From the NCBI GenBank assembly GCA_004362315.1, contig SNWL01000005.1, forward strand, positions 1 to 64,000: 64,000 bases of DNA. Reading direction: 5' to 3'. The notes under the pieces are model-generated. The model was not told the origin of the DNA, did not search any database, and was given only the letters and a program-made list of their open reading frames with translations. This document shows positions 1 to 64,000 of this stretch, piece by piece (position 1 is the stretch's first letter; each line of letters opens with the position of its first letter). The stretch comes from Mycobacterium sp. BK086 (GTDB lineage Bacteria; Actinomycetota; Actinomycetes; Mycobacteriales; Mycobacteriaceae). The position numbers and the translations under genes are program-made.

Positions 1-267
1 AGGCCTGCCGCCCCAGCGGCCAGACCTAAGACACACACAAGAGTGTCAAGGATCAACCGAACTAGATCCGTCAACCATCAACCCACTCTGAACAGCCCTA
101 CTCCAGACGTGTATGACCTCCGTCGATCCTTACCTGGCGGATAGGAAACCCTGCCCTCGCGTCCGCGGATTCTGGCTTCGCGGCGATTCCCCGGCCTATT
201 TGTTGAGCGCGACTATTGCCGCACGGGTTGAACAACAAGGGAACCCACCTACCTCAAGGACAAGACC
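1..267. other. Upstream non-coding stretch
   Basis: I see no supportable gene in this stretch. Its last part must hold the promoter and leader of the exported DUF4189 gene that begins at 268; AAGGACAAGACC just before the ATG is a plausible ribosome binding site. The left end of the window may cut an upstream unit, but no gene end is recognisable. Confidence 0.4.
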
Positions 268-990
268 ATGACAACCACCGATCAGAACCGTGCCTGTTGG
301 CCCGGTCAAACCATCGCCGCGATCCTGCTGACCGTGGCCGCAACCGTCGTCGCAATGGTGGGCGCCGCTCCGCAGGCGCACGCAGCCAACCAGTACATCG
401 CACTGGCTCTCGGATACATCAACGAGAATCCGCCCGTCACGATGGCCGGCGGCTCGGCGATCAGCGGCAGCCAGGATCAAGCGGCGCAGGGAGCGTTGAC
501 GAACTGTGCCAACAACGGCGGCGGCCACTGCGTGACCATGGTCATCGGCACGAACGAGTGCGCCGCGGCCGCGTCGAACAACTACGGCGAAGAGGTCGGT
601 GCTACGGGCGCTTCGGTTGCCGCGGCTTCGAGCAATGCCAAAGCCAAGCTCCAGAACCAGACGGGCGCGAAGGTCATCGTGTCGGGTTGTGCGAATGGCT
701 CCACCACGCCGCCGCCGAACGACCCGCCGCCACCGCCGCCCGCGCCGAAGCAGGGGCCGACCGTCTCGTTCAACAATGTCGTCGGTGGCATCGAGGCTCA
801 CATCACCGACCGCAGTGGAGTGTCGTCGCAGTGCACGTACACGACCGACAACTACAACCGCAGCTTCGCTCTGCCGGCCAACGCGAAGTACGACCTGAGG
901 ATCGTCCCGGCGATTCCGCGATTCCGGAACTGGACCGTCACGATCACATGTGACAACGGCACGAAGACGACGGCGACGACGTTCTTCTGA
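268..990 (+). CDS. Exported DUF4189-domain protein
   Basis: A 240-aa protein with a cleavable-looking signal peptide: a charged start, a hydrophobic stretch at about residues 14-33, then AHA before the mature ANQYIALALG. Residues about 34-150 match the DUF4189 pattern as I know it from mycobacteria: small-residue-rich, with repeated Asn and paired Cys (NCANNGGGHC, TNECAAA). A proline-rich linker of consecutive Pro and Ala follows at about 150-165. The C-terminal domain has two cysteines (SQCTY, ITCDN) and could be a small beta-sandwich. It is probably secreted or cell-wall associated; no enzymatic function is known to me. It stands alone upstream of the MDR gene, separated by a strong hairpin. 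The start ATG has a fair RBS and gives a good signal peptide. Confidence 0.75.
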   Translation: MTTTDQNRACWPGQTIAAILLTVAATVVAMVGAAPQAHAANQYIALALGYINENPPVTMAGGSAISGSQDQAAQGALTNCANNGGGHCVTMVIGTNECAAAASNNYGEEVGATGASVAAASSNAKAKLQNQTGAKVIVSGCANGSTTPPPNDPPPPPPAPKQGPTVSFNNVVGGIEAHITDRSGVSSQCTYTTDNYNRSFALPANAKYDLRIVPAIPRFRNWTVTITCDNGTKTTATTFF

Positions 991-1012
991 GGATCGGCGT
1001 TGCCGTTGACCC

Positions 1013-1048
1013 GACAGCCCGGGCCGTGATGACACGGTCCGGGCTGTC
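1013..1048 (+). terminator. Hairpin, probable terminator of the DUF4189 gene
   Basis: A 16-bp stem (GACAGCCCGGGCCGTG at 1013-1028 with its partner at 1033-1048) closes on a 4-nt ATGA loop, with one G-U pair. It begins 22 nt after the stop codon. No U-tract follows, which is common for mycobacterial terminators. It separates this gene from the oxidoreductase gene downstream. Confidence 0.65.
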
Positions 1049-1147
1049 AGGGATCCGGCCCGCCCAATCAAGCCGGGAACATTCCGTTCGCCGTCCCGAG
1101 TTCCTATCGTTTGACCATCCGCGAAAACCAGGAACGAGGCGTCGACG

Positions 1148-2284
1148 ATGACCGCAGAACTCCCTGATACAGCCCTAGAACTGCGCTCGCTTGTCACCTC
1201 CGCCGGCACCCTGGAACTTTCGCTCCACGAGGTCGACGTTCCGAAGCCACAGGACAACGAGGTTCTCGTCCGGATCGAGGCTTCGCCGATCAACCCCTCC
1301 GACTTGGGCCTTCTCGTCGCCAGTGCCGACATGACCAAAGCGGAAGTGACGGGCACGAAGGACCGTCCCGTCGTGACCGCGCCTATCGAATTATCACCAG
1401 CCCTGAAGACGAGACTCGACCAATCCCTTCCGGTCGGCAACGAGGGCGCGGGCACCGTGGTGGCCGCAGGCAAGTCCGACAAAGCCCAAGGCCTCCTTGG
1501 CAAGACGGTCGGCATCGCCGGTGGCGCCATGTACTCCCAATACCGAGCGGTCGACGCAAACATGGCTCTCGTCCTGCCCGACGGAGCAACCGCCCGAGAG
1601 GGAGCGTCGTCGTTCGTCAACCCACTCACCGCCCTCGGCATGACGGAAACCATGCGGCGCGAAGGACATTCGGCCCTCGTGCACACCGCCGCCGCATCCA
1701 ACCTCGGGCAAATGCTCGTCAAGCTCTGTCAAGAGGACGGCATCCCGCTGGTCAACATCGTGCGCAAGCCCGAGCAAGAGGACATCCTCAAGAAACTCGG
1801 CGCCACCCATGTCCTCAACTCGACGTCTCCGACCTTCAAACACGATCTCGTAAACGCCATCGCCACAACGAAAGCCACGCTCGCGTTCGACGCCACCGGC
1901 GGCGGCACGCTCGCCAGCGACATCCTCAACGCCATGGAGGAGGCGGCCAGCGCGACGGCGGCCGAGTACTCCCGATACGGGTCCAGCGTGCACAAGCAGG
2001 TCTATATCTACGGCAGCCTCGACACCAGCCCGACGGTGCTCACCAGAAACTTCGGCTTGGCATGGGGGATCGGCGGCTGGCTACTGACCCCGTTCCTCGC
2101 CACCGCGGGCGTCGAGACCATCGGCAAGCTGCGTGCCCGGGTGGCCGCCGAACTCACCACCACCTTCGCGAGCAACTACACCCGCGAGGTGTCCCTGGCC
2201 GGCATGCTGCAGCCCGAGGCGTTCACCGAATACGTCAAACGGGCGACCGGGGAGAAGTTCCTCGTGACCCCGCAGGATGACTAA
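1148..2284 (+). CDS. Medium-chain (MDR) zinc-independent quinone oxidoreductase-like protein
   Basis: A 378-aa member of the MDR superfamily. The N-terminal GroES-like part (about 15-150) contains the landmark NEGAGTVVAAG. The nucleotide-binding part follows, with HTAAASNLGQMLVKL near residues 178-193 where NADPH-dependent quinone reductases carry their AxxGxxG-type loop. No GHE zinc-ligand motif is visible, so it is more likely an NAD(P)H quinone/enone reductase than a zinc alcohol dehydrogenase. The substrate cannot be read from the sequence. GAACGAGG lies upstream of the ATG. The LAL regulator starts 26 nt after its stop, so the two genes may be co-transcribed and the regulator could control this enzyme. 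Confidence 0.75.
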   Translation: MTAELPDTALELRSLVTSAGTLELSLHEVDVPKPQDNEVLVRIEASPINPSDLGLLVASADMTKAEVTGTKDRPVVTAPIELSPALKTRLDQSLPVGNEGAGTVVAAGKSDKAQGLLGKTVGIAGGAMYSQYRAVDANMALVLPDGATAREGASSFVNPLTALGMTETMRREGHSALVHTAAASNLGQMLVKLCQEDGIPLVNIVRKPEQEDILKKLGATHVLNSTSPTFKHDLVNAIATTKATLAFDATGGGTLASDILNAMEEAASATAAEYSRYGSSVHKQVYIYGSLDTSPTVLTRNFGLAWGIGGWLLTPFLATAGVETIGKLRARVAAELTTTFASNYTREVSLAGMLQPEAFTEYVKRATGEKFLVTPQDD

Positions 2285-2310
2285 GCCGCCCGCAATCCGT
2301 TTGAGTTCTC

Positions 2311-5118
2311 ATGACGGTCATCAGCCCGAGCAGACCGGAGGCCCGGCCGTCACTACGATCGACACCTGTGAACCTTCGTGGTCGCGACCGCGAATGCCGG
2401 GCCCTTGACGCGCTGATCGCCAATGTCAGTGAGGGCTCGCAGGTCCTGGTCCTGCGAGGCGAAGCGGGCGTCGGCAAGTCCGCGCTTCTCGACTACGCCG
2501 CGGCACAAGCGAACGACGCCAAGGTCCTGCGCGTCATCGGCGTCGAATCCGACATGGAGTTGGCCTTCGCCGGGCTTCAGCAACTGTGCGCACCCCTCCT
2601 CGACCACATCGACGACCTGCCGGAACCCCAAAAAGCGGCACTCAACGTCGCCTTCGGGCGCGGACTCGGGGCCGTTCCCGACCGCTTCCTCGTCGGACTC
2701 GCGGTGCTGGGTCTGCTGGCCGCCGCGAACCAGCCGCTGCTCTGCATCATCGACGACGCCCAATGGCTCGACCAGGTCTCGGTGCAGACCCTCGGCTTCG
2801 TCTCGCGCCGACTGCTGGCCGAGCCCGTCGCCGTCCTCTTCGCCGTCCGCGACCGCCCCGATGTCCTGGCCGGACTGCCCGAGCTCAACGTCGAAGGGCT
2901 GTCCGACGCCGACGCCCGCGACCTGCTCGACGCGGTGATGCTCGGCGGTATCGATCCCCGCGTCCGCGACCGCATCGTCGCCGAGACCCGCGGCATCCCG
3001 CTGGCCATCTTGGAGGTGCCGCGTAGCGCATCGGCGACCGAGCTCGCCGGCGGATTCTGGATCTCCGGCAAGCGATCGTCGACCGCCGCCATCGAAGAGG
3101 ACTTCGTCCGCCGGATCAAGACGCTTCCCGCACAGACCCAGCACCTGATGGTCGTCGCGGCTGCCGACCCCACCGGCGACGCCGCATTGTTCCTGCGGAC
3201 AGCCGCAGCACTCGGCATCGCGGTCGACGCCCTGGGGCCCGCCGAAGCTGCGGGAATCATCGAATTCGGTCCGCGCATGCACTTCTGCCACCCGCTGATG
3301 CGCTCGGCCGCCTACCGCGCTGCCGACCTCACCGACCGCCGCCGCGTCCACCAGGCGCTGGCCGCATCCACCGACCCGCAAGACCCTGATCGCCGGGCCT
3401 GGCATTCCGCAAACGCGGCGCTCGGACCGGACGACGACGTGGCCGCCGAACTGGAGGCCTCGGCAGGCCGGGCGGCGAGCCGCGGCGGGGTGGCCGCCGC
3501 GGCTGCCTTCCTCGAACGGGCGACGGCCCTGACCGCCGATCCCGAGTTGCGCGGCACGCGGGCCATCGCCGCCGCCCACGCCAAGCGGGAGGCCGCCGCG
3601 CCCGATGCTGCTCGCGATCTGCTCGCCATTGCCGAGCAGGCGCCGCTGTCCGAATTGCAGCGCGCGCAAGTGGTCCGGATGCAGGCGCAACTTCAATTCG
3701 CCCGCAGCCGGGCCGGCGAGACCGGCGCCCCCCAAACCGGTGAAGCCGCCGCGTTGTTGCTCGCCGCCGCCCGCGGGCTGGACGGCCTCGACGATGAGCT
3801 GGCCTGCGAGACGCACCTCGAGGCACTGGCCGCCGCCATGTACGCCGGGCGGCTGGGGGAGCCCGGTCTTCTGGCCGACGTCGCCCAGGCTGGGCGCGAG
3901 GCGATCGCGCGCATCGGGGAGCCGCGGCGCCCGATCGACTTGCTGCTCAGCGGGATGGCCACCCGGATACTCGACGGGCCCGGCGCCGGTTCTGCGCACC
4001 TGAGCGCGGCTCTGGAGTCGTGGAACACGAACGCGCGCAACGAAACCGGGCCGGTCCAGCACTGGCCGTTCCCGATCGCCCAGGAATCGGCCGCCCACGA
4101 GCTGTGGGACGACGCGGTGCTGCAGCAGATCGCCACCGACATGGTGCAACGGGCCCGCGACGGCGGCGCTCTGGCGGTGCTGCCCTCGGCGCTGGTGTAT
4201 CGCGCGGGTGTACACGTCTACACCGGCGAATTCACTGCGGCGGCAGCACTTCTCGAGGAGGCCGACGCGATCACCGCCGCGATCGGCCACACGCCGATGA
4301 AGTACCACTCGCTGACCCTGGCCGCCTGGCGCGGCGTGGCCGCCGAAGCGGTCGAGCGGATCGAAGCGGCCGCCGCCGACGGCCTCGCCAAGGGAGAGGG
4401 CCGACTGCTCGGTGTCAGCGGGTTCACGGCGGCGGTGCTGTACAACGGCCTGAGCCGGTACGACGAGGCGCTCAAATCCGCCCAAAGATGCTCTGAATAC
4501 GAAGATCTCGGGTTTCACGGCTGGTGCCTGTTCGAACTCATCGAAGCCGCGGTACACGTCGGCGACCGCAAGTCCGCGCAAGCCGCGCTGCCACGGCTCG
4601 AGCAGCGACCCGGGACCAGCGGAACAGACTGGGGGCTCGGCGTGGTGGCCGCCGCCCGCGCCCTGCTGGCCGACGACGACGATGCTGAGCGGCTCTTCGT
4701 CGAAGCCCTCGACCGCCTCGAGGCAGCGGGCATCGGTCCGCACGCCGCGCGCGCCCGGCTCTGCTACGGCGAGTGGTTGCGCCGGATGAACCGCCGCACT
4801 GACGCCCGCGCGCACCTGGGCGAGGCCTACGCCGCGTTCACCCGGATGGGCGCCCAGGCCTTCGCCGAGCGGGCCCGTCGCGAGCTCGCCGTCACCGGCG
4901 AGAAGGTTCGCAAGCAACCGGTCAGCTCGGGAACCGAGCTCACCGCGCAGGAGGCGCAGATCGCGCGGCTGGCCGCCGAGGGGCACACCAACGCCGAGAT
5001 CGGCGCCCAGCTGTTCATCAGCGCGCACACCGTCGAATGGCATCTGCGCAAGGTCTTCGCCAAGCTCGGCATCACCTCCCGCAGGCAGCTGCGCCACACC
5101 GCGGCGGCCGGGTACTGA
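2311..5118 (+). CDS. LAL-type (large ATP-binding) LuxR family transcriptional regulator
   Basis: A 935-aa signal-transduction ATPase. An N-terminal AAA/NACHT-like module has Walker A GEAGVGKS at about 50-57 and Walker B LLCIIDDAQW near 145-155. A long helical, TPR-like middle follows, full of Ala-rich helices. The C-terminal LuxR/GerE helix-turn-helix (about 870-930) includes LTAQEAQIARLAAEG and SAHTVEWHLRKVFAKLGI. Such proteins usually sense a ligand or protein partner through the middle region and bind DNA at the C terminus; the ligand here is unknown. The ATG at 2311 gives the longest protein; a GTG at 2368, just before the conserved LRGRDREC, is an alternative. It sits directly behind the MDR gene and has a paralogue at 35158-37839. 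Confidence 0.85.
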   Translation: MTVISPSRPEARPSLRSTPVNLRGRDRECRALDALIANVSEGSQVLVLRGEAGVGKSALLDYAAAQANDAKVLRVIGVESDMELAFAGLQQLCAPLLDHIDDLPEPQKAALNVAFGRGLGAVPDRFLVGLAVLGLLAAANQPLLCIIDDAQWLDQVSVQTLGFVSRRLLAEPVAVLFAVRDRPDVLAGLPELNVEGLSDADARDLLDAVMLGGIDPRVRDRIVAETRGIPLAILEVPRSASATELAGGFWISGKRSSTAAIEEDFVRRIKTLPAQTQHLMVVAAADPTGDAALFLRTAAALGIAVDALGPAEAAGIIEFGPRMHFCHPLMRSAAYRAADLTDRRRVHQALAASTDPQDPDRRAWHSANAALGPDDDVAAELEASAGRAASRGGVAAAAAFLERATALTADPELRGTRAIAAAHAKREAAAPDAARDLLAIAEQAPLSELQRAQVVRMQAQLQFARSRAGETGAPQTGEAAALLLAAARGLDGLDDELACETHLEALAAAMYAGRLGEPGLLADVAQAGREAIARIGEPRRPIDLLLSGMATRILDGPGAGSAHLSAALESWNTNARNETGPVQHWPFPIAQESAAHELWDDAVLQQIATDMVQRARDGGALAVLPSALVYRAGVHVYTGEFTAAAALLEEADAITAAIGHTPMKYHSLTLAAWRGVAAEAVERIEAAAADGLAKGEGRLLGVSGFTAAVLYNGLSRYDEALKSAQRCSEYEDLGFHGWCLFELIEAAVHVGDRKSAQAALPRLEQRPGTSGTDWGLGVVAAARALLADDDDAERLFVEALDRLEAAGIGPHAARARLCYGEWLRRMNRRTDARAHLGEAYAAFTRMGAQAFAERARRELAVTGEKVRKQPVSSGTELTAQEAQIARLAAEGHTNAEIGAQLFISAHTVEWHLRKVFAKLGITSRRQLRHTAAAGY

Positions 5119-5218
5119 TTTATGCAACGAATCTGTGAAATAAACTCGCCCGTCCACCTCGTCGTTTACGCTCACTCTGGCCCTCCAGCGGGGGGTGGCC
5201 AGATGGGAGCGCGCCCTT

Positions 5219-5869
5219 ATGAGTCCTGTTCACACGCGAGGAATCGTTCGAGTGACGGCAGCGGCCGTCGCGCTCGGACTGGTCGTGGCCGGTTGCGGTA
5301 AGGACGAAGAGAAGTCCACGTCGACGAGCACGTCGACCTCGACGTCAACCAGCACGTCGACGTCCACCACCACCAGCGCCGCGGAGCCGACGCCTGCGGC
5401 TGCCGGCAACTACGAGTCGCTGCTGATCAAAGCCGCCGACATCCCGGCTATCGGCAACGCGCCCTGGACGGGTGATGCGCCGAAGACCACCCTGGATCCC
5501 GCGCCGCCGGACGTCACCCAGACCTTCTCGTCCGGGACCAACGCGATCAACGTGTCGATCATCATCGCCGACGACGCCGCGCAGGCCGCGACGGCGCTGA
5601 CCGGTGCCGCGAACAGCGTCCCGTCCCAGGTGACCGGTTCGCCGGTGCCGCTGCCGGCCGTCACTCCCGACGCCACCGTCACCATCGGTACGTCGCCGGA
5701 CGGCAAGTCAGCGATGGCGGCCCTGCTGTTCACTGTCGACCGGACCGTCGCGGTGATCGTGTTTGGCAGTGGGCCCGGCGATCTCAGCCCGGTCCCGCAG
5801 GACTACGCCGAGGCTGTCGGTAAGGCTCAGGTCGCCGCGATCCAGGCGGCCCTGCCCAACCTGAAGTAA
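5219..5869 (+). CDS. Putative lipoprotein with Ser/Thr linker
   Basis: A 216-aa predicted lipoprotein. After a short charged start comes a hydrophobic segment ending in the lipobox LVVAGC, so Cys would be lipidated and the protein anchored to the outer face of the plasma membrane. The next part is an almost pure alternating Ser-Thr run (about residues 32-52), a flexible and possibly O-mannosylated spacer. The rest is a globular domain of about 160 residues beginning NYESLLIKAADIP, similar in feel to the extracytoplasmic sensor-like domains of mycobacterial lipoproteins, though I cannot name the family. The ATG at 5219 has GGGAG about 11 nt upstream; a GTG at 5195 in frame is a weaker start. 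A perfect terminator follows. Confidence 0.7.
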   Translation: MSPVHTRGIVRVTAAAVALGLVVAGCGKDEEKSTSTSTSTSTSTSTSTSTTTSAAEPTPAAAGNYESLLIKAADIPAIGNAPWTGDAPKTTLDPAPPDVTQTFSSGTNAINVSIIIADDAAQAATALTGAANSVPSQVTGSPVPLPAVTPDATVTIGTSPDGKSAMAALLFTVDRTVAVIVFGSGPGDLSPVPQDYAEAVGKAQVAAIQAALPNLK

Positions 5870-5880
5870 CACGTCGCGAA

Positions 5881-5913
5881 AAAAGGCCAGGGGCGTTGCG
5901 CCCCTGGCCTTTT
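5881..5913 (+). terminator. Perfect intrinsic terminator, probably bidirectional
   Basis: A 15-bp perfect stem, AAAAGGCCAGGGCG-like on the left (5881-5895) and its exact complement ending CTTTT on the right (5899-5913), encloses a 3-nt TTG loop. It begins 12 nt after the lipoprotein stop. Its A-run and T-run would let it work on both strands, which suits the convergent arrangement with the gene ending at 5995. Confidence 0.9.
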
Positions 5914-5930
5914 CGCGTCTAAGTACCCAG

Positions 5931-5987
5931 CGAGTGTGCATTGCGATCCGCGCGCAGCGGCGTGTTGCGTACGAAACCGCACACTCG
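5931..5987. repeat. 57-bp intergenic inverted-repeat element, copy A
   Basis: The element begins CGAGTGTGC and ends GCACACTCG, a perfect 9-bp terminal inverted repeat around a conserved core that includes GCAGCGGCGTGT and GCGTACGAAACC. A second copy of the same length lies at 22212-22268, with 50 of 57 bases identical by hand alignment. Both copies sit between convergent genes. This copy starts 17 bp after the terminator. It behaves like a small interspersed extragenic palindrome; no coding capacity is seen. Confidence 0.8.
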
Positions 5988-5994
5988 CGCTGTT

Positions 5995-6663
5995 CTAGAT
6001 GCCCGACTTGGAAGGCCCGCGGAACCTGCGGAACCGCGCATTCAGGCTCGGCGGCAACGCCTGACTCAGGGGCGGATGCGGCGTCACCGGAATCGGCATC
6101 GTCCGGCCCCGCGCGCGCACGACGACCGGCACGTCCATCATGTTGCCCAGGACGCGGATCTCCCGTTTGGCTTGCTCGCGCGCGATGAACAACAGATCGA
6201 GCGGGTACCAGAGGCCGACCCACGCCACGACCAGGAACACCCCGTTTCCGAGTAGGCCGTGCACCACTTCGCCCATGACCGGGCGGGTGAACTCGTAGGA
6301 CAGCGCGACGCCGATGAAAAACAGCAGCGAACCGCTGAGCAGCGCCCGCTTGCCCTGCCGCCAGATCAGGTTGTGTTCACGGATGGCCCGGCGCATGCGC
6401 AGTTGGCAGTAGCGGCGCACGGCCAACACCACGTTCGCGGCCGTTTCCTCGGGCACCTCGCCGGCGACGTTCAGCACGATGCGCTGCTCGGGCAATACCT
6501 GCCGCTGCGCCAAGAACCGCTCCACCAGCTCGTCCATCCCGCTGTCGATGCGGTGCGCACCGGACAGCAGATCGCGTGGATCGACGGAGAACAGCTCGTC
6601 CACGGTGTCGAGCTCAACCACCACATCAGTCGGGGGCACCCGCGGTGTGCCGAATAGCTTCAT
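5995..6663 (-). CDS. Conserved protein with two transmembrane segments
   Basis: A 222-aa protein of a family I do not recognise. The first 100 residues are soluble and acidic (DVVVELDTVDELFSVD). Two hydrophobic helices follow, ALLSGSLLFFIGVALSYEF and a stretch centred on VFLVVAWVGLWYPLDLLFIA, joined by a short loop. A basic cytoplasmic tail closes the protein. It begins 30 nt after the methyltransferase stop on the same strand, so it is probably the last gene of the NRPS operon, perhaps a membrane anchor or accessory protein. It may also be a separate housekeeping gene read through from that operon. Its 3' end faces the terminator and the repeat element. Confidence 0.65.
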   Translation of the reverse strand: MKLFGTPRVPPTDVVVELDTVDELFSVDPRDLLSGAHRIDSGMDELVERFLAQRQVLPEQRIVLNVAGEVPEETAANVVLAVRRYCQLRMRRAIREHNLIWRQGKRALLSGSLLFFIGVALSYEFTRPVMGEVVHGLLGNGVFLVVAWVGLWYPLDLLFIAREQAKREIRVLGNMMDVPVVVRARGRTMPIPVTPHPPLSQALPPSLNARFRRFRGPSKSGI

Positions 6664-6693
6664 CGCGCCCCCTCAATAGCGTTGGCGCACGCC

Positions 6694-7290
6694 CTACTTG
6701 ACGCTGAAGACGTCGAACATCGGCTCTTCGCGCTCGAAGACGAAACCGGCGTTGGCCAACTGCTCGCGCCACCACTCCTTGGGCCGGGTGGTCTTGCGCC
6801 ACACGTCGGGCAGGTCCTGGCGAGTGCCCTCGTAAAAGATCGACGCCAGCAGATACCGCCGGGTCAGCCGGCGAAGGCCCGCCAAGACCTCGGGAATCTT
6901 GTCCTCGTCGACGTACATCAGCGATCCGAGCGAGAAGTTGGCGTCGACTTCACGTCCGCGGCCGTCGGCAGCCCCCTCGTATCCCATGACTTCGCAGGGC
7001 AGGCCGTTCTCCCGTGCGATCTCGACGGCGTACTCGCTGACGTCGTACCCGACGGCGTCGACCCCGGCCGCGATCAGCTCCTCGACGAGATACCCCTTGG
7101 CGCAGCCCCAGTCGTTGGCCGACGTCACATTGTTCTGCTCGCAGAACTCCCGGCCCGCCGCCCACGGCAGGTAGTTGTCGTCGCCGTTGCCGTCTTTGCG
7201 GTATCCGCGATAGCCGGTGGCTTTCAGGTCATCGAAATAGTCGAAGCCGAAGTCCGTCCGAACCGAGTCTTCCGAGGTCATGGGGGGCAC
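6694..7290 (-). CDS. Class I SAM-dependent methyltransferase, NRPS locus
   Basis: A 198-aa Rossmann-type methyltransferase. Motif I is NDWGCAKGYLVEEL (about 59-72), unusual in having WGCAKG where DxGxGxG is typical. The acidic residue that binds the ribose is in AVGYDVSEYAVE. Residues about 110-135 (VDANFSLGSLMYVDED) fit motif II/III. The C-terminal part is probably the substrate cap. The GTG at 7290 is preferred because GGGTGG lies 4 nt before it; an internal ATG at 7281 lacks an RBS. It lies 46 nt downstream of the NRPS gene in the same orientation, so a tailoring role on the peptide or sugar product is the natural inference. The acceptor atom cannot be told. Confidence 0.75.
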   Translation of the reverse strand: MPPMTSEDSVRTDFGFDYFDDLKATGYRGYRKDGNGDDNYLPWAAGREFCEQNNVTSANDWGCAKGYLVEELIAAGVDAVGYDVSEYAVEIARENGLPCEVMGYEGAADGRGREVDANFSLGSLMYVDEDKIPEVLAGLRRLTRRYLLASIFYEGTRQDLPDVWRKTTRPKEWWREQLANAGFVFEREEPMFDVFSVK

Positions 7291-7336
7291 GGTACCACCC
7301 GATGGGCGACAACATGTTTGACTTCCTGACGAATTC

Positions 7337-10300
7337 TCAGTGTGTCAGCAGCATTGCGCGGATCTTCTCCGCCAGCACGCTCGCCATCGTTTCCAGCGAC
7401 TCGGGTCGGTGGTTCGGGCGCGTGTAGAACAGGTCGATCCGCAGACCGTCGTCCATCAACGACGCGTATACATGCTTGTGGAAATCGGCCGGATTGTCCG
7501 ACCCGACGCTGTCCTGCATATCGGCGAGCCGGGCCGACATCGGCGGGGTGAACATCTCGCCGTCATAGCTGGCTTCCCAGATATCGCCGACGTAGTTGAG
7601 CAGGGTCGTGACCTGATCGAAGCGGGCCAGCTCGGCAACCCGCGGATCGTCGGAAAAGTACCGCAGCGCACTATGTCCCAGCCCGTGGTGCGGCACCGCC
7701 TCCCACTGCTCGGTCACCTGCTCGAGAATGCGCGGCAGGTCGTCGAGGGGACCGTCCGGAAGCCGGACGGTGATCGGCGTGTGCGTGACGAACCACCCGA
7801 CGGTGCGCGACACGTCGGCGCCCGGGATGCAGGTCTCGCGGCCGTGGCCCGCCAGATGGAACACCAGGCTGCGCTGACCGGACATCTCGTGCGCCGTCAA
7901 CGCCAACCCGGCCGTGATCGCGTGGATGGCGGTCGGGTGGAACAGCCCGCCGAGCCGATCCCGGGCCTCGTCGACCTCGTCGGGGGACAGCAGCGGGATC
8001 CGCAGGTGTGCCAGGTCGTGCTGGAACGCGACCGCGTCGGCATCGTCCTCGGGGAAGGGGGCGACATCGCGGGCCTGCTCCAGCCAGTACTCCCACTGCG
8101 CGTCGCCGGCCGGCCCCCGCGCATAGTCGATGAGCGCGTCGACCCACTGGAAGAACGGTGTCGACTGCGGCGGCAGAGCGGGCTCGCGTCCGCGCGCGCA
8201 GGCGATGTAGGCGGTCCGGAGATCTTCCAGAATGATCTCCAGCGACCTGCCGTCGTTGATCAGGTGATGCACGGCCAGGGCGAGGTGATGCCGGGTGCCA
8301 TTGGGATCATCGAACAGGACCGCGGCGATCGTGGGACCGTCGTCGATATCGAGTGAATCATGCAGGCGCTCAACCTCATCGTGGATGACGTCGATCTGCT
8401 GGTCGTCGTCACCGGCGGGCAGCTTGACGGTGCGGACCAACACCTCCAGCTTGGCGGTGTCGAACTCGTGGCGGGCGTGCACCTGGCCGTCTGTCGTGCG
8501 GTGGAAGCGCAGCCGCAGAGCTGAGTGATGGTCGATGACGTATCGGAACGCGTCGCGCAGGATGTCGGGATCCAGCAGGGCAGGCAACCGCGCCACGAAA
8601 CCGACATTGAATTTGTTGGGATTGACGCGGGCCCAGCTGAAGTAATACTGCTGCATGGGATTCAGCGGTGTATCACCTTGCGGTACAGGAAGATTGACAG
8701 CGGGCGGCGCGGAGCGCGCTCGCTCGGCCAGCTCCGCGAGCGTCACGTGGTCGATGAGGTCCCTCGGCGTCAGCCAGTAGCCGGCAGCCCTGGCGAAGAT
8801 GCTGATCCGCGCCGCGAGAAGGGAATCCCCGCCGAGTTCGAAGAAGTCGTCGTGGATGCTGACGGCTTCGAGTCCCAGGGTCTCGCACCAGATCTTGGCC
8901 AGCGTCTCCTCGACCTCGTCGCGCGGGGCGATGAGGTCGTCGCGGATACCCTCCTGGGCTGCTGAATCCGGTGGCGGCCACGGCAGCGCGCCGCGGTCGA
9001 CCTTGCCCGACGTGCGCACGGGCAACTCGTCGAGGCGGACCAGGCGTGGTATCAGTGCGGCGGGCAAGGTCTCGGCCAGCAGGCTGCGTACACCCGGCAG
9101 GTCGAATTCCGTTTCGGCACTGGCGATGTAGCCGACCAGCAGGGGAGTGCCGTTGGCGGTGTGGCGCACCGCCGAAGCGCCTGCGACCACGCCCGGCAGC
9201 CGCATCAGTGCGGCGTCGATCTCACCCAGCTCGATGCGGCGCCCGCCCAGCTTGACCTGATCGTCGGCCCGTCCGACGAAGTACAGCCCGCCGGGTTGCT
9301 GGCGCACCAGATCTCCGCTGCGGTAAGCCCGCGTCCAGCCCAGCGTCGGCATCGCCGCGTACTTCATGGCGTCCTGATCGGGATCGAGATACCGTGCCAA
9401 CCCGACGCCGCCGATCACCAGCTCGCCCGTCTCGCCGTACCCGACCGGGTTTCCATGGGCGTCGACCACCGCCAAATCCCAGCCCGCCAGCGGCAGCCCG
9501 ATACTCACCGGCCCCGCACCGTCGAGCCGCGCGGCGCACGCCACCACGGTGGCCTCGGTGGGACCGTAGGTGTTCCAGACCTCGCGACCGGCCGAGTTCG
9601 CGCCGGCCGCAAGCCGTTCGGCGAGCTCGGCGGGACACGCCTCGCCGCCGAAGATCAACAGCCGCACCCCGCTCAGGGCCGCACTCGGCCACAGCGCCGC
9701 CAGCGTGGGCACCGTGGACACCACGGTCACACCGCGGCCGGCCAGCCACGGGCCGAGGTCGGGGCCGCTGCGCACGAGGGACCGCGGCGCGGGCACCAGG
9801 CACGCACCGTGCCGCCACGCCAGCCACATCTCCTCACACGAGGCGTCGAAGGCGACCGACAGTCCCGCTAGCACCCGGTCGCCGGGCCCAATCGGGTTGT
9901 CCTGCAGGAAGATCTGCGCTTCGGCGTCGACGAACGCCGCGGCGTTGCGGTGGGTGACGGCGACACCCTTGGGCGTGCCGGTCGATCCCGAGGTGAAGAT
10001 GATCCAGGCATCGTCCTCGGGTGACGGCGCCGCGGTGTCGTGGCGCGGGGATGCGCCCGCGATGCCCGTGTCGGTGACCACCGCGACGACGCCGGCCTCG
10101 CCGAAGACCAGCGCGGCCCGCTCGTCGGGATCGTCGGCATCGACCGGTACATAGGCCGCACCGGCGGCGAGGATCGCCAGGATCGCCACATAGAGCTCGG
10201 CCTTACCCGACGGCATCCGGACGCCCACCCGATCGCCCCGACCGACGCCGTGAGCGCCCAGACGTGCCACCTCGGCGTCGATGCGCCCGATCAGGTCGGC

Positions 10301-10444
10301 ATAGCTCAGCTGCACCGTTCCGTCGTCGATCGCGGCGGCGTCGGGGTATCGCGCGGCGGTGTCGTGGAGGATCTCGATCAGGGTGCGAGGGGCCGGCGCG
10401 TGCGATGACAGCAGGTAGTGGGCTGGCACGTCAGGCGTCGGCAC
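7337..10444 (-). CDS. Nonribosomal peptide synthetase, A-PCP-C architecture
   Basis: A 1035-aa single-module synthetase. The adenylation domain (about 20-490) has TSGSTGTPKG at 151-160, NTYGPTEATV at 291-300, YRSGDLV at 374-380 and the catalytic A10 lysine in TSGKVDRGALP near 481. The carrier domain has DDFFELGGDSLLAARIS, with Ser541 as the phosphopantetheine site. The condensation domain (about 590-1030) keeps its active site, HHLINDG at 726-732. There is no thioesterase or reductase domain. The A4 region (AFDASCEEMWLAWRHG) resembles, from memory, the Pls/PosA family of A domains, some of which load basic amino acids; that is only a hint. A condensation domain after the carrier suggests release by transfer to a free amine or to an acceptor made by the neighbouring enzymes. 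The start is GTG, 2 nt after the stop of the gene upstream. Confidence 0.92.
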   Translation of the reverse strand: MPTPDVPAHYLLSSHAPAPRTLIEILHDTAARYPDAAAIDDGTVQLSYADLIGRIDAEVARLGAHGVGRGDRVGVRMPSGKAELYVAILAILAAGAAYVPVDADDPDERAALVFGEAGVVAVVTDTGIAGASPRHDTAAPSPEDDAWIIFTSGSTGTPKGVAVTHRNAAAFVDAEAQIFLQDNPIGPGDRVLAGLSVAFDASCEEMWLAWRHGACLVPAPRSLVRSGPDLGPWLAGRGVTVVSTVPTLAALWPSAALSGVRLLIFGGEACPAELAERLAAGANSAGREVWNTYGPTEATVVACAARLDGAGPVSIGLPLAGWDLAVVDAHGNPVGYGETGELVIGGVGLARYLDPDQDAMKYAAMPTLGWTRAYRSGDLVRQQPGGLYFVGRADDQVKLGGRRIELGEIDAALMRLPGVVAGASAVRHTANGTPLLVGYIASAETEFDLPGVRSLLAETLPAALIPRLVRLDELPVRTSGKVDRGALPWPPPDSAAQEGIRDDLIAPRDEVEETLAKIWCETLGLEAVSIHDDFFELGGDSLLAARISIFARAAGYWLTPRDLIDHVTLAELAERARSAPPAVNLPVPQGDTPLNPMQQYYFSWARVNPNKFNVGFVARLPALLDPDILRDAFRYVIDHHSALRLRFHRTTDGQVHARHEFDTAKLEVLVRTVKLPAGDDDQQIDVIHDEVERLHDSLDIDDGPTIAAVLFDDPNGTRHHLALAVHHLINDGRSLEIILEDLRTAYIACARGREPALPPQSTPFFQWVDALIDYARGPAGDAQWEYWLEQARDVAPFPEDDADAVAFQHDLAHLRIPLLSPDEVDEARDRLGGLFHPTAIHAITAGLALTAHEMSGQRSLVFHLAGHGRETCIPGADVSRTVGWFVTHTPITVRLPDGPLDDLPRILEQVTEQWEAVPHHGLGHSALRYFSDDPRVAELARFDQVTTLLNYVGDIWEASYDGEMFTPPMSARLADMQDSVGSDNPADFHKHVYASLMDDGLRIDLFYTRPNHRPESLETMASVLAEKIRAMLLTH

Positions 10445-10446
10445 GC

Positions 10447-10986
10447 CTAACGCCGCTGGATGTAGACGAACTGCGTCTCATCGATCTGTTGTGGGGGGAA
10501 GACCGCCTCCAGCGGCGACCCCAAGCCGCTGGTGGTCGATCGGGTGACCGCCCCCAGCTCGAGGACCGATGTCGAGGTCTCGATGGCGATGCTGCAGTAG
10601 GACTCGAACGTGCCGCCCTCGGGTTCCTTGAACCAGAAGGCGCAGCCCGCGGGCCAACCCGTCAGCCAGGCATGTCGCCCGCCCTTGACTTTGGCCGTCC
10701 CACCGGGCGGGATCTCCATTCGCTCGAGGTGGTGGGCGGCGTCATCGGAGGTGACAGATTCCTTGACGACCTCTTGGTCGAAATGAACCTCGGTCAACGC
10801 AATGTCGACAATGTTGTCGTCCGCCGAGATCTTTCCCACGACGATCGGTTTGTCGTACTTGTTCACGATGGAAAATTCCCAGCCATCGGAATTCGAACCG
10901 AAAGTCATGTCCCGGTTGCCGACTCGTGTCAGGAGCTCGTTCATCGAGTCGATCGCCTCTGACGTCCATTGCGTGCCCTCGGCCAT
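10447..10986 (-). CDS. Small protein of unknown family, first gene of NRPS operon
   Basis: A 179-aa soluble protein that I do not recognise, with no signal peptide or membrane segment. The body looks beta-rich: WEFSIVNKYDKPIVVG, then IPPGGTAKVKGGRHAWLTG, then GCAFWFKEPEGGTFESYCSIAIE. This order (strand ending in N, a Pro-Gly-Gly loop, an aromatic GxxFWF strand) is loosely like aegerolysin-type beta-sandwich proteins, but I would not name it so without a profile search. The ATG at 10986 has AGGAAGGA upstream. Its stop lies 2 nt before the NRPS start, so the pair is almost certainly co-translated. An MbtH-like role is unlikely: it is too long and lacks the MbtH Trp/Asn pattern. It may bind or protect the product. 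Confidence 0.7.
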   Translation of the reverse strand: MAEGTQWTSEAIDSMNELLTRVGNRDMTFGSNSDGWEFSIVNKYDKPIVVGKISADDNIVDIALTEVHFDQEVVKESVTSDDAAHHLERMEIPPGGTAKVKGGRHAWLTGWPAGCAFWFKEPEGGTFESYCSIAIETSTSVLELGAVTRSTTSGLGSPLEAVFPPQQIDETQFVYIQRR

Positions 10987-11173
10987 CACGGTCCTTCCTG
11001 TCGCGGGAAACCCCGCTGACAACCTACGACGCAATCACGCTCGGCGGGGAGATGGCCGCGAACTGGCATCTGATCAGCGCCAGAAATTTACTCCGGAGCC
11101 GCACCCAAACCCGGCATGGCTGCGGTACCTTCACTGCGAATCCGCAGGTGACGAGTCCGAAAAGGAAGCTCAC
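10987..11173. promoter_or_regulatory. Divergent promoter region of the NRPS/aminotransferase locus
   Basis: These 187 bp separate the two divergent arms of the biosynthetic locus and must hold both promoters. The plus arm has a good RBS, AAAGGAAG, before the ATG at 11174. No clear palindrome or consensus promoter stood out by eye, and no regulator gene is present inside the locus. Confidence 0.6.
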
Positions 11174-12484
11174 ATGACAATCGACCGTCCCAGCACCGAC
11201 ACCCTGGCGATCGACGGCGGCACTCCGATCCGGACGCAGCCACTGCCATGGGAGCTCCCGGGTGCCCATTGGATCGGTCAGGAAGAGCGCGATCTGGTGC
11301 TCAGCGTCGTCGACGCCCAGAGCCCGTTCCGCTTCTACGGCCCCGACCCGCAACATTGCGTGGAACGGCTGGAGTCGGCGTGGCAGGAGAAGTTCGGCCA
11401 TCCCTATGCGCTGGCGGTGAACTGTGGCACCGCAGCCCTGCACATCGTGCTCGCCGCGATGGGCGTCGGCCCGGGCGACGAGGTTCTGGTTCCCGGCTAC
11501 ATGTGGGTGAGCTGTCTGGGCGCGGTCGTCCGGCTGGGGGCGATCCCGCGGCTGGTCGACATCGACGACACCTTCTGTATGGACCCGGCCGACGCCGAGG
11601 CCAAGATCAACGACCGCACGAAGGCGATCCTCTTCGTCAACATGTCAGGCGCGCCGGGCCGCAATGCCGAGATCGCCGAGATCGCCAGCCGGCGTGGGGT
11701 TTACCTGCTCGAAGATTGCGCCCAGGCGATCGGAGCCTCGCAGAACGGCAAGCCGGCGGGCACGTTCGGGGACGCCTCGATCTTCAGTTTCCAGCTCAAC
11801 AAGAACATCACGAGCGGCGACGGCGGCATGATCGCCTGTAAGGACGAGGACCTCTACAAGCGCTGCTATGCCATCCACGATCTGGGCTATCCGCGCAACG
11901 ACGCGGGCCGGCTGGACACCGTGGACCCGCGCTACCAGCTGTGGGGTGTGGGCGCCCGGATGTCCGAATTGCAGGGTGCGATGGTGCTGGCGCAGCTCGG
12001 CAAGCTCGACCAGATCACCCGTGCGATGCGCTCGGCCAAGTGGGACATCCGAAAGGCGTTGAGCGAGATCGACGGTCTGGGATTCCGCAATGTCATCGAT
12101 CCGGCCGGGGACAGCGGACCGTTCCTGATCACCACCTACCCGGATGCCGAGACCTGTGAGAGGTTCACCGCCGCACTGCGGGCCGAGGGTATCGAAGGCC
12201 CACCCGGGAGCCTGACGTGTGTGCCGATGTCGGGCTGGGGGTTGCACTGGTACTTCAACAATCCCAGCCTGGTGCACAAGCGCTCGTTCTCTGAGCAGGG
12301 GTTCCCGTGGACCCATCCCGCCAACGCCTTCGCGGCCGAAATCGACTACAAGCGTGGGCTTCTGCCGGTCTGCGACGAGATGAGCGATCGCGCCGCGCTG
12401 CTCTCCATCGCGTCGAACCTGGCCGGTGGCGACGTCGACGACATCGTCGCCGCCTTCCGCAAAGTTGCGAGTGCCGTTCTCTGA
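11174..12484 (+). CDS. DegT/DnrJ/EryC1/StrS-family PLP-dependent aminotransferase
   Basis: A 436-aa fold-type I aminotransferase of the sugar/cyclitol-aminating family. Landmarks in order are LAIDGGTPIR at the start (typical of the AHBA-synthase/inosose aminotransferase branch), the cofactor-binding NCGTAALHIVLAA (about 83-95), VPGYMWVSCLGAVVRLGAIP, the PLP-pyridine Asp in LLEDCAQAIGA (Asp181) and the Schiff-base lysine in FQLNKNITSGDGG (Lys210). These enzymes normally transfer an amino group from Glu or Gln to a keto-sugar or inosose. The gene opens the plus arm of the divergent locus and precedes a flavin oxidase that could generate the ketone. The exact substrate cannot be told. The ATG follows AAAGGAAGCTCAC, so the longer upstream frame is not needed. 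Confidence 0.9.
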   Translation: MTIDRPSTDTLAIDGGTPIRTQPLPWELPGAHWIGQEERDLVLSVVDAQSPFRFYGPDPQHCVERLESAWQEKFGHPYALAVNCGTAALHIVLAAMGVGPGDEVLVPGYMWVSCLGAVVRLGAIPRLVDIDDTFCMDPADAEAKINDRTKAILFVNMSGAPGRNAEIAEIASRRGVYLLEDCAQAIGASQNGKPAGTFGDASIFSFQLNKNITSGDGGMIACKDEDLYKRCYAIHDLGYPRNDAGRLDTVDPRYQLWGVGARMSELQGAMVLAQLGKLDQITRAMRSAKWDIRKALSEIDGLGFRNVIDPAGDSGPFLITTYPDAETCERFTAALRAEGIEGPPGSLTCVPMSGWGLHWYFNNPSLVHKRSFSEQGFPWTHPANAFAAEIDYKRGLLPVCDEMSDRAALLSIASNLAGGDVDDIVAAFRKVASAVL

Positions 12485-12545
12485 CTTGCCATTACCGCCG
12501 ACCCCCCTCACTGACCGCTGGAAAGGTACATCGGAAGTGCACATC

Positions 12546-14042
12546 ATGGAAAGCGTCGTCGAGAGCAGTCTGGACTCGATCGCGGCGGCGTCCGACAAGA
12601 TCGACTGTCTGGTCATCGGCAGTGGCACCGCCGGTGTGACCACCGCACTCTCTCTGGCCAAACAGGGGCTCAGCGTGGTGATCCTCGAGGCCGGGCCGTG
12701 GGTACTTCCCCAGCATGTCGGCACCTCGCCGCTGCGCAGCCAGGAGGAGATCGTTCCGCAGATTCACCATCTGGTGAAGTACGGCACCGCCTGGCATGAC
12801 AGCGAGACCATCGAGAACACGCGAGGCATCCTGCCGTCCAACAACAACGCGTGGTCGCTGGTCGGTGGCCGCACGGTGTTCTGGGGCGGCTGCACACCAC
12901 GCTTCATCGAATCGGATTTCGCGGATTGGCCGTTCGATCTCGCCGAGCTCGAGCCGTATTACGAACGGGCCGAGGAGATCATGCACGTCTCCGGCAGCGG
13001 CGGCGACGACCGGCCGCCGTTCATGGACAGCCCGGCCCAGGCCCGGCTGCTGGACGCGCTCAACGATGGTGGCATCGAAGCCCGTCCGGTGCCGCTGTGC
13101 GTCGACACCGGTGCGGCCCGAAACGGCTACATCGCGCGCGGCTTCGACTGTTCCATCGACCGTCTGCTGCGCAGCGGTCGGTTGGTGCAGTTCGACGGCA
13201 GGCCCGGCGTCTCACTGGTGGCCGAGGCTGTCGCGACGTGCCTGCATCAGGATGGCGACCGCATCTCGGCGGTGACGGTGCTGGACCGGCGCCGGGACCG
13301 CAAGGTCGACCTGCACCCACGCCACATCGTGCTGGCCGGCGGCGCGATCCAGTCGACCCGGCTGGCCATGTACTCCGAACTCGACACCGGCAGCCCCGAT
13401 CTCGGCAAGTACATCGACGACCACCTCTTCGTGCAGAGCGTGATCAAGCTCGACAAGCCACTGGAAAGTGCGGCGGCCTACCTCATGGTCGACCCCACCG
13501 ACGAACGTCGGTACCACGTCCAGATGCAGGGCGCGTTCAAGGAGACGTGGTACTCGCCCTACCACGCCACGGTGTGGCTGGACACTGAAGAGGACGGCGA
13601 ATACTTCCTCTGCTATTGCTTCGGCATCGCCGACAACCAGCGCGACAACCGGCTCGAGCTCTATCGCCAGGCCGATCCGACGTCGGGTGGCATGCGTGAC
13701 TACCACGTCGTCTACGACCGTTCGCCCGGCGACGTCGCGCTGCTGCAGGAGATGCAGGACTTCATGCCGAAGGTCGCCGAGCTGATGGGCGGCAAGATCC
13801 ACAAGATCCAGGTCAACAAGCCCGGTGCGGCGCTACACGAAGTCGGCGGGCTGCGGATGGGTGCGACCCGCGACGACGGCGTGACCGATTCGGCCGGACG
13901 GTTCTGGGGCATCCGCAATCTCTCGGCACACGACTCCAGCATCTGGCGCGGCCAGGGCACGGCCAACTCCTACCTGACGATCACCGCGGTCGCGCTGCGC
14001 TGCTCGGAGTACCTGGCAGCCGATCTCATCTCCGCCGGCTAG
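12546..14042 (+). CDS. GMC-family flavin oxidoreductase
   Basis: A 498-aa FAD enzyme. The N-terminal dinucleotide fold is CLVIGSGTAGVTTALSLAKQG followed by the ribose-binding Glu in VILEAG (about 19-48). The GMC signature region includes NNNAWSLVGGRTVFWGGCTPRF, where FAD is held and the flavin-facing loop lies. HEVGGLRMG and the late HDSSIWRGQGTANSYLTITAVAL segment form the catalytic C-terminal part. The architecture is nearest to pyranose-oxidase or sugar-dehydrogenase members, which oxidise a secondary alcohol to a ketone. That fits a partner role: make the ketone that the DegT enzyme aminates (inference). The ATG at 12546 has GGAAG 7 nt upstream; a GTG at 12537 is possible. It is 61 nt from the aminotransferase gene and 11 nt from the transporter. 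Confidence 0.88.
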   Translation: MESVVESSLDSIAAASDKIDCLVIGSGTAGVTTALSLAKQGLSVVILEAGPWVLPQHVGTSPLRSQEEIVPQIHHLVKYGTAWHDSETIENTRGILPSNNNAWSLVGGRTVFWGGCTPRFIESDFADWPFDLAELEPYYERAEEIMHVSGSGGDDRPPFMDSPAQARLLDALNDGGIEARPVPLCVDTGAARNGYIARGFDCSIDRLLRSGRLVQFDGRPGVSLVAEAVATCLHQDGDRISAVTVLDRRRDRKVDLHPRHIVLAGGAIQSTRLAMYSELDTGSPDLGKYIDDHLFVQSVIKLDKPLESAAAYLMVDPTDERRYHVQMQGAFKETWYSPYHATVWLDTEEDGEYFLCYCFGIADNQRDNRLELYRQADPTSGGMRDYHVVYDRSPGDVALLQEMQDFMPKVAELMGGKIHKIQVNKPGAALHEVGGLRMGATRDDGVTDSAGRFWGIRNLSAHDSSIWRGQGTANSYLTITAVALRCSEYLAADLISAG

Positions 14043-14053
14043 GACCGTCGGCC

Positions 14054-15406
14054 GTGTCGGTAGCGCCCCAATCCAGCCAGGGCCCAACGCGTCTCGCAGC
14101 GTTGCTCGCGGCGGTGGCGGCCATCGCTGGATTCCTCATCGGCTATCACACGGGAGTCATCGCGGGCGCCCTGGAATTCATCGGCGAGGAGTTTCATCTC
14201 GGGGACCTGGCCCGCGGCGCTGTCGTCACCGCCGTTCTGGTCGGCGGCCTGGTCGGTGGCATCGCGGGCGGTCCGCTCGCCCGGCGGCTGGGCCAGCGGC
14301 CCGCGCTGATGATCACCGCCGTCGTCTTCGCCGTCTGCGCGGCGGGCAGCGCGTGGGCGTCGGGTCCGTGGGTGCTGGGCGCATGGCGGTTCGGGCTCGG
14401 CCTGGCGGTCGGCGGCGCGACGATGGTGGCGCCGCTCTACGTCGCCGAGACGGCACCGAGCCGCTGGCGGGGTGCGCTGGTGTCGGCGTTCCAGCTGGCC
14501 ATCACCAGCGGCATTCTGGTCAGCTACCTCGTCGGCCTGGCTTTCACCGGCTCGGGTGACTGGCGAATGATGTTGGGGCTTGGTCTGATTCCGGCCGTAC
14601 TGCTGCTCATCGGCCTGGTCTTCCTGCCGGAGAGTCCGCGCTGGCTGCTGTTGGCCGGTCGCGAGGACGAAGCACGCAACGCCTGGAACACGCTGAGCCG
14701 CGAACCCTGGTCCGAGGACGACATCTCCGTCATTCGTGCCGGCGTCGGCCAAGGGCACGGACGGTTCCGGGATCTCTTGACCCGCCGCATGCGGCCCGCG
14801 CTGATCATCGCGGCCGGTCTGTTCGTATTCACGAATCTGTCTGGTATCGACGCGATCCTGTACTACGCGCCCGTCATCTTCCGGGAGGTCGGGTTGGGCG
14901 AGACCGGGCCGATCCTCGCGACGGTCGGCTTGGGCACCATCAACGTCGCCGCCACCGTGCTGGCCATGTGGCTGGTCGACCGGGTCGGCCGCCGGCCGCT
15001 GCTGCTGTGGGGCCTGGCGCCGATGGCGATCTCTCTGGTGATTATGTCGGCATGCCTGCTGCTGGATTCCAGCGTCGGCGGGCTCGCGACGATCGTGTGC
15101 CTGGCCATCTTCATCGTCGCGTTCGCGGTCAGCCTGGGTCCGCTGCCCTACGTGCTGATGTCGGAGATCTTCCCGTCGGCGGTGCGCCCACTGGGGATGG
15201 CGGTGGCCGCCGCCACCGCGTGGGGCGTCAACGCCGTTGTGTCCGTGAGCTTCCTGCCGCTGGCCGGCGCGATCGGCATGTCCGGCACCTTCTTCGTGTT
15301 CGCCGGCGTGTGTGCCGTCGCCTTCGTCTTCGTCTACCGGCTGGTGCCCGAGACGAAGGGTCGCACGCTGGAGGAGATCGAACGCAGCCTGCTGCACGCC
15401 GGCTGA
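14054..15406 (+). CDS. MFS transporter, sugar-porter family
   Basis: A 450-aa, twelve-helix major facilitator. It carries the sugar-porter signatures PESPRWLL after helix 6, DRVGRRPLLLWG in the loop between helices 8 and 9, and PETKGRTLEEIE near the C terminus. An early GYHTGVIAGAL matches the GYDxGVxxGA of inositol, xylose and glucose importers. The family suggests proton-coupled uptake of a hexose or cyclitol, rather than the drug-exporter type usually found in antibiotic clusters. Beside a GMC oxidase and a DegT aminotransferase, myo-inositol or a hexose entering the pathway is an attractive inference, but export of the product cannot be excluded. The GTG start has AGGA 9 nt before it. Its stop is 1 nt from the convergent jetC stop. 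Confidence 0.88.
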   Translation: MSVAPQSSQGPTRLAALLAAVAAIAGFLIGYHTGVIAGALEFIGEEFHLGDLARGAVVTAVLVGGLVGGIAGGPLARRLGQRPALMITAVVFAVCAAGSAWASGPWVLGAWRFGLGLAVGGATMVAPLYVAETAPSRWRGALVSAFQLAITSGILVSYLVGLAFTGSGDWRMMLGLGLIPAVLLLIGLVFLPESPRWLLLAGREDEARNAWNTLSREPWSEDDISVIRAGVGQGHGRFRDLLTRRMRPALIIAAGLFVFTNLSGIDAILYYAPVIFREVGLGETGPILATVGLGTINVAATVLAMWLVDRVGRRPLLLWGLAPMAISLVIMSACLLLDSSVGGLATIVCLAIFIVAFAVSLGPLPYVLMSEIFPSAVRPLGMAVAAATAWGVNAVVSVSFLPLAGAIGMSGTFFVFAGVCAVAFVFVYRLVPETKGRTLEEIERSLLHAG

Positions 15407-15407
15407 C

Positions 15408-18400
15408 TCACACCGTCGCGGGCACCCGCTCTCGCGCCGCCGTGCTGCGCATCTCGGCCCGCAGGGTGGTGAAGTCCGAGATCGTCTTGGCCGCAATGGT
15501 GGCCACCGGGCGCGCGTTGCGACTCGTCGCTTCGGTCTTCGACACCATGATCACGCTGTCGATGTAGGGCTGAATCGTGGTGGCGTTCTGCACGGTCGCC
15601 ACAATGACGAGCTGGAAGCCGAACTTCCGGAACGCCTGCAGCGCCTGCTGGGCGAACTGCGGATCGGATTTGGAGAACGCCTCGTCGAGCATCAGCTGCG
15701 CGAAAACCGGCTTGTTGTCCGCGCTTTCCGGATTGGCGAGGTTGAAGCTGAGCGCACCCGCCAGGCAGAACGCCATCAGCTTCTCCTGCTCACCACCGGA
15801 GTTGTCACCGGCGTTGCTGTGCGTGCGGATCAGCTCCTCGGTGCGGACATCCCATTCGGCGCAGTCGAACGTGAAGCGGTTGCGGACGTCCAGCGCGTCC
15901 CGTGTCCACGCCTTGTCCTCCGGCGCCGTCGACGCGAGCCGGTTGCGCAGCCGCAGGATGTCGGCGTACTGGTCCAGGATCGCCTGCTTGTCACCCAGAC
16001 CGACCTCGGCGATGCGCCGGGAGATCGCCCGCACGATCTCGGTCAGTTCGGCGACCGCGGTCAGGCTGCGGGGAGTGGCGCGCAACGTCAGCCGGGTGCC
16101 GCTGTTGAACTCGACCGCGCCCAGACCCGTGTTGACCCGGTCGATCTGCTCGCTGATCCGCCGCGTCTCCTGCTCGGCCACCCGATGCAGCGTGAGGATC
16201 GCGTCGGGCGCCTGCTCGGTGACCAGCCGCATCATCCGCTCGTAGGCCTCGGGCAGCTCGCGCTCGTCGATGTGGCGACACAGCGCCACGTAGTCGTGCA
16301 CCCGCTCATCGAAGACCTCGCTGTCGTTCGGGATCGCGTCGGGAAACGCGGTGTCGAACGTGTTGAGGATCCGGGCCAATTCGTCATACGACCGCCTGCG
16401 GCTTTCCCGTAGTTGTTCGCGTTCCCGGCGGATCGTGTTGAACACCGCCTCGCGGTGCGGTTCGGGATTGAGCACCTCCAGCGACACCGGCACCAGCACG
16501 GCATAGCGGTTCAGCAGCTCGGTCAGCGGCTCGGAGACGAACGGGGGCGCCAGCCGGTCCTGCAGGTCGAGCAGCTGGGTGCGCCGCGCGTCCAGATCGT
16601 CGCGCCGGGTCTGGATGGCCCCGCGCCGTGTCATCAGCGTCTGGATGTCCTCCCACACCTCGTCGGCGCGGGCGTTGAGCGCCTCGATGTCGGGGTTGTC
16701 GGCGAGCAGCAGTTCGTACTGCTCGCGCAGCCGGTCGGCGTGCCCGTCGGCGGTGTCGATGTCGACCTGATTCCACTGCGGGAACTGATCGCAGATCGCC
16801 TTGCACGCCGCGGACCGGTCCCGCCACTGCTGCCGTTGTGCCGCAATATCATCGGCGGCCCGCCGCGCCTGCTGAAAGGCCTCTTCGGCATGAGCCAGAT
16901 CGACAGTCAGGGCGTCGATCTTGGTGGCGAGCTCACCCTGGTAGATGTAATCGGACTGTTTGAGCGGACGCCGGTCGTCCTTGATGGCCAGCCGGTCGGA
17001 ATCCTTGTACAGGCCGGCGTCGGTGACCGCACGCCGGAACCGGGAGAACACATCGGGGGTGTCCACGCAGATGTGGTCGCCCGCCGCGGCGATGACATCG
17101 GCCGCTTCGGCCGCGCACGGGTGGGTCGGGTCGACCAGAAACAGCTTGCCAGCCAACGTGTTCGGGTCAGCTTCGACCGGATCGGTGCCGACGAGCGAAG
17201 CGCGCACATGATGCAGCTGCAGCCGCCCGCCCATGTTGGTCTCGTTGACGAACCGCAGCACCGCGGAGTACTGCTCGTCGGGCACCAGCAGTCGCAGTCC
17301 CACGCCCCGCAGCACCTTCTCCACGGCCACCCGCCAGCGGCTCTGGTCGGGTCGCAGGTCCATGAGCTCGGCGATGTAGGGCAGCTCGCCGGGGTCGACA
17401 CCGACTGCGGCGCAGATGTGTTCGCGCATGGTGATGGCGAACTCGGGCAGGGCCGAGCCGACGTGCTCGACCCGCTTGAGCTCCTTGGCGGCATCGTCGC
17501 GGGCGATCCGCGCGGCCTTCTGGGCGTACTCGGCGTCGGTGGACGCCTCGCGGCCCCGGTCCAGTTTGGCCAGCAGTTCGGTGACTTCGCCCGCGAGTTC
17601 CTCACGCAGATTCCAGAACTCGTCGGCATCGTCGGGCACGTCGATGTCCTGGGCGTTGAGCATCGATTCGTAGGCGGCCCGCCGGCGCGACACCTGCTCG
17701 GCCTGCGCCTCGGCGCCGGCCACCTGCGACTGCAACGGTCCCAGGTTGGCGCTGGATCCGCTGATCTGCGCGTTGAGCGAATCACCCTCGGCCTTCGCGA
17801 GATTCAGCTGACGGGTGACGTCCTCGTACTCGTTGCCGAGCTGATCGATGGTGGTGTCCAGCGAGGCGATCTGCGGCGAGCACTGTGCCAGCCGGACGTG
17901 GTCGGTGTAGGCCCGCACCATCGGCTGGTCCACCAGGTCGATAATGCCCAGATCGGAGGACTCCGAGGCGTAGCGCTGCTGGATCTTCTCGATATCGCCG
18001 AGGATCTTGCGCTTGCGCTGGGCGACGGCCAGCAGCTCGCGGGCCTCGACCAGCGGGTCGATCTGCTTGAGGGCTTCGGGCAGCCGGGTCAGGCTGCTGG
18101 GCTCGTCGAGCATGAATTCCCGGACGAACTGTTCCAGTCCACCAACGCTTTTCAGTGACTTGGCCTTGCCGAGCAGCTGCTGGGCGGCGTCGGAGGCGCG
18201 GATCCCGATGGTGGCGTACAGCTGGGCCAGATACTGCGATTCCACCTTGGTGGAGAACCGCCATTCGTCGTCCTTGAACACCCCGGAGTCGAAACGCCCT
18301 GCCGCCCAGCGGTTGCAGACGTCCTCGATATCGCGCGGTCCGTCGGCCAACACGAACCGGCTCGACGAATCCGAGCGCGATTCACCGGTGAGCCATTTCA

Positions 18401-18779
18401 GCACCAGCCCGGTCACGGTCCGGCCGGTGTTGGAGGTGTAGCTGACCGCGATGGCCGACCATGCGGTGCCTTCCCCGCGCAGGTACATCACCTTGCTGGT
18501 GCCGCCGTCGCTGCGCTGCCCCCACGCCCCGCGCACGTATTTGTCGACGGTGCGACGCCCCGCGCTGGAGCCGGCGGCGGTGTTATCGCCGGAGGCATTG
18601 AAGTTACGCCGGTTGAAGGGCAGGAAGCCGAGCGAAATCGCGTCCAGCAGAGACGATTTCCCGCTGCCGGAGGCGCCGGCGATCAGGGCGCCGCCGTCGC
18701 TGAACGGGATGTCGTGGTACCCGTCGAACACACCCCAGTTGATGACCTGCAGTCGCGACAAGTGGAACTGTTCAGCCAT
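15408..18779 (-). CDS. jetC: JetC: SMC/MukB-like ATPase of Wadjet (Ept/Mks) system
   Basis: A 1123-aa SMC-like protein. It has Walker [11 protein letters not shown] near residues 35-44, long coiled-coil arms rich in Glu, Arg and Leu (for example about 260-420 and 600-760), a hinge region between them, the ABC signature SGGEQEK near 994 and Walker B QLMLDEAF near 1030. It is the ATPase motor that loads on DNA and extrudes loops in Wadjet complexes, which recognise small circular plasmids. In M. smegmatis the equivalent is EptC. Both nucleotide half-sites look intact. The ATG at 18779 overlaps jetB by 8 nt and follows GGAGACC. Downstream, where jetD normally lies, the convergent MFS gene ends 1 nt away. 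Confidence 0.93.
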
Positions 18780-19470
18780 CAAGCTGGGTCTCCTGTTCGT
18801 CGCGCTCCGGTGTGGCGCCGCCGGACAGCAGCAGTTCGAACTGCTGCTGCAACTCGGCGATCACCGAAGCGGTCATCACGGCGTTGATCACCGGGCTGAT
18901 GGTGTAGCTGTCTTCGTCGTCGCGGGTCTTGCGCAAGATGTCGAGCCCGGCAAGGCGGGCGATCGCGGCGTCGATGCGGGCGGTGAAGGTGACGGTGTCG
19001 CGGTCGACGTCGTTGAGCACGCCGGCGAACAGCCCGTGCACCTCGTCACGACTGATCAGCACGGCCTGGCCGCCTGCGGCGCGCATCATCTGCGCCAGGT
19101 GCAGCGCCAGGATGGAGTCGTAGGTACCCAGCGGTTCGCGGCGCAAAAGCTTGACGCCCCTTGCGGATTCGTAGCGCGCCTGTTCGATGAATGCGATATC
19201 GGTGCCGTCCACGATCCGCAGCATCAGATCGAGCTCGCTCAAGCGCACCGACAGCTGCGCACGGTATTCCAGCACCCAGCTGTACAGGTCCTGGTCGGCT
19301 TCGGCGCTGATGTAGCGGCGGGTGAGTAGCTGTTGCAGTGCCCAGCAGGCCCGGTCGGGCAGCTCGCTGACGTCGCCGTCGAAGCGCGGACGCCGTTGGT
19401 GCGGGGTGCGGGCGGTCTGGTCGACCTGGGGCAGCGCGTTGAAATCGATATCGGCGTCGGTTGTCGTCAT
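18772..19470 (-). CDS. jetB: JetB: DUF4194 / MukE-like subunit
   Basis: A 232-aa protein between jetA and jetC with the length, position and character of the DUF4194 (MukE-like) winged-helix subunit. The central helical part includes [36 protein letters not shown], split here by a loop, and the C-terminal part is acidic and Gln-rich. In Wadjet it bridges the kleisin JetA and the JetC heads. Its start overlaps jetA by 4 nt (ATGA) and its end overlaps jetC by 8 nt, so the three subunits are translationally coupled, as expected for a stoichiometric complex. Confidence 0.88.
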
Positions 19471-20945
19471 GCGCTGGCTCCCAACAGGCTGGAGATCGGT
19501 TCGGTGAACACCAGGTGTGGAACCTCCATCTCGCGGTCACGTCCGTCCAGCGACTGGAACCGCACGGTGACCGACTCCGCCGGCGCCGCCGCGTCCGGTT
19601 GTTTGAGCGCCCAGGACCACAACACGATGACATGACCCAGATACGCGGCATCCAACATCTCCACAGCGTCGGGCAGGGACAGCCGCCCGCCCGCGTCGAT
19701 CGCGGTGTTGATCATCTCCGACATCGCGGGCGCGTCGACCTGGGTGGTGAGCGCGGCGAAGCTGGACAGGTCGAGCTCGCCCTCCGCGGCCTGGGCGGGC
19801 TTGGGATTGGACAGGTCGCCGATCCGAAAGCTCAGTGCGCCAATCGAACTGATGGCGTGCCGGGCCAGCGGGAGCTCGATGTCGAGGCGCGAGTCGGTGA
19901 GCGAGCTCTTGAGAAGTGCTCGTGCGGCGCCGATCGCGTCGCCCAGCTGACGGGCCACCCCGCGGCTCTGTTCCAGGGTTCCGAACGCGGTGAACCGCTT
20001 GACCCGCTGGGCGCAGCGCTGCTGGATGCGCTCCACCTCGTCGATCTGCTGGCCGACGAGCTCGAAGAACCCGGCCATCACCTTGCGCAGCGCGGGGTCC
20101 AGCGCGGGCAGGGCGTGGGCGACGGCCAGGACGTCGGCCTCGAACTCGGCGCGCTGATCGGGATCGTTGATCATCCGCAGGAAGGCGCGGTGGCTGTCGC
20201 GGCCCTGGGAGTCCCAGGCGGCCTGGTAGTCGGCGTACATCTGCCGCTGCCGGTCGCGGTAGGCCAGGTTGGAGTCGATCGGCTCGTCCAGGGCTGCGGT
20301 GGCCCGCTCGATCATCGTGCCGTACTGGCCGATGTCGGTGATCAGCCGTTCCATCTGCAGGGCGATGGCGTGGGCTTCGTCGTACATGTCGGTCATATCG
20401 ACGTCGGCGGAGCGATCGCCGAGGTCCTCGCCGCGTTCCAGGGCGTCGAGCTCGGCCTGCAGCGCCTCGATCTCGGCCTGGATGCCGGCGCGGATGCGGA
20501 CCGGGTCGTTGCCGACGCGCAGGGCGATCTGCTTGAGCCGGGCGGCGATGCCGTTGATGGACCCACCGGTGGCGATGGTGTCCTGGCGGCGCAGTCCGCG
20601 CAGGAAGTCCAGGGCGCGTCGGGCGTCCTGGGTGAGGTAGCAGAGGTTGCGTTCGATACCGCTGCGCTGGTCGGCCACCCGGTGCAGCCAGCCCTGGCTG
20701 GCCCAGCTCTTGATCAGGCCGAGGCCGGACTGCTCACCGCCGGGGCGGCCGAGGTCGTCGAGGTCGCGTTCCAGGCGCACCACCAGCTCGGTCTCCGGGA
20801 TCACGCCGTCGCTCAGATGGCGTTCCATCAAGGTGGCGTAGCCGCCGAGGTTGAGCGTGGCCAGCAGCCGGATCGTGGGGGAGCCCTGGATGTCGCGATT
20901 GATTTCGAGGAGGTCTGCGGCCGACAAGGTGGTGTCGTCGTCCAC
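19467..20945 (-). CDS. jetA: JetA: DUF3375 / MukF-like kleisin subunit
   Basis: A 492-aa protein with the DUF3375 pattern. It starts LSAADLLEINRDIQGSPTIRLL, continues with a winged-helix part (about 45-120, including LVVRLERDLDDLG), and has long helices in the middle (YRDRQRQMYADYQAAWDSQ). The C-terminal winged-helix part contains PHLVFTEPI. It is the kleisin that closes the JetC ring. The GTG at 20945 is preferred because GAGGGGGAA lies just upstream; an ATG further out at 21056 adds a low-complexity stretch with no RBS. It is the first gene of the operon. A palindrome-like GTTGGTCGGAC segment at 20966-20984 lies just upstream and could be regulatory. Confidence 0.9.
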   Translation of the reverse strand: MDDDTTLSAADLLEINRDIQGSPTIRLLATLNLGGYATLMERHLSDGVIPETELVVRLERDLDDLGRPGGEQSGLGLIKSWASQGWLHRVADQRSGIERNLCYLTQDARRALDFLRGLRRQDTIATGGSINGIAARLKQIALRVGNDPVRIRAGIQAEIEALQAELDALERGEDLGDRSADVDMTDMYDEAHAIALQMERLITDIGQYGTMIERATAALDEPIDSNLAYRDRQRQMYADYQAAWDSQGRDSHRAFLRMINDPDQRAEFEADVLAVAHALPALDPALRKVMAGFFELVGQQIDEVERIQQRCAQRVKRFTAFGTLEQSRGVARQLGDAIGAARALLKSSLTDSRLDIELPLARHAISSIGALSFRIGDLSNPKPAQAAEGELDLSSFAALTTQVDAPAMSEMINTAIDAGGRLSLPDAVEMLDAAYLGHVIVLWSWALKQPDAAAPAESVTVRFQSLDGRDREMEVPHLVFTEPISSLLGASA

Positions 20946-21102
20946 GCCGTTTCCCCCTCGATGTAGTTGGTCGGACGGTCCAACATAAGGGATCGCGGGG
21001 ACATCGGACGACGCCCGTGGGCGGGTGTCGGGAGCGGATCTGGAAAGCTCTGTCACAGGTGTCTCAGGAGTCCGCCTGAGTCACCCTAGCCCCAGTTCTA
21101 GG

Positions 21103-21543
21103 TCAGTCGGTGAAGTCGATCCGAACGCTGATGGGGTCGGACTGCAGTGCCTTGAACGTGGCGGTCACCAGGGGCGTCAGCATCGCGGACGTGGCAAAGG
21201 TCCGTGCTCGCGCGGCCGGGTCGTCATCGGGAACGAAACGTGCTGTACCGCTTCGCCATCGATTGCCCTGCCGGATGCGGACATTCGGGTCGTCGGCAAC
21301 ATTGAGCGCCCATCCGGACCGCCGCCCGTGCTGGGAGATCACCCACGCGCCGGTCTCGTCGAAGCGTGCCGACACGGGCACCGGCCGCCACTGGCCCGAC
21401 TTGCGGCCCATGGTCTGTAGTTCCGTCGCGAACGTGGTGCGCAAGCCAAGGCGTCCGAGCAGCGCGACAGTCGGGTTCGCGACGTAGCGACCGACGAACC
21501 GCTCGCGGCGAAACTTTCGTAGTGCCTGATTGGCCGTGCTCAT
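21103..21543 (-). CDS. Deazaflavin (F420)-dependent nitroreductase family protein
   Basis: A 146-aa DDN/Fgd-type split-beta-barrel protein. The family hallmark is GRKSGQWRPVPV at about residues 46-57, part of the F420/flavin phosphate site, followed by WVISQHGRRSGWALNV and a basic patch. Mycobacterial members use reduced F420 to reduce quinones or nitro compounds and often act in redox stress. The gene is divergent from a TetR regulator, with two palindromic operators between them, so repression by that regulator is likely. No membrane segment is evident beyond a short hydrophobic N-terminal half. Confidence 0.85.
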   Translation of the reverse strand: MSTANQALRKFRRERFVGRYVANPTVALLGRLGLRTTFATELQTMGRKSGQWRPVPVSARFDETGAWVISQHGRRSGWALNVADDPNVRIRQGNRWRSGTARFVPDDDPAARARTFATSAMLTPLVTATFKALQSDPISVRIDFTD

Positions 21544-21564
21544 GACGGTCTCCCTCTTCGATCA

Positions 21565-21584
21565 AGTAGACCGATCGATCTACT
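21565..21584. promoter_or_regulatory. Palindromic operator 1, TetR-type
   Basis: AGTAGACCGATCGATCTACT is a 20-bp palindrome with a single mismatched pair, lying between the divergent nitroreductase and TetR genes. Its size and centre are typical of TetR-family operators. It is 21 bp from the nitroreductase start. Confidence 0.75.
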
Positions 21585-21598
21585 ATGACTGTGAGGAT

Positions 21599-21618
21599 AG
21601 TAGACTGATTGGTCTAGT
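21599..21618. promoter_or_regulatory. Palindromic operator 2, TetR-type
   Basis: This site shares the core TAGAC-N6-GTCTA with operator 1 and lies 34 bp further on, close to three helical turns, ending 19 bp before the tetR start codon. Two such sites in one divergent region suggest cooperative autoregulation. Confidence 0.7.
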
Positions 21619-21637
21619 GCAACGGACGGAGACTGCG

Positions 21638-22201
21638 ATGTCTGCTCGACAACGCTTCATCGACACCACGATCGCGCTTGTGCGCCGGCGCGGAGTGGGC
21701 AGCGCGAGCGTCTCGCAGATCCTCGAGAACAGCGGGCTGGCGCGCCGGACCCTCTATCTGAATTTCCCCAATGGAAAGCCCGAATTGGTCGCAGCCGCAA
21801 CGGAATCCGCTGCGGCTGGGTTTACCTCGATGCTCGAAGAGATGGTCGCCGATGGAGACCCGATCGCCTCCGTCGAGGCGTTCGTCGGGGCGTGGGAGGC
21901 TGCGCTGGCCGGCGATGATTACTGCGCCGGATGTCCGATGGTCGCCGCCACCTTGGGTGGTACAGAGGCGCCTGCGGCGGCTCAGGCGGCGGCGAATGCC
22001 TTCACGCAGTGGGTGCGCCTCATCGCCGGGCCGTTGGAACGAGCCGGACTCGAGCCGGAGTCCGCCGAGGACCTGGCCACCACCGTGGTCGCGACCATTG
22101 AAGGCGCGGTCATTATGGCGATCGCGGCTCGATCGGCAATCCCGTTGCAGCGTGCTGGGCGGGATCTGGCGACGCTGATCCGGGTCAAGCTCGCGGCCTA
22201 A
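21638..22201 (+). CDS. TetR/AcrR family transcriptional regulator
   Basis: A 187-aa repressor. The N-terminal helix-turn-helix is typical: RQRFIDTTIALVRRRGVGSASVSQILENSGLARRTLYLNF, interrupted here by the family's usual turn residues. The C-terminal ligand domain carries CAGCPMVAATLGG, characteristic of the LmrA/YxaF-like branch that responds to flavonoid- or drug-like compounds. The ATG at 21638 is preferred; an upstream in-frame start would run through both operators. The gene is divergent from the F420-type nitroreductase. Convergent to it are the tandem MmpL genes, whose 3' end is 88 bp away beyond the 57-bp repeat. It probably represses itself and the nitroreductase. Confidence 0.88.
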   Translation: MSARQRFIDTTIALVRRRGVGSASVSQILENSGLARRTLYLNFPNGKPELVAAATESAAAGFTSMLEEMVADGDPIASVEAFVGAWEAALAGDDYCAGCPMVAATLGGTEAPAAAQAAANAFTQWVRLIAGPLERAGLEPESAEDLATTVVATIEGAVIMAIAARSAIPLQRAGRDLATLIRVKLAA

Positions 22202-22211
22202 TTCGGCGCCG

Positions 22212-22268
22212 CGAGTGTGCGTTCCCATACGCCGGCAGCGGCGTGTCGCGTACGAAACCGCACACTCG
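22212..22268. repeat. 57-bp intergenic inverted-repeat element, copy B
   Basis: This is the second copy of the element at 5931-5987, of the same length and orientation. Here the terminal inverted repeat extends to 10 bp (CGAGTGTGCG with CGCACACTCG). It lies between the convergent tetR and MmpL genes, 10 bp after the tetR stop and 21 bp before the MmpL stop. No T-tract follows it, so it is not an ordinary terminator. Confidence 0.8.
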
Positions 22269-22289
22269 TGGAGGGGGCCGCGCTGAGAG

Positions 22290-25175
22290 CTACCGCAGCA
22301 GCTTGCCGCTGTGCCGGGTGGCGAGCGGCCGGGGCCGCACGGTTCGCGGCCACCAGAACCAGCGGCCCATCAGCGCGGCGATCGACGGCGTCATGAACGC
22401 CCGCACCACCAGCGTGTCGAACAGCAGGCCCAGGCCGATCGTGGTTCCGACCTGAGCGACCACGATCATGCTGGACAGCGACATCGCCATCATCGTGAAC
22501 GCGAACACCAGGCCGGCGGCCGTCACCACCGAGCCGCTGCCGCCCATGGCGCGGATGATGCCGGTGTTGATGCCGGCCGGTATCTCTTCCTTCATCCGGG
22601 CGACCAGCAGCAGGTTGTAGTCGGCGCCCACGGCCAACAGGATGATGACGGCCATCGCGATCACGACGAATTGCAGCGGCATCCCGAGGATGTGCTGCCA
22701 CACCAGGATCGACAACCCGAACGACGTCCCCAGCGACAGCACGACGGTGCCGACGATCACCGCCGCCGCGACCAGGCTGCGGGTGATCAGCAGCATGATG
22801 ATGAAGATCAACGACAGCGCCGCCAGCCCGGCGATCCGCAGGTCGTACTTGTTGCCGTCCTGCATGTCCTTGAACGCCGATGCGGTGCCGCCCAGATAGA
22901 CCGTGGAGCCTTCCAGGGGCGTGCCCTTGATGGCTTCGAAGACGGCGGCTTTGATCGCGTCGATACGGCTCATACCCGCCTCCGACATCGGGTCGTCCTC
23001 GTGGGAGATGACGAAGCGGGTCGCGTGGCCGTCGGGGGAGATGAAGTTCTTCATGCCCCGTTTGATCACCTCGTTGTCGAAGATCTCCGGCGGGGCGTAG
23101 AACGTGTCGTCGTTGAGCGAGTTGTTGAACGCGGCAGCCATGGCCGAGGAATCCTCGTTCAGCGCGGCCATCTGATCCTGCATCCCGGACTGCGACGCCT
23201 GCAGTGTCAGCATCATGATCCGCATCCGCTTCATCGACTCGACCGACGACTTCATCAGCGGAATCATCTGGGGCATAACCGAATCGAGCCGATGCATGTC
23301 GGGAAGCAACTCTTGGATGTCGTCGGTCATGGTGTCGACTCCGTCGAGTGAGTCGAACGTCGACCGCACCGCCCAGCACAGCGGGATATCGAAACAGTGC
23401 GGCTCCCAATACAGGTAATTGCGGAGCGGGCGGAAGAAGTCGTCGAAGTCGGCGATGTGGTTGCGCAGGTCGGCGATATCGACGTACATGTCGTCGGTCT
23501 TGGCGACCATGTCGTGCATGGTGCCGCTCATCTTCTGCATCAAGTCGATCATCTGCGTCATCGTGTTGATGGTGTTCTGCATGTCCTCGCCCTGGACAAG
23601 CATGTCGGCCATCCGGTCCTGCATGTAGGAGCGGTTCATCGTCTGCAGCGACCCGCTGATGCTCATCTGAGCTGGAATTGTGCTGTATTTCAGCGGCTTT
23701 CCGTCAGGCCGGGTGATGGACTGCACGCGGCCGATACCGGGGACCTTGGCGACGGCCTTGGTGATCCGGTCGATCACCAGGAAGTCGGCCGAGTTGCGCA
23801 GATCCTGATTGGTCTCGATCAGCAGCATCTCGGGATTCATCCGGGCGGCGGGAAAGTGTCGCGCCGCGGCCGCCAAGCCCTGGTTGGCCGGCATATCGGC
23901 CGGAAGATACTTGGCGTCATCGTAATTGGGCTTGTAGCCGGGTATCGCGACAAGGCCGATCAGTGCGACCATGACCGTCGCGAACAGCACACCGGCGGGC
24001 CAGCGCACGACGAGTGCGCCGAGCTTGCGCCAGAACCGGATCCGCATGGCCCGCTTGGGTTCCAACAGTCCGAAGCGGCTGGCGACGGTGACAATCGACG
24101 GGCCGAGTGTCAGCGCCGAGAGCACCGCGACGACCATGCCGATGGCCAGCGGGACACCCAGCGTGCTGAAGTAGGGCAGCCGGGTGAAGGACAGGCAGAA
24201 CGTCGCACCGGCGATCGTCATACCCGAGGCCAGCACCACATGGGAGGTGCCGCGAAACATGGTGTAGTAGGCCGACTCCCGGCCCTCGCCATCGGAGCGG
24301 GCTTCCTGGTAGCGGCCGATGAGAAAGATGGCGTAGTCCGTGGTCGCGGCGAGCGCGAGCGGCACCAGGATCTGCGTGACGAACGTCGTCAAGCCGATCA
24401 CGTTGTGCCAGGCCAGGAATGCGACCGCACCCTGGGTCACCGACAGGCCCATGACGAGGATCACCAGCACGAGCCCGACGGTGACGACCGAACGGTAGAA
24501 GAACAGCAACATGAAGATGATGACGGCGATGGTGGCGATCTTCACCACCTGAATGCTCTTGGCGCCCTCCAGCAGCTGGTCGGCCTGCATGGCCGAGCCG
24601 CCGGTCACGAAGACCTTGACGCCCGGGGGCGGAGGCATGTCCTTGACGATCTTCTGGACCGCCGCCACAGACTCGTTGCCCAGGGATTCACCCATGTTCC
24701 CGCCGAGCGCGACCTGGACGTAGACGGCCTTCTGATCGGCGCTGAGCGCACCGGCCTCGGTGAGCGGATCGCCCCAGAAATCCTGGACATGCTTGACGTG
24801 GGTGGTGTCGGCCCGCAGGGCGGCGACCAACTCGCCGTAGTAGCGGCGCGCGTCGTTGTCCAGGGGGCGGTCGCCCTCCAACACGATCATCGCGGCGCTG
24901 TCGGTACTGGATTCCTCGAAGACCTTGCCCGAGCGCATCATCGCGATCACCGCGGGGGCATCCTTGGGAGACACCGACACCGCCCGCTCCTCGCCCACGA
25001 CGTCCAGCGACGGGACGAACACGGTGAGAAGGCCGATGAGGACGAGCCAGCCCAGGATGATCGGCACCGCCAACCGGCGGATCCACCGGGCAACCCCCGG
25101 TCGCCGTGGCTGATCGGCGGAGAGCTCACCGTGCCGATGCGGCACCTCGGTGTCAGTCCCCACGGCGACAGTCAT
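22290..25175 (-). CDS. MmpL family RND transporter (second of tandem pair)
   Basis: A 961-aa mycobacterial membrane protein large. It has an N-terminal transmembrane helix (about 33-53), a periplasmic porter domain, the first helix bundle with the proton-relay pair Asp280-Tyr281 ([13 protein letters not shown]), a second periplasmic domain rich in Met with paired cysteines ([10 protein letters not shown]), and the second bundle with Asp852-Tyr853 (VGADYNLLL). These proteins export lipids, glycolipids or siderophores across the plasma membrane. It lies 49 nt behind a close paralogue in the same direction, and no mmpS is present in the pair. The start ATG lacks a clear RBS, so expression may rely on coupling to the upstream gene. 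The substrate is unknown. Confidence 0.9.
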
Positions 25176-25224
25176 AGCAGACCGCGACGCGTCCCGGGGG
25201 ACGTCGATCAGATCGTTAGCGCAG

Positions 25225-28086
25225 TTAGCGCAGTAATTCGCCGTGCGGACGCGTGGACAGCGGCTTGGGTCGCACGATCTTCGGCCACCAGAACCACGGC
25301 CCCATCAGTGCGGCGATCGCCGGTGTCATGAATGCCCGCACCACCAGGGTGTCGAACAGGAGGCCCAGGCCGATCGTCGTGCCCACCTGGGCGACCACCA
25401 CCATGGCGCTGACCGACATCGAGATCATCGTGAACGCGAATACCAGGCCGGCGGCCGTCACCACCGAACCGCTGCCGCCCATCGCGCGGATGATGCCGGT
25501 GTTGATGCCTGCCGGTATCTCTTCCTTCATCCGGGCGACCAGCAGCAGGTTGTAGTCGGCGCCGACCGCCAACAGGATGATGACGGCCATCGCCATCACC
25601 ATGAACTGCAACTCCATACCCAGGATGTGTTGCCACAGCAGCACGGACAGGCCGAAAGACGCCCCGAGAGAGAGCACCACGGTGCCGACGATCACCGCGG
25701 CTGCCACGATGGCGCGCGTGATGATCAACATGATGATGAAGATCAGCGACAGCGCAGCCACGCCGGCGATCAGCAGGTCGTACTCATTGCCTTCCTGCAT
25801 GTCCTTGAAGGTCGACGCGGTGCCGCCCAGATAAACCTTCGAGCCTTCCAGCGGCGTGCCCTTGATGGCCTCGAAGACGGCGGCCTTGATCGCGTCGATC
25901 CGGTTGATGCCGTCGGCCGAGAGCGGGTCTTCCTCGTGGGAGATGATGAAGCGCGCCGCGTGGCCATTCGGGGAGATGAAATTCTTTATGCCGCGCTTGA
26001 ATTCGTCGTTGTCGAAGATCTCCGGCGGCAAGTAGAAGGTGTCGTCGTTGAGCGCGTCGTTGAATGCACTGGCCATCGCCGATTGGTTCTGGCTCAACGC
26101 GGCCTGTTGATCCTGCTGGCCGGCCTGGGTGGCTTGCTGGGTCAGCATCATGATCCGCATCCGCTTCATCGACTCGATCGACGACTTCATCAGCGGAATC
26201 ATCTGCGGCATCATGGCATCCAGCCGGTGCATGTCCGGCAGCAGCTCTTGGATGTCGTCGACCATGGTGTCGACCCCGTCGATCGTGTCGAACACCGATC
26301 GCGTCGCCCAGCACAGCGGGATGTCGTAGCAATGCGGTTCCCAGTACAGGTAATTGCGGATCGGCCGGAAGAAGTCGTCGAAGTCGGCGATGTGGTTACG
26401 CAGGTCGGCGATGTCGACGTACATCCCGTCCATCTGGGTCACCATGCCGTGCATGGTGTCGCTGAGCCGCTCCATCAAGTTGATCATCTGCGTCATCGTG
26501 TTGATGGTGTTCTGCATGTCCTCGCCCTGTTTGAGCATGTCGGCCATGCGGTCTTGCAGGTACGAGCGGTTCATCGTCTGTCCAGTGCCGCCCATGGCGA
26601 TCTGGGCGGGAATCGTGCTGTACTCCAACGGCTTTCCGGCGGGTCGGGTGATCGACTGCACCCGGCCGATACCCGGCACCTTGGCGATGGCCTTACTGAT
26701 GCGCTCGATGATCAGGAAGTCCGAGGAGTTGCGCAGATCCTGGTCGGTCTCGAGCAACAGCATCTCGGGGTTCATCCGCGCGATCGGGAAGTGCCGCTCG
26801 GCGGCGGCGAAGCCTTCGTTCGCGGGTAGGTCGGCGGGCAGGTACTGGCGGTCGTTGTAGTTCGGTCGGTAGCCCGGCAGGGTGATGAGACCGATCAGGG
26901 CGACCAAGATCGTCGCGAACAGAACGCCCGCCGGCCAGCGCACGACGAGCGCGCCGAGCTTGCGCCAGAACCGGATCCGCATGGCGCGCTTGGGCTCCAG
27001 CAATCCGAACCGGCTGGCCACCGTGACGATCGCAGCGCCCAGCGTCAGCGCCGAGACCACGGCGACCACCATGCCGACGGCGAGCGGAACACCCAGCGAC
27101 TTGAAGTACGGCAACCGGGTGAACGACAGGCAGAACGTCGCACCGGCGATCGTCATGCCCGAGGCCAGCACCACGTGCGCGGTGCCGTGGTACATCGTGT
27201 AGTAGGCGTCCTCTTTGCTCTCGCCGATCGAACGGGCCTCTTGATATCGCCCGATCAGGAAGATCGCATAGTCGGTTGTCGCGGCTATCGCCAGTGTCAC
27301 CAGCAGCTGGGTTGCGAATGGCGACAGGCCTATGAGGTTGTGATAGCCCAGGAACGCCACCGCGCCGCGGGTCACCGTCAGACCCAAGATCAGCATCACC
27401 AGAACGAGGACGACGGTCATGATCGACCGGTAGAAGAACAGCAGCATGATGAGGATGACGGCGATGGTCGTCATCTCGATGATGCGGATGCTCTTGTCAC
27501 CGGCGAGCTGCTGGTCGGCCTGTAATGCCGGCCCGCCGGTCACGAAGACCTTGACGCCAGGCGGCGGCGACAGACCTCGAACGATCTTCTGGACCGCCTC
27601 CACCGAGTCGTTGCCGAGCGTCTCGCCCATGTTGCCGGCGAGGTTCACCTGTACGTAGACGGCTTTTTGGTCGGTGCTCAGGGCACCGGCCTCGGTGAGC
27701 GGATCACCCCAGAAGTCCTGGATGTGCTGCACATGGACCTTGTCGGCCCGCAGTTTGGCGAGCATGTCCAGGTAGAACTGGCGTGCGTCCTGGCCCAGCG
27801 GTTTGTCGCCCTCGAGGACGATCATCGCCGAGCTGTCGGAGTCCGACTCCTCGAAGACCTTGCCCGAGCGCATCATCGCGATCACCGACGGCGCATCCTT
27901 CGGCGACATCGAGACCGCCCGCAGCTTGCCGACCTCTTCGAGCTGTGGAACGACCACGTTCAGCACGATGATCAGGCCGATCCAGGCCAGGATGATCGGC
28001 ACCGCAAGCCGGCGGATCCACTTGGCCAAAGCCGCACGCTGTGGCGGCTCGGTAGTGACTTCGCGCTCTACGGTGGGCGTGCTCAC
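25225..28086 (-). CDS. MmpL family RND transporter (first of tandem pair)
   Basis: A 953-aa MmpL. The same architecture as its neighbour is evident, including long identical runs such as the segment around [20 protein letters not shown], so the pair arose by tandem duplication. The proton-relay Asp-Tyr pairs are TTDYAIF at about 272-273 and GADYNLL near the C terminus. The Cys pair in the second periplasmic domain is [10 protein letters not shown]. The GTG at 28086 is preferred because AAGGGGG lies 4 nt before it. The AT-rich leader at 28110-28140 could hold the promoter. Two adjacent mmpL genes recall the mmpL4a/mmpL4b pair of glycopeptidolipid loci, but no gpl biosynthetic genes or mmpS are nearby, so that assignment is not made. 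Confidence 0.9.
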
Positions 28087-28240
28087 CAAGCCCCCTTGGC
28101 TCGACGTCCGGCAATTTACTTAGATAGTTTTACCAGACGCCCAGTCTTCTTTGTCAGGTGAGGTAACGCGGTTCTACCCGGCCCTGGCGCAGAGTTCGAC
28201 GTCGAGTGGGCCGGCCCGGACCGCCGAAAGTGAAACCTCT

Positions 28241-28264
28241 GCGAGAAATCGCGCGAAATCTCGC
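28241..28264. repeat. Short inverted/direct repeat behind the ABC operon
   Basis: GCGAGA at 28241-28246 pairs with TCTCGC at 28259-28264, and the inner bases contain two adjacent copies of GCG(A/C)GAAATC. It lies 19 bp beyond the stop of the ABC ATPase gene on the minus strand, where a weak terminator would be expected. Confidence 0.35.
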
Positions 28265-28283
28265 AAGTCGTTCACACTCGCGG

Positions 28284-29102
28284 TCACGCCGCGGCGGCCT
28301 TGACGGCCCGGCTGACCTCCTGGCGCAACCGCACGTATTCGGCGCTGCGTCGCAGCTCGTCGGGGTCGATCCCGCTACGGGGCAGGTCGACCGAGAGGTC
28401 GAGGGCGACCCGCCCCGGGCGATGGGTCAGGACCACGATGCGTGAGCCGAGGAACGCGGCCTCGTCGGCACTGTGAGTGACGAAGACGGTCGTACGCCCC
28501 GACTCCGCGCTCACCTCACGGATGTCTTCCTGCAGGCGCTCCCTGGTCAGGGCGTCCAGGGCGGCGAACGGTTCGTCGAGCAACAGCAGCGAGGTCTCCG
28601 GCCGCTCGGACGCCAGCGCCCGAGCGATCGCGACGCGCTGCTGCTGGCCCCCGCTGATCTCCCAGATCTTGCGGTGTGCCATGTCTTCCAGCCCGACGCG
28701 GTGCAGGAGTTCATCGCGCCGTGCGGTCCGGTGCTCTCGGGGAGTGCCCGCGTACTTGAGCGCCAACTCGACGTTGCCGCCGACCGTGCGCCACGGAAAC
28801 AGCCGCGGCTGCTGGAACACCACCCCGGCGGTCTGGCCGGGCACCGGTCGCCGACCGGACACCGTGATCTCACCGCTACTCGGTGATTCGAAGCCGGCGA
28901 TCAGGCGTAGCAATGTGCTCTTGCCGCAACCCGATGCGCCGACCAGGACCAGGAACGAGCCGGGTTCGACGTCGAGATCGACCGGTCCCAGCGCCGTCGT
29001 CGTGCCGTAGCGGTGCTCGACGTGCCGAACCTGGATTCCGCCGTCGGTGTGCGCAGACGACACCGGCGCCGACGCGGCCGCCGTCCTACTGGGTGACGAC
29101 AT
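28284..29102 (-). CDS. ABC importer ATPase, nitrate/sulfonate/taurine type
   Basis: A 272-aa ATP-binding subunit of the TauB/SsuB/NrtD class. Walker A is GASGCGKSTLL (about 55-65), the Q-loop is VVFQQPRLFPW, the signature is ISGGQQQRVAIARAL and Walker B is LLLLDEPFAALDALTRE, followed by the switch His in VTHSADEA. All catalytic parts are present. Its start overlaps the end of the binding-protein gene by 17 nt, making a permease, binding protein, ATPase operon. It energises uptake of a small sulfonate-like or related anion. The exact substrate is not readable, but the divergent flavin monooxygenases point to a sulfur compound. Confidence 0.9.
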   Translation of the reverse strand: MSSPSRTAAASAPVSSAHTDGGIQVRHVEHRYGTTTALGPVDLDVEPGSFLVLVGASGCGKSTLLRLIAGFESPSSGEITVSGRRPVPGQTAGVVFQQPRLFPWRTVGGNVELALKYAGTPREHRTARRDELLHRVGLEDMAHRKIWEISGGQQQRVAIARALASERPETSLLLLDEPFAALDALTRERLQEDIREVSAESGRTTVFVTHSADEAAFLGSRIVVLTHRPGRVALDLSVDLPRSGIDPDELRRSAEYVRLRQEVSRAVKAAAA

Positions 29103-30120
29103 CCGGCAACCCCTGGGTATAGATGGCGTCCTGGAATGTCTTGAGGGGTGCGGCCGCCGGGATCTGCTTCTGGTCGGCCAGGAACTGCGACGCGCTCTGC
29201 AGGTTGGCCGCGATGTTGCCGGGGCTGCCCTGGCTGCCCAGCCACTGCGGGGAGGCCACTTCCTGCGGGGTCAGATACACGCCCTGCTTCAGCTGGCCCT
29301 CGACATCGGCTGGTGACAAACCGATTTCGGCGGCGATGGCCTTGGCCGCCGCGGCCGGGTCGTTGTGGATGACGGTCAGTGCCCGGGCCTGCTGCTTGCG
29401 CCAGACGTCGACGACCTCGGGGTGGTCCTTGGCAAAGGAGTTGGCCACCGCGGCCAGGTCCAGCGTCGGCTTGCCGTCCTTGGCCAGCTGACGGCTGGTG
29501 ATCAGGTCCTTGCCGGTCTTGCGCAACTGGTCCAGCGTCGGCAGCCAGGTGTATGCGGCCTCGATGTCACCGCGCTCCCAGGCCGCGAGAATCGCCTGCG
29601 GCTGCAGGTCGATCAGCTGAACTTCGCTGGGCGACAACCCGTTCTGGGCCAGTGCGGCGAGCAGACTGTAGTGCGCGGTCGAGGCGAACGGGGTGGCGAC
29701 CCGCTTGCCCTTCAGGTCGGCGATCGAATTGATACCGCTGCCGTTACGGGCGACGAGCGCCTCGTTGTCACCGGCGACGTCGAGCACGAACGCGACGCTG
29801 TAGGGGATGTTCAGCGGCGCCGACAGACCGCGAGCGACCGGGCTCGAGCCGAGGCTGCCGAAGTCGAGTTCCTTGGCGATGAACGCGGTGTTGACGTCGG
29901 CGCCCGAGTCGAACTTGACCCACTTGATGTTGTAGTCCGGCAGCGCGTCTTCCAGCCATCTGTTGTTCTTGACGATCAGATCGCCGCTGGGGAAGGTCTG
30001 ATACCCGATCCGGAGCGTGGGCTTGCCCGCCTCCGACTTCGAGTGATCGACCGAGCAGCCGGCCATGCCGATCATGGTGACGGCGGCGGCAGCCACGGCG
30101 ATGAGCTTGCTGAAGTTCAT
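29086..30120 (-). CDS. ABC substrate-binding lipoprotein, TauA/SsuA type
   Basis: A 344-aa extracytoplasmic solute-binding protein. A lipoprotein signal ends in the lipobox MAGCS (Cys about 22). The mature part begins LRIGYQTFPSGDLIVKN and contains GSSPVARGLSAPLNIP, LKGKRVATPFASTAHYSL and ILAAWERGDIEAAYTWLP, all typical of NMT1/TauA-like binding proteins for sulfonates, taurine or similar anions. The ATG at 30120 has GGAGAGGAAAGG just upstream and overlaps the permease stop by 4 nt; a TTG at 30135 sits inside that RBS and is rejected. The protein captures the ligand in the cell wall space and delivers it to the permease. Confidence 0.9.
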   Translation of the reverse strand: MNFSKLIAVAAAAVTMIGMAGCSVDHSKSEAGKPTLRIGYQTFPSGDLIVKNNRWLEDALPDYNIKWVKFDSGADVNTAFIAKELDFGSLGSSPVARGLSAPLNIPYSVAFVLDVAGDNEALVARNGSGINSIADLKGKRVATPFASTAHYSLLAALAQNGLSPSEVQLIDLQPQAILAAWERGDIEAAYTWLPTLDQLRKTGKDLITSRQLAKDGKPTLDLAAVANSFAKDHPEVVDVWRKQQARALTVIHNDPAAAAKAIAAEIGLSPADVEGQLKQGVYLTPQEVASPQWLGSQGSPGNIAANLQSASQFLADQKQIPAAAPLKTFQDAIYTQGLPDVVTQ

Positions 30121-30965
30121 ACCTTTCCTCTCCAAGGGACGGCGCGACGCTCGACAGCGCGCAGTAGACCGTCGATCACGAGCCCCGAGACGCCGATGGC
30201 GAAGATGCCGACGAGCACCACGGGAGTGTTGTTGTAATTGCTGGCGTCCTTGACCAGACCGCCGATGCCGGGAATGCCGTTGAACAACTCGGCGGCGACC
30301 ACCGAGGAGTAGGCCATCCCGACTGCCAGCCGGATTCCGGTGAACGTCTCCGGAAGAGCCGAGGGAATGACGATGTCGCGCACCACATCACGTCGTGACG
30401 CGCCCAGCGCGCGGGCGGCCTCGACAAGGCTGACCGGCACGGCCACGACAGCCGCGGTGGTGGCGACCGCCGCCGGCGGCAGCGCGGCCAATGCCAGCAG
30501 GGTGACCTTGGGTGCCTCGTCGATGCCGAGCCAGATGACGAGCAGGAAGAAGTAGGCCAGCGGGGGCAGCGCCCGTAAGAACGTCAGCCACGGTTCGAGC
30601 ACGCTGCGGACCCAGGGAATCGAGCCCATCAACAGGCCGAGGAGCAGGCCGGCGGCCACACCGATGACGACACCGGCGAAGACGCGACGCAGCGTCATGT
30701 AGAGGTGTTCGGCCAGAAGGTAACCCGCGTAGCCGCGCACCCCGTCGTGGGTGGTCGACACGTCGACGAAGGCTCGCCACACCGTGCTCGGGTACGGCAC
30801 GAAGGTCTGGTTCCAGATCCCGCTGGCCGCCGCGAACTGCCAGACGCCGAAGAACACCAGCAGCGACAGGAGGGGAAGCGCGAGGCGAGTCAGCCACCCG
30901 GGCCACCTGCTGCCGCCGGGCGGTTTGGTGGCGCCGGCGGGCGCTACGTCGACGAATACGGACAC
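30117..30965 (-). CDS. ABC importer permease, TauC/SsuC type
   Basis: A 282-aa inner-membrane permease with about six helices. The EAA loop, which docks the ATPase, reads VEAARALGASRRDVVRDIVIPSALPE and ends in FTGIRLAVGMAYSS, as in TauC/SsuC/NrtB. The GTG start at 30965 has AAAGG upstream. It is the first gene of the transporter operon and is divergent from the ligase-monooxygenase operon across 172 bp, so both units may answer to the same regulator. Confidence 0.9.
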   Translation of the reverse strand: MSVFVDVAPAGATKPPGGSRWPGWLTRLALPLLSLLVFFGVWQFAAASGIWNQTFVPYPSTVWRAFVDVSTTHDGVRGYAGYLLAEHLYMTLRRVFAGVVIGVAAGLLLGLLMGSIPWVRSVLEPWLTFLRALPPLAYFFLLVIWLGIDEAPKVTLLALAALPPAAVATTAAVVAVPVSLVEAARALGASRRDVVRDIVIPSALPETFTGIRLAVGMAYSSVVAAELFNGIPGIGGLVKDASNYNNTPVVLVGIFAIGVSGLVIDGLLRAVERRAVPWRGKV

Positions 30966-31137
30966 TCGGATACCTTTGCCTGCTGGGAACCCGCTGTGAA
31001 TGTCTACGCTCAGCGCGAATCAAATTCCGCGCACGTTAGTTGCGCTCACGCCGACGCTAAACCTTTTCCCCTCACCGGCCCACGGGAGAGTGTGGTGGCC
31101 ACCCGACTTGATTCTCGTGTCCTAGGAGGCCCCGACA
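30966..31137. promoter_or_regulatory. Divergent promoter region, importer versus ligase/monooxygenase operon
   Basis: This 172-bp region separates two functionally related operons. The plus-strand gene has a strong RBS, AGGAGG, 8 nt before its GTG. A more AT-rich part around 31010-31075 is the likely promoter zone. I do not see a convincing operator palindrome. Confidence 0.5.
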
Positions 31138-32457
31138 GTGACGCAGGTGCACGATGCCGAGGCGGAGCTGTTGCGCCGGCTGCATGACGGTTCGCTGACC
31201 GAGGTCGAGGTGGCCTGGAGCGACCCCTTCGGCCATGCCGCCGGAAAGCGCATCCCCGCAAAGCAATTCATCGACCGCGCCAAGCACGGATTCGCATTCT
31301 GCGAAGCGGCGCTGGGGTGGAACACCGACGGTACCGTGATCGACGGCCTGCGGCTGACCAACTGGGACGACGGCTATCCCGACGTTCACGCCATCCCCGA
31401 TTTCTCCACCTACAAGCCACTGCCGTGGCGTGCCGGTGTGGGGCACGTGATTTCGGACATCGTTCGTCCCGACGGGTCGCCATCGCTGCTTGATCCGCGC
31501 GGGGTGCTGCGCAGGGTGATCGCGCGGCTGGGCTCGCTGGGCTTCACCGCGAAGGTGGGTGTCGAGTTCGAGTTCTATCTTCTGCAGCCCGACGGCTCGC
31601 CGATCCAGAACGACATCCAGGCCTACTCGCTGCAGAACGCAAACGGCTTGGATCCGTTGCTCTCCGACCTGCACGACACCCTCGGCGCGTTCACCCGCTT
31701 GGAAGGGGTCCAGACGGAATACGGGCCCGGCCAGGTGGAGACCAATCTGGTGTACACCGACGCGCTGGCCGCCGCCGACGACGGTGCCCGGCTGAAGTAC
31801 GCCGCCAAGGAGGTCGCCCGAAAGCACGGCAAGGTGGCCAGCTTCATGCCCAAGCCGTTCTCGGACCAATCGGGAAGCTCTGCGCACCTGCACATCTCGT
31901 TGTGGCGCGGCGACGAACCGGCCTTCGCCCCGGTCGACGGCAAGGAGGGGGAGCTGACCCTGTTCGCCATCGCCGGTCTGCTCGACCACCTTTCGGCGAT
32001 CACCCTGTTCGGCGCGCACTCGGTGAACGCCTACCGGCGCTACACCCCGGACTCATTCGCCCCCGACACGGTGAACTGGAGCCGGGACAACCGCAGCGCG
32101 GCCATCCGCTCACTGGTGGAAGAGTCACCGGGTGCATCCCGCATCGAATTGCGTTCGGGCGCTTCAGATGCCAACCCGTATTGGCTGATCGCCTCGGCGC
32201 TGGCCGCGGTGGTGGCCGGCCTGGAAGCCGGCCGTCCGCCCGCGGCTGCCGGGACGGGCAACCTGTACGGAAAGGGCACACCGCTGCCCGACTCGCTGGG
32301 CACTGCGCTGGCGCTCACCGAACAGGACGACACGATCCTGGAGATCCTCGGCAGGGACTCGGTGCTCGACTTCGTCGCGATCGCCCGCAGCGAATGGCAG
32401 GCCTACGCCAGTCACGTCAGTGACTGGGAGCGGCACCGCTACCTGACCACCTCATGA
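31138..32457 (+). CDS. Glutamine synthetase-like gamma-glutamyl ligase
   Basis: A 439-aa enzyme with the full glutamine synthetase fold. Metal-binding strands GVEFEFYLL and QTEYGPGQVE, the His-rich GSSAHLHISLW, the catalytic YRRYTPDSFAPDTVNWSRDNRSAAIR and the late SRIELRSGASDANPYW are all present. It is shorter and more divergent than housekeeping GlnA and lacks the tyrosine-adenylation loop. Such paralogues often glutamylate amines (polyamines, ethanolamine, isopropylamine) rather than ammonia. It is the first gene of a coupled operon with two flavin monooxygenases and is divergent from an anion importer. The natural inference is a detoxifying or activating gamma-glutamylation of an imported amine or of a breakdown product. 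The substrate is unknown. Confidence 0.85.
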   Translation: MTQVHDAEAELLRRLHDGSLTEVEVAWSDPFGHAAGKRIPAKQFIDRAKHGFAFCEAALGWNTDGTVIDGLRLTNWDDGYPDVHAIPDFSTYKPLPWRAGVGHVISDIVRPDGSPSLLDPRGVLRRVIARLGSLGFTAKVGVEFEFYLLQPDGSPIQNDIQAYSLQNANGLDPLLSDLHDTLGAFTRLEGVQTEYGPGQVETNLVYTDALAAADDGARLKYAAKEVARKHGKVASFMPKPFSDQSGSSAHLHISLWRGDEPAFAPVDGKEGELTLFAIAGLLDHLSAITLFGAHSVNAYRRYTPDSFAPDTVNWSRDNRSAAIRSLVEESPGASRIELRSGASDANPYWLIASALAAVVAGLEAGRPPAAAGTGNLYGKGTPLPDSLGTALALTEQDDTILEILGRDSVLDFVAIARSEWQAYASHVSDWERHRYLTTS

Positions 32458-33479
32458 GCGGCCCCCGATTCGGCGTGTGGGCGCCGGTCTATGGCAATCA
32501 CGGCGCTCGCCTGCACCCCGACGATCTGCCGGATGCCGGCTATCGGCGCACCCGCGATCTTCTGGTGCACGCCGAGAGTCGTGGCTACGACGCGACATTG
32601 GTGGCCCAGCACGTGATCCACCCCAGCGACACCGAGAACGACGTGCTGGAAACCTGGTCCACCTTGGCGGGTCTGGCCGAAGCCACCGAACGGATCGAGC
32701 TGATCGGGGCGATCAAGCCGCTGCTGTTCAATCCGCTGGTGTTCGCCAAGGTCGCGGCCAATATCGCCGAGATCTCCGGTGGGCGGCTGTCGATCAACGT
32801 GGTCAGCGGCTGGTTCCTGCCCGAACTCGAGGCGCTCGGCATCGATCCGCCGGCCCACGACGACCGCTACGCCTACACCCAGCAGTGGCTGCAGACCGTC
32901 CTGGATCTCTGGAGCGGTAAGCACGTCGATATCAGTGGGCCCGGGGGACAGCAGGCTCTGGTGCGACCCGTGCCCAAGGATGTCCCGCCGGTGTACGTCG
33001 GCGGCGAATCGGAACCGGGCCGGGCGCTCGGCGCCTCCCATGGCGACGTGTACTTCATCAACGGCAGGCCCCTTGCCGACACCACCGCCCTCATCGAGGA
33101 CCTGCGCGCCCGGCCCCGCGACCGCGGGCCGTTGCGATTCGGGTTGTCGGCCTTCGTGATCGCGCGCGAAACCGAAGCGGAGGCCAAGGCCGAGGAAGCT
33201 CACCTGCAGGCGTTGATCGACGCCGAATCGCGCCCCGAGATCTCCAGTGGCACCGATCCGAACACCGCGATGTACAAGGTTCTTGCGGGCACCTCTCGCA
33301 TCGGCTCCAACGGCGGAACGCTGGCCGGTCTGGTCGGCAGCTACGAGCAGGTGATCGAGCGCATCGACGCCTTCCACGCGGCCGGCATCGAGCTGTTCAT
33401 GCTGCAGTTCCAGCCGATCGAATCCGAACTGGACCGCTTTGCCGACCACATCATCAGCCACTACCGGGGAGATTCATGA
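32454..33479 (+). CDS. Luciferase-like (LLM) FMNH2-dependent monooxygenase
   Basis: A 341-aa TIM-barrel flavin monooxygenase of the alkanesulfonate/dimethylsulfone class. Marks are RFGVWAPVYGNHG at the start, ELIGAIKPLLFNPLVFAKVAANIAEISGGRLSINVV (with a break in the helix) and SGWFLPELEALGI, followed by PPVYVGGESEPGRALGASHGDVYF. These resemble SsuD- and SfnG-type proteins, which split the C-S bond of sulfonates or sulfones using reduced flavin from a partner reductase. No flavin reductase gene is adjacent. It overlaps the ligase and the next gene by 4 nt each. Sulfur scavenging is the likely role, though other LLM substrates remain possible. Confidence 0.85.
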   Translation: MSGPRFGVWAPVYGNHGARLHPDDLPDAGYRRTRDLLVHAESRGYDATLVAQHVIHPSDTENDVLETWSTLAGLAEATERIELIGAIKPLLFNPLVFAKVAANIAEISGGRLSINVVSGWFLPELEALGIDPPAHDDRYAYTQQWLQTVLDLWSGKHVDISGPGGQQALVRPVPKDVPPVYVGGESEPGRALGASHGDVYFINGRPLADTTALIEDLRARPRDRGPLRFGLSAFVIARETEAEAKAEEAHLQALIDAESRPEISSGTDPNTAMYKVLAGTSRIGSNGGTLAGLVGSYEQVIERIDAFHAAGIELFMLQFQPIESELDRFADHIISHYRGDS

Positions 33480-34711
33480 GCGAGGCAGTCCGGCCGGTGG
33501 CTCCGCGCCCGAGGTTCACCACTGACCCGCTGGACGGCACACCCGCCGACCGGCTCGACCGGCTCACTGCCGTCGTCGAGGAGCTGCGTGGCGGCGACGC
33601 CGCCGCCGAGCGAGACCGGGTGCTGCAGTACGACGCCGTCGAGGCGATCCGCCAGACCGGGGTGCTGGCCCTGCGGGTCCCGGCTCGCTACGGCGGTCCG
33701 GGAGGTTCGGTGCGCGACGTGCTGACCGCCGTCATCCGCATCGCGCGCGGCAGTTCCAATGTGGCCCAGGCACTTCGGCCGCATTTCGGCTTCTCCGAGC
33801 GACTGCTGAGCAACCGCGCCACCGAAGCCGAACGCGAAGAGTGGTTCCCGCGGGTCAACGCAGGTGTGGTCGTCGGCAACGCGATCACCGACGCGAAAGG
33901 CAAGACGCCGGCCGGGGCGGACACCACACTGCTCGCCGACGGTGCGGGCGTGCTGCGGCTCAACGGTTACAAGTTCTATTCCACCGGAACGCTTTTCGCG
34001 GATCTGATCGCGGTGTCGGCAAGCGACGTCGAGGGCCGCGACCTGCAGGCGATCGTGCCGGTCGACCGGCACGGCGTCGAACTCTTCGACGACTGGGAGG
34101 GTTTCGGCCAGCGCACCACCGCCAGCGGCGGCACCCGGTTCACCAATGTGGAGGTCCGCCCGCACGAGGTGACCACCGTGTCCGACGGGAAGCATCTGGG
34201 CCACAGCACGGCGTTCCTTCAGTTGTATCTGGCCGCGGTGGCCGCGGGTATCGCAGCAGCGGCCCGCGACGACGCCGTGTGGTACGTGCAGACCAAGGCG
34301 CGTCCCGCCTCGCATTCGCTGGCCGACACCGCCAACGCCGACCCGTTCACCCTGCACGCGGTCGGCGAGATCGCGGCGAACGCCTCCGCCGCCGAGGCGC
34401 TGGTGCTGAGCGCGGCCGACGCCCTCGACGCCGTCGTCGACTCGGGTCGCATCGGCGATGCCGACGAACTGGCCCGGGTGGCGATCGTCGTCGCCGAGGC
34501 ACAGCTGATCGCCGAGAAGCTGACCCTGGCCGCCGCCGAACGGCTCTTCGACACCGGTGGCGCCTCGGCCACCGCCCGCGCACTCAACCTCGACCGGCAT
34601 TGGCGCAACGTCCGCACGGTCTCCACCCACAGCCCGCTGGCCTACAAGGCCCACGCGGCAGGTAACTACGTGGTCAACGGCGCGTGGCCGCCGGCCAACG
34701 GATACTTCTGA
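33476..34711 (+). CDS. Acyl-CoA dehydrogenase-fold flavin monooxygenase (SfnB/DszC-like)
   Basis: A 411-aa protein with the acyl-CoA dehydrogenase fold. It has an N-terminal helical part (RLTAVVEELRGGDAAAER), the middle beta domain with GNAITDAKGKTPAG and LNGYKFYSTGTLFADLI, and the C-terminal helix bundle containing LNLDRHWRNVRTVSTHSPLAYKAHAAGNYVVNG, cut by a turn. That last motif is characteristic of DszC- and SfnB-type flavin monooxygenases rather than true dehydrogenases. They act on sulfur compounds with reduced flavin. It is the third gene of the coupled operon; its stop abuts the convergent DUF2237 stop with no gap. Together with the importer this makes a coherent sulfur-compound module. 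Confidence 0.83.
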   Translation: MSEAVRPVAPRPRFTTDPLDGTPADRLDRLTAVVEELRGGDAAAERDRVLQYDAVEAIRQTGVLALRVPARYGGPGGSVRDVLTAVIRIARGSSNVAQALRPHFGFSERLLSNRATEAEREEWFPRVNAGVVVGNAITDAKGKTPAGADTTLLADGAGVLRLNGYKFYSTGTLFADLIAVSASDVEGRDLQAIVPVDRHGVELFDDWEGFGQRTTASGGTRFTNVEVRPHEVTTVSDGKHLGHSTAFLQLYLAAVAAGIAAAARDDAVWYVQTKARPASHSLADTANADPFTLHAVGEIAANASAAEALVLSAADALDAVVDSGRIGDADELARVAIVVAEAQLIAEKLTLAAAERLFDTGGASATARALNLDRHWRNVRTVSTHSPLAYKAHAAGNYVVNGAWPPANGYF

Positions 34712-35098
34712 TCACAGGCTGCCGATGTCGTCGGGCACGTCGACGGCGTACTCCTGCAGGGTCTCCAACGGGACCACGTCCAGGGTCCGTTCGTGGGTGC
34801 AGGCCAACACCACGGGCGCGGCGTGGCCGTCGGTGTGGGCGCGCAACCAGTTCAGCGCGGTGACACACCACCGGTCGCCCGGCGTCAGGCCGGGGAAGCG
34901 GTACTGCGGCATCGGGGTCGACAGGTCGTTGCCGATCGAGCGCTGGTGTTCCAGGAACTCGGCCGTCACGACCGCGCAGATGGTGTGCCGCCCGGCGTCC
35001 TCGGGGCCGGTCGAACAGCAGCCGTCGCGGTAGAACCCCGTCATCGGGTCGGTTCCGCAGGGTTCGAGGGGACCGCCGAGCACATTGCGATCAGCCAT
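34712..35098 (-). CDS. DUF2237 family protein
   Basis: A 128-aa soluble protein matching the DUF2237 pattern as I know it: NVLGGPLEPCGTDPMTGFYRDGCC near the start (with conserved Cys), HTICAVVTAEFLEHQRSIGNDLSTP, then FPGLTPGDRWCVTALNWL and VVLACTHERTLDVVP. Several Cys and Trp residues are conserved, but no activity is established. The start ATG at 35098 was chosen over an upstream frame because the family begins at NVLGG. It is divergent from the second LAL regulator across 59 bp. Confidence 0.85.
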   Translation of the reverse strand: MADRNVLGGPLEPCGTDPMTGFYRDGCCSTGPEDAGRHTICAVVTAEFLEHQRSIGNDLSTPMPQYRFPGLTPGDRWCVTALNWLRAHTDGHAAPVVLACTHERTLDVVPLETLQEYAVDVPDDIGSL

Positions 35099-35157
35099 GG
35101 GAGTCAGTATCGCGTGACGGGGGAAGCGATGAGGGACGTCGACGGTTATTAACGGCA

Positions 35158-37839
35158 ATGGTTGACGTTTTGCGCGGCCGTGACTGCGAGCTGATCGCTG
35201 TCGCGGCCGTGCTACAGCAGGTAGAGGAGACCGGCCGAGGCGCGGTCATCCATCTGTGCGGCGAACCGGGAATCGGTAAGACCGCCCTGGTGCAGGCCAT
35301 CGCCGCGCAGGCGGCCGACGCCGGCTTCGCCGTCGGATCCGGAAAAGCCGAGGAGCTCCACCAGATCGCCGCCGGGGCACCGCTGCTCGTCGCGCTGCGG
35401 TCTGGACCCAGCCCGCTGTTGGACGCCGACACCTTCATGGGACTGGCGCCGCTGCACCATCAGCCGCTGTGGCTCATCGACCGCATCGCCTCGGTACTCG
35501 AGGGCCTTTCGGCGCGTACACCCGTCTTGATCGTGATCGACGACGCCCAATGGGCGGACCAGGTGACCCAATTCGCCCTCGACACCCTGCCGGGCCGGCT
35601 CGCCGGATCCCCGGTCGTCTGGCTCATCGCGAGCCGCGAGGTTTCCCCCGGCAGCACCGACACAGTCGACCGGCACCTCCTGGTGTTGCGCCCGCTCAGC
35701 GATGCCGACCTGGACGAGATCGCACACGACTACCTGGGCGGGCCCGCGGAAGGCCTGACGCGCCAGCGCCTGTACGCCGTCGGCGGCAATCCGTTCCTGG
35801 CGGTTCAGCTGCTGGCCGGGGTGGCCGCCGGAGATGGTGCCGACGACATCCCGGCGTCATTCGCCGCCGCCATCGACGCCCGCCTGCACGGCCTCGGTGC
35901 GGGGACCGGCGAGCTGATCGAGCTCGCCGCGGTCTGGGGGCGGCCGCTGGATCTGTCCGACGCCGCCGAGCTGCTCGGCGAATCCTCGGTTGCGGTAATC
36001 GGGGCATGGCGACGGGAGGCGCATCAGCGCGGTCTGCTGGCCGACGATCGCGACCACATCGTGTTCGCCCATGACCTGATCCGCGAAGCGAGCTATCAGA
36101 ATGTGCCCGCCGCACGGCGCCGCGAGCTGCATCTGCGCTGCGCGAAATATCTTGTCGCATCCGGCAAGGGCGCGGTGGCCGCGGCACCCCATGCCAGCGC
36201 CGGGGCCCGGTACGGCGATCCTGAGGTGGTCGAGATCCTGCGCGCCGCCGCCGCACAGACATCGCTGACCATGCCCGCGGTCGCCGCGGGGCTGATCGTC
36301 GAGGCATTCGAACTGCTGGATCCCCACGACAGTCGGCGGTTCGAGATCGGCGAGCAGTGCGCGGAGATTCTGATCCGCGCCCAGCGCGGCAACGATGCGG
36401 TCAGCGTTATCGATGCGCTGCTCGCCGCGACCTCCGACACCAACGCGCGAACCCATCTGCAATCGCTTGCCGCCCAGGCACTTTGGCTGACCGGTCGGCT
36501 CGCCGAGATCGACCGGCGAGTCGTCGAGGCGCGGGCCCGTCCCGGGCTGTCCCCACGCTGTGTGGCCCGTCTGGCGGCCGTCGAGGCGTTGGTGCTCACC
36601 CGCACCGGGACCGCGAGGGACGCCATCGAAGCGGGCGAGGCGGCGCTCGCACGCGGGCGTGCGCTCGGCGACGAACGCACGCAACTCCTGGCACTGCAGG
36701 CGCTGGCGGAGGCCGGCACCGCCGAAGGTAGACACGCATCGGCTCGCGGGCACTATCAGGCATTGCGGGCGCTCGGCGGCACCACCTATCTCGCGGGCGA
36801 GGTCCTGGCGCTGCAGCAGCTGGACCGCTTCGCCGAAGCCGAAGAGCTGCTTGTCCGCGCACACCAGGGGAGTCCCGGCGAGCACAACCTGCCGTCGCTG
36901 GCGTTCGCTCAGCTGTTGCAGGACTTCAAGCTCGGACGCCTGGCCGAAGCCGAGGCCGGTGCGCTGGCCGTGATCCGGCTCTGTGAACAGACCGGCACCT
37001 ACGTCCACAATTTCGAGGCCTGGCTGATCGCCGGCATCGCGGCCGTGATTCGCGGCGATCTCGCGCTGGCGCGCGAGCGGCTACGTGCGGCCGAGGAGAC
37101 CGGCCTCGCCGACGACGCCGTGCGCCAGCCGCCGATGCTGTTGATCAAGGGCCGGATCGCCGGCGCGGAAGGCCGGTACGACGACAGCGTGCGAATCCTC
37201 AAGCCGCTGATGGATTCACTGTCGCAGTCGCGGTCGTGGTGGCCGCGCAACCCCGAGCTGTTGCGGGTACAGGCCGGGATCGCGGTCGCCGCAGACGATT
37301 ACGAATTCGCCCACCAAACCGTCCAGCGCGCCAAGCTCGCGGCCGAGCGCAATCCCGGCGTCGCCAGTTTCGAAGGGGTGGCGCTGCATGTCGAAGGGTT
37401 CGTCGCACGCGACCCGGACACGCTGCGCAGCGCCGTCAAGATCCTGCGCGAATCGCCGCGGCCTCTTCTGCTGGCCGGTGCGCTTGCCGACTACGGCTCG
37501 GTCCTGCTGGACGCCGGCGATCGGCACTCCGGCGTGGCGGCGTTGTCGGAGGCCTTCGATGTGTTCTCCGGGCTCGGTGCGAACCACTACCTGCCCGGGG
37601 TTGAACGCGATCTGAGCCGGGCCGGCGAATCCGCCGACGAGCACGAGCCATTGACCAAATCCGAAGAGCGGGTGGCGCAACTGGTGAGCGAGGGGCACAC
37701 CAACCAATCCGTGGCGTCGGCGCTCGGGGTCTCGGTCCACACCGTCAACACCCATCTACGTGCGGTGTTCCGCAAGATGGGGGTTCGCTCGCGGGTTCAG
37801 CTCGCCAACGCGATGAGTGCCAGGGCGCCGCGGCGCTGA
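35158..37839 (+). CDS. LAL-type LuxR family transcriptional regulator
   Basis: An 893-aa relative of the regulator at 2311-5118. Walker A is GEPGIGKT (35-42) and Walker B is VLIVIDDAQWAD (near 118-129). A long helical, TPR-like region follows, and the C-terminal LuxR helix-turn-helix includes LTKSEERVAQLVSEG and SVHTVNTHLRAVFRKMGV. It begins almost directly at the conserved LRGRDCE, so the ATG at 35158 is well supported by length although the RBS is weak. Its target is unknown. The neighbour downstream is an exported Ala-rich protein that could be part of the same transcript after a gap of 93 nt. Confidence 0.87.
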   Translation: MVDVLRGRDCELIAVAAVLQQVEETGRGAVIHLCGEPGIGKTALVQAIAAQAADAGFAVGSGKAEELHQIAAGAPLLVALRSGPSPLLDADTFMGLAPLHHQPLWLIDRIASVLEGLSARTPVLIVIDDAQWADQVTQFALDTLPGRLAGSPVVWLIASREVSPGSTDTVDRHLLVLRPLSDADLDEIAHDYLGGPAEGLTRQRLYAVGGNPFLAVQLLAGVAAGDGADDIPASFAAAIDARLHGLGAGTGELIELAAVWGRPLDLSDAAELLGESSVAVIGAWRREAHQRGLLADDRDHIVFAHDLIREASYQNVPAARRRELHLRCAKYLVASGKGAVAAAPHASAGARYGDPEVVEILRAAAAQTSLTMPAVAAGLIVEAFELLDPHDSRRFEIGEQCAEILIRAQRGNDAVSVIDALLAATSDTNARTHLQSLAAQALWLTGRLAEIDRRVVEARARPGLSPRCVARLAAVEALVLTRTGTARDAIEAGEAALARGRALGDERTQLLALQALAEAGTAEGRHASARGHYQALRALGGTTYLAGEVLALQQLDRFAEAEELLVRAHQGSPGEHNLPSLAFAQLLQDFKLGRLAEAEAGALAVIRLCEQTGTYVHNFEAWLIAGIAAVIRGDLALARERLRAAEETGLADDAVRQPPMLLIKGRIAGAEGRYDDSVRILKPLMDSLSQSRSWWPRNPELLRVQAGIAVAADDYEFAHQTVQRAKLAAERNPGVASFEGVALHVEGFVARDPDTLRSAVKILRESPRPLLLAGALADYGSVLLDAGDRHSGVAALSEAFDVFSGLGANHYLPGVERDLSRAGESADEHEPLTKSEERVAQLVSEGHTNQSVASALGVSVHTVNTHLRAVFRKMGVRSRVQLANAMSARAPRR

Positions 37840-37932
37840 CGATCTCATCAATTTGTGCGATAGCGACCCGAACTTACTCAGCAGTAGCTTCTCGGATTGT
37901 CAGTACAAATCCTCAACATTTCGGGACCCCTC

Positions 37933-39060
37933 ATGCAACGTGCTGTTCGCTCCTCCGTCACGTCTGGCGTGGCGCTGCTCGGTGCCGGCGTCATCGCCGC
38001 CTCGCCGATCGCGCCGCCGGTACCTGACATCCACCTGCCGGCGATCCACATGGACGCAAGCCTCGCGGCAGCGGTTGGCCCCATCGACTTCTACAAGCAG
38101 GTCTTCGACACCGCGCGCACCAACCTGCAGGCCTTGGCCGATGCCGCCGACCCGGGCGCGGTCCTCAAGCAGATCGTCGCCAATCAGACCGCGAGCTTCA
38201 CCGCGCTGGGCTCGGCGCTGGGTACCAGTGGCAACGAGCTGATCACCGCTCTCACCAAGACGGCACCTGAGCAGCTGCAGACCGTACTGACGTCGCTCGC
38301 GAGCGGCAACGTCGAAGCCGCCACCAACGCGCTGCTCTTCCTTCCGTTGGCGGTGGCACAGCCGCTGATCAACCTGCTGCCGGCGATCCAGGCATTCATG
38401 ACCCAGCCGATCCAGAACCTGATCAACGTCGCCCACATCTTCAACGACCCGGTCGGCGACGCGATGATCGCGGTCGGTCTGCTCAGCCCGGTGATCGAGG
38501 GCCTCGCCGCGACCGGCACCGCGGTGCAGAACGTCATCGACGCGTCCCGCACCGGTGATGCGCAGAAGATCGCCAACGCCATTGTCGAAGGTCCGGCGAC
38601 CATCATCGACGGCATCCTCAACGGTGGGTACGGTCCTGATCTCGGCCCGCTGGTTGGCGGTGGTATCTCTGTGCTGGCCGGTGGCCTGCTCAGCCAGTCG
38701 ACGATCGTCTTCAACCCGGATGGCAGCTTCTTCATCAAGCTGGGCGGCCCGATCGGAACCCTGCAGACGCTGGCCACTCAGATCGTCAACGCGATCAAGC
38801 CGGCTGCCGTCAAGACCGCCGCTGTCAAGGCCACGGCGCTGCCTGCCGCGACGACGACCACCGAGGCGTCGACGACCGAGACCTCGGCCACCACCGACAC
38901 CCCGGGCAAGTCGACCGAAGCCCCCAAGGCCGCGGCAAAGCCGGTGCACCACAGCGCCTCTGCGACGCCGGCGAAGGATGGCAACGACAGCAAGGGCGAC
39001 TCGTCAGGCGGTCCGAAGCATCAGCACAAGGCCGAGGGCCGCGGCCACAGCGCCCGCTAG
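37933..39060 (+). CDS. Exported Ala-rich protein with low-complexity C-terminal tail
   Basis: A 375-aa predicted secreted protein of a type common in mycobacteria but without a named function. A signal-like hydrophobic segment (SSVTSGVALLGAGVIAAS) is followed by PPVPDIHLPAIHMD. The middle is largely helical and Ala/Leu/Val-rich (about 50-290), with repeated short amphipathic segments. The tail from about 300 is a Thr/Ser/Ala/Lys-rich stretch ending in a His- and Lys-rich end (KHQHKAEGRGHSAR), probably disordered. It has no PE or PPE motif. The ATG at 37933 is preferred; a TTG at 37897 extends it. Its TAG stop shares the CTAG tetranucleotide with the convergent DedA-like gene. Confidence 0.65.
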   Translation: MQRAVRSSVTSGVALLGAGVIAASPIAPPVPDIHLPAIHMDASLAAAVGPIDFYKQVFDTARTNLQALADAADPGAVLKQIVANQTASFTALGSALGTSGNELITALTKTAPEQLQTVLTSLASGNVEAATNALLFLPLAVAQPLINLLPAIQAFMTQPIQNLINVAHIFNDPVGDAMIAVGLLSPVIEGLAATGTAVQNVIDASRTGDAQKIANAIVEGPATIIDGILNGGYGPDLGPLVGGGISVLAGGLLSQSTIVFNPDGSFFIKLGGPIGTLQTLATQIVNAIKPAAVKTAAVKATALPAATTTTEASTTETSATTDTPGKSTEAPKAAAKPVHHSASATPAKDGNDSKGDSSGGPKHQHKAEGRGHSAR

Positions 39061-39758
39061 CCGGACGACCTGGGTCGGCGCGTTCGCCGCCAGCCGCGAT
39101 ATCCGCGGTGAGCGGCGAACGCGCCGATGATTGCCGTGATGCACCAGATCGCGACCGCGACGTAGGCCAACGGTGAGGATAGGTCCGAGATCGACGCTCC
39201 CAGTGCGGTATACACGAACGCCCGGGGTGCCGAGCCGATGAAGGCCCCGATCGCCATCTGCCACAACGGCATTCCGAAAGCGCCGAACGCATAGGACGCG
39301 AGCGCGTCGGAAATGCCCGGCACGAACCGCTGGCCCACGACCGCCCACAACCCGCGGCGCTGGATCTGGGCATCGATGCGCGCCGACCAGTCGGGTCCGA
39401 TCACCGCCCGGGCGCTGTCGCGACCGGCCCGCCGTCCAAGCAGCGCGGCGATCACCGCCGTCGTCACCGTCGACCCCAGCGTCACGAACGTGCCGAGCAC
39501 CGGCCCGAACAACACTCCGCTGCCCGCGGCGAGCAGCGGGCCGGGGACGAACACCGCGGCCAGCAAGGCCGACACCGCCAGGTAGACCAGGGGAGCCAAC
39601 GGACCGGTCGAGGCCACCGCGCCGCGGATCTGCTCCACGTCGATGACCCGGGATACCGCCACCAGATAGAACAAGCCCAGCAGGAACGCGACGAACAGCG
39701 CGAGCCGCAGGATATGGGGCCACCGGCGGGCCGCCGGCGGATCGGTGGTGTCGGCCAT
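39057..39758 (-). CDS. TVP38/TMEM64 (DedA-like, VTT domain) membrane protein
   Basis: A 233-aa polytopic membrane protein with the VTT/SNARE-associated pattern. It has an N-terminal helix, then VFVPGPLLAAGSGVLFGPVLG, then GRRAGRDSARAVIG, and later RRGLWAVVGQRFVPGISDALASYAFG and a final helix pair. Family members are proposed to act in lipid scrambling or membrane homeostasis. It directly follows the thioesterase gene with no intergenic base, in an operon headed by an HxlR regulator, so a membrane or lipid role is consistent with the neighbour. Confidence 0.85.
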   Translation of the reverse strand: MADTTDPPAARRWPHILRLALFVAFLLGLFYLVAVSRVIDVEQIRGAVASTGPLAPLVYLAVSALLAAVFVPGPLLAAGSGVLFGPVLGTFVTLGSTVTTAVIAALLGRRAGRDSARAVIGPDWSARIDAQIQRRGLWAVVGQRFVPGISDALASYAFGAFGMPLWQMAIGAFIGSAPRAFVYTALGASISDLSSPLAYVAVAIWCITAIIGAFAAHRGYRGWRRTRRPRSSG

Positions 39759-40571
39759 TCAGTCTTTGTAGTAGACGATCTGGTGACTTGTCGCCAACAG
39801 GGTCGCGTCGCGGCCCCAGATCTGTGCGGTCTGGTCGAAGTAGCCGCGCGCGAAGCGCTGCGCGTGCGCGGTGGCCAGGACGTAATCGGTGCCCTGGGCG
39901 GCGAGCTCGGCACCGTCCACGTGGAAGTACGTGGTCAGCGAGATCGTGCCCGCCGGCAGCATGCGGCCGCGACGCAGGAACACCCTCGGGTAGAACACGT
40001 CGCTGAGCGCGGTCAGCGCCGCGAAGTCCAGTACCCGGGCGGGTCGCTGGCGCACCCACAGCGTCGTCGTGGACGACGTGCTTTCCTCCGGATCGGTGGG
40101 CACGCCGCCGGCCACGTAGTGCATGTCGTAGTTGCGCATCCACGGGACCGGTCCGGGAATCGTTGTGTGCGCGATGCTTTCGGGCTCTGGAACCGCTGGC
40201 ATCAGGGCCTCGGTGTCGGACCAGGCCTCGCGACGCACCCCGAACACTGCCGTGGCGGTGGTGGTCGGGCCGTGTTCTTGGCTCACCTCGGCGGTCCAGT
40301 GCTGGTTGGTCCGGTTGGTGCGGACGGGCCGCACGACGATGTCGAAGTCGCCGTCGGTGACCGCGGCGAGATAGTTGACGGTCAATGCGACCGGTTCACC
40401 GATCCGCTCCGGGTGCCGCTCGATGGCCCGTACGATCGCCGCCGCCGTCACCCCGCCGAACGGGCCGACCATGTTCGCGTACTCCGGCGTGGTCTGGCCG
40501 GTATGGTGCCCGATCCCGTTGTCGGTCAAGCTGATTGCGGTGTCGAAGGTGTGAGCGGTGGTGGTGGTCAT
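39759..40571 (-). CDS. Acyl-CoA thioesterase, double hot-dog fold
   Basis: A 270-aa thioesterase-superfamily protein with two hot-dog halves. The first half has YANMVGPFGGVTAAAIVRAIERHPE and PVALTVNYLAAVTDGDF. The second has LDFAALTALSDVFYPRVFLRRG and PAGTISLTTYFHVDG, ending with AHAQRFARGYFDQTAQIWGRDATLLATSHQ (broken by the final strand), as in TesB-like and Mtb acyl-CoA thioesterases. It would hydrolyse an acyl-CoA, the chain length unknown. It overlaps the HxlR regulator by 4 nt and abuts the DedA-like gene, forming a three-gene operon. Confidence 0.85.
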   Translation of the reverse strand: MTTTTAHTFDTAISLTDNGIGHHTGQTTPEYANMVGPFGGVTAAAIVRAIERHPERIGEPVALTVNYLAAVTDGDFDIVVRPVRTNRTNQHWTAEVSQEHGPTTTATAVFGVRREAWSDTEALMPAVPEPESIAHTTIPGPVPWMRNYDMHYVAGGVPTDPEESTSSTTTLWVRQRPARVLDFAALTALSDVFYPRVFLRRGRMLPAGTISLTTYFHVDGAELAAQGTDYVLATAHAQRFARGYFDQTAQIWGRDATLLATSHQIVYYKD

Positions 40572-41059
40572 CGGATCGTCTTTCCGGTCTTGGCGGATCG
40601 CGCACCGGGGCCGGGTCGTGGCTCGGTGTCATAGGCGGTCAGGGGAGTCTGGTCGGCGCTGCAGCGCAGTGTGAGTTCGACGGGATGGCCGCAGTCGCGG
40701 TGGGTGACTTCGACCGGCGGGCCTGCCGCGTCGGCCTCCCACTTGTCGCCCCACTGCATCAGGGCGATCACCGCGGGCAGCAGATCGCGGCCCTTCTCGG
40801 TGAGGCGGTATTCATGGCGTTCGCGTTGGCCTGGCTCCTGATACGGCACCCGCCGCAGCACGCCGGCAGCCACGAGGGTGCCGAGCCGGTCGGTCAGGAC
40901 CTGGCGGGGACAGCCGATGCGGGCCTGGAACCGCTCGAAACGCCGTGCGCCGTAGAACGCCTCGCGCAGGACCAGCAGCGTCCACTTTTCGCCGACCACG
41001 TCCAGTGCCCGTTTGACCGAACAGTTTTCGGCGCTGATCAGATCGCGGGCGGCGGACAT
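40568..41059 (-). CDS. HxlR family transcriptional regulator
   Basis: A 163-aa winged-helix regulator. The family core is CSVKRALDVVGEKWTLLVLREAFYGARRFERFQ, followed by LTDRLGTLVAAGVLRRVPY and the wing HEYRLTEKGRDLLP (about 13-90). The C terminus carries DCGHPVELTLRC, a Cys pair that could respond to redox or metal. It is the first gene of the operon with the thioesterase and DedA-like genes and probably regulates it. A short inverted repeat lies 17 bp upstream of its start. Confidence 0.9.
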   Translation of the reverse strand: MSAARDLISAENCSVKRALDVVGEKWTLLVLREAFYGARRFERFQARIGCPRQVLTDRLGTLVAAGVLRRVPYQEPGQRERHEYRLTEKGRDLLPAVIALMQWGDKWEADAAGPPVEVTHRDCGHPVELTLRCSADQTPLTAYDTEPRPGPGARSAKTGKTIR

Positions 41060-41075
41060 GAGGGCCAGCCTAGCA

Positions 41076-41094
41076 GAGTCTGAATTCTGGACTC
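41076..41094. promoter_or_regulatory. Inverted repeat upstream of hxlR
   Basis: GAGTCTGAATTCTGGACTC has 5-bp arms (GAGTC/GACTC) around a 9-bp centre. It is in the short gap between the DUF4185 gene and the HxlR start, the expected place for an autoregulatory operator. Confidence 0.45.
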
Positions 41095-41132
41095 AGATAG
41101 GCGGTGCGCCGTGGCGCGATGAGCGAGGGGGC

Positions 41133-42761
41133 TCAGACCAGCGTGGCCTTGAGCGACGACAGGTCGGTCTTCATCAGGACGACGTTGTAGTTGCCCCACA
41201 GCGACATGTTCCAGTACAGCGTGCTGTCGTCAGGATTGCCGTTGCTGTCGACCAGCTTTCCGGTGCCCGACCACGGGTGGATCATCGGGGCGTACAGCCC
41301 CGGATACGTCGCCGAGGTCGCGACGGTGATCGGAGCGGACCACGCGCCGTTGGGCTCGTCGGCGTAGCGCATCTTGACGTTGTTGTTGCCGTCGGCGTAC
41401 ATCATCACGTACTTGCCGAGGTAGTCGTTGTACTGAACCGACATCTCGCTGACGTTGCCGCCCGTCTTCGCGCCGAACAGGCCGCCGAGCATGCCGCCCA
41501 ACACGTTCGGGTTGTTGGCCCAGTCGATGACGGGGCCGAAAAGGCCTGCGGAACGGGTGGAGTCGCCGATGATCGGGGTGGCGGCGACGGGCTTGCCGGT
41601 CACCCAGTCGTTGCCGTTCCAATACTGATACTTGGCCAGATTGGTGACGTCATCGACCGCGACCCGGGACAGGTAGGCCGAGCCGGCCCGACCCGACGGA
41701 GTGCCAAAGGCGTAGAGGTACTGGGTCTCTCCGGGCGCGACCTGATCGGCGGGCTCCAGCACGAAGGCCGACTGCTGGAAGTTCTGGTTGCCGGGGACAT
41801 ACGCGTGCGAGGAGCCGAACCAGCTCGCCGAGCGGATCGTCGAGGGCGCCAGCACCCACTTGTCGGTGGCCTCGTTGTACACCGAGATCCCGGCGTAGTT
41901 GGTGGTCCAGCGGCCCGGGGTGTCCCACGACTTCACCGACATGTAGCTGACGTACTGCTGATCGAGCACCGAGATCGCCGAGGTCGGGATGTTGGTGACC
42001 TCGGAGCCGAAGAACGGGAACAGCGCACTGGGGGCGCTCGGGATGAACTGGTAGGCGTAGCCGGTCTGCAGCAGGCTCAGGCCGTTGGTGAGGTTCTTGT
42101 CGGTGCTCAGCAGCAGGACGTTGGAGCGCCAGTCGCCGGTCATGTTCGGCCCGCTGAAGGTGTCACCGAACGCCAGCTGGATCTTGCCGGTGAGGGTGTT
42201 CTCCCACATGATCCCGAGGTCGGTACCCCAGATCCCGAAGCCGGCGGTGTTGTTGGTCTGCGGCCAGCCGATGCCGGGATAGGCGGTGTTGGACTGCCCG
42301 GTCACCCAGCCGACCGGATACGAGGGGATGACGGTGGGCGCGGTGGTCACCACGGCGGCTGTCGAGACGGTGGCGGCCGCGGATGCGGGGGCGACCTCGC
42401 GCCGGCCCGATGATGCCAGTCCGGTGCCGACCAGGTTGAGACCGACAGCCGACAGCAGCCGGTTGGCCCCCTTCGCCGGGCTGGGTTTGGCGGCGGCCGC
42501 CGCCGGAGCCTTGCTGGCGACAGTGGTGGAAGAGACGCTCTGCACAGTGGGCTTCTTCGGGGTGCGGGCCGAGGATGCGGTGGACTTCGCCTTGGCCGGA
42601 GCCGACGAGCCGGTGCTCGACGCGGCGCCGCCGCTGCCGGAGTCCGACGGTGCGGCCCAGGCCATTCCGGCGCCGCTGAGGATCGCTGTACCGATGCCGA
42701 GGGCTACCGCCAGGCCGCCGAGGCGGCCCACATACGCCGAGGCATTATTCGTCGAACTCAT
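41133..42761 (-). CDS. Exported DUF4185-domain protein
   Basis: A 542-aa secreted protein. A Sec signal (VALGIGTAILSGAGMAWA, then APSDSG) is followed by a Ser/Ala/Lys-rich spacer to about residue 130. A DUF4185-type beta-propeller-like domain covers about 160-542, with TDLGIMWENTLTGKIQLAFGDTF, RSASWFGSSHAYVPGNQNFQQSAFV and YNDYLGKYVMMYADGNNNVKMRYA, each cut by loops. The closing strand is LYWNMSLWGNYNVVLM. Related domains occur in extracellular glycan-active proteins, but no activity is established. The ATG at 42761 has AAGGGGAG upstream; an earlier start at 42806 lies outside the signal peptide. It lies alone with a divergent lipoprotein gene. Confidence 0.8.
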   Translation of the reverse strand: MSSTNNASAYVGRLGGLAVALGIGTAILSGAGMAWAAPSDSGSGGAASSTGSSAPAKAKSTASSARTPKKPTVQSVSSTTVASKAPAAAAAKPSPAKGANRLLSAVGLNLVGTGLASSGRREVAPASAAATVSTAAVVTTAPTVIPSYPVGWVTGQSNTAYPGIGWPQTNNTAGFGIWGTDLGIMWENTLTGKIQLAFGDTFSGPNMTGDWRSNVLLLSTDKNLTNGLSLLQTGYAYQFIPSAPSALFPFFGSEVTNIPTSAISVLDQQYVSYMSVKSWDTPGRWTTNYAGISVYNEATDKWVLAPSTIRSASWFGSSHAYVPGNQNFQQSAFVLEPADQVAPGETQYLYAFGTPSGRAGSAYLSRVAVDDVTNLAKYQYWNGNDWVTGKPVAATPIIGDSTRSAGLFGPVIDWANNPNVLGGMLGGLFGAKTGGNVSEMSVQYNDYLGKYVMMYADGNNNVKMRYADEPNGAWSAPITVATSATYPGLYAPMIHPWSGTGKLVDSNGNPDDSTLYWNMSLWGNYNVVLMKTDLSSLKATLV

Positions 42762-43066
42762 GACCATCTCCCCTTGGTAATGAGGTGACGGTACCGCATC
42801 TGGCAAACCTCATGGCTCACTCTGGACACGAGTGCGCAAACAAATTCCCCGGTCAATTGATTGCGAGATGCCAGCGCGCCGATACGATCACGGCCCGCGC
42901 GGCACAACGTCGGCGAATCGTGACGCGACCGTGATCCCGGCGCGAGGAAACTCGAGGATATTGCCTTCGTCGTGAATTTCTGGAATGATCTCGTACTCGA
43001 ACAGGCATTCAGGCCTATCTAAGGCCCCCGGCGAGGGCGAGTTCGCCACCTTTGAAAAGGAATCTC
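42762..43066. promoter_or_regulatory. Divergent intergenic region, DUF4185 gene and lipoprotein gene
   Basis: This 305-bp gap holds the leaders and promoters of both flanking exported-protein genes. It is less GC-rich around 42840-42865 and 42960-43000. The right end has AAAAGGAA as the RBS of the lipoprotein. I found no small gene, RNA or clear palindrome here. Confidence 0.4.
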
Positions 43067-43351
43067 ATGAATTCGCCCACTGTTGGTGCCCGTATTGCCG
43101 CCGTTGCCGGTGGCGCCGCTCTCATCGCCATGGCGTCATTTGTCGCCTCCTGCAGCAAGAGTGAGAACCAGGCTCCGTCCCCGTCGACCTCGACGGTCGC
43201 TCCGACGACGACGAGCAGCCCGCCTGCGACGCCCACCGAGAAGGTGCTCAGCCCCACCGACGGCAACAAGTTCAGCCCGACGGTGATCGCACCCCCGGCT
43301 CCGACCGAGTCGGGCGGCAACCACCATCACGGACTCAACGGGACGTCGTAA
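43067..43351 (+). CDS. Small putative lipoprotein
   Basis: A 94-aa protein with a lipoprotein signal ending FVASCS (Cys about 29). The mature part is short, Pro/Ser/Thr-rich and apparently disordered, closing with NHHHGLNGTS, a small His cluster that might bind metal. AAAAGGAATCTC precedes the ATG. The last 17 nt overlap the tail of the convergent SRPBCC gene, so the stop codon lies inside that gene. The function is unknown. Confidence 0.65.
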   Translation: MNSPTVGARIAAVAGGAALIAMASFVASCSKSENQAPSPSTSTVAPTTTSSPPATPTEKVLSPTDGNKFSPTVIAPPAPTESGGNHHHGLNGTS

Positions 43352-43808
43352 GCTCCCGCGCGATCGCGGCGTGATAGCGGTCGATGTTGGCGGGATTGAC
43401 GATTCGAAAGAAGCCGTCAGGCATCGGTGCGTCCTTCGGCGCCTCGATGGTCATCGTGCGGGTGAACAACGTGACACCTTCACCGGGTGTGGTGAAGTGG
43501 TACTGCACGGTGATCCGGCCCTCCATGCCGCCGTTGCCCTCACGATCGTGGCCGAGCCTGCCCACCGAGGTGAACACCCACAGTTTGGGCCGCACGGCGA
43601 TGGCCAGATGCCAGGTGAAGATGCGGTCGCCGTCGGGGCCGCCCTCTTCCCAGGTGTCGCCGACCGCCAGCGGCAGCGAGTCGAGCTTGCCCACGTAGTT
43701 GCTTCCGGGATACGTCTTGGTCCAGTTGGCCGGATTGGTGACGAAGTCGTAGAGCGTCTCCGGTGACTGGCTGAAGGCCGTCTCCGAGCTCGTGGTCACG
43801 ATGCCCAA
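43335..43808 (-). CDS. SRPBCC (START-like) family protein
   Basis: A 157-aa helix-grip protein. It starts SSETAFSQSPETLYDFVTNPANWTKTYPG, has beta strands with LPLAVGDTWEE and ITVQYHFTTPGEGVTLFTRTMTIE, and ends with a long C-terminal helix (NIDRYHAAIARELTTS). Such proteins bind a hydrophobic ligand or act as cyclases. The TTG at 43808 has AGAAAGG 8 nt upstream and is preferred; a GTG at 43799 lies too far from it. It is divergent from the APH-fold kinase across 80 bp and tail-overlaps the small lipoprotein. A second SRPBCC gene is at 49395. Confidence 0.72.
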   Translation of the reverse strand: MGIVTTSSETAFSQSPETLYDFVTNPANWTKTYPGSNYVGKLDSLPLAVGDTWEEGGPDGDRIFTWHLAIAVRPKLWVFTSVGRLGHDREGNGGMEGRITVQYHFTTPGEGVTLFTRTMTIEAPKDAPMPDGFFRIVNPANIDRYHAAIARELTTSR

Positions 43809-43888
43809 TTGCGTTGCCTTTCTTGTCTGCTGTGTGGGCAGTTTACACATTCGCGTGATTTTGTAACTGCACGCGGTATGGTCCAACG

Positions 43889-45013
43889 GTGCGTTCGGTT
43901 GTGCGCTTCGGCGCCCATGTTGGCCGCGGTGTGCGGCGTCTCGCCCTTGACAGTGCGTTGGGACAGAGGAGGTCGTTTCCGCGCCGGATCGGTGACCTCA
44001 CGCCCGAGGCGCTGTCGGCGATCCTTCGGCGGCCTGTCGAGTCGGTGAGCCATCTCGACGGCGCGGCGGGCACGTCCAGCCGGGCCCGGCTGGCGCTGCG
44101 CGGTGACGGCGTGCCGTCATCGGTGTTCGTGAAGATGTCGGCCGCCGGCGCGGGCATCCGGATGCTGGGGGAGTTGGCCGGCCTCGGCGAGACCGAGGCG
44201 CGGTTCTATCGCGAGCTGGCACCCGAACTCGGAGCGGGCATCCCGCGCTCGTACGGGTCGGCTTTCGACAGCCTGACGGGTCGCTTTGTGGTCGTTCTCG
44301 AGGACATGTCCACCACGCCGTGCCAATTCCCGGACACCTTGCATCCGCTGGCGGGCGATCAGATGGCCCAACTCGTCGAGGTCCTGGCCGGACTGCACGC
44401 GACGTTCTGGGGCAGGCTGCCGCAAAAGTCCAGCGGCGGAGGGCAATTCGGCTGGCTGATGGCACCGTCGGAGGACCCGGCCAATCTCATGACGCCGTCG
44501 GTGCTCCGGATGTCGGCCCGCCGGCTGGCGGGCACGATGTCGGTGCCGGAGCGGGCCGGCCGCTACATCCAGGAGAACTTCGCCGCCGCCGTCGCCGCGA
44601 TCGACAGCGGGCCGCACACCGTGTTGCACGGCGACTCCCATCCCGGGAACACGTACTTCCGTGACGGGCGGGCCGGGCTGCTGGACTGGCAGGTGGTCCG
44701 GCGCGGACATCCCTCCCGCGACCTCGCCTACGCGATCGTGCTCGGCACGCCCGCCGCTGACCGCGCGCTTATCGAACGCGACCTACTCGACACCTATCGC
44801 AGCGCGCTGGCCGCGCAGGGCGGCCCGCAGCTGGATCGCGACGAGCTGTTCACGCGCTACCGGCAAGCCGTTGTGCACCCGTATGTTTCAGGCCTGGCCA
44901 CCGCCGGCCTCGGGGGGATGCAGGACGACGGCGTGGCGCTGGAGGGTCTGCGCCGCGCGGTGACGGCCATCGAGGAACTCGATACCGTCGCCGCGCTACG
45001 AAACCCGCGCTGA
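43889..45013 (+). CDS. APH/ecdysteroid-kinase-like phosphotransferase
   Basis: A 374-aa kinase-fold protein. The phosphotransferase loop is LHGDSHPGNTYF (Asp249 catalytic) and the metal-binding Asp is in LLDWQ (Asp266). The N-terminal lobe has SSVFVKMSAAGAG, where the lysine would hold ATP. It belongs to the APH superfamily of small-molecule kinases. In mycobacteria such genes often sit with lipid or steroid catabolism genes and are not drug-resistance enzymes. Substrate unknown. The GTG start is used. The gene ends 2 nt before the convergent small secreted protein. Confidence 0.78.
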   Translation: MRSVVRFGAHVGRGVRRLALDSALGQRRSFPRRIGDLTPEALSAILRRPVESVSHLDGAAGTSSRARLALRGDGVPSSVFVKMSAAGAGIRMLGELAGLGETEARFYRELAPELGAGIPRSYGSAFDSLTGRFVVVLEDMSTTPCQFPDTLHPLAGDQMAQLVEVLAGLHATFWGRLPQKSSGGGQFGWLMAPSEDPANLMTPSVLRMSARRLAGTMSVPERAGRYIQENFAAAVAAIDSGPHTVLHGDSHPGNTYFRDGRAGLLDWQVVRRGHPSRDLAYAIVLGTPAADRALIERDLLDTYRSALAAQGGPQLDRDELFTRYRQAVVHPYVSGLATAGLGGMQDDGVALEGLRRAVTAIEELDTVAALRNPR

Positions 45014-45015
45014 CG

Positions 45016-45303
45016 CTACTTGTCGCAAGTGACGGTGACGTAGGCGATGGCCTGGCTGCCCGCCGGTCCCAGCGTGTCGATATCGGTCACGGTGCACTGC
45101 GACAGCCCACTGTTCGGGACGCCGTTCTCGTATTGCAGGGACACGTCGTAGCCCGCGGCATCCAGGTCGCGAATGGTGGCAGCGGCCGATTCGGATCCCG
45201 GCTCGGGGATGCTCGGGGGATCGGCAACGGCCAACGGGGCCAGCACAATCGACGCACCGACGCCGATAGACAGCAACGCGATGTAGCGCAGGGGGAGCGA
45301 CAT
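45016..45303 (-). CDS. Small secreted protein
   Basis: A 95-aa exported protein. The signal peptide IALLSIGVGASIVLAPLAVA is followed by DPPSIPEPGSESA. The mature domain of about 65 residues has two Cys (LSQCTVTDI, VTVTCDK) that may form a disulfide. This is a common mycobacterial secreted type of unknown function. AAGGACCCTG precedes the ATG. An apparent long upstream extension in the same frame runs through the MmpL gene and is not real. Confidence 0.75.
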   Translation of the reverse strand: MSLPLRYIALLSIGVGASIVLAPLAVADPPSIPEPGSESAAATIRDLDAAGYDVSLQYENGVPNSGLSQCTVTDIDTLGPAGSQAIAYVTVTCDK

Positions 45304-45422
45304 CAGGGTCCTTCCTCGACGGCCGGCTCTTAGGGTCGCAGTCAAGGATGACAGCAAAGTCATGGCCGGACTTGCCACTGTGCGAACGGCAGCTGAACAG
45401 GTTTCGAACAGCCGACGACTCG

Positions 45423-48308
45423 TCAGGTCTGCGGAGGCGCGCTTGCCTCGACGGACGTGCGGTCCGTCGAATCCTTTGGCTCCGGCCATGGTTGCGGCAC
45501 CGGACGCTGGCGCACCCGCTGGGGCCACCAGAACCACTTGCCGAGCAGGGCCGCGATGGACGGCGTCATGAACGAACGCACCACCAGCGTGTCGAACAAC
45601 AGGCCCAGTGCGATCGTCGTTCCCACCTGGCCACCCACCCGCAGCGGGCTGATCGACATCGATGCCATGGTGAAGGCGAACACCAAGCCGGCCGAGGTCA
45701 CCACGGACCCACTGCCCGCCATCGCCCGGATGATGCCGGTGTTGAGCCCGGCGTGTATCTCTTCCTTGAACCGGGCCACCAGAAGCAGGTTGTAGTCGGA
45801 TCCCACCGCGAGCAGGATGATCACCGCCATGGCGATCACCAGCCAGTGCAGCGGCTGACCAAGGATGTGCTGCCAGAGCAGGACCGATAGGCCGAACGAG
45901 GCGCCGAGAGACAGCACCACCGTGCCCACGATCACCGCCGCCGCCACCACACTTCGGGTGAGCACCAACATGATGATGAAGATCAGGCACAGGGCCGCGA
46001 CCCCGGCGATCATCAGGTCGTAGTTGGCCCCGTGCTGCATGTCCTTGTAGACCGACGCGGTACCGCCCAGATAGACCTTCGAGCCTTCCATCGGGGTGCC
46101 CTTGATCGCCTCGAAGGCGGCGTTCTTGATCTTGTCGATGTGCGAGATGCCCTCGGGGGTCGCGGGGTCTCCCTCGTGGGAGATGATGAACCGCACCGCT
46201 TTTCCGTCCGGCGAGACGAACATCTTCAGGCCGCGCTTGAACTCCGGGTTGTCGAACACCTCGGGCGGCAGATAGAACGAGTCGTCGTTCTTCGACGCGT
46301 CGTATGCCTGCCCCAGCGCGGTCGCGTTCTGCTGCATGGCGTCCATCTGATCCTGCAGGCCGCCCATCGTCGACTGCATGGTCAGCATCGTCGACTTCAT
46401 GGTCTTCATGGTTGCGATCATCGGCGGCATGATCTCGACCATCTTCGGCATCAAGACGTCGAGTTTGTCCATGTCGACCACCAGCGCGCCGAGATCGTCA
46501 CTGAGAGTGTCGATTCCGTCCAGCGCATCGAAGATGGACCGCATCGAGAAGCACAGCGGGATGTCGTAGCAGTGCGGTTCCCAATAGAGGTAGTTGCGGA
46601 TCGGCCGGAAGAAATCGTCGAAATTGGCGATCTGGTCCCGGATTTGGTTGGTGTCGAGAACCATCTGCTTGGTCTTGCCCACCATGCTGTGGGTGATCCC
46701 GACCATCTCTTTGGTCAGGACCAGCATGCGTTCCATCGTGTCGATGGTGACCTGCAGCTCGTCGCCCATCTTCAGCATGTCCTTCATGCGGTCCTGCAGG
46801 TAGGACATGTTCATCGTCTGGTTGGTGCCCTGCATGCTGATGATGAACGGGATCGAGGTGTGTTCGATCGGGGTGCCCAGCGGGCGGGTGATGGTCTGGA
46901 CCCGGCCGATACCCGGAATGTGGAAGACGGACTTGGCAATCCGGTCGACGACCAACATGTCGGACGGGTTGCGCACATCGTGGTCGGTTTCGATGAGTAG
47001 CAGCTCGGGATTCATCCGGGCCTGCGGGAAGTGCCGGTCGGCGGCCGCGTAGCCCTGGTTGGCGGGGATGTCGCCGGGCAGGTAATAGCGGTCGTTGTAG
47101 TTGGTCTTGTACGTCGGCAGCGCCAGCAGTCCGATCAGGGACAGGGCGATCGAGGCGACGAGAATCGGTCCGGGCCAGCGCACCACCGCGGCACCGACGC
47201 GCCGCCAGGTGTGGGTGTTCATCTTCCGCTTGGGCTCGAACAGCCCGAACCGGGCCCCGATCGAGATGACGGCGGCACCCAGCGTCAGTGCCGCGAACAC
47301 CACGACCAACATGCCGATGGCCAACGGGAAGCCCAGCGACTGGAAGTAGGGCAGCCGGGTGAAGTGCAGACAGAAGGTCGCACCCGCGATCGTCAGGCCC
47401 GAGCCCAGAATCACGTGGGAGGTGCCGTGGTACATCGAATAGAACGCGGTCTCTTTGTCTTCGCCGGCTAGTCGCGCCTCGTGGTAGCGGCCGATGAGGA
47501 AGATCGCGTAGTCGGTGGCTGCCGCGATCGCGAGCGTCGCCAGGAGGTTCACCGCGAATGTCGACAGCCCGATGATCTCGTAGTTGCCGAGGAAGGCGAT
47601 GACGCCGCGGGCCGCGGTGAGTTCGGTGAACACCATGACGAGCACGAGGATCACCGTCGTGATGGACCGGTAGACCAACAGCAGCATCACGAAGATGACC
47701 GCGATGGTGAGGCCTTCGATCATCTTCACCGCGGAGTCGCCCGCGTTGTGCTGATCGTGGCTCAGTGCCGTCGGGCCGGTGACGTAGACCTTGATCCCGG
47801 GCGGCGGGGGATTGTCCTTGACGATCTTGGAGACGGCGTCGATCGACTCGTTGGCCAGCGCCTCACCCTGGTTGCCGGCCAGGTACAGCTGCACGTAGGC
47901 GGCCTTGCCGTCGGCGCTCTGGGAACCGGCGGCGGTCAGCGGATCGCCCCAGAAGTCCTGGATGTGCTCGACGTGCTTGGTGTCGGCGCGCAGCTTCTGG
48001 ATCAGGCTGTCGTAATAGTGGTGTGCCTCGGCGCCCAGCTGCTGGTCGCCTTCGAGCAGGACCATCGCACTGCTGTTGGAGTCGAACTCCTCGAACTTCT
48101 TGCCGACCTGCTTCATCGCCTTCATCGACGGCGCGTCCTCGGGCGCCAGCGACACGGTGTGCTCCTGGCTCACCTGTTCCAGGGACGGTACGGCGACGCT
48201 GAGGACCACGACGAGTCCCAGCCAGAGCAGCACGATCGGGACCGAGAACGCCCGGATGAAGCGGGGGATCAGCGGGTTCTTCTTCGGCGGGGACTGGAGG
48301 TCGGTCAT
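45423..48308 (-). CDS. mmpL: MmpL family RND transporter, paired with MmpS
   Basis: A 961-aa MmpL. The first transmembrane helix is at about 20-43. The proton-relay Asp-Tyr pair is [13 protein letters not shown] (Asp266-Tyr267), and the second pair is in [13 protein letters not shown]. The periplasmic domains contain [10 protein letters not shown] and many Met residues. It is more distant from the tandem MmpL pair than those are from each other. Its start overlaps mmpS by 4 nt, which is the arrangement of mmpS4-mmpL4 and mmpS5-mmpL5, known for siderophore and drug export. I cannot tell which of those it is closest to. It would move lipid or siderophore-like molecules outward. Confidence 0.9.
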
Positions 48309-48736
48309 GCGGACTTCACCAGGCAGAAGGTCTGGGCGTTAACACCGGTCGAGGTCTTCTCGTCCTTGAGCACACCGTCGACCAGAATCCGGCAGCCGAT
48401 GGTGTCGGTGTCGCCCTGGGCCACGATGTTGGCGCTGGCGGCCGGCGCGGTCGTGGTCAGCGTGAGCGCCCACGGCAAGGTGACGTCACGCGCGATCTGC
48501 GGCTGTGCGTCGAGGTCTAGGTAGTTGATGGTTGCCACCGCGCCCTCGGGGCCGAAGATCTGATACGTCACCTGCTTGGGGTTGAACGGTTTGGTGTCAT
48601 TGGCCAGCCCGCTACCGGGCCGGGTCAGCTCGGTCTTACCGAACACGCCGTGCAGCCGGAACACCCCGAATGCGGCGATGGCCACGACGATGGCGATAAC
48701 CAGCGGGATCCATCCCCGCCTCAATAGCTTGACCAT
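48305..48736 (-). CDS. mmpS: MmpS small accessory protein
   Basis: A 143-aa MmpS. A single N-terminal transmembrane helix ([20 protein letters not shown]) is followed by a periplasmic beta domain with [40 protein letters not shown] and a second Cys near the end (QTFCLVKS), so one disulfide is possible. MmpS proteins assist the cognate MmpL in export. The 4-nt overlap with mmpL makes them translationally coupled. GGGGAA precedes the ATG. A pair of 14-bp direct repeats lies about 125 bp upstream and may be where a regulator binds. Confidence 0.92.
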
Positions 48737-49049
48737 AGGATTCCCCGACGAGATTACGGCGCCGGCACGGACAGCGCGGTGACTCCTTCAGCGCCGTTCG
48801 TGAGCGTGGCCGTCCGTCTCATCCCAACCCCATTTTCTTCGCGTCGCGTCGCAACAGCTTAGCTGATTTAACGTAAGAGATTAGCTCACTTAATTGATCG
48901 GACGATACCCCCGGGTAGCTCCGAGATTCGATTCCCGTCGGGCAATCGTGGGTGAGGTCACATCCTTGTGCAATGTGACCCACGCATCACGCCATCAATT
49001 GTGCGGGATGCCTCTTGCGACAGTGTTTAGCTGTCCTACAATCTTGGCC
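48737..49049. promoter_or_regulatory. Divergent intergenic region, mmpS and DUF732 gene
   Basis: A 313-bp non-coding gap. It contains direct repeats TTAGCTGATTTAAC (48859-48872) and TTAGCTCACTTAAT (48881-48894), starting 22 bp apart, or two helical turns, inside the most AT-rich stretch of the region. That is a likely regulator site and promoter zone for mmpS-mmpL. Nothing else is recognisable. Confidence 0.6.
48859..48894. promoter_or_regulatory. 14-bp direct repeats upstream of mmpS-mmpL
   Basis: TTAGCTGATTTAAC at 48859-48872 and TTAGCTCACTTAAT at 48881-48894 match at 11 of 14 positions and start 22 bp apart, so they would face the same side of the helix. They lie about 125-160 bp upstream of the mmpS start. 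Confidence 0.55.
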
Positions 49050-49388
49050 ATGAACGTTACGAGGCTTGCCATGGCCGCCATTGCGGCCGTCGCGGCGCCG
49101 ATCGTCCTGGCCGCGCCGTCGCACGCCGATCCCGACACCGATTTCGCCAATCAGCTGCACACCTTCGGGATCTACGGGCCTCGCGACTACAACGCCTGGA
49201 TCGGCAAGATCACCTGCAAGCGACTGGCCACCGGCTTGGACAAGGACACCTACGCGTCCGCCAAGTTCATCCTGACCAACCTGCCGCTGAACAGCACCCA
49301 GGGCCAGGCGATCCAGTTCCTCGGCGCGGCGATCGCCACGTACTGCCCGGATCAGGTCGGCGTTCTGCAGCGGGCGGCCGTTCAGTAG
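49050..49388 (+). CDS. DUF732 family secreted protein
   Basis: A 112-aa exported protein of the DUF732 family. The signal peptide MAAIAAVAAPIVLAAPSHA is followed by the mature DPDTDFANQLHTFGIYGPRDYNAWIGK, split here for length, and the family end (ATYCPDQVGVLQ). It has a Cys pair (ITCKRL, ATYCPD). The fold is small, helical and disulfide-bonded, with no known activity. The ATG at 49050 fits the signal peptide. The SRPBCC gene starts 6 nt after its stop, so the two are likely co-transcribed. Confidence 0.85.
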   Translation: MNVTRLAMAAIAAVAAPIVLAAPSHADPDTDFANQLHTFGIYGPRDYNAWIGKITCKRLATGLDKDTYASAKFILTNLPLNSTQGQAIQFLGAAIATYCPDQVGVLQRAAVQ

Positions 49389-49394
49389 TTCGCC

Positions 49395-49850
49395 ATGGCC
49401 GGCCCTGTCGATCGGGTTCTCGCGCAGGATGTGCCCGGCATGCCCGACGACGTTCGGGCTCACTACGTCGATCTGAACAACATCAGGGACGTTCACCCGC
49501 TCGTGGTGTCCGTCGAGACCCTGTCGCGTACCGATACCGGCGACGGCTATGTCCAGGTCTACCGGGTCCGTGACCGCATCCCGCTGGGGCCGTTGACCCT
49601 GCCGACCACCTATACCGCCCGGTTGGAGGTGCCGTCGGCAGGCCCGGTGCTCACCGAGGCCCGCCAGTTCCCGGCGGTCCGGCTGGACTCGGTGGTGTCC
49701 TTCGACCCGATACCGACCGGGACCCGGCTGACCGAACGGATCCGGTTCACCGCGCCGTGGCCGCTGCTGGCCATCACCGTGCGCCAGGCGGTCGAAGCCC
49801 ACAGGGAGATGCTGGACGGTATCCGCAGGCACTTCGAGGCGGTCGGCTAG
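49395..49850 (+). CDS. SRPBCC / polyketide cyclase-like protein
   Basis: A 151-aa helix-grip protein, with DVPGMPDDVRAHYVDLNNIRDVHPLVVSV near the start and a final helix VRQAVEAHREMLDGIRRHFEAVG, each part typical of mycobacterial SRPBCC proteins. The ligand or activity is unknown. It starts 6 nt after the DUF732 gene. Its TAG stop shares the CTAG tetranucleotide with the stop of the convergent short-chain dehydrogenase. Confidence 0.7.
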   Translation: MAGPVDRVLAQDVPGMPDDVRAHYVDLNNIRDVHPLVVSVETLSRTDTGDGYVQVYRVRDRIPLGPLTLPTTYTARLEVPSAGPVLTEARQFPAVRLDSVVSFDPIPTGTRLTERIRFTAPWPLLAITVRQAVEAHREMLDGIRRHFEAVG

Positions 49851-50587
49851 CCCGCGGTCTTGCCGTTGTCGACGTTGTACACGGCGCCGTGGATGGTGAC
49901 CGCGTCGTCACTGGCCAGGAAGGCGATCACCTTCGCCACATCGGCGGGCGCCATCATCCCGCGCGGCGCAGCGATCCGCATGATCAGGTTCCAGTCGGCG
50001 TCATCGGGCGTCTTGAAGTCGGTGACCTGCGGGGTGAGCATTCCGCCCGGGCAGATCACGTTCACCCGCAGTTGCTCTTTGGTGTACTCGATCGCCAGCG
50101 CCTTGGTCATCCCGACCAGTCCGTGCTTGGCAGCGCAGTACGCCGACGAATACACCTCGCCCTCGATACCCGCGATCGAGGCCACGTTGACGATGTTGCC
50201 GCCGGCTTCCAACAGGTGCGGCAGTGCGGCCCGGATCAAGTAGAACGGCCCGTTGAGGTTGACGGCGAGGTCGTAATCCCAGTCCTCGTCGGTGACCGAT
50301 GCGGTGTGCCGCATCTGGTGAAAGCCCGCGGCGTTCACCAATACGTCGAGCCGGCCGAACCGTTCGACGCACGCGGCGACCGCGTCGCGGCAGGCCTGCG
50401 CGCTGGTGATGTCGACCGACGCGTACCCGCCGCCGGGAACGGTCTCGAATACCGTCGCCATTCGGTCGGCATCCCGCGCGATGCCGAACACCGTGGCTCC
50501 TCGTTCGGCGAACAATTGCGCGGTCGCGGCCCCCAGGCCCGACGACGCTCCCGTCACCAAGGCGACTTTCCCGTCCAGCTGTGTCAT
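49847..50587 (-). CDS. Short-chain dehydrogenase/reductase (SDR)
   Basis: A 246-aa classical SDR. The cofactor loop is TGASSGLG (12-19), NAAG is near 85-88, and the catalytic residues are Ser137 (NVASIAG), Tyr150 and Lys154 (YCAAKHG). It ends VYNVDNGKTAG, as in many 3-oxoacyl or alcohol SDRs. The cofactor preference is not clear: ARD after the second strand would allow NADP. It starts 21 nt after the Cys-triplet repeat gene with AGAAAGGG upstream, so it is the last gene of the peptide-importer operon. Its link to that operon is not explained by known biology. Confidence 0.9.
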   Translation of the reverse strand: MTQLDGKVALVTGASSGLGAATAQLFAERGATVFGIARDADRMATVFETVPGGGYASVDITSAQACRDAVAACVERFGRLDVLVNAAGFHQMRHTASVTDEDWDYDLAVNLNGPFYLIRAALPHLLEAGGNIVNVASIAGIEGEVYSSAYCAAKHGLVGMTKALAIEYTKEQLRVNVICPGGMLTPQVTDFKTPDDADWNLIMRIAAPRGMMAPADVAKVIAFLASDDAVTIHGAVYNVDNGKTAG

Positions 50588-50608
50588 TGCCCGACCCTTT
50601 CTGGTGGG

Positions 50609-51058
50609 CTAGACGTGTACGTCCCTCAGTCCCACCGCGTTACGCAGTCCCGAGCAGTTGTAGCACCCAACGCACCCGACGCAGTCGGTACATCTCACAC
50701 AGCCGACACACGCCGTGCAGCGCTGGCAGGCGACGCAGGCAAGACAGGCCACGCACTTGCGCAACCGCACCGACAGAACCGAGAGCACGCTGCCGACGAT
50801 GAGGGCACTGCCCGCGGTGGCGACCGACCCGACGACGAGGGCGCTGCCCGCGGTCGCGATGGAGCCGACGATCGCCGCACTGCCCGCGGTGGCGATCGAG
50901 GCGTTGACCGCCGCGCTGCCGCTGGTGGCGATGGATCCGGCGACGACGGCGCTGCCGGTGGTCGAGACCGAGCCGGCCACCACGACGCTGTCGGTGGTGT
51001 CGATCGAGCCGGCCACTGCGTTCGGTTCGGGGCGTTCGATGACGGCGAGTGTTTTCAC
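50609..51058 (-). CDS. Repeat protein: seven 12-residue repeats plus twelve Cys every third residue
   Basis: A 149-aa protein of a type I cannot assign. Residues 1-13 form a short leader (MKTLAVIERPEPN). Residues 14-97 are seven 12-residue repeats with consensus VVxGSIATAGSA, alternating small and beta-branched residues, the look of a beta-solenoid. Residues 101-135 are a basic residue followed by twelve cysteines at strict three-residue spacing (C-x-x): Cys102, 105, 108 and on to 135. The C-terminal tail is SGLRNAVGLRDVHV. There is no signal peptide or transmembrane helix. The GTG start lies 12 nt after the importer ATPase stop and the SDR starts 21 nt downstream, so it is inside that operon. 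It could be a metal-binding or redox scaffold, or a modified peptide precursor. The reading frame is supported by the Cys and 12-mer periodicities, which exist only on this strand. Confidence 0.78.
   Translation of the reverse strand: MKTLAVIERPEPNAVAGSIDTTDSVVVAGSVSTTGSAVVAGSIATSGSAAVNASIATAGSAAIVGSIATAGSALVVGSVATAGSALIVGSVLSVLSVRLRKCVACLACVACQRCTACVGCVRCTDCVGCVGCYNCSGLRNAVGLRDVHV
50768..51019 (-). repeat. Seven in-frame tandem 36-bp repeats
   Basis: Exactly 252 bp, seven units of 36 bp encoding the 12-residue repeats of the Cys-rich protein. Units are diverged at third positions but keep codons for GS(I/V)ATAGSA. There are no spacers between units. Confidence 0.85.
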
Positions 51059-51070
51059 ACCGAGAGCATG

Positions 51071-52663
51071 TCAGCTCACGCGCGGTCGCGCCGGTGGTAC
51101 GGCGGCAAGCAGCATGCGGGTGTACTCCTGCTCGGGCGCGGCGAGAAGGTCGGCGGCGGGCCGGTATTCGACCATGGCCCCGTCCCGCAGCACCAGGACC
51201 TCGTGGCTCATCCGTTCCACCACCGCCAGGTCGTGGGCGATGAACAGGTAGGTCAGCCCCAGCTCGCGTTGGAGAGCGGTCAGCAGATCCAGGACCCTGG
51301 CCTGGACCGAGACGTCCAGGGATGCCGTGGCTTCGTCGAGGATCACCAGCTCCGGCTCGACCGCCAGCGCGCGGGCGATGCTGACCCGCTGGCGCTGGCC
51401 GCCGGAGAGTTCGTGGGGATAGCGCGACGCGAACTCGACGGGCAGCCCGACCAGGTCCAGCAGCTCGGCGACCCGTTCGGTCCTGGCCTGGCGGTCGGGC
51501 CGGATCTTGTGCACGGCAAGGGGTTCGGTGATTGCCGCGCCGACGCGGGCCCGCGGGTCCAGTGCCGAGAACGGGTCCTGCAGGACGAGGCTGATCCGCC
51601 GTCGCAACGCCTTCTCGGCGCCACCGCGCACCCCGAAGATGTCCGTGCCATCCAGCGTGGCCGTGCCAGCCTTCGGCGTGACCAGTCCGGTCAGCGCACC
51701 GGCCACTGTCGATTTGCCCGAACCGGATTCGCCGACCAGACCCAGGGTGGTCCCGCGCCGGATCTGGAATGTCAGATCCTTCACGGCCCGCGTCCCGTCG
51801 AACTCGACATCGAGCGCCGCGACATCGAGCAGCACCGGGGCATCGGCCGGGGCCGGTTGCGGACCGCCGGCCCCGAGGAGCGGACGGGCATCCAGTAGCT
51901 GACGGGTGTAGGGCTCGCGCGGCCGGTCGAACACCTCGATGATCGGTGCCTGTTCCACGGCGAGACCGTCGTGCATCACCGCGACGGTGTCGGCCACCTG
52001 GCCCACCAGACCGAGGTCGTGGCTGATCCACACGACGGCGGCACCGAAATCTCGCTGGAGATCCTTGATCAGGTCGACGATCTGCGCCTGGGTGGTCACG
52101 TCCAGTGCGGTGGTCGGTTCGTCGGCGACGAGCAGTTCGGGGTTGCAGGCCAACGCGATTGCCACCATGACGCGTTGCCGCTGCCCGCCGGACAGCTGGT
52201 GCGGGTAGCTGTCCAGGCGCCGCTGCGGGTCGGGCAGCCCGACGGCCTCGAGCAGTTCGGCGGCTCGTTGCCGGGCCTGCCTGCGGGTGAAGTTGCGATG
52301 CGCCTGCAGCGATTCGGTGATCTGGCGCTCCAGGGTGAGCAGTGGGTTGAGCGAGGTGCCGGGGTCTTGGAAGACGAACCCGATCCGGCCGCCGTGCACG
52401 CCGCGCAGCACCCGGGGCTTCGCACCCACCAGCTGGGTGGTGCCCGAATCTCCTTTGCCGGCAAGCTCACTGGAGCCCGTGCTCACAGCGCCGGGGGTGT
52501 CGAGCAGCCCGGTCGCCGCCAGTGCCGTCATGGTCTTGCCCGACCCGGATTCCCCGACGATGCCCAGTGTCTGCTCGGGCTCGACGTCGAAGGATACGCC
52601 TCGCACGATCTCTCGCCGCCCGATCCGTACCCGCAGATCCCGCACACTCAGCACCGGTGTCAT
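51071..52663 (-). CDS. Fused dual-ATPase subunit of peptide ABC importer (DppD-DppF type)
   Basis: A 530-aa protein with two complete ABC ATPase domains in one chain, corresponding to DppD and DppF fused. Domain 1 has Walker A GESGSGKT (37-44), LSGGQRQRV and LLVADEPTTALDV. Domain 2 (from about 275) has GESGSGKS, LSGGQRQRV and LVILDEATASLDV, then the switch His in FIAHDLAV. Such fusions are common in actinobacterial oligopeptide/dipeptide importers. The ATG at 52663 overlaps the permease stop by 4 nt. Peptides, nickel complexes or similar solutes are plausible cargo. Confidence 0.92.
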   Translation of the reverse strand: MTPVLSVRDLRVRIGRREIVRGVSFDVEPEQTLGIVGESGSGKTMTALAATGLLDTPGAVSTGSSELAGKGDSGTTQLVGAKPRVLRGVHGGRIGFVFQDPGTSLNPLLTLERQITESLQAHRNFTRRQARQRAAELLEAVGLPDPQRRLDSYPHQLSGGQRQRVMVAIALACNPELLVADEPTTALDVTTQAQIVDLIKDLQRDFGAAVVWISHDLGLVGQVADTVAVMHDGLAVEQAPIIEVFDRPREPYTRQLLDARPLLGAGGPQPAPADAPVLLDVAALDVEFDGTRAVKDLTFQIRRGTTLGLVGESGSGKSTVAGALTGLVTPKAGTATLDGTDIFGVRGGAEKALRRRISLVLQDPFSALDPRARVGAAITEPLAVHKIRPDRQARTERVAELLDLVGLPVEFASRYPHELSGGQRQRVSIARALAVEPELVILDEATASLDVSVQARVLDLLTALQRELGLTYLFIAHDLAVVERMSHEVLVLRDGAMVEYRPAADLLAAPEQEYTRMLLAAVPPARPRVS

Positions 52664-53517
52664 CGGCCGCGCCCCGCTTCGGTGGACGTGCGCTGTTTGG
52701 GGTCCAGCACATCGCGCAACCCGTCGCCCAGCAGATTGAACGCCAGCACGATCACGAAGATCGCCGCGCCGGGCACCACCGCCACCCACCATGCCAGCGT
52801 CACGAAACCCTGTGCGTCGAAGATCATCCGGCCCAACGAGGGTTGCGGTGGTTGCAGGCCCAGCCCCAGAAACGACAGTGCCGCCTCCGACAGAATCGCG
52901 AACGCCAGTGAGAGCGAGGTCTGCACGATCAGTGGCCCGGTGATGTTCGGTAGCACATGGCGGACGAGGATGTAGCGGTGCGGGCTGCCCATCGAACGGG
53001 ACACCGCGACATAGGGTTCGACCCGAACGCCCAAAGTGCTGGCCCTGGCCACCCTGGCGAAGATCGGGGTGTAGACGATACCGATCGCCAGCATTGTCGT
53101 GCTCAGGCCGGGGCCGAGGATGGCCACGATGGCCAACGCCAGCAACAGAACTGGAAAGGCGAACATCACATCGACGCACCGCATGACGACGGTATCCAGC
53201 CAGCCGCCGCGATAGCCGGCGACCAGTCCCACGGTAACCCCGACGACCAACGCGAACGCGACACTGACGGCGGCCACCTGCAGTGAGGCCCGGGTGGCGA
53301 CCAGCACCCGGGAGGCGATATCACGGCCCAGCTCGTCGGTGCCGAACCAGTGCGCTGCGCTGGGTGGTTGCAAGGCGTTCGGCACGTCGACGTCGTTGAC
53401 CCCGGCCGGTGCCAGCCAATGGGCCCCGAGCGCGGCCACGATGATGGCCAGTAACAGCACGGCGCTCAGCGCGGTGACCGGATTACCAAGCAGCAGACGC
53501 CAATTCGACTGCCTCAT
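52660..53517 (-). CDS. Peptide ABC importer permease (DppC type)
   Basis: A 285-aa permease with the N-terminal part of DppC/OppC (VNDVDVPNALQPPSAAHWFGTDELGRDIASR, cut by a loop), about six helices and the EAA motif (AVSRSMGSPHRYILVRHVLPN). It pairs with DppB to form the channel. It overlaps the next gene by 4 nt on each side, as do all the importer genes. Confidence 0.93.
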   Translation of the reverse strand: MRQSNWRLLLGNPVTALSAVLLLAIIVAALGAHWLAPAGVNDVDVPNALQPPSAAHWFGTDELGRDIASRVLVATRASLQVAAVSVAFALVVGVTVGLVAGYRGGWLDTVVMRCVDVMFAFPVLLLALAIVAILGPGLSTTMLAIGIVYTPIFARVARASTLGVRVEPYVAVSRSMGSPHRYILVRHVLPNITGPLIVQTSLSLAFAILSEAALSFLGLGLQPPQPSLGRMIFDAQGFVTLAWWVAVVPGAAIFVIVLAFNLLGDGLRDVLDPKQRTSTEAGRGR

Positions 53518-54458
53518 GATAACCGGATCCGCGGATCGACCACCGCGTACAGGACGTCCACCACGAGGTTGATGAGCAGGAACAGCACCGCGATCAGCAG
53601 CACCGCGCCCTGGATCACCGGGTAGTCGCGCGCCGCGACAGCGTTGAAGGTCAATCGGCCCAGCCCGGGCCAGGCGAAGACCACCTCGACGACGATGACG
53701 CCGCCGAGGATCGTCGCCAGTTGGATGCCGGTGATGGTCAGCACCGGAACCAGAGCATTGCGCACAATGTGTCGCGACGTGACGACAACGGGGGCAAGCC
53801 CTTTGGAGCGGGCGGTGCGCACGTAGCCCGCCGCGGCCACCTCGAGCACGGCGGAGCGGACATAGCGGGTCATGATCGCGCCGGCCACCAGCCCGACGGT
53901 CAGCCCGGGCAGCACGATGTGCCGAAGCCAGCCGCCGGGGTCGTGCAGCAGCGGCCGGTAGCCGGACGTCGGTAACCAGCCCAGGGTCGACGCGAACAGC
54001 CCGATCAGCAGGATGCCCATCCAGAAATCGGGTATCGACACCCCGAATTGACTTGTCACCCGGACGATCCCGTCCCCGATGCGGCCGCGGTGCAATGCCG
54101 AGTAGATCCCGGCGGGCAGCGCGATGGCCAATGCGATCAGGATGCCCACCAGCGCCAGCGACACCGTGGCCGGTAGCCGTTCCAGCAAGGTGGCGGTCAC
54201 CGGATCGCCGTTGCGGAAGCTCACTCCGAGATCACCGGTGAATGCCGAACCGGCATAGGAGAAGAACTGTTCGAGAAGTGGCCGGTCCAGGCCACTGGCC
54301 GAGCGCAGTGCGTCGTAGGCCTCCGGTGTGTAGCGCGTGCCCAGCGCGATGCGCACCGGATCACCGGGCACCAGGTGCACCAGTGCGAACACCACGACAA
54401 GGACACCGAGCAGCACCACCGCCGAGTACAGCACGCGGCGAAGCAGGAACCGGATCAT
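53514..54458 (-). CDS. Peptide ABC importer permease (DppB type)
   Basis: A 314-aa permease with the DppB/OppB pattern. The N terminus is FLLRRVLYSAVVLLGVLVVVF followed by HLVPGDPVRIALG. The middle has the conserved VTSQFGVSIPDFWMGILLI and the EAA loop is YVRTARSKGLAPVVVTSRHIVRNALVP, split by a turn. It forms the translocation channel with DppC. It overlaps both neighbours by 4 nt. Confidence 0.93.
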   Translation of the reverse strand: MIRFLLRRVLYSAVVLLGVLVVVFALVHLVPGDPVRIALGTRYTPEAYDALRSASGLDRPLLEQFFSYAGSAFTGDLGVSFRNGDPVTATLLERLPATVSLALVGILIALAIALPAGIYSALHRGRIGDGIVRVTSQFGVSIPDFWMGILLIGLFASTLGWLPTSGYRPLLHDPGGWLRHIVLPGLTVGLVAGAIMTRYVRSAVLEVAAAGYVRTARSKGLAPVVVTSRHIVRNALVPVLTITGIQLATILGGVIVVEVVFAWPGLGRLTFNAVAARDYPVIQGAVLLIAVLFLLINLVVDVLYAVVDPRIRLS

Positions 54459-55981
54459 GCCGCGCCTCCCGTCGTCAGCTGGGCGGTGCGGAAGCGGACC
54501 GCGCCGTCCCGGCGGGCCTCGTAGCCGGTCAGATTCGTCGTCCAGCCCTGGATGACCGACGGGTTGTACAAGAAGATGTAGCTTGCCTTGTCGGCGATGA
54601 TCGTCGCGGCCCTGGCGTAATCATCCTGCCGGGCAGGCCGATTGATCTCGGTGCGGGCGGCGTCGAGTAACTGGTCGACTTCGGCGTCGGAGAACTTCTG
54701 GGCGTTGCTCGTGCCCCCGGTGTGGTGTTGGGCGTAGTAGAAATCGTCGGGGTCGATATTGCCCAGCCAGCCCATCATCAACATGTCGAAATGGCCGGTG
54801 TTCTGTTCGTCGAGCCACGTCGCGAAGTCGACGGTGCGAATGTTCACCGTGATGCCCACGGCCGCAAGGTTGTCGGCGATGATCTGCGCGGCGGTGACCG
54901 TCTCCGGGTACTCGCTGGTGACCAGCATGTCCAGGTTCTGGTGGTCGACCCCCGCCTCTCGCAGGAGGTCCTTCGCGCGTCCGGCATCGTGACGGTACCG
55001 GTCGTAAGGGGCGTACCACGGGTTACCCTGCGGAATTGCAAGCTGATTCGCGGTGGCCGTGCCGTAACTGGTGGCCTGCACGATTGCGTCACGGTCGATC
55101 CCGTAGGCGATCGCCTGGCGGACGCGCACATCGTTCCAGGGCTTGCGTGCCTCGTTGAGCGCCAGATACCAGTAGTCGTTGCCCGGGGTGACCGCCAGGT
55201 GGATCGAATCGTCGCCCTTCAACTGCTCGACCCGCTGCGGCGGAATCGCGTCGGTCCAATCGATTTCACCGGCCTGCAGTGCCGACAGCGCCGTCGACGG
55301 TTCGGAGATGAAGCGGAACGTGACGCCTGGAACTTTCGGTGCCCCTGCCCAGTAGTTCTTGTTCGCGGTCAAGGTGATCGAGTCACCGCTCTTACGGTCG
55401 GCGAAGGCGAACGGGCCGGTGCCCACCGGATGTGTTGCGATCTGCCCACTTTCGACATTGCGGCGTTGCACGATCGCCATACCTTTGAATCCGCCGAGGT
55501 TGGTGAGAAGGTTCGGTGTCGGCCGCGCCAGCGCGACGATGACGGTGCCCGGATCCGGTGCGCTGACATCGCGAACGGCACTGAGCTTGTCGTTGTTGGC
55601 CAGCTTCTCGTCGATGATCCGGCGGTACGAGTACACGACGTCGCTCGCGCCGAATGCGGAGCCGTCATGCCAGGTGACGCCGGGACGCAGCCGAAAGGTC
55701 CAGGTGAGCTGGTCGGGAGAGACCTGCCAGGACTGGGCGAGCGCGGGTCGCATCTCAAGGTTGTCGTCGGGCTCGACGAGCGTGTCGAACACGTTCTCCA
55801 AGACCTCGAACGAGAAATAGGCGGTGCTCTTCTGCGGGTCGAGCTGATCGGGTTCGCCCGCGATCGCCGCGGTCAGATTGCCCGCCGATTGCCCGCCCAG
55901 ATCTACCCGCTGACCCGTCGAACACGCCGCCAGAAACAGAAGAAGCACGAGGGCAGCGGTCGATACCGCTGGTCTTCTCAT
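54455..55981 (-). CDS. Peptide ABC importer substrate-binding lipoprotein (DppA/OppA type)
   Basis: A 508-aa solute-binding lipoprotein, family 5. The lipobox is LAACST (Cys about 20). The body has VTWHDGSAFGASDVVYSYRRI, the cluster-5 hallmark for peptide binders (peptide entry and Asp/Tyr positions), and VRQAIAYGIDRDAIVQ. The C terminus is the usual lobe II end. It captures peptides or other ligands at the outer face and hands them to the permeases. It is the first gene of a six-gene operon that ends with the Cys-triplet protein and an SDR. Only about 80 bp separate it from the divergent exported-protein gene. Confidence 0.93.
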   Translation of the reverse strand: MRRPAVSTAALVLLLFLAACSTGQRVDLGGQSAGNLTAAIAGEPDQLDPQKSTAYFSFEVLENVFDTLVEPDDNLEMRPALAQSWQVSPDQLTWTFRLRPGVTWHDGSAFGASDVVYSYRRIIDEKLANNDKLSAVRDVSAPDPGTVIVALARPTPNLLTNLGGFKGMAIVQRRNVESGQIATHPVGTGPFAFADRKSGDSITLTANKNYWAGAPKVPGVTFRFISEPSTALSALQAGEIDWTDAIPPQRVEQLKGDDSIHLAVTPGNDYWYLALNEARKPWNDVRVRQAIAYGIDRDAIVQATSYGTATANQLAIPQGNPWYAPYDRYRHDAGRAKDLLREAGVDHQNLDMLVTSEYPETVTAAQIIADNLAAVGITVNIRTVDFATWLDEQNTGHFDMLMMGWLGNIDPDDFYYAQHHTGGTSNAQKFSDAEVDQLLDAARTEINRPARQDDYARAATIIADKASYIFLYNPSVIQGWTTNLTGYEARRDGAVRFRTAQLTTGGAA

Positions 55982-56061
55982 CGCCGAACGAGTTTCCCGA
56001 ACCGTTGATCTCCTAAACGCCCAGCTGCGATAATCGGCGCGGGTCAGGGTCCGGAGGGGAC

Positions 56062-56628
56062 ATGGTTACCGTAATTCGCTCGCTGGCCGCGGCGGTTCTG
56101 TTCATCGGCGCTGCGGTGGGTCTGGCCGTACCCGCGGCCGCTGACCAGCCGATGGAAGGCAGCTATACCTATTCCGAAGCGGGCCTGCCGTCGGCCACCT
56201 GGACGTTCTCGCCGACCTGCGTACCGGTATGTCCGGTCAGCAGCCCCGAGTGCACCAGGCCGTTCGGAGCGGGCGGTCCGTCCGGCTGCACCCTGCACAT
56301 GTCCAGCTTCACGCCCGCGCAGGGCAACCGTGACGAGCGGGAGATGAACTTCGGCGGCACCGCGCGCATCGTGAACGGGATGTGGGGCCTGACCACCCCG
56401 CGCCCCGAGGGGGTGCGGTGCCCGGATGGCAGCTACGCACTGTCGACCGACACCTTCGCGTTCGACGACGCTACGTTGTCCGGCACCCACACCGTCACCT
56501 GGACCCCGCAGTGCGGTATGCCTGCCGGGATGACCAAAACGCCCTTCACCTTGTCGTTCCTCGCGCCGCTCGATGCGCCCGTGACGCGCTACCCACTGCA
56601 ATGCAACCAATTCGGTGTCTGCCGCTGA
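56062..56628 (+). CDS. Exported Cys-rich protein of unknown function
   Basis: A 188-aa secreted protein. The signal peptide (LAAAVLFIGAAVGLAVPAAA) ends before DQPMEGSYTYSEAG. The mature part has eight or more Cys (CVPVCPVSSPEC, GCTLHM, VRCPDG, PQCGMP, LQCNQFGVC), so it is disulfide-stabilised and probably a small beta protein. It is a type common in mycobacteria, without known activity. GGAGGGGA precedes the ATG. Its stop is 55 nt before crtI, so it could be co-transcribed with the carotenoid operon. Confidence 0.72.
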   Translation: MVTVIRSLAAAVLFIGAAVGLAVPAAADQPMEGSYTYSEAGLPSATWTFSPTCVPVCPVSSPECTRPFGAGGPSGCTLHMSSFTPAQGNRDEREMNFGGTARIVNGMWGLTTPRPEGVRCPDGSYALSTDTFAFDDATLSGTHTVTWTPQCGMPAGMTKTPFTLSFLAPLDAPVTRYPLQCNQFGVCR

Positions 56629-56683
56629 GGCCTGATTGCGGCGGCGCTCGGCGGGGTATCGCCACCGGGTGCCCGCCAGACTG

Positions 56684-58204
56684 ATGCGTACCGTGACGGG
56701 CGCCGCCGACCACGTCGTCGTGGTCGGTGCGGGCTTGTCCGGGCTCTCGGCCGCGCTGCAGCTGGCGGGCCGTGGCCGTTCGGTCACCGTCGTGGAGCGC
56801 TACCCGTTCCCGGGCGGTCGGATGGGCCAGGCCGATATCGCGGGCCACCGCATCGACACCGGTCCGACGGTGCTGACGATGCCCGACATCATCGACGAGG
56901 CATTCGCCGCGGTCGGCGCGTCGATGGCCGAGCATCTCGACCTGATGCCCGTCGAACCCGCATACCGGGCGACCTTCGCCGACGGCAGTGCACTGGACGT
57001 GCATCCCGATCGCGCCACCATGGTCGCGGCGATCGAGGCCTTCGCCGGGCCCGATCAGGCGGCCGGATATCTACGGCTGCGCGACTGGCTGACCCAGCTC
57101 TACCGGCTGGAGTTCGACGGGTTCATCGCCGCGAACTTCGCCTCACCGCTGTCGCTACTGACCCCGCAGCTGGCGCGCCTGGCCGCCATCGGCGGCTTCC
57201 GCGGGTGGGAACGGATGGTCAGCCGGTTCGTCACCGACGAACGACTGCAGCGGATCTTCACCTTTCAGGCCCTCTACGCCGGCGTCCCGCCCCAGCGCGC
57301 ACTTGCCGCCTATGCGGTGATCGCCTACATGGACACCGTTGCCGGCGTGTACTTTCCGCGCGGTGGCATGCGTGCGGTGCCTGAGGCGATGGCTGCGGCC
57401 GCCGCCGCTGCGGGCGTGCGATTCCGGTACGGGGCGACGGTGACCGCGCTGGAGCGTGCCGGCTCGCGGGTGACCGCCGTGCGCACCGAAACCGACCGAA
57501 TAGCCTGTGATGCAGTCGTTCTCACCACCGAACTGCCCTTGACCTACCAATTACTCGGGCGCACTCCGAGGCGGCCGGTCGCGATGCGGCCCGCTCCGTC
57601 GGCGGTCGTCGCCCATGTCAGCGTGCCGCAGGTGGGGGAGCGGCTCGCGCACCACAACATCAGCTTCGGCGGCAAGTGGGCGGGCACGTTCGACGAGATC
57701 ATCCGCGACGGGGTGCTGATGAGCGATCCCTCGCTGCTCGTGACACGGCCGACCGCAGGGGATCCGAGCCTCGCCCCGCCGGGCCGGGACCTGCTCTACA
57801 TCCTTGCTCCGGCGCCGAATCTCAAAGTGGGCGTGGTCGATTGGAATTCCGTCGGCGAGAGCTACGCGCAGGAAGTGGTGGCCACCGCCGCCGCGCGGCT
57901 GCTCCCGGGAGTCGACACCGAGATACTCGATGTCGTCACTCCGGCGGACTGGGCGCGCCAGGGCATGGCCGCGGGCACCCCGTTCGCGCTGGCTCACACA
58001 TTCGCCCAGACCGGTCCGTTCCGGCCCGCCAACATGATTCGCGGTATCGACAACGCGGTGCTGGCCGGCGGGTCGACCGTGCCTGGTGTCGGTATGCCCA
58101 CCGCCCTCATCTCCGGGCGGTTGGCTGCCGACCGTGTCACCGGAGCCGTCGTCAACCGCTCGGCCAAGAGCACCATCGTCAGCTCCGGAAGCAGGTCGCG
58201 ATGA
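56684..58204 (+). CDS. crtI: Phytoene desaturase CrtI
   Basis: A 506-aa FAD-dependent desaturase. The dinucleotide loop is VVVGAGLSGLSAALQLAGRG (about 12-31) followed by VVERYPFPGGRMGQ. The family end is GIDNAVLAGGSTVPGVGMPTAL (split by a turn), holding the FAD-binding C-terminal motif. It removes hydrogens from phytoene to lycopene. The ATG at 56684 gives a normal-length start just before the Rossmann fold; the upstream frame lacks an RBS. The stop overlaps crtB by 4 nt. Confidence 0.93.
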   Translation: MRTVTGAADHVVVVGAGLSGLSAALQLAGRGRSVTVVERYPFPGGRMGQADIAGHRIDTGPTVLTMPDIIDEAFAAVGASMAEHLDLMPVEPAYRATFADGSALDVHPDRATMVAAIEAFAGPDQAAGYLRLRDWLTQLYRLEFDGFIAANFASPLSLLTPQLARLAAIGGFRGWERMVSRFVTDERLQRIFTFQALYAGVPPQRALAAYAVIAYMDTVAGVYFPRGGMRAVPEAMAAAAAAAGVRFRYGATVTALERAGSRVTAVRTETDRIACDAVVLTTELPLTYQLLGRTPRRPVAMRPAPSAVVAHVSVPQVGERLAHHNISFGGKWAGTFDEIIRDGVLMSDPSLLVTRPTAGDPSLAPPGRDLLYILAPAPNLKVGVVDWNSVGESYAQEVVATAAARLLPGVDTEILDVVTPADWARQGMAAGTPFALAHTFAQTGPFRPANMIRGIDNAVLAGGSTVPGVGMPTALISGRLAADRVTGAVVNRSAKSTIVSSGSRSR

Positions 58205-59133
58205 TCCACACCGAACTACACGCCGCGGGTATCGACGATCCGCAACTGTGCGAGTCCTACCGCTGCTGCCGCCGCCTGAACGCCGAGCACGGCAGAACCT
58301 ATTTCCTGGCCACCCGGCTGCTGGCGCCGTCGCAGCGGCCCGCGGTGCACGCGCTGTACGGGTTCGCCCGCTACGCCGACGACATCCTCGACGACATGGA
58401 CGACGATGCCAGCACGGCCGAACGTGAGCAGCGGCTGGATCGGTTGTCGGCCAACTTCTTCAGCGGCACGGTCGACCAGACCGAGCCGGTGCTGGCCGCC
58501 GTGCTGCACACCGCCCGCACCTACCGGATACCTCTGGACCTGTTCGACGACTTTCTCACGTCGATGCGCATGGACCTGACCATCACCGACTATCCCGACC
58601 GTGCGGCCCTGAACCGCTATATGCGCGGGTCGGCGGCCGTGATCGGCCTGGAGATGCTGCCGATTCTCGGGACGGTCGGATCCGAGGACGAGGCCGCCCC
58701 GTATGCCGAGGCACTGGGCCAGGCCTTCCAGCTGACCAACTTTCTGCGCGACGTCGACGAGGACCTCGAACGCAACCGGGTCTACCTGCCCGCCGACGAA
58801 CTGGCCGCGTTCGATGTGGACCGCGACGTGCTCACCTGGTGCCACCAAAACCGGCAGACCGATCCCAAGGTGCGTCGCGCGCTGGCCGCCCAGCACGACA
58901 TCGCCCGCGCGGTCTACCGAGAAGCCCGCAAGGGGATCGCGTTGCTGGCCCCGCAGTCGAGACCCTGTGTGGCAACGGCATTCACGCTGTACTCGGAGAT
59001 TCTCGATCGCATCGAGGCCATCGACTTCGCGGTGTTCAGCCAGCGGGCGTCGGTGAGCGTCGGGCGGCGCCTGCAGGTCTTCGTCTCCGGTTTGATCCGG
59101 GCCCGTAAGGCCCGCGGATACGGTGTGCTCTGA
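58201..59133 (+). CDS. crtB: Phytoene synthase CrtB
   Basis: A 310-aa squalene/phytoene synthase. The first Asp-rich motif is ADDILDDMDDD near 59-69, the second is LTNFLRDVDEDLERNRVYLP (near 178-197), both magnesium-diphosphate binding. It condenses two GGPP into phytoene. The ATG overlaps crtI by 4 nt and its stop overlaps crtYc by 1 nt (TGATG). No crtE (GGPP synthase) is in the window, so GGPP must come from elsewhere in the genome. Confidence 0.95.
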   Translation: MIHTELHAAGIDDPQLCESYRCCRRLNAEHGRTYFLATRLLAPSQRPAVHALYGFARYADDILDDMDDDASTAEREQRLDRLSANFFSGTVDQTEPVLAAVLHTARTYRIPLDLFDDFLTSMRMDLTITDYPDRAALNRYMRGSAAVIGLEMLPILGTVGSEDEAAPYAEALGQAFQLTNFLRDVDEDLERNRVYLPADELAAFDVDRDVLTWCHQNRQTDPKVRRALAAQHDIARAVYREARKGIALLAPQSRPCVATAFTLYSEILDRIEAIDFAVFSQRASVSVGRRLQVFVSGLIRARKARGYGVL

Positions 59134-59456
59134 TGGATCGCTGGCAGTACCTGATCGTGCTCGGCGCCTGCCTGCTGATCACCGCGCCGTTGGAGATCTT
59201 CGGGTCCGGGGTGTACCGCCAACCGGTGCGGCTGCTGTTGTCGGTCGTCCCTGTGGCGGTGGTGTTCGTGGTGTGGGACGCGATCGCGATCGCGGGGGGA
59301 GTGTGGACCTACAACCCGCGCTATATCAGCGGGATCGACGTCGGGTTCTCGATCCCGTTGGAGGAGTTGCTGTTCTTCCTCGTGATCCCGGTGTGCGGCC
59401 TGCTGACCTATTCGGCGGTCAGCGCGATCCTCGGCACGCTGCGAGGCCGCCGATGA
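59133..59456 (+). CDS. crtYc: Lycopene cyclase subunit CrtYc
   Basis: A 107-aa membrane protein with three transmembrane helices, matching CrtYc of the heterodimeric lycopene cyclase. The family motif is PLEELLFFLVIPV in the third helix, whose Glu is catalytic. It forms beta-ionone rings together with CrtYd. The gene begins at the A of the crtB stop (1-nt overlap) and overlaps crtYd by 4 nt. Confidence 0.92.
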   Translation: MDRWQYLIVLGACLLITAPLEIFGSGVYRQPVRLLLSVVPVAVVFVVWDAIAIAGGVWTYNPRYISGIDVGFSIPLEELLFFLVIPVCGLLTYSAVSAILGTLRGRR

Positions 59457-59782
59457 GCGGTCTCGGGTACACCCTGCCTGCCGTCGTCGCGGTTATCTCC
59501 GTCGTCGCGCTCGAACTGGCGGTCCTACGCACGGGGCTGTTCGGCAAGGTCGAGTACTGGATCTCGATCGGAATCGTGGTGGCATTCCAGATCGTCGTCG
59601 ACGGCTGGCTGACCAAACTCTCGGCGCCGATCGTCATCTACAACGAGCAGCACAGCAGCGGTGTCCGGTTCCCGTGGGACATCCCGGTGGAGGACTTCCT
59701 GTTCGGCTGGGCCATGGTCACCGCGGTGCTGCTGCTGTGGGAGAAGCAACGCCCCACCAACCGGGACCAGCCATGGCGATAG
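59453..59782 (+). CDS. crtYd: Lycopene cyclase subunit CrtYd
   Basis: A 109-aa partner with three transmembrane helices. The motif PVEDFLFGWAMV mirrors PLEELLFF of CrtYc, as expected for two homologous halves. With CrtYc it makes beta-carotene from lycopene. Its 3' end overlaps the methyltransferase start by 10 nt. Confidence 0.9.
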   Translation: MSGLGYTLPAVVAVISVVALELAVLRTGLFGKVEYWISIGIVVAFQIVVDGWLTKLSAPIVIYNEQHSSGVRFPWDIPVEDFLFGWAMVTAVLLLWEKQRPTNRDQPWR

Positions 59783-60474
59783 ACGTCCCCAGCGCCTTCG
59801 ACGTCGGCGCCCACGCCTACGACGCGTTGGTCGGGGCGAACCCCGGCTATCACGACCACCTGCGAATTTCCGCACGGCGCATGCGAATTCCGAACAGGGG
59901 TGCCGGGCTGCGGCTGCTGGATGCCGGCTGTGGGACCGGTGCGTCGACGGCTGCGCTGCTGGCGGTGGCCCCACACGCCGAGATCATCGCCGTCGACGCC
60001 TCGGCGGGCATGCTGGCCGAGGCGGCCGCGAAGTCGTGGCCTGACACCGTCCGCTTTGTGCACAGCCCGATCGAAAACATCGCCGACGCGGGCGTGCACG
60101 GGCCGTTCGACGGCATCTTCGCCGCGTATCTGTTGCGCAATCTCACTGATCCCGATGCGCAACTGCGCGAGTTTCACCGGCTTCTGCGCCCCGGCGGGAC
60201 ACTGGCCGTGCACGAGTACTCGGTGCGGGATTCACGTGCCGCGACGGCAATCTGGAATGCGGTCTGCTGGGGCATCATCATTCCGTCGGGCTGGCGGCAG
60301 ACCAGGGACACCGCGCTCTACCGGCACCTGTGGCGCAGCGTCAACGGGTTCGACGGCGCCGGCGCGTTCCAACGCCGGCTGGTCGCAGCGGGTTTCACCG
60401 GCGTACACAGCGAGACGATGGGCGGTTGGCAGCGCGATATCGTGCACACCTTCCTGGCGGACACACCGCGATGA
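59773..60474 (+). CDS. SAM-dependent methyltransferase in carotenoid operon
   Basis: A 233-aa class I methyltransferase. Motif I is LLDAGCGTGAST (about 48-59), followed by AEIIAVDASAGML and PFDGIFAAYLLRNLTDPDAQ. The C-terminal half is hydrophobic (AVCWGIIIPSGWRQ), as in enzymes acting on membrane isoprenoids such as UbiE/MenG. A methyltransferase gene (crtT) lies beside crtU in some Streptomyces carotenoid clusters. This could be its counterpart, but the substrate is not proven. It is coupled on both sides (10-nt and 4-nt overlaps). Confidence 0.85.
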   Translation: MAIDVPSAFDVGAHAYDALVGANPGYHDHLRISARRMRIPNRGAGLRLLDAGCGTGASTAALLAVAPHAEIIAVDASAGMLAEAAAKSWPDTVRFVHSPIENIADAGVHGPFDGIFAAYLLRNLTDPDAQLREFHRLLRPGGTLAVHEYSVRDSRAATAIWNAVCWGIIIPSGWRQTRDTALYRHLWRSVNGFDGAGAFQRRLVAAGFTGVHSETMGGWQRDIVHTFLADTPR

Positions 60475-62006
60475 TCGACGGCCGTCGTGTCACACATCCA
60501 GCGCCAGACGGGGCGCCGCATGCCAGGACGTTGCCGCGCAAACCGCACGTCGTGGTCGTGGGGGCGGGTATCGCAGGTCTGGCAGCGACCACCGGGCTCG
60601 CCGAACGTGGTGTCTCCGTTGAACTTCTGGAACGTCAGGAGTACCTCGGTGGGCGCGTCGGCGGCTGGACCGATCAGCTCAGCGATGGTACGCGCGTGGC
60701 GAACAACCGTGGCTTCCACGCGTTCTTCCGCCAGTACTACAACCTGCGTGCGCTGTTGCGTCGTGCCGACCCCGATCTCGAGCGGCTGCGGGCCGTCGAG
60801 GACTACCCGCTGGTCGATGCGCACGGTCGGCGCGACACCTTCCGCGGACTGCCCAAAACCCCGCCCTGGAACGCGCTGGCCTTCGCGCTGCGCAGCCCGA
60901 CCTTCCGGATACGGGACCTGGTGCGGCTCAACGCCGTTGCGGCCGCGCCGCTCGCCGCGGTGTCGGTGCCTGACATCTATACCCGGCTCGACGACCTCGA
61001 CGCCGAGACGTTCCTGACCGACATCAACTTTCCGGTGGCCGCCCGCCACCTTGCGTTCGAGGTGTTCGCGCGCAGTTTCTTCGCCAGACCCGAGCGGCTC
61101 TCGGCGGCGGAGCTGGCCACTATGTTCCACATCTACTTCCTGGGTTCCAGCGAAGGTCTGGTGTTCGATGTGGCCGAGTCGAACTTCGACACCGCCCTGT
61201 GGGAACCATTGGGCCAGTATCTGATCGGGCAGCGGGTGCGGTTGCGCACCGAGGTGTCCGCGGAATCGGTCAGCATCGGTGGAACCCGAGGTTTGCGGGT
61301 CCATGACTCGACAGGGGGCACCATCGACGCCGACGGTGTGGTGCTGGCCACCGACACCACGGCACTGCAACAGATCGTGGCCGCGTCACCGGGGCTGGGC
61401 GACGACGGCTGGCGCAGGCAGGTGTGGCGGATGCGGACCGCGCCGCCCTTTGCCGTGCAGCGACTCTGGCTGGATCGGCCGGTCGACTCCGACCGTCCGG
61501 CGTTCCTCGGCACCGGCGGTCTCGACCCCGTCGACAACATCAGCGTGGTCAGCAACTACGAATCTCAGGCCGCGGAATGGGCTCGCGCACACAACGGTTC
61601 GGTCATCGAAGTGCATTCTTATTCGGTCGGCGAGCCGCCGGACGCCGACGACCTGCGGCAGCGCATGCTGGCGCGCCTGCATCAGCTCTATCCGGAGACC
61701 GCCTCGGCGGGCATCGTGGGGGAGACGATGATGATCCGCGACGACTGCCCGCTGTTCAGTCCTGGCACCTTCGCCGACCGCCCGACGGTGGACACCCCGG
61801 TCGACGGTTTGCTCCTGGCCGGCGACGGCATCCGCATCGACCTGCCGGTGGCATTGATGGAGCGGGCCGCCACCACCGGATGGTCGGCGGCCAACCGGCT
61901 ACTGGCCACCTTCGGACTCGGCGGGCACACCCTGCACACCGTTCCGGTGCGGGGCCGATCGCCGGTATTGCGCTGGCTGGCCGGCCTGGACAGGCGCGCG
62001 TCATGA
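60471..62006 (+). CDS. crtU: CrtU: beta-carotene desaturase/methyl-transposing enzyme
   Basis: A 511-aa FAD enzyme of the carotenoid desaturase family. The loop is VVVVGAGIAGLAATTGLAERG (about 27-47). NNRGFHAFFRQYYNLRALL is the CrtU branch mark. The C-terminal FAD part is GLLLAGDGIRIDLPVALMERAATTGW, read in two segments. CrtU converts the beta-ionone ends of beta-carotene into aromatic rings by desaturation and methyl shift, giving isorenieratene. It overlaps the methyltransferase and the Rieske gene by 4 nt each. Confidence 0.88.
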   Translation: MIDGRRVTHPAPDGAPHARTLPRKPHVVVVGAGIAGLAATTGLAERGVSVELLERQEYLGGRVGGWTDQLSDGTRVANNRGFHAFFRQYYNLRALLRRADPDLERLRAVEDYPLVDAHGRRDTFRGLPKTPPWNALAFALRSPTFRIRDLVRLNAVAAAPLAAVSVPDIYTRLDDLDAETFLTDINFPVAARHLAFEVFARSFFARPERLSAAELATMFHIYFLGSSEGLVFDVAESNFDTALWEPLGQYLIGQRVRLRTEVSAESVSIGGTRGLRVHDSTGGTIDADGVVLATDTTALQQIVAASPGLGDDGWRRQVWRMRTAPPFAVQRLWLDRPVDSDRPAFLGTGGLDPVDNISVVSNYESQAAEWARAHNGSVIEVHSYSVGEPPDADDLRQRMLARLHQLYPETASAGIVGETMMIRDDCPLFSPGTFADRPTVDTPVDGLLLAGDGIRIDLPVALMERAATTGWSAANRLLATFGLGGHTLHTVPVRGRSPVLRWLAGLDRRAS

Positions 62007-63016
62007 CCCTGCGATCACGGATGAAAACGATTCCGCTGCAGGTCATCCCGAAAGCGGTCTGGGCACGCCAGCGGCCCACCTATCAGGATGCGCAGCCCGC
62101 ACTGATCCAGTCGGCACTCAAGCGGGCCGAGGCACGGCCCAGCGGCAACTGGTATGTCTTCGGTGCCAGCACTGACGTTCGCGCCGGTCGGCCGTTCGGC
62201 ACCCGGGTCGGCGGGCGGGAGATCGTGGCCTGGCGCGATCAGCAGAGTGGGTTGCACGTCGGGCCGGCGGCCTGTCCCCATCTCGGCGCCGATCTGGCGA
62301 CCGGAAAGGTCAACGGCGGCAGCCTTATCTGCCCCTGGCACGGCCTGCGCCTGGACGGTGGCCGTGAGTTCGGCTGGAAGCCCCGGAAGCCCTGGAAACC
62401 ATTGCCCGCCTTCGACGACGGAGTGCTGGTGTGGGTCCGGCTCGACGCTGTCGGCGGGGAGCCGGTGCTGGACGCCCCGGTGATTCCGGCCCGGCCCACC
62501 GGCGCGCGGCTGGCTGCGGTGGCCAGGCTCGAGGGGGTATGCGAGCCGTCCGACATCATCGCCAACCGGCTCGACCCCTGGCATGGCGCCTGGTTCCATC
62601 CGTACTCGTTCACCCAGCTCGAGGTGCTCAGTGCACCGGCGGTCGACGCAGGCGAGGATGCCGACCGGTTCCTGGTGGCGGTCACCTTCCGAATGGGGCG
62701 CCTCGGTGTTCCGGTGATCGCCGAATTCACCGCACCCGAACCGCGGACCGTCGTCATGCGGATCGTCGACGGTGAGGGTGCCGGCAGCGTCGTCGAAACC
62801 CACGCGACCCCGCTGGGGCCGGGACCGGACGGCCGCCCGAGGACCGCGGTGATCGAGGCCGTCGTCGCCCAATCCGACCGGACCGGCTTCCGCCGCTCAC
62901 TGCGCGCGGCACCGCTGATCACTCCGTTGATGCGTCTCGCGGCCACCCGGCTGTGGCGAGACGATCTGGCCTACGCCGAGCGTCTGTTCACCTTGCGCGA
63001 GAACAGATCCGGCTAG
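62003..63016 (+). CDS. Rieske [2Fe-2S] protein with C-terminal DUF5914-like domain
   Basis: A 337-aa protein. The Rieske cluster ligands are Cys91-Pro-His93 and Cys110-Pro-Trp-His113, in the usual C-x-H then C-x-x-H spacing. The C-terminal part (about 150-330) has PSDIIANRLDPWHGAWFHPYSF, where His and Asp residues could bind a mononuclear iron, as in a ring-hydroxylating oxygenase, though I cannot confirm it. It is coupled to crtU by a 4-nt overlap, so it likely acts on the aromatic carotenoid, perhaps hydroxylating it. Its stop shares CTAG with the convergent oxidoreductase. Confidence 0.83.
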   Translation: MTLRSRMKTIPLQVIPKAVWARQRPTYQDAQPALIQSALKRAEARPSGNWYVFGASTDVRAGRPFGTRVGGREIVAWRDQQSGLHVGPAACPHLGADLATGKVNGGSLICPWHGLRLDGGREFGWKPRKPWKPLPAFDDGVLVWVRLDAVGGEPVLDAPVIPARPTGARLAAVARLEGVCEPSDIIANRLDPWHGAWFHPYSFTQLEVLSAPAVDAGEDADRFLVAVTFRMGRLGVPVIAEFTAPEPRTVVMRIVDGEGAGSVVETHATPLGPGPDGRPRTAVIEAVVAQSDRTGFRRSLRAAPLITPLMRLAATRLWRDDLAYAERLFTLRENRSG

Positions 63017-63948
63017 TCAACGGTCAGGATCGTCTTACCGGGCAGGCGGCCCGCGTCGGCGTCGGCGTGCACGATGGCGATCTCGGACAGGGGCCGGCGA
63101 TCGGCGACGTCGATCCGCAGTTGCCCGGCATCCACCCGGTCGACCAACGTCGCGAGCTGTGCGGCGTCGCTGCGGACGAACACCCGCTGTGCCCTCACCC
63201 CGCGCACGGGAGTCTCAGGCCCGGACGTCATCGTGCCGATGTAGTGCCCGCCGTCGGCAACCATGTCGGCCAGTGCCTCGGTCTCCTCGGGTGCTGTGCT
63301 GATCAGATTGAGCACCACGTCAAATGGCGCTCCCTCGACGACCGGGGTCGCCGAATAGTCGAGGTATCCGATAAGCCGATCGGCTCCGTAATCTTCCAAC
63401 CGCTCGGTGGCACCAGGTTTGGCAGTCGCGGTGACGACGGCGCCGGCGTGCTTGGCGAGCTGGACCGCATAGCCGCCGACCGCGCCGCCCGCACCGTTGA
63501 TCAAGACAGTCTGCCCGGCCGTTAATCCGGCCACCTCGAACAGGGCCTGCAAGGCCGTGAGACCTACCGTCGGCAGTGCGGCAGAATCAGCCAGCGGCAC
63601 CGACTTCGGGGCCGTAGCCAAGACCTCGGCCGGCGCCAGCACGAACTCGGCGGCCGCACCGCGCGCGGTCATCGGCAGCAATCCGACGACCGCATCGCCG
63701 ATCTGCCACCGGCTGACGCCTTCGCCGATTTCGGCGATCGTGCCCGCCACATCGATGCCCGGCACATGCGGGAAGGCGATCGGGAAAACGTCCGAGAGGT
63801 AACCGCCGCGGATGCCGGCGTCGACGGGGTTAAACGATGTCCCGGCGACGCGCACCAGAACCTGACCGCGTGCCGGCACGGGCCGTTCGATGTCGTCGTA
63901 CTGCAGAACGTCGCTGTCGCCGTAGCGGTGGTAGAGCGCTGCCTTCAT
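63013..63948 (-). CDS. MDR zinc-independent NADP-dependent oxidoreductase
   Basis: A 311-aa quinone-oxidoreductase-type MDR protein. The start MKAALYHRYGDSDVLQY is followed by NPVDAGIRGGY and the substrate part. The cofactor loop is INGAGGAVGGYAVQLAKHAG (about 150-169). No zinc ligands are visible. It would reduce enones or quinones with NADPH. It is convergent with the carotenoid operon and shares four bases with the Rieske stop. Its promoter lies beyond 63948, near the window edge. Confidence 0.85.
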   Translation of the reverse strand: MKAALYHRYGDSDVLQYDDIERPVPARGQVLVRVAGTSFNPVDAGIRGGYLSDVFPIAFPHVPGIDVAGTIAEIGEGVSRWQIGDAVVGLLPMTARGAAAEFVLAPAEVLATAPKSVPLADSAALPTVGLTALQALFEVAGLTAGQTVLINGAGGAVGGYAVQLAKHAGAVVTATAKPGATERLEDYGADRLIGYLDYSATPVVEGAPFDVVLNLISTAPEETEALADMVADGGHYIGTMTSGPETPVRGVRAQRVFVRSDAAQLATLVDRVDAGQLRIDVADRRPLSEIAIVHADADAGRLPGKTILTVD

Positions 63949-64000
63949 GATGTCTCCTAGTCCTAGTGCTTCGAAGTCGAAGCAGTTACACGGTCTGCAA

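Follow-up and report, generated by a model that had tools for sequence, protein, structure and literature searches.

A mycobacterial protein predicted to form a two-part β-solenoid with a cysteine core

We analysed a 64,000-nucleotide stretch of the genome of Mycobacterium sp. BK086 (contig SNWL01000005.1, positions 1 to 64,000; hereafter the window). It encodes a 149-residue protein whose only cysteines lie at residues 102, 105 and so on to 135, at each third residue (n = 12). What is new is that the repetitive stem ahead of the cysteines and the Cys run share a single 12-residue register, in which the thiols are predicted to lie inside. The original prediction had described seven 12-mers followed by 12 Cys at exact three-residue spacing (residues 102–135). 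The spacing was confirmed from the ORF translation, and about seven 12-mers were found ahead of the run by reading, together with a 36-bp tandem array of 6.1 copies at 50792–51011 from a repeat search. A six-Cys version of this spacing occurs seven times in the window, each time within the Cys run; its mean count over 100 shuffled windows was 0.01 (Table 1).

Table 1 Features of the Cys gene and its flanks in the window, and the viral-contig arrays.
Feature	Positions	Strand	Basis
Cys-triad CDS (predicted Cys-core solenoid), GTG start, 149 aa	50609..51058	-	ORF list; 81-gene codon test
Stem, residues 15–101, ~seven predicted 12-residue coils	50756..51016	-	36-bp tandem repeat, register counts, AlphaFold2
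Head, residues 102–135, 12 Cys at every third position	50654..50755	-	Sequence; AlphaFold2 of residues 79–149 alone
C-terminal cap, residues 136–149 (SGLRNAVGLRDVHV)	50612..50653	-	81-sequence alignment
Four-codon ATG..TGA mini-ORF, stop overlapping the GTG start (GTGA)	51055..51069	-	Upstream-region comparison
SDR-family oxidoreductase, 21 bp downstream of the Cys gene	49847..50587	-	Pfam/NCBIfam; adjoins in 23/80 homologous loci
dpp-type double ATPase ORF, 12 bp upstream	51071..53179	-	Named by reading; neighbour in 7/80 homologous loci
Viral-contig arrays: L102–L105, L124, L128, L129, L141, L157, L160, L194, L206, L220, L226, others			

The protein matched no family in Pfam or NCBIfam at E ≤ 1, in keeping with the earlier statement that no established family has such a layout, and a sequence search of the PDB returned a single chance-level match (E 0.15). 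Literature searches found no publication on a Cys-triad run, an every-third-residue solenoid or a metal-thiolate β-helix. For CxxCxxCxxC repeats and bacteriophage, the motif term was in none among the matches listed, while the matches for Cys-rich proteins and Mycobacterium were unrelated, judged by title. A search on β-solenoids that have a cysteine ladder returned three papers. A contig scan gave 208 relatives, and the best 80 of these were kept and compared with the window gene, making 81. The best 80 of the 208 come from Mycobacterium/Mycolicibacterium, Pseudonocardia, Actinomycetospora and several MAGs, with a top identity of 91% in Mycolicibacterium rhodesiae JS60.

Within the genus the gene is common. 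A search of 41 genomes located it in 16 of the 24 other genomes of the genus and in 20 of the 41 overall, a count that includes its own genome and three weak outsiders. Among 296 genomes of the genus, 133 were positive at E ≤ 0.001 (127 with E below 1e-19, six weak), so that ~43% of the sampled mycobacterial species carry the gene (127/296, strong matches). Across the phylum 32 of 396 genomes were positive; 25 of these lie outside the genus, four of the 25 with strong matches. Stem and Cys run (8–10 Cys) are present in all four strong out-of-genus relatives and the cap in three, a count that leaves out a fifth, low-complexity sequence (L118).

The register was defined from the longest Cys runs (register 0), which hold 971 of the 1020 Cys of the 81 proteins; the remaining 49 are all in the same register. 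Read at every third residue in this register, the window protein gives VSTSVSTSVSTSVSTSISTSVSTSISSSLCCCCCCCCCCCCLALV. Ahead of the Cys run, register 0 recurs every four triads, with an identity of 0.827 at lag 4 and ~0.02 at lags 1, 3 and 5. Polar residues (D, E, K, R, N, Q, H) were counted over the 81 proteins in fixed segments, with the stem defined as the 72 residues that precede the run; the sequence start shortened six of the 81 segments. In the stem, register 0 holds 2 polar residues in 1928, vs 65 in 1929 and 118 in 1931 in the two other registers. Register 0 of the cap holds 13 in 324 vs 254 and 136 in 405 in the two others, and the two non-Cys registers of the Cys run 124 and 308 in 890. 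Since polar residues avoid register 0, every third residue probably faces the interior, which makes four buried positions per 12-residue coil; in the head these are probably the Cys. The 12-residue period and three-residue register are seen in the sequence, and the inward direction is predicted by AlphaFold2. Judged by its register, the Cys run belongs with the stem, whose three-residue spacing it continues, and does not form a module of its own.

The AlphaFold2 models, including that of residues 79–149 alone, contain strands and only one four-residue helix. The suggestion that the 12-mers make a β-solenoid was right in kind, as predicted by AlphaFold2 and by the closest structural match. As the Cys run keeps the stem's register, its cysteines are predicted as the core of the same solenoid, and we consider a single two-part β-solenoid with inward Cys rather likely. 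The protein would form one continuous solenoid of 12 residues per coil, each third residue pointing inward, four per coil. Its stem, mostly of 6–8 coils, is predicted to be ~30–38 Å long (4.8 Å per coil assumed), and its register-0 residues, V-S-T-S, would build a small-residue Ser/Thr ladder inside, with Ala/Val/Ile/Gly outside. The two outer registers of the stem are 3% and 6% polar, with about half of this within the nine residues that adjoin the Cys. This almost uncharged exterior probably packs with other copies of the protein or with a membrane. In the head, three consecutive coils would be all-Cys inside, stacking their thiols four per coil into a column of 12, and the outer surface is more polar. 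A basic residue at 113 (71/81) stands exactly one coil ahead of Asp125 (80/81). The cap continues register 0 as L-A-L-V and is well conserved, with G137, L138 and G143 in 81/81, R139 in 79 and R145 in 77.

For the thiol column we prefer a metal-thiolate arrangement to a plain reduced Cys core or to disulfides. Tentatively, we infer that in the reducing cytoplasm the column coordinates Zn, Fe or Cu(I) in a stack of Cys4-like sites. A competing proposal, to which we give a rather low but real probability, keeps the same solenoid and treats the Cys column as a packing ladder of reduced Cys, with no metal or redox role. Folds of this kind are known to bury ladders of small residues, and a Cys ladder has reportedly been found in Listeria InlJ. 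An internal Ser ladder in TmAFP is described in one report (PMC3196904). Positions 96 and 99 also vary, with Cys in 32 and 20 of the 81 proteins and otherwise mostly S/G and L/M/V. Furthermore, the stem core residues S48, T69 and S72 are invariant too (76 sequences), and so Cys conservation alone need not imply chemistry. Packing alone should, however, permit Ser, Ala, Val or Thr, as it does in the stem, and cysteine is present in 81/81 at nine positions (102, 108, 111, 117, 120, 123, 126, 129 and 132) and in 80/81 at 114. Homologues with unconserved Cys positions, named in advance as evidence against the original prediction, were not borne out.

Alternatively, the same solenoid could carry a disulfide ladder (C2–C8 in every coil) formed by oxidation during export or stress and perhaps serving as a thiol/disulfide buffer. 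In antifreeze β-helices the coils are held by disulfides that join inner Cys at a distance of six residues (PMC8038014). The same six-residue Cys pairs exist in the head, the beetle antifreeze protein is the closest fold, and an SDR adjoins the gene in 23 of 80 loci. We nevertheless regard this ladder as unlikely. Runs of 7, 9, 11 and 13 Cys occur among the 81 proteins and would leave an odd Cys, and no signal sequence was apparent on reading the N-terminus, so the protein should remain in a reducing compartment.

Slightly less likely again is the absence of any solenoid, with the hydrophobic small-residue stem forming membrane helices and the Cys run a flexible cytosolic metal/thiol tail. The 19-residue Kyte-Doolittle window exceeds 1.6, the classical membrane criterion, in 81/81 proteins, and R/K is found at residue 100, at the stem-head border, in 53/81. 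Yet a strict three-residue register with a period of 12, running through stem, Cys run and cap, has no helical reason, and the models contain strands and a single short helix. The preferred metal-thiolate column can also be extended to an "inside-out" rod, in which an almost uncharged stem of roughly bilayer length (6–8 coils) would sit in a membrane or protein film and bear at its end the protein-sheathed column, with four Cys per coil, which would store metal or conduct electrons; we offer this as speculation and think it improbable. Its corollary, that phages evolved the same column, with up to 53 Cys, is equally speculative.

The closely spaced Cys repeats bring sactipeptide or lanthipeptide cores to mind. 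A RiPP precursor, with the stem as leader and the Cys run as core, is nonetheless very improbable, as a common register runs through stem, Cys run and cap, which is what a folded rod would show. Of the 141 neighbours listed for 40 of the 80 loci, 109 were scanned, most of the 32 left out being short or overlapping; they gave 116 Pfam families, none in more than seven members. The 25 most shared families include no RiPP-type enzyme, leaving the earlier idea of a modified peptide without a supporting neighbour among them. The scanned neighbours show no shared function.

Although a crude gene caller favoured the antisense ORF in 38 loci, the chance that the true gene lies on the other strand or in another frame is negligible, given a median pN/pS of 0.33 in the sense frame and 0.48 in the best antisense frame, which has stops in 603 of 701 gene pairs. 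Over these 701 pairs of the 81 genes, changes by codon position were 15608/13831/38432 (38432/67871 at the third position). The five other frames had median pN/pS of 0.48–1.93 and stops in 446–693 pairs; the sense frame lacks stops by construction of the test. Coding on the other strand or in another frame had been named as what would overturn the original prediction, and the codon test instead backs the sense frame. The Cys-run ORF is a real, conserved gene.

The mini-ORF that overlaps the GTG start is identically spaced in all but one of the 15 upstream regions compared (window, L022–L034 and L097); the exception is L024, where its ATG is in frame instead. It is also retained at loci without dpp. 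From this overlap, translational coupling is possible. The mini-ORF ATG lies in a CTGA[C/G]ATGCTC stretch in the window (51055–51069) and in the upstream regions of L022–L034 and L097.

The Cys gene had been placed in an operon with a peptide importer and an SDR. The three genes do share a strand, spaced 12 and 21 bp apart, but the arrangement is not conserved. dppDF occurs within 600 bp upstream at only 7 of the 80 homologous loci, which are not independent since some come from one species or genome, and the tie to the importer falls with it. At 12 other loci the Cys gene and SDR are found together without dppDF, two of them (L058 and L076) with less than 1.7 kb of upstream sequence present. 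The order Cys gene–SDR–cyclase-like–MmpL-like is kept in most of the 12 SDR-downstream dpp-less loci (MmpL by reading), and the cyclase-like neighbour matches Polyketide_cyc2. The L022 homologue of the window's dppB-like ORF matches BPD_transp_1.

Three contexts account for 48 of the 80 loci: an adjoining SDR in 23 (19 downstream, 4 upstream), a succinate-dehydrogenase/fumarate-reductase iron-sulfur subunit (SdhB) upstream in 20 and RNase Z upstream in 5. The other 32 fit none of these, and a constant partner gene was rejected. Among 20 genomes that lack the Cys gene, 17 contain the SDR. In four of these 17 stretches the SDR is preceded by dppDF, with ~50–75 bp between aligned parts in L240, L241 and L244 and ~300 bp in L242, and no frame of the four contains CxxCxxCxxC. 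A functional tie to dpp was rejected on the 7/80 count together with these dppDF-SDR pairs in four genomes lacking the Cys gene. The Cys gene is an optional passenger and the dpp link is incidental.

The dpp operon (51071–55981) itself looks like an optional insert, with flanking genes kept on both sides, and no dpp genes lie within 8 kb upstream at related loci (e.g. L027, L030, L031). In another mycobacterial group (L035–L048 and relatives), the Cys gene is flanked on one side by the gene for the succinate dehydrogenase/fumarate reductase iron-sulfur subunit and on the other by a long ORF (582 aa in L045) whose only match, to acyl-CoA dehydrogenase, is weak.

Cys-triad arrays are also found in viruses. 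The PHROG profile phrog_15341, listed by PHROGs without function, matched residues 101–138 (E 2.9e-6), but this is not proof of common descent because the Cys spacing probably carries the match. tblastn of the window protein against phage and plasmid sequences gave nothing at E 0.01, with a low-complexity filter on that may hide matches. Viral contigs (IMG/VR) hold at least 154 Cys-triad arrays; a complexity filter kept 39 arrays in 27 loci and dropped the other 115 as short, low-complexity or duplicate. The viral arrays comprise 10–53 Cys at three-residue intervals, and tandem paralogues are present among them. A short N-terminal segment, WxDxNGNxWxxxxxTxExAxxxSxxLxN, precedes several arrays, and their C-terminal parts vary. 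Of ten viral array proteins, nine had no Pfam match and one a weak match (E 0.0032). A four-triad period in the 39 filtered arrays is weak (z 3.5 at lag 4, 2.2 at lag 5 and 2.4 at lag 1) and possibly reflects local duplications.

With a viral array as query, 17 Campylobacter phage records showed resemblance. Array-like proteins of Campylobacter phages CP220, CPt10, CP20, CP21 and IBB_35 are annotated as hypothetical protein. A Foldseek search with the head of the window protein matched models from Campylobacter virus IBB35 and from Mimiviridae; the former (H6SUK4) is labelled Caib/baif family. The phage arrays (phrog_15341; CP220, CPt10, IBB_35) share with the window protein the long runs of Cys at every third residue. 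Unlike it, they have another N-terminal segment and mostly polar spacers, C-x-[D/N/G/R/Y], and no 12-mer stem was seen in them. The difference in N-termini favours convergence with the mycobacterial head, and from their sequences the phage and mycobacterial arrays are likely convergent.

Should the model prove correct, both bacteria and phages would be employing a solenoid of very tight coils built around cysteine alone. This would be a linear thiol/metal column that Pfam and NCBIfam, the libraries searched, do not describe, and a natural scaffold for protein designers. About 43% of the mycobacterial species sampled would then possess an unstudied thiol-rich protein.

We compared the window protein to known repeat and thiol-rich proteins. 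Pentapeptide-repeat solenoids (MfpA, Qnr) have five residues per face and an A(D/N)LXX repeat, whereas the window protein has a three-residue register and no Pfam match. Metallothioneins are small, with dense thiols at irregular CxC/CxxC spacing. The window protein is similarly thiol-dense, small and probably cytosolic, but has strict CxxC triads within a predicted solenoid and no Pfam or NCBIfam metallothionein match at E ≤ 1. The full repeat consensus of the ice-nucleation protein, with its GS and TA motifs, is said to span 16 residues, and to our knowledge a Cys run is not part of it. One source (PMC3196904) describes this protein as modelled as a β-helix with inward Ser, and its tandem repeats with GS and TA motifs are like those of the window protein, which differs in its period of 12 and has no Pfam match.

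The best structural match of both models is the beetle antifreeze β-helix (Tenebrio molitor / Dorcus; PDB 1ezg), at 11–14% aligned identity. Relative to the antifreeze consensus TCTxSxNCxxAx, the window protein lacks outward TxT ranks; its stem Thr is in the inward register 0 and its outward stem registers are mainly A/V/I and G/A. The antifreeze protein is disulfide-bonded and secreted with two Cys per coil, whereas the window protein has four. The likeness of the window protein to the beetle protein is one of predicted shape only: a 12-residue coil, four inward residues per coil, and Ser and Cys in the core.
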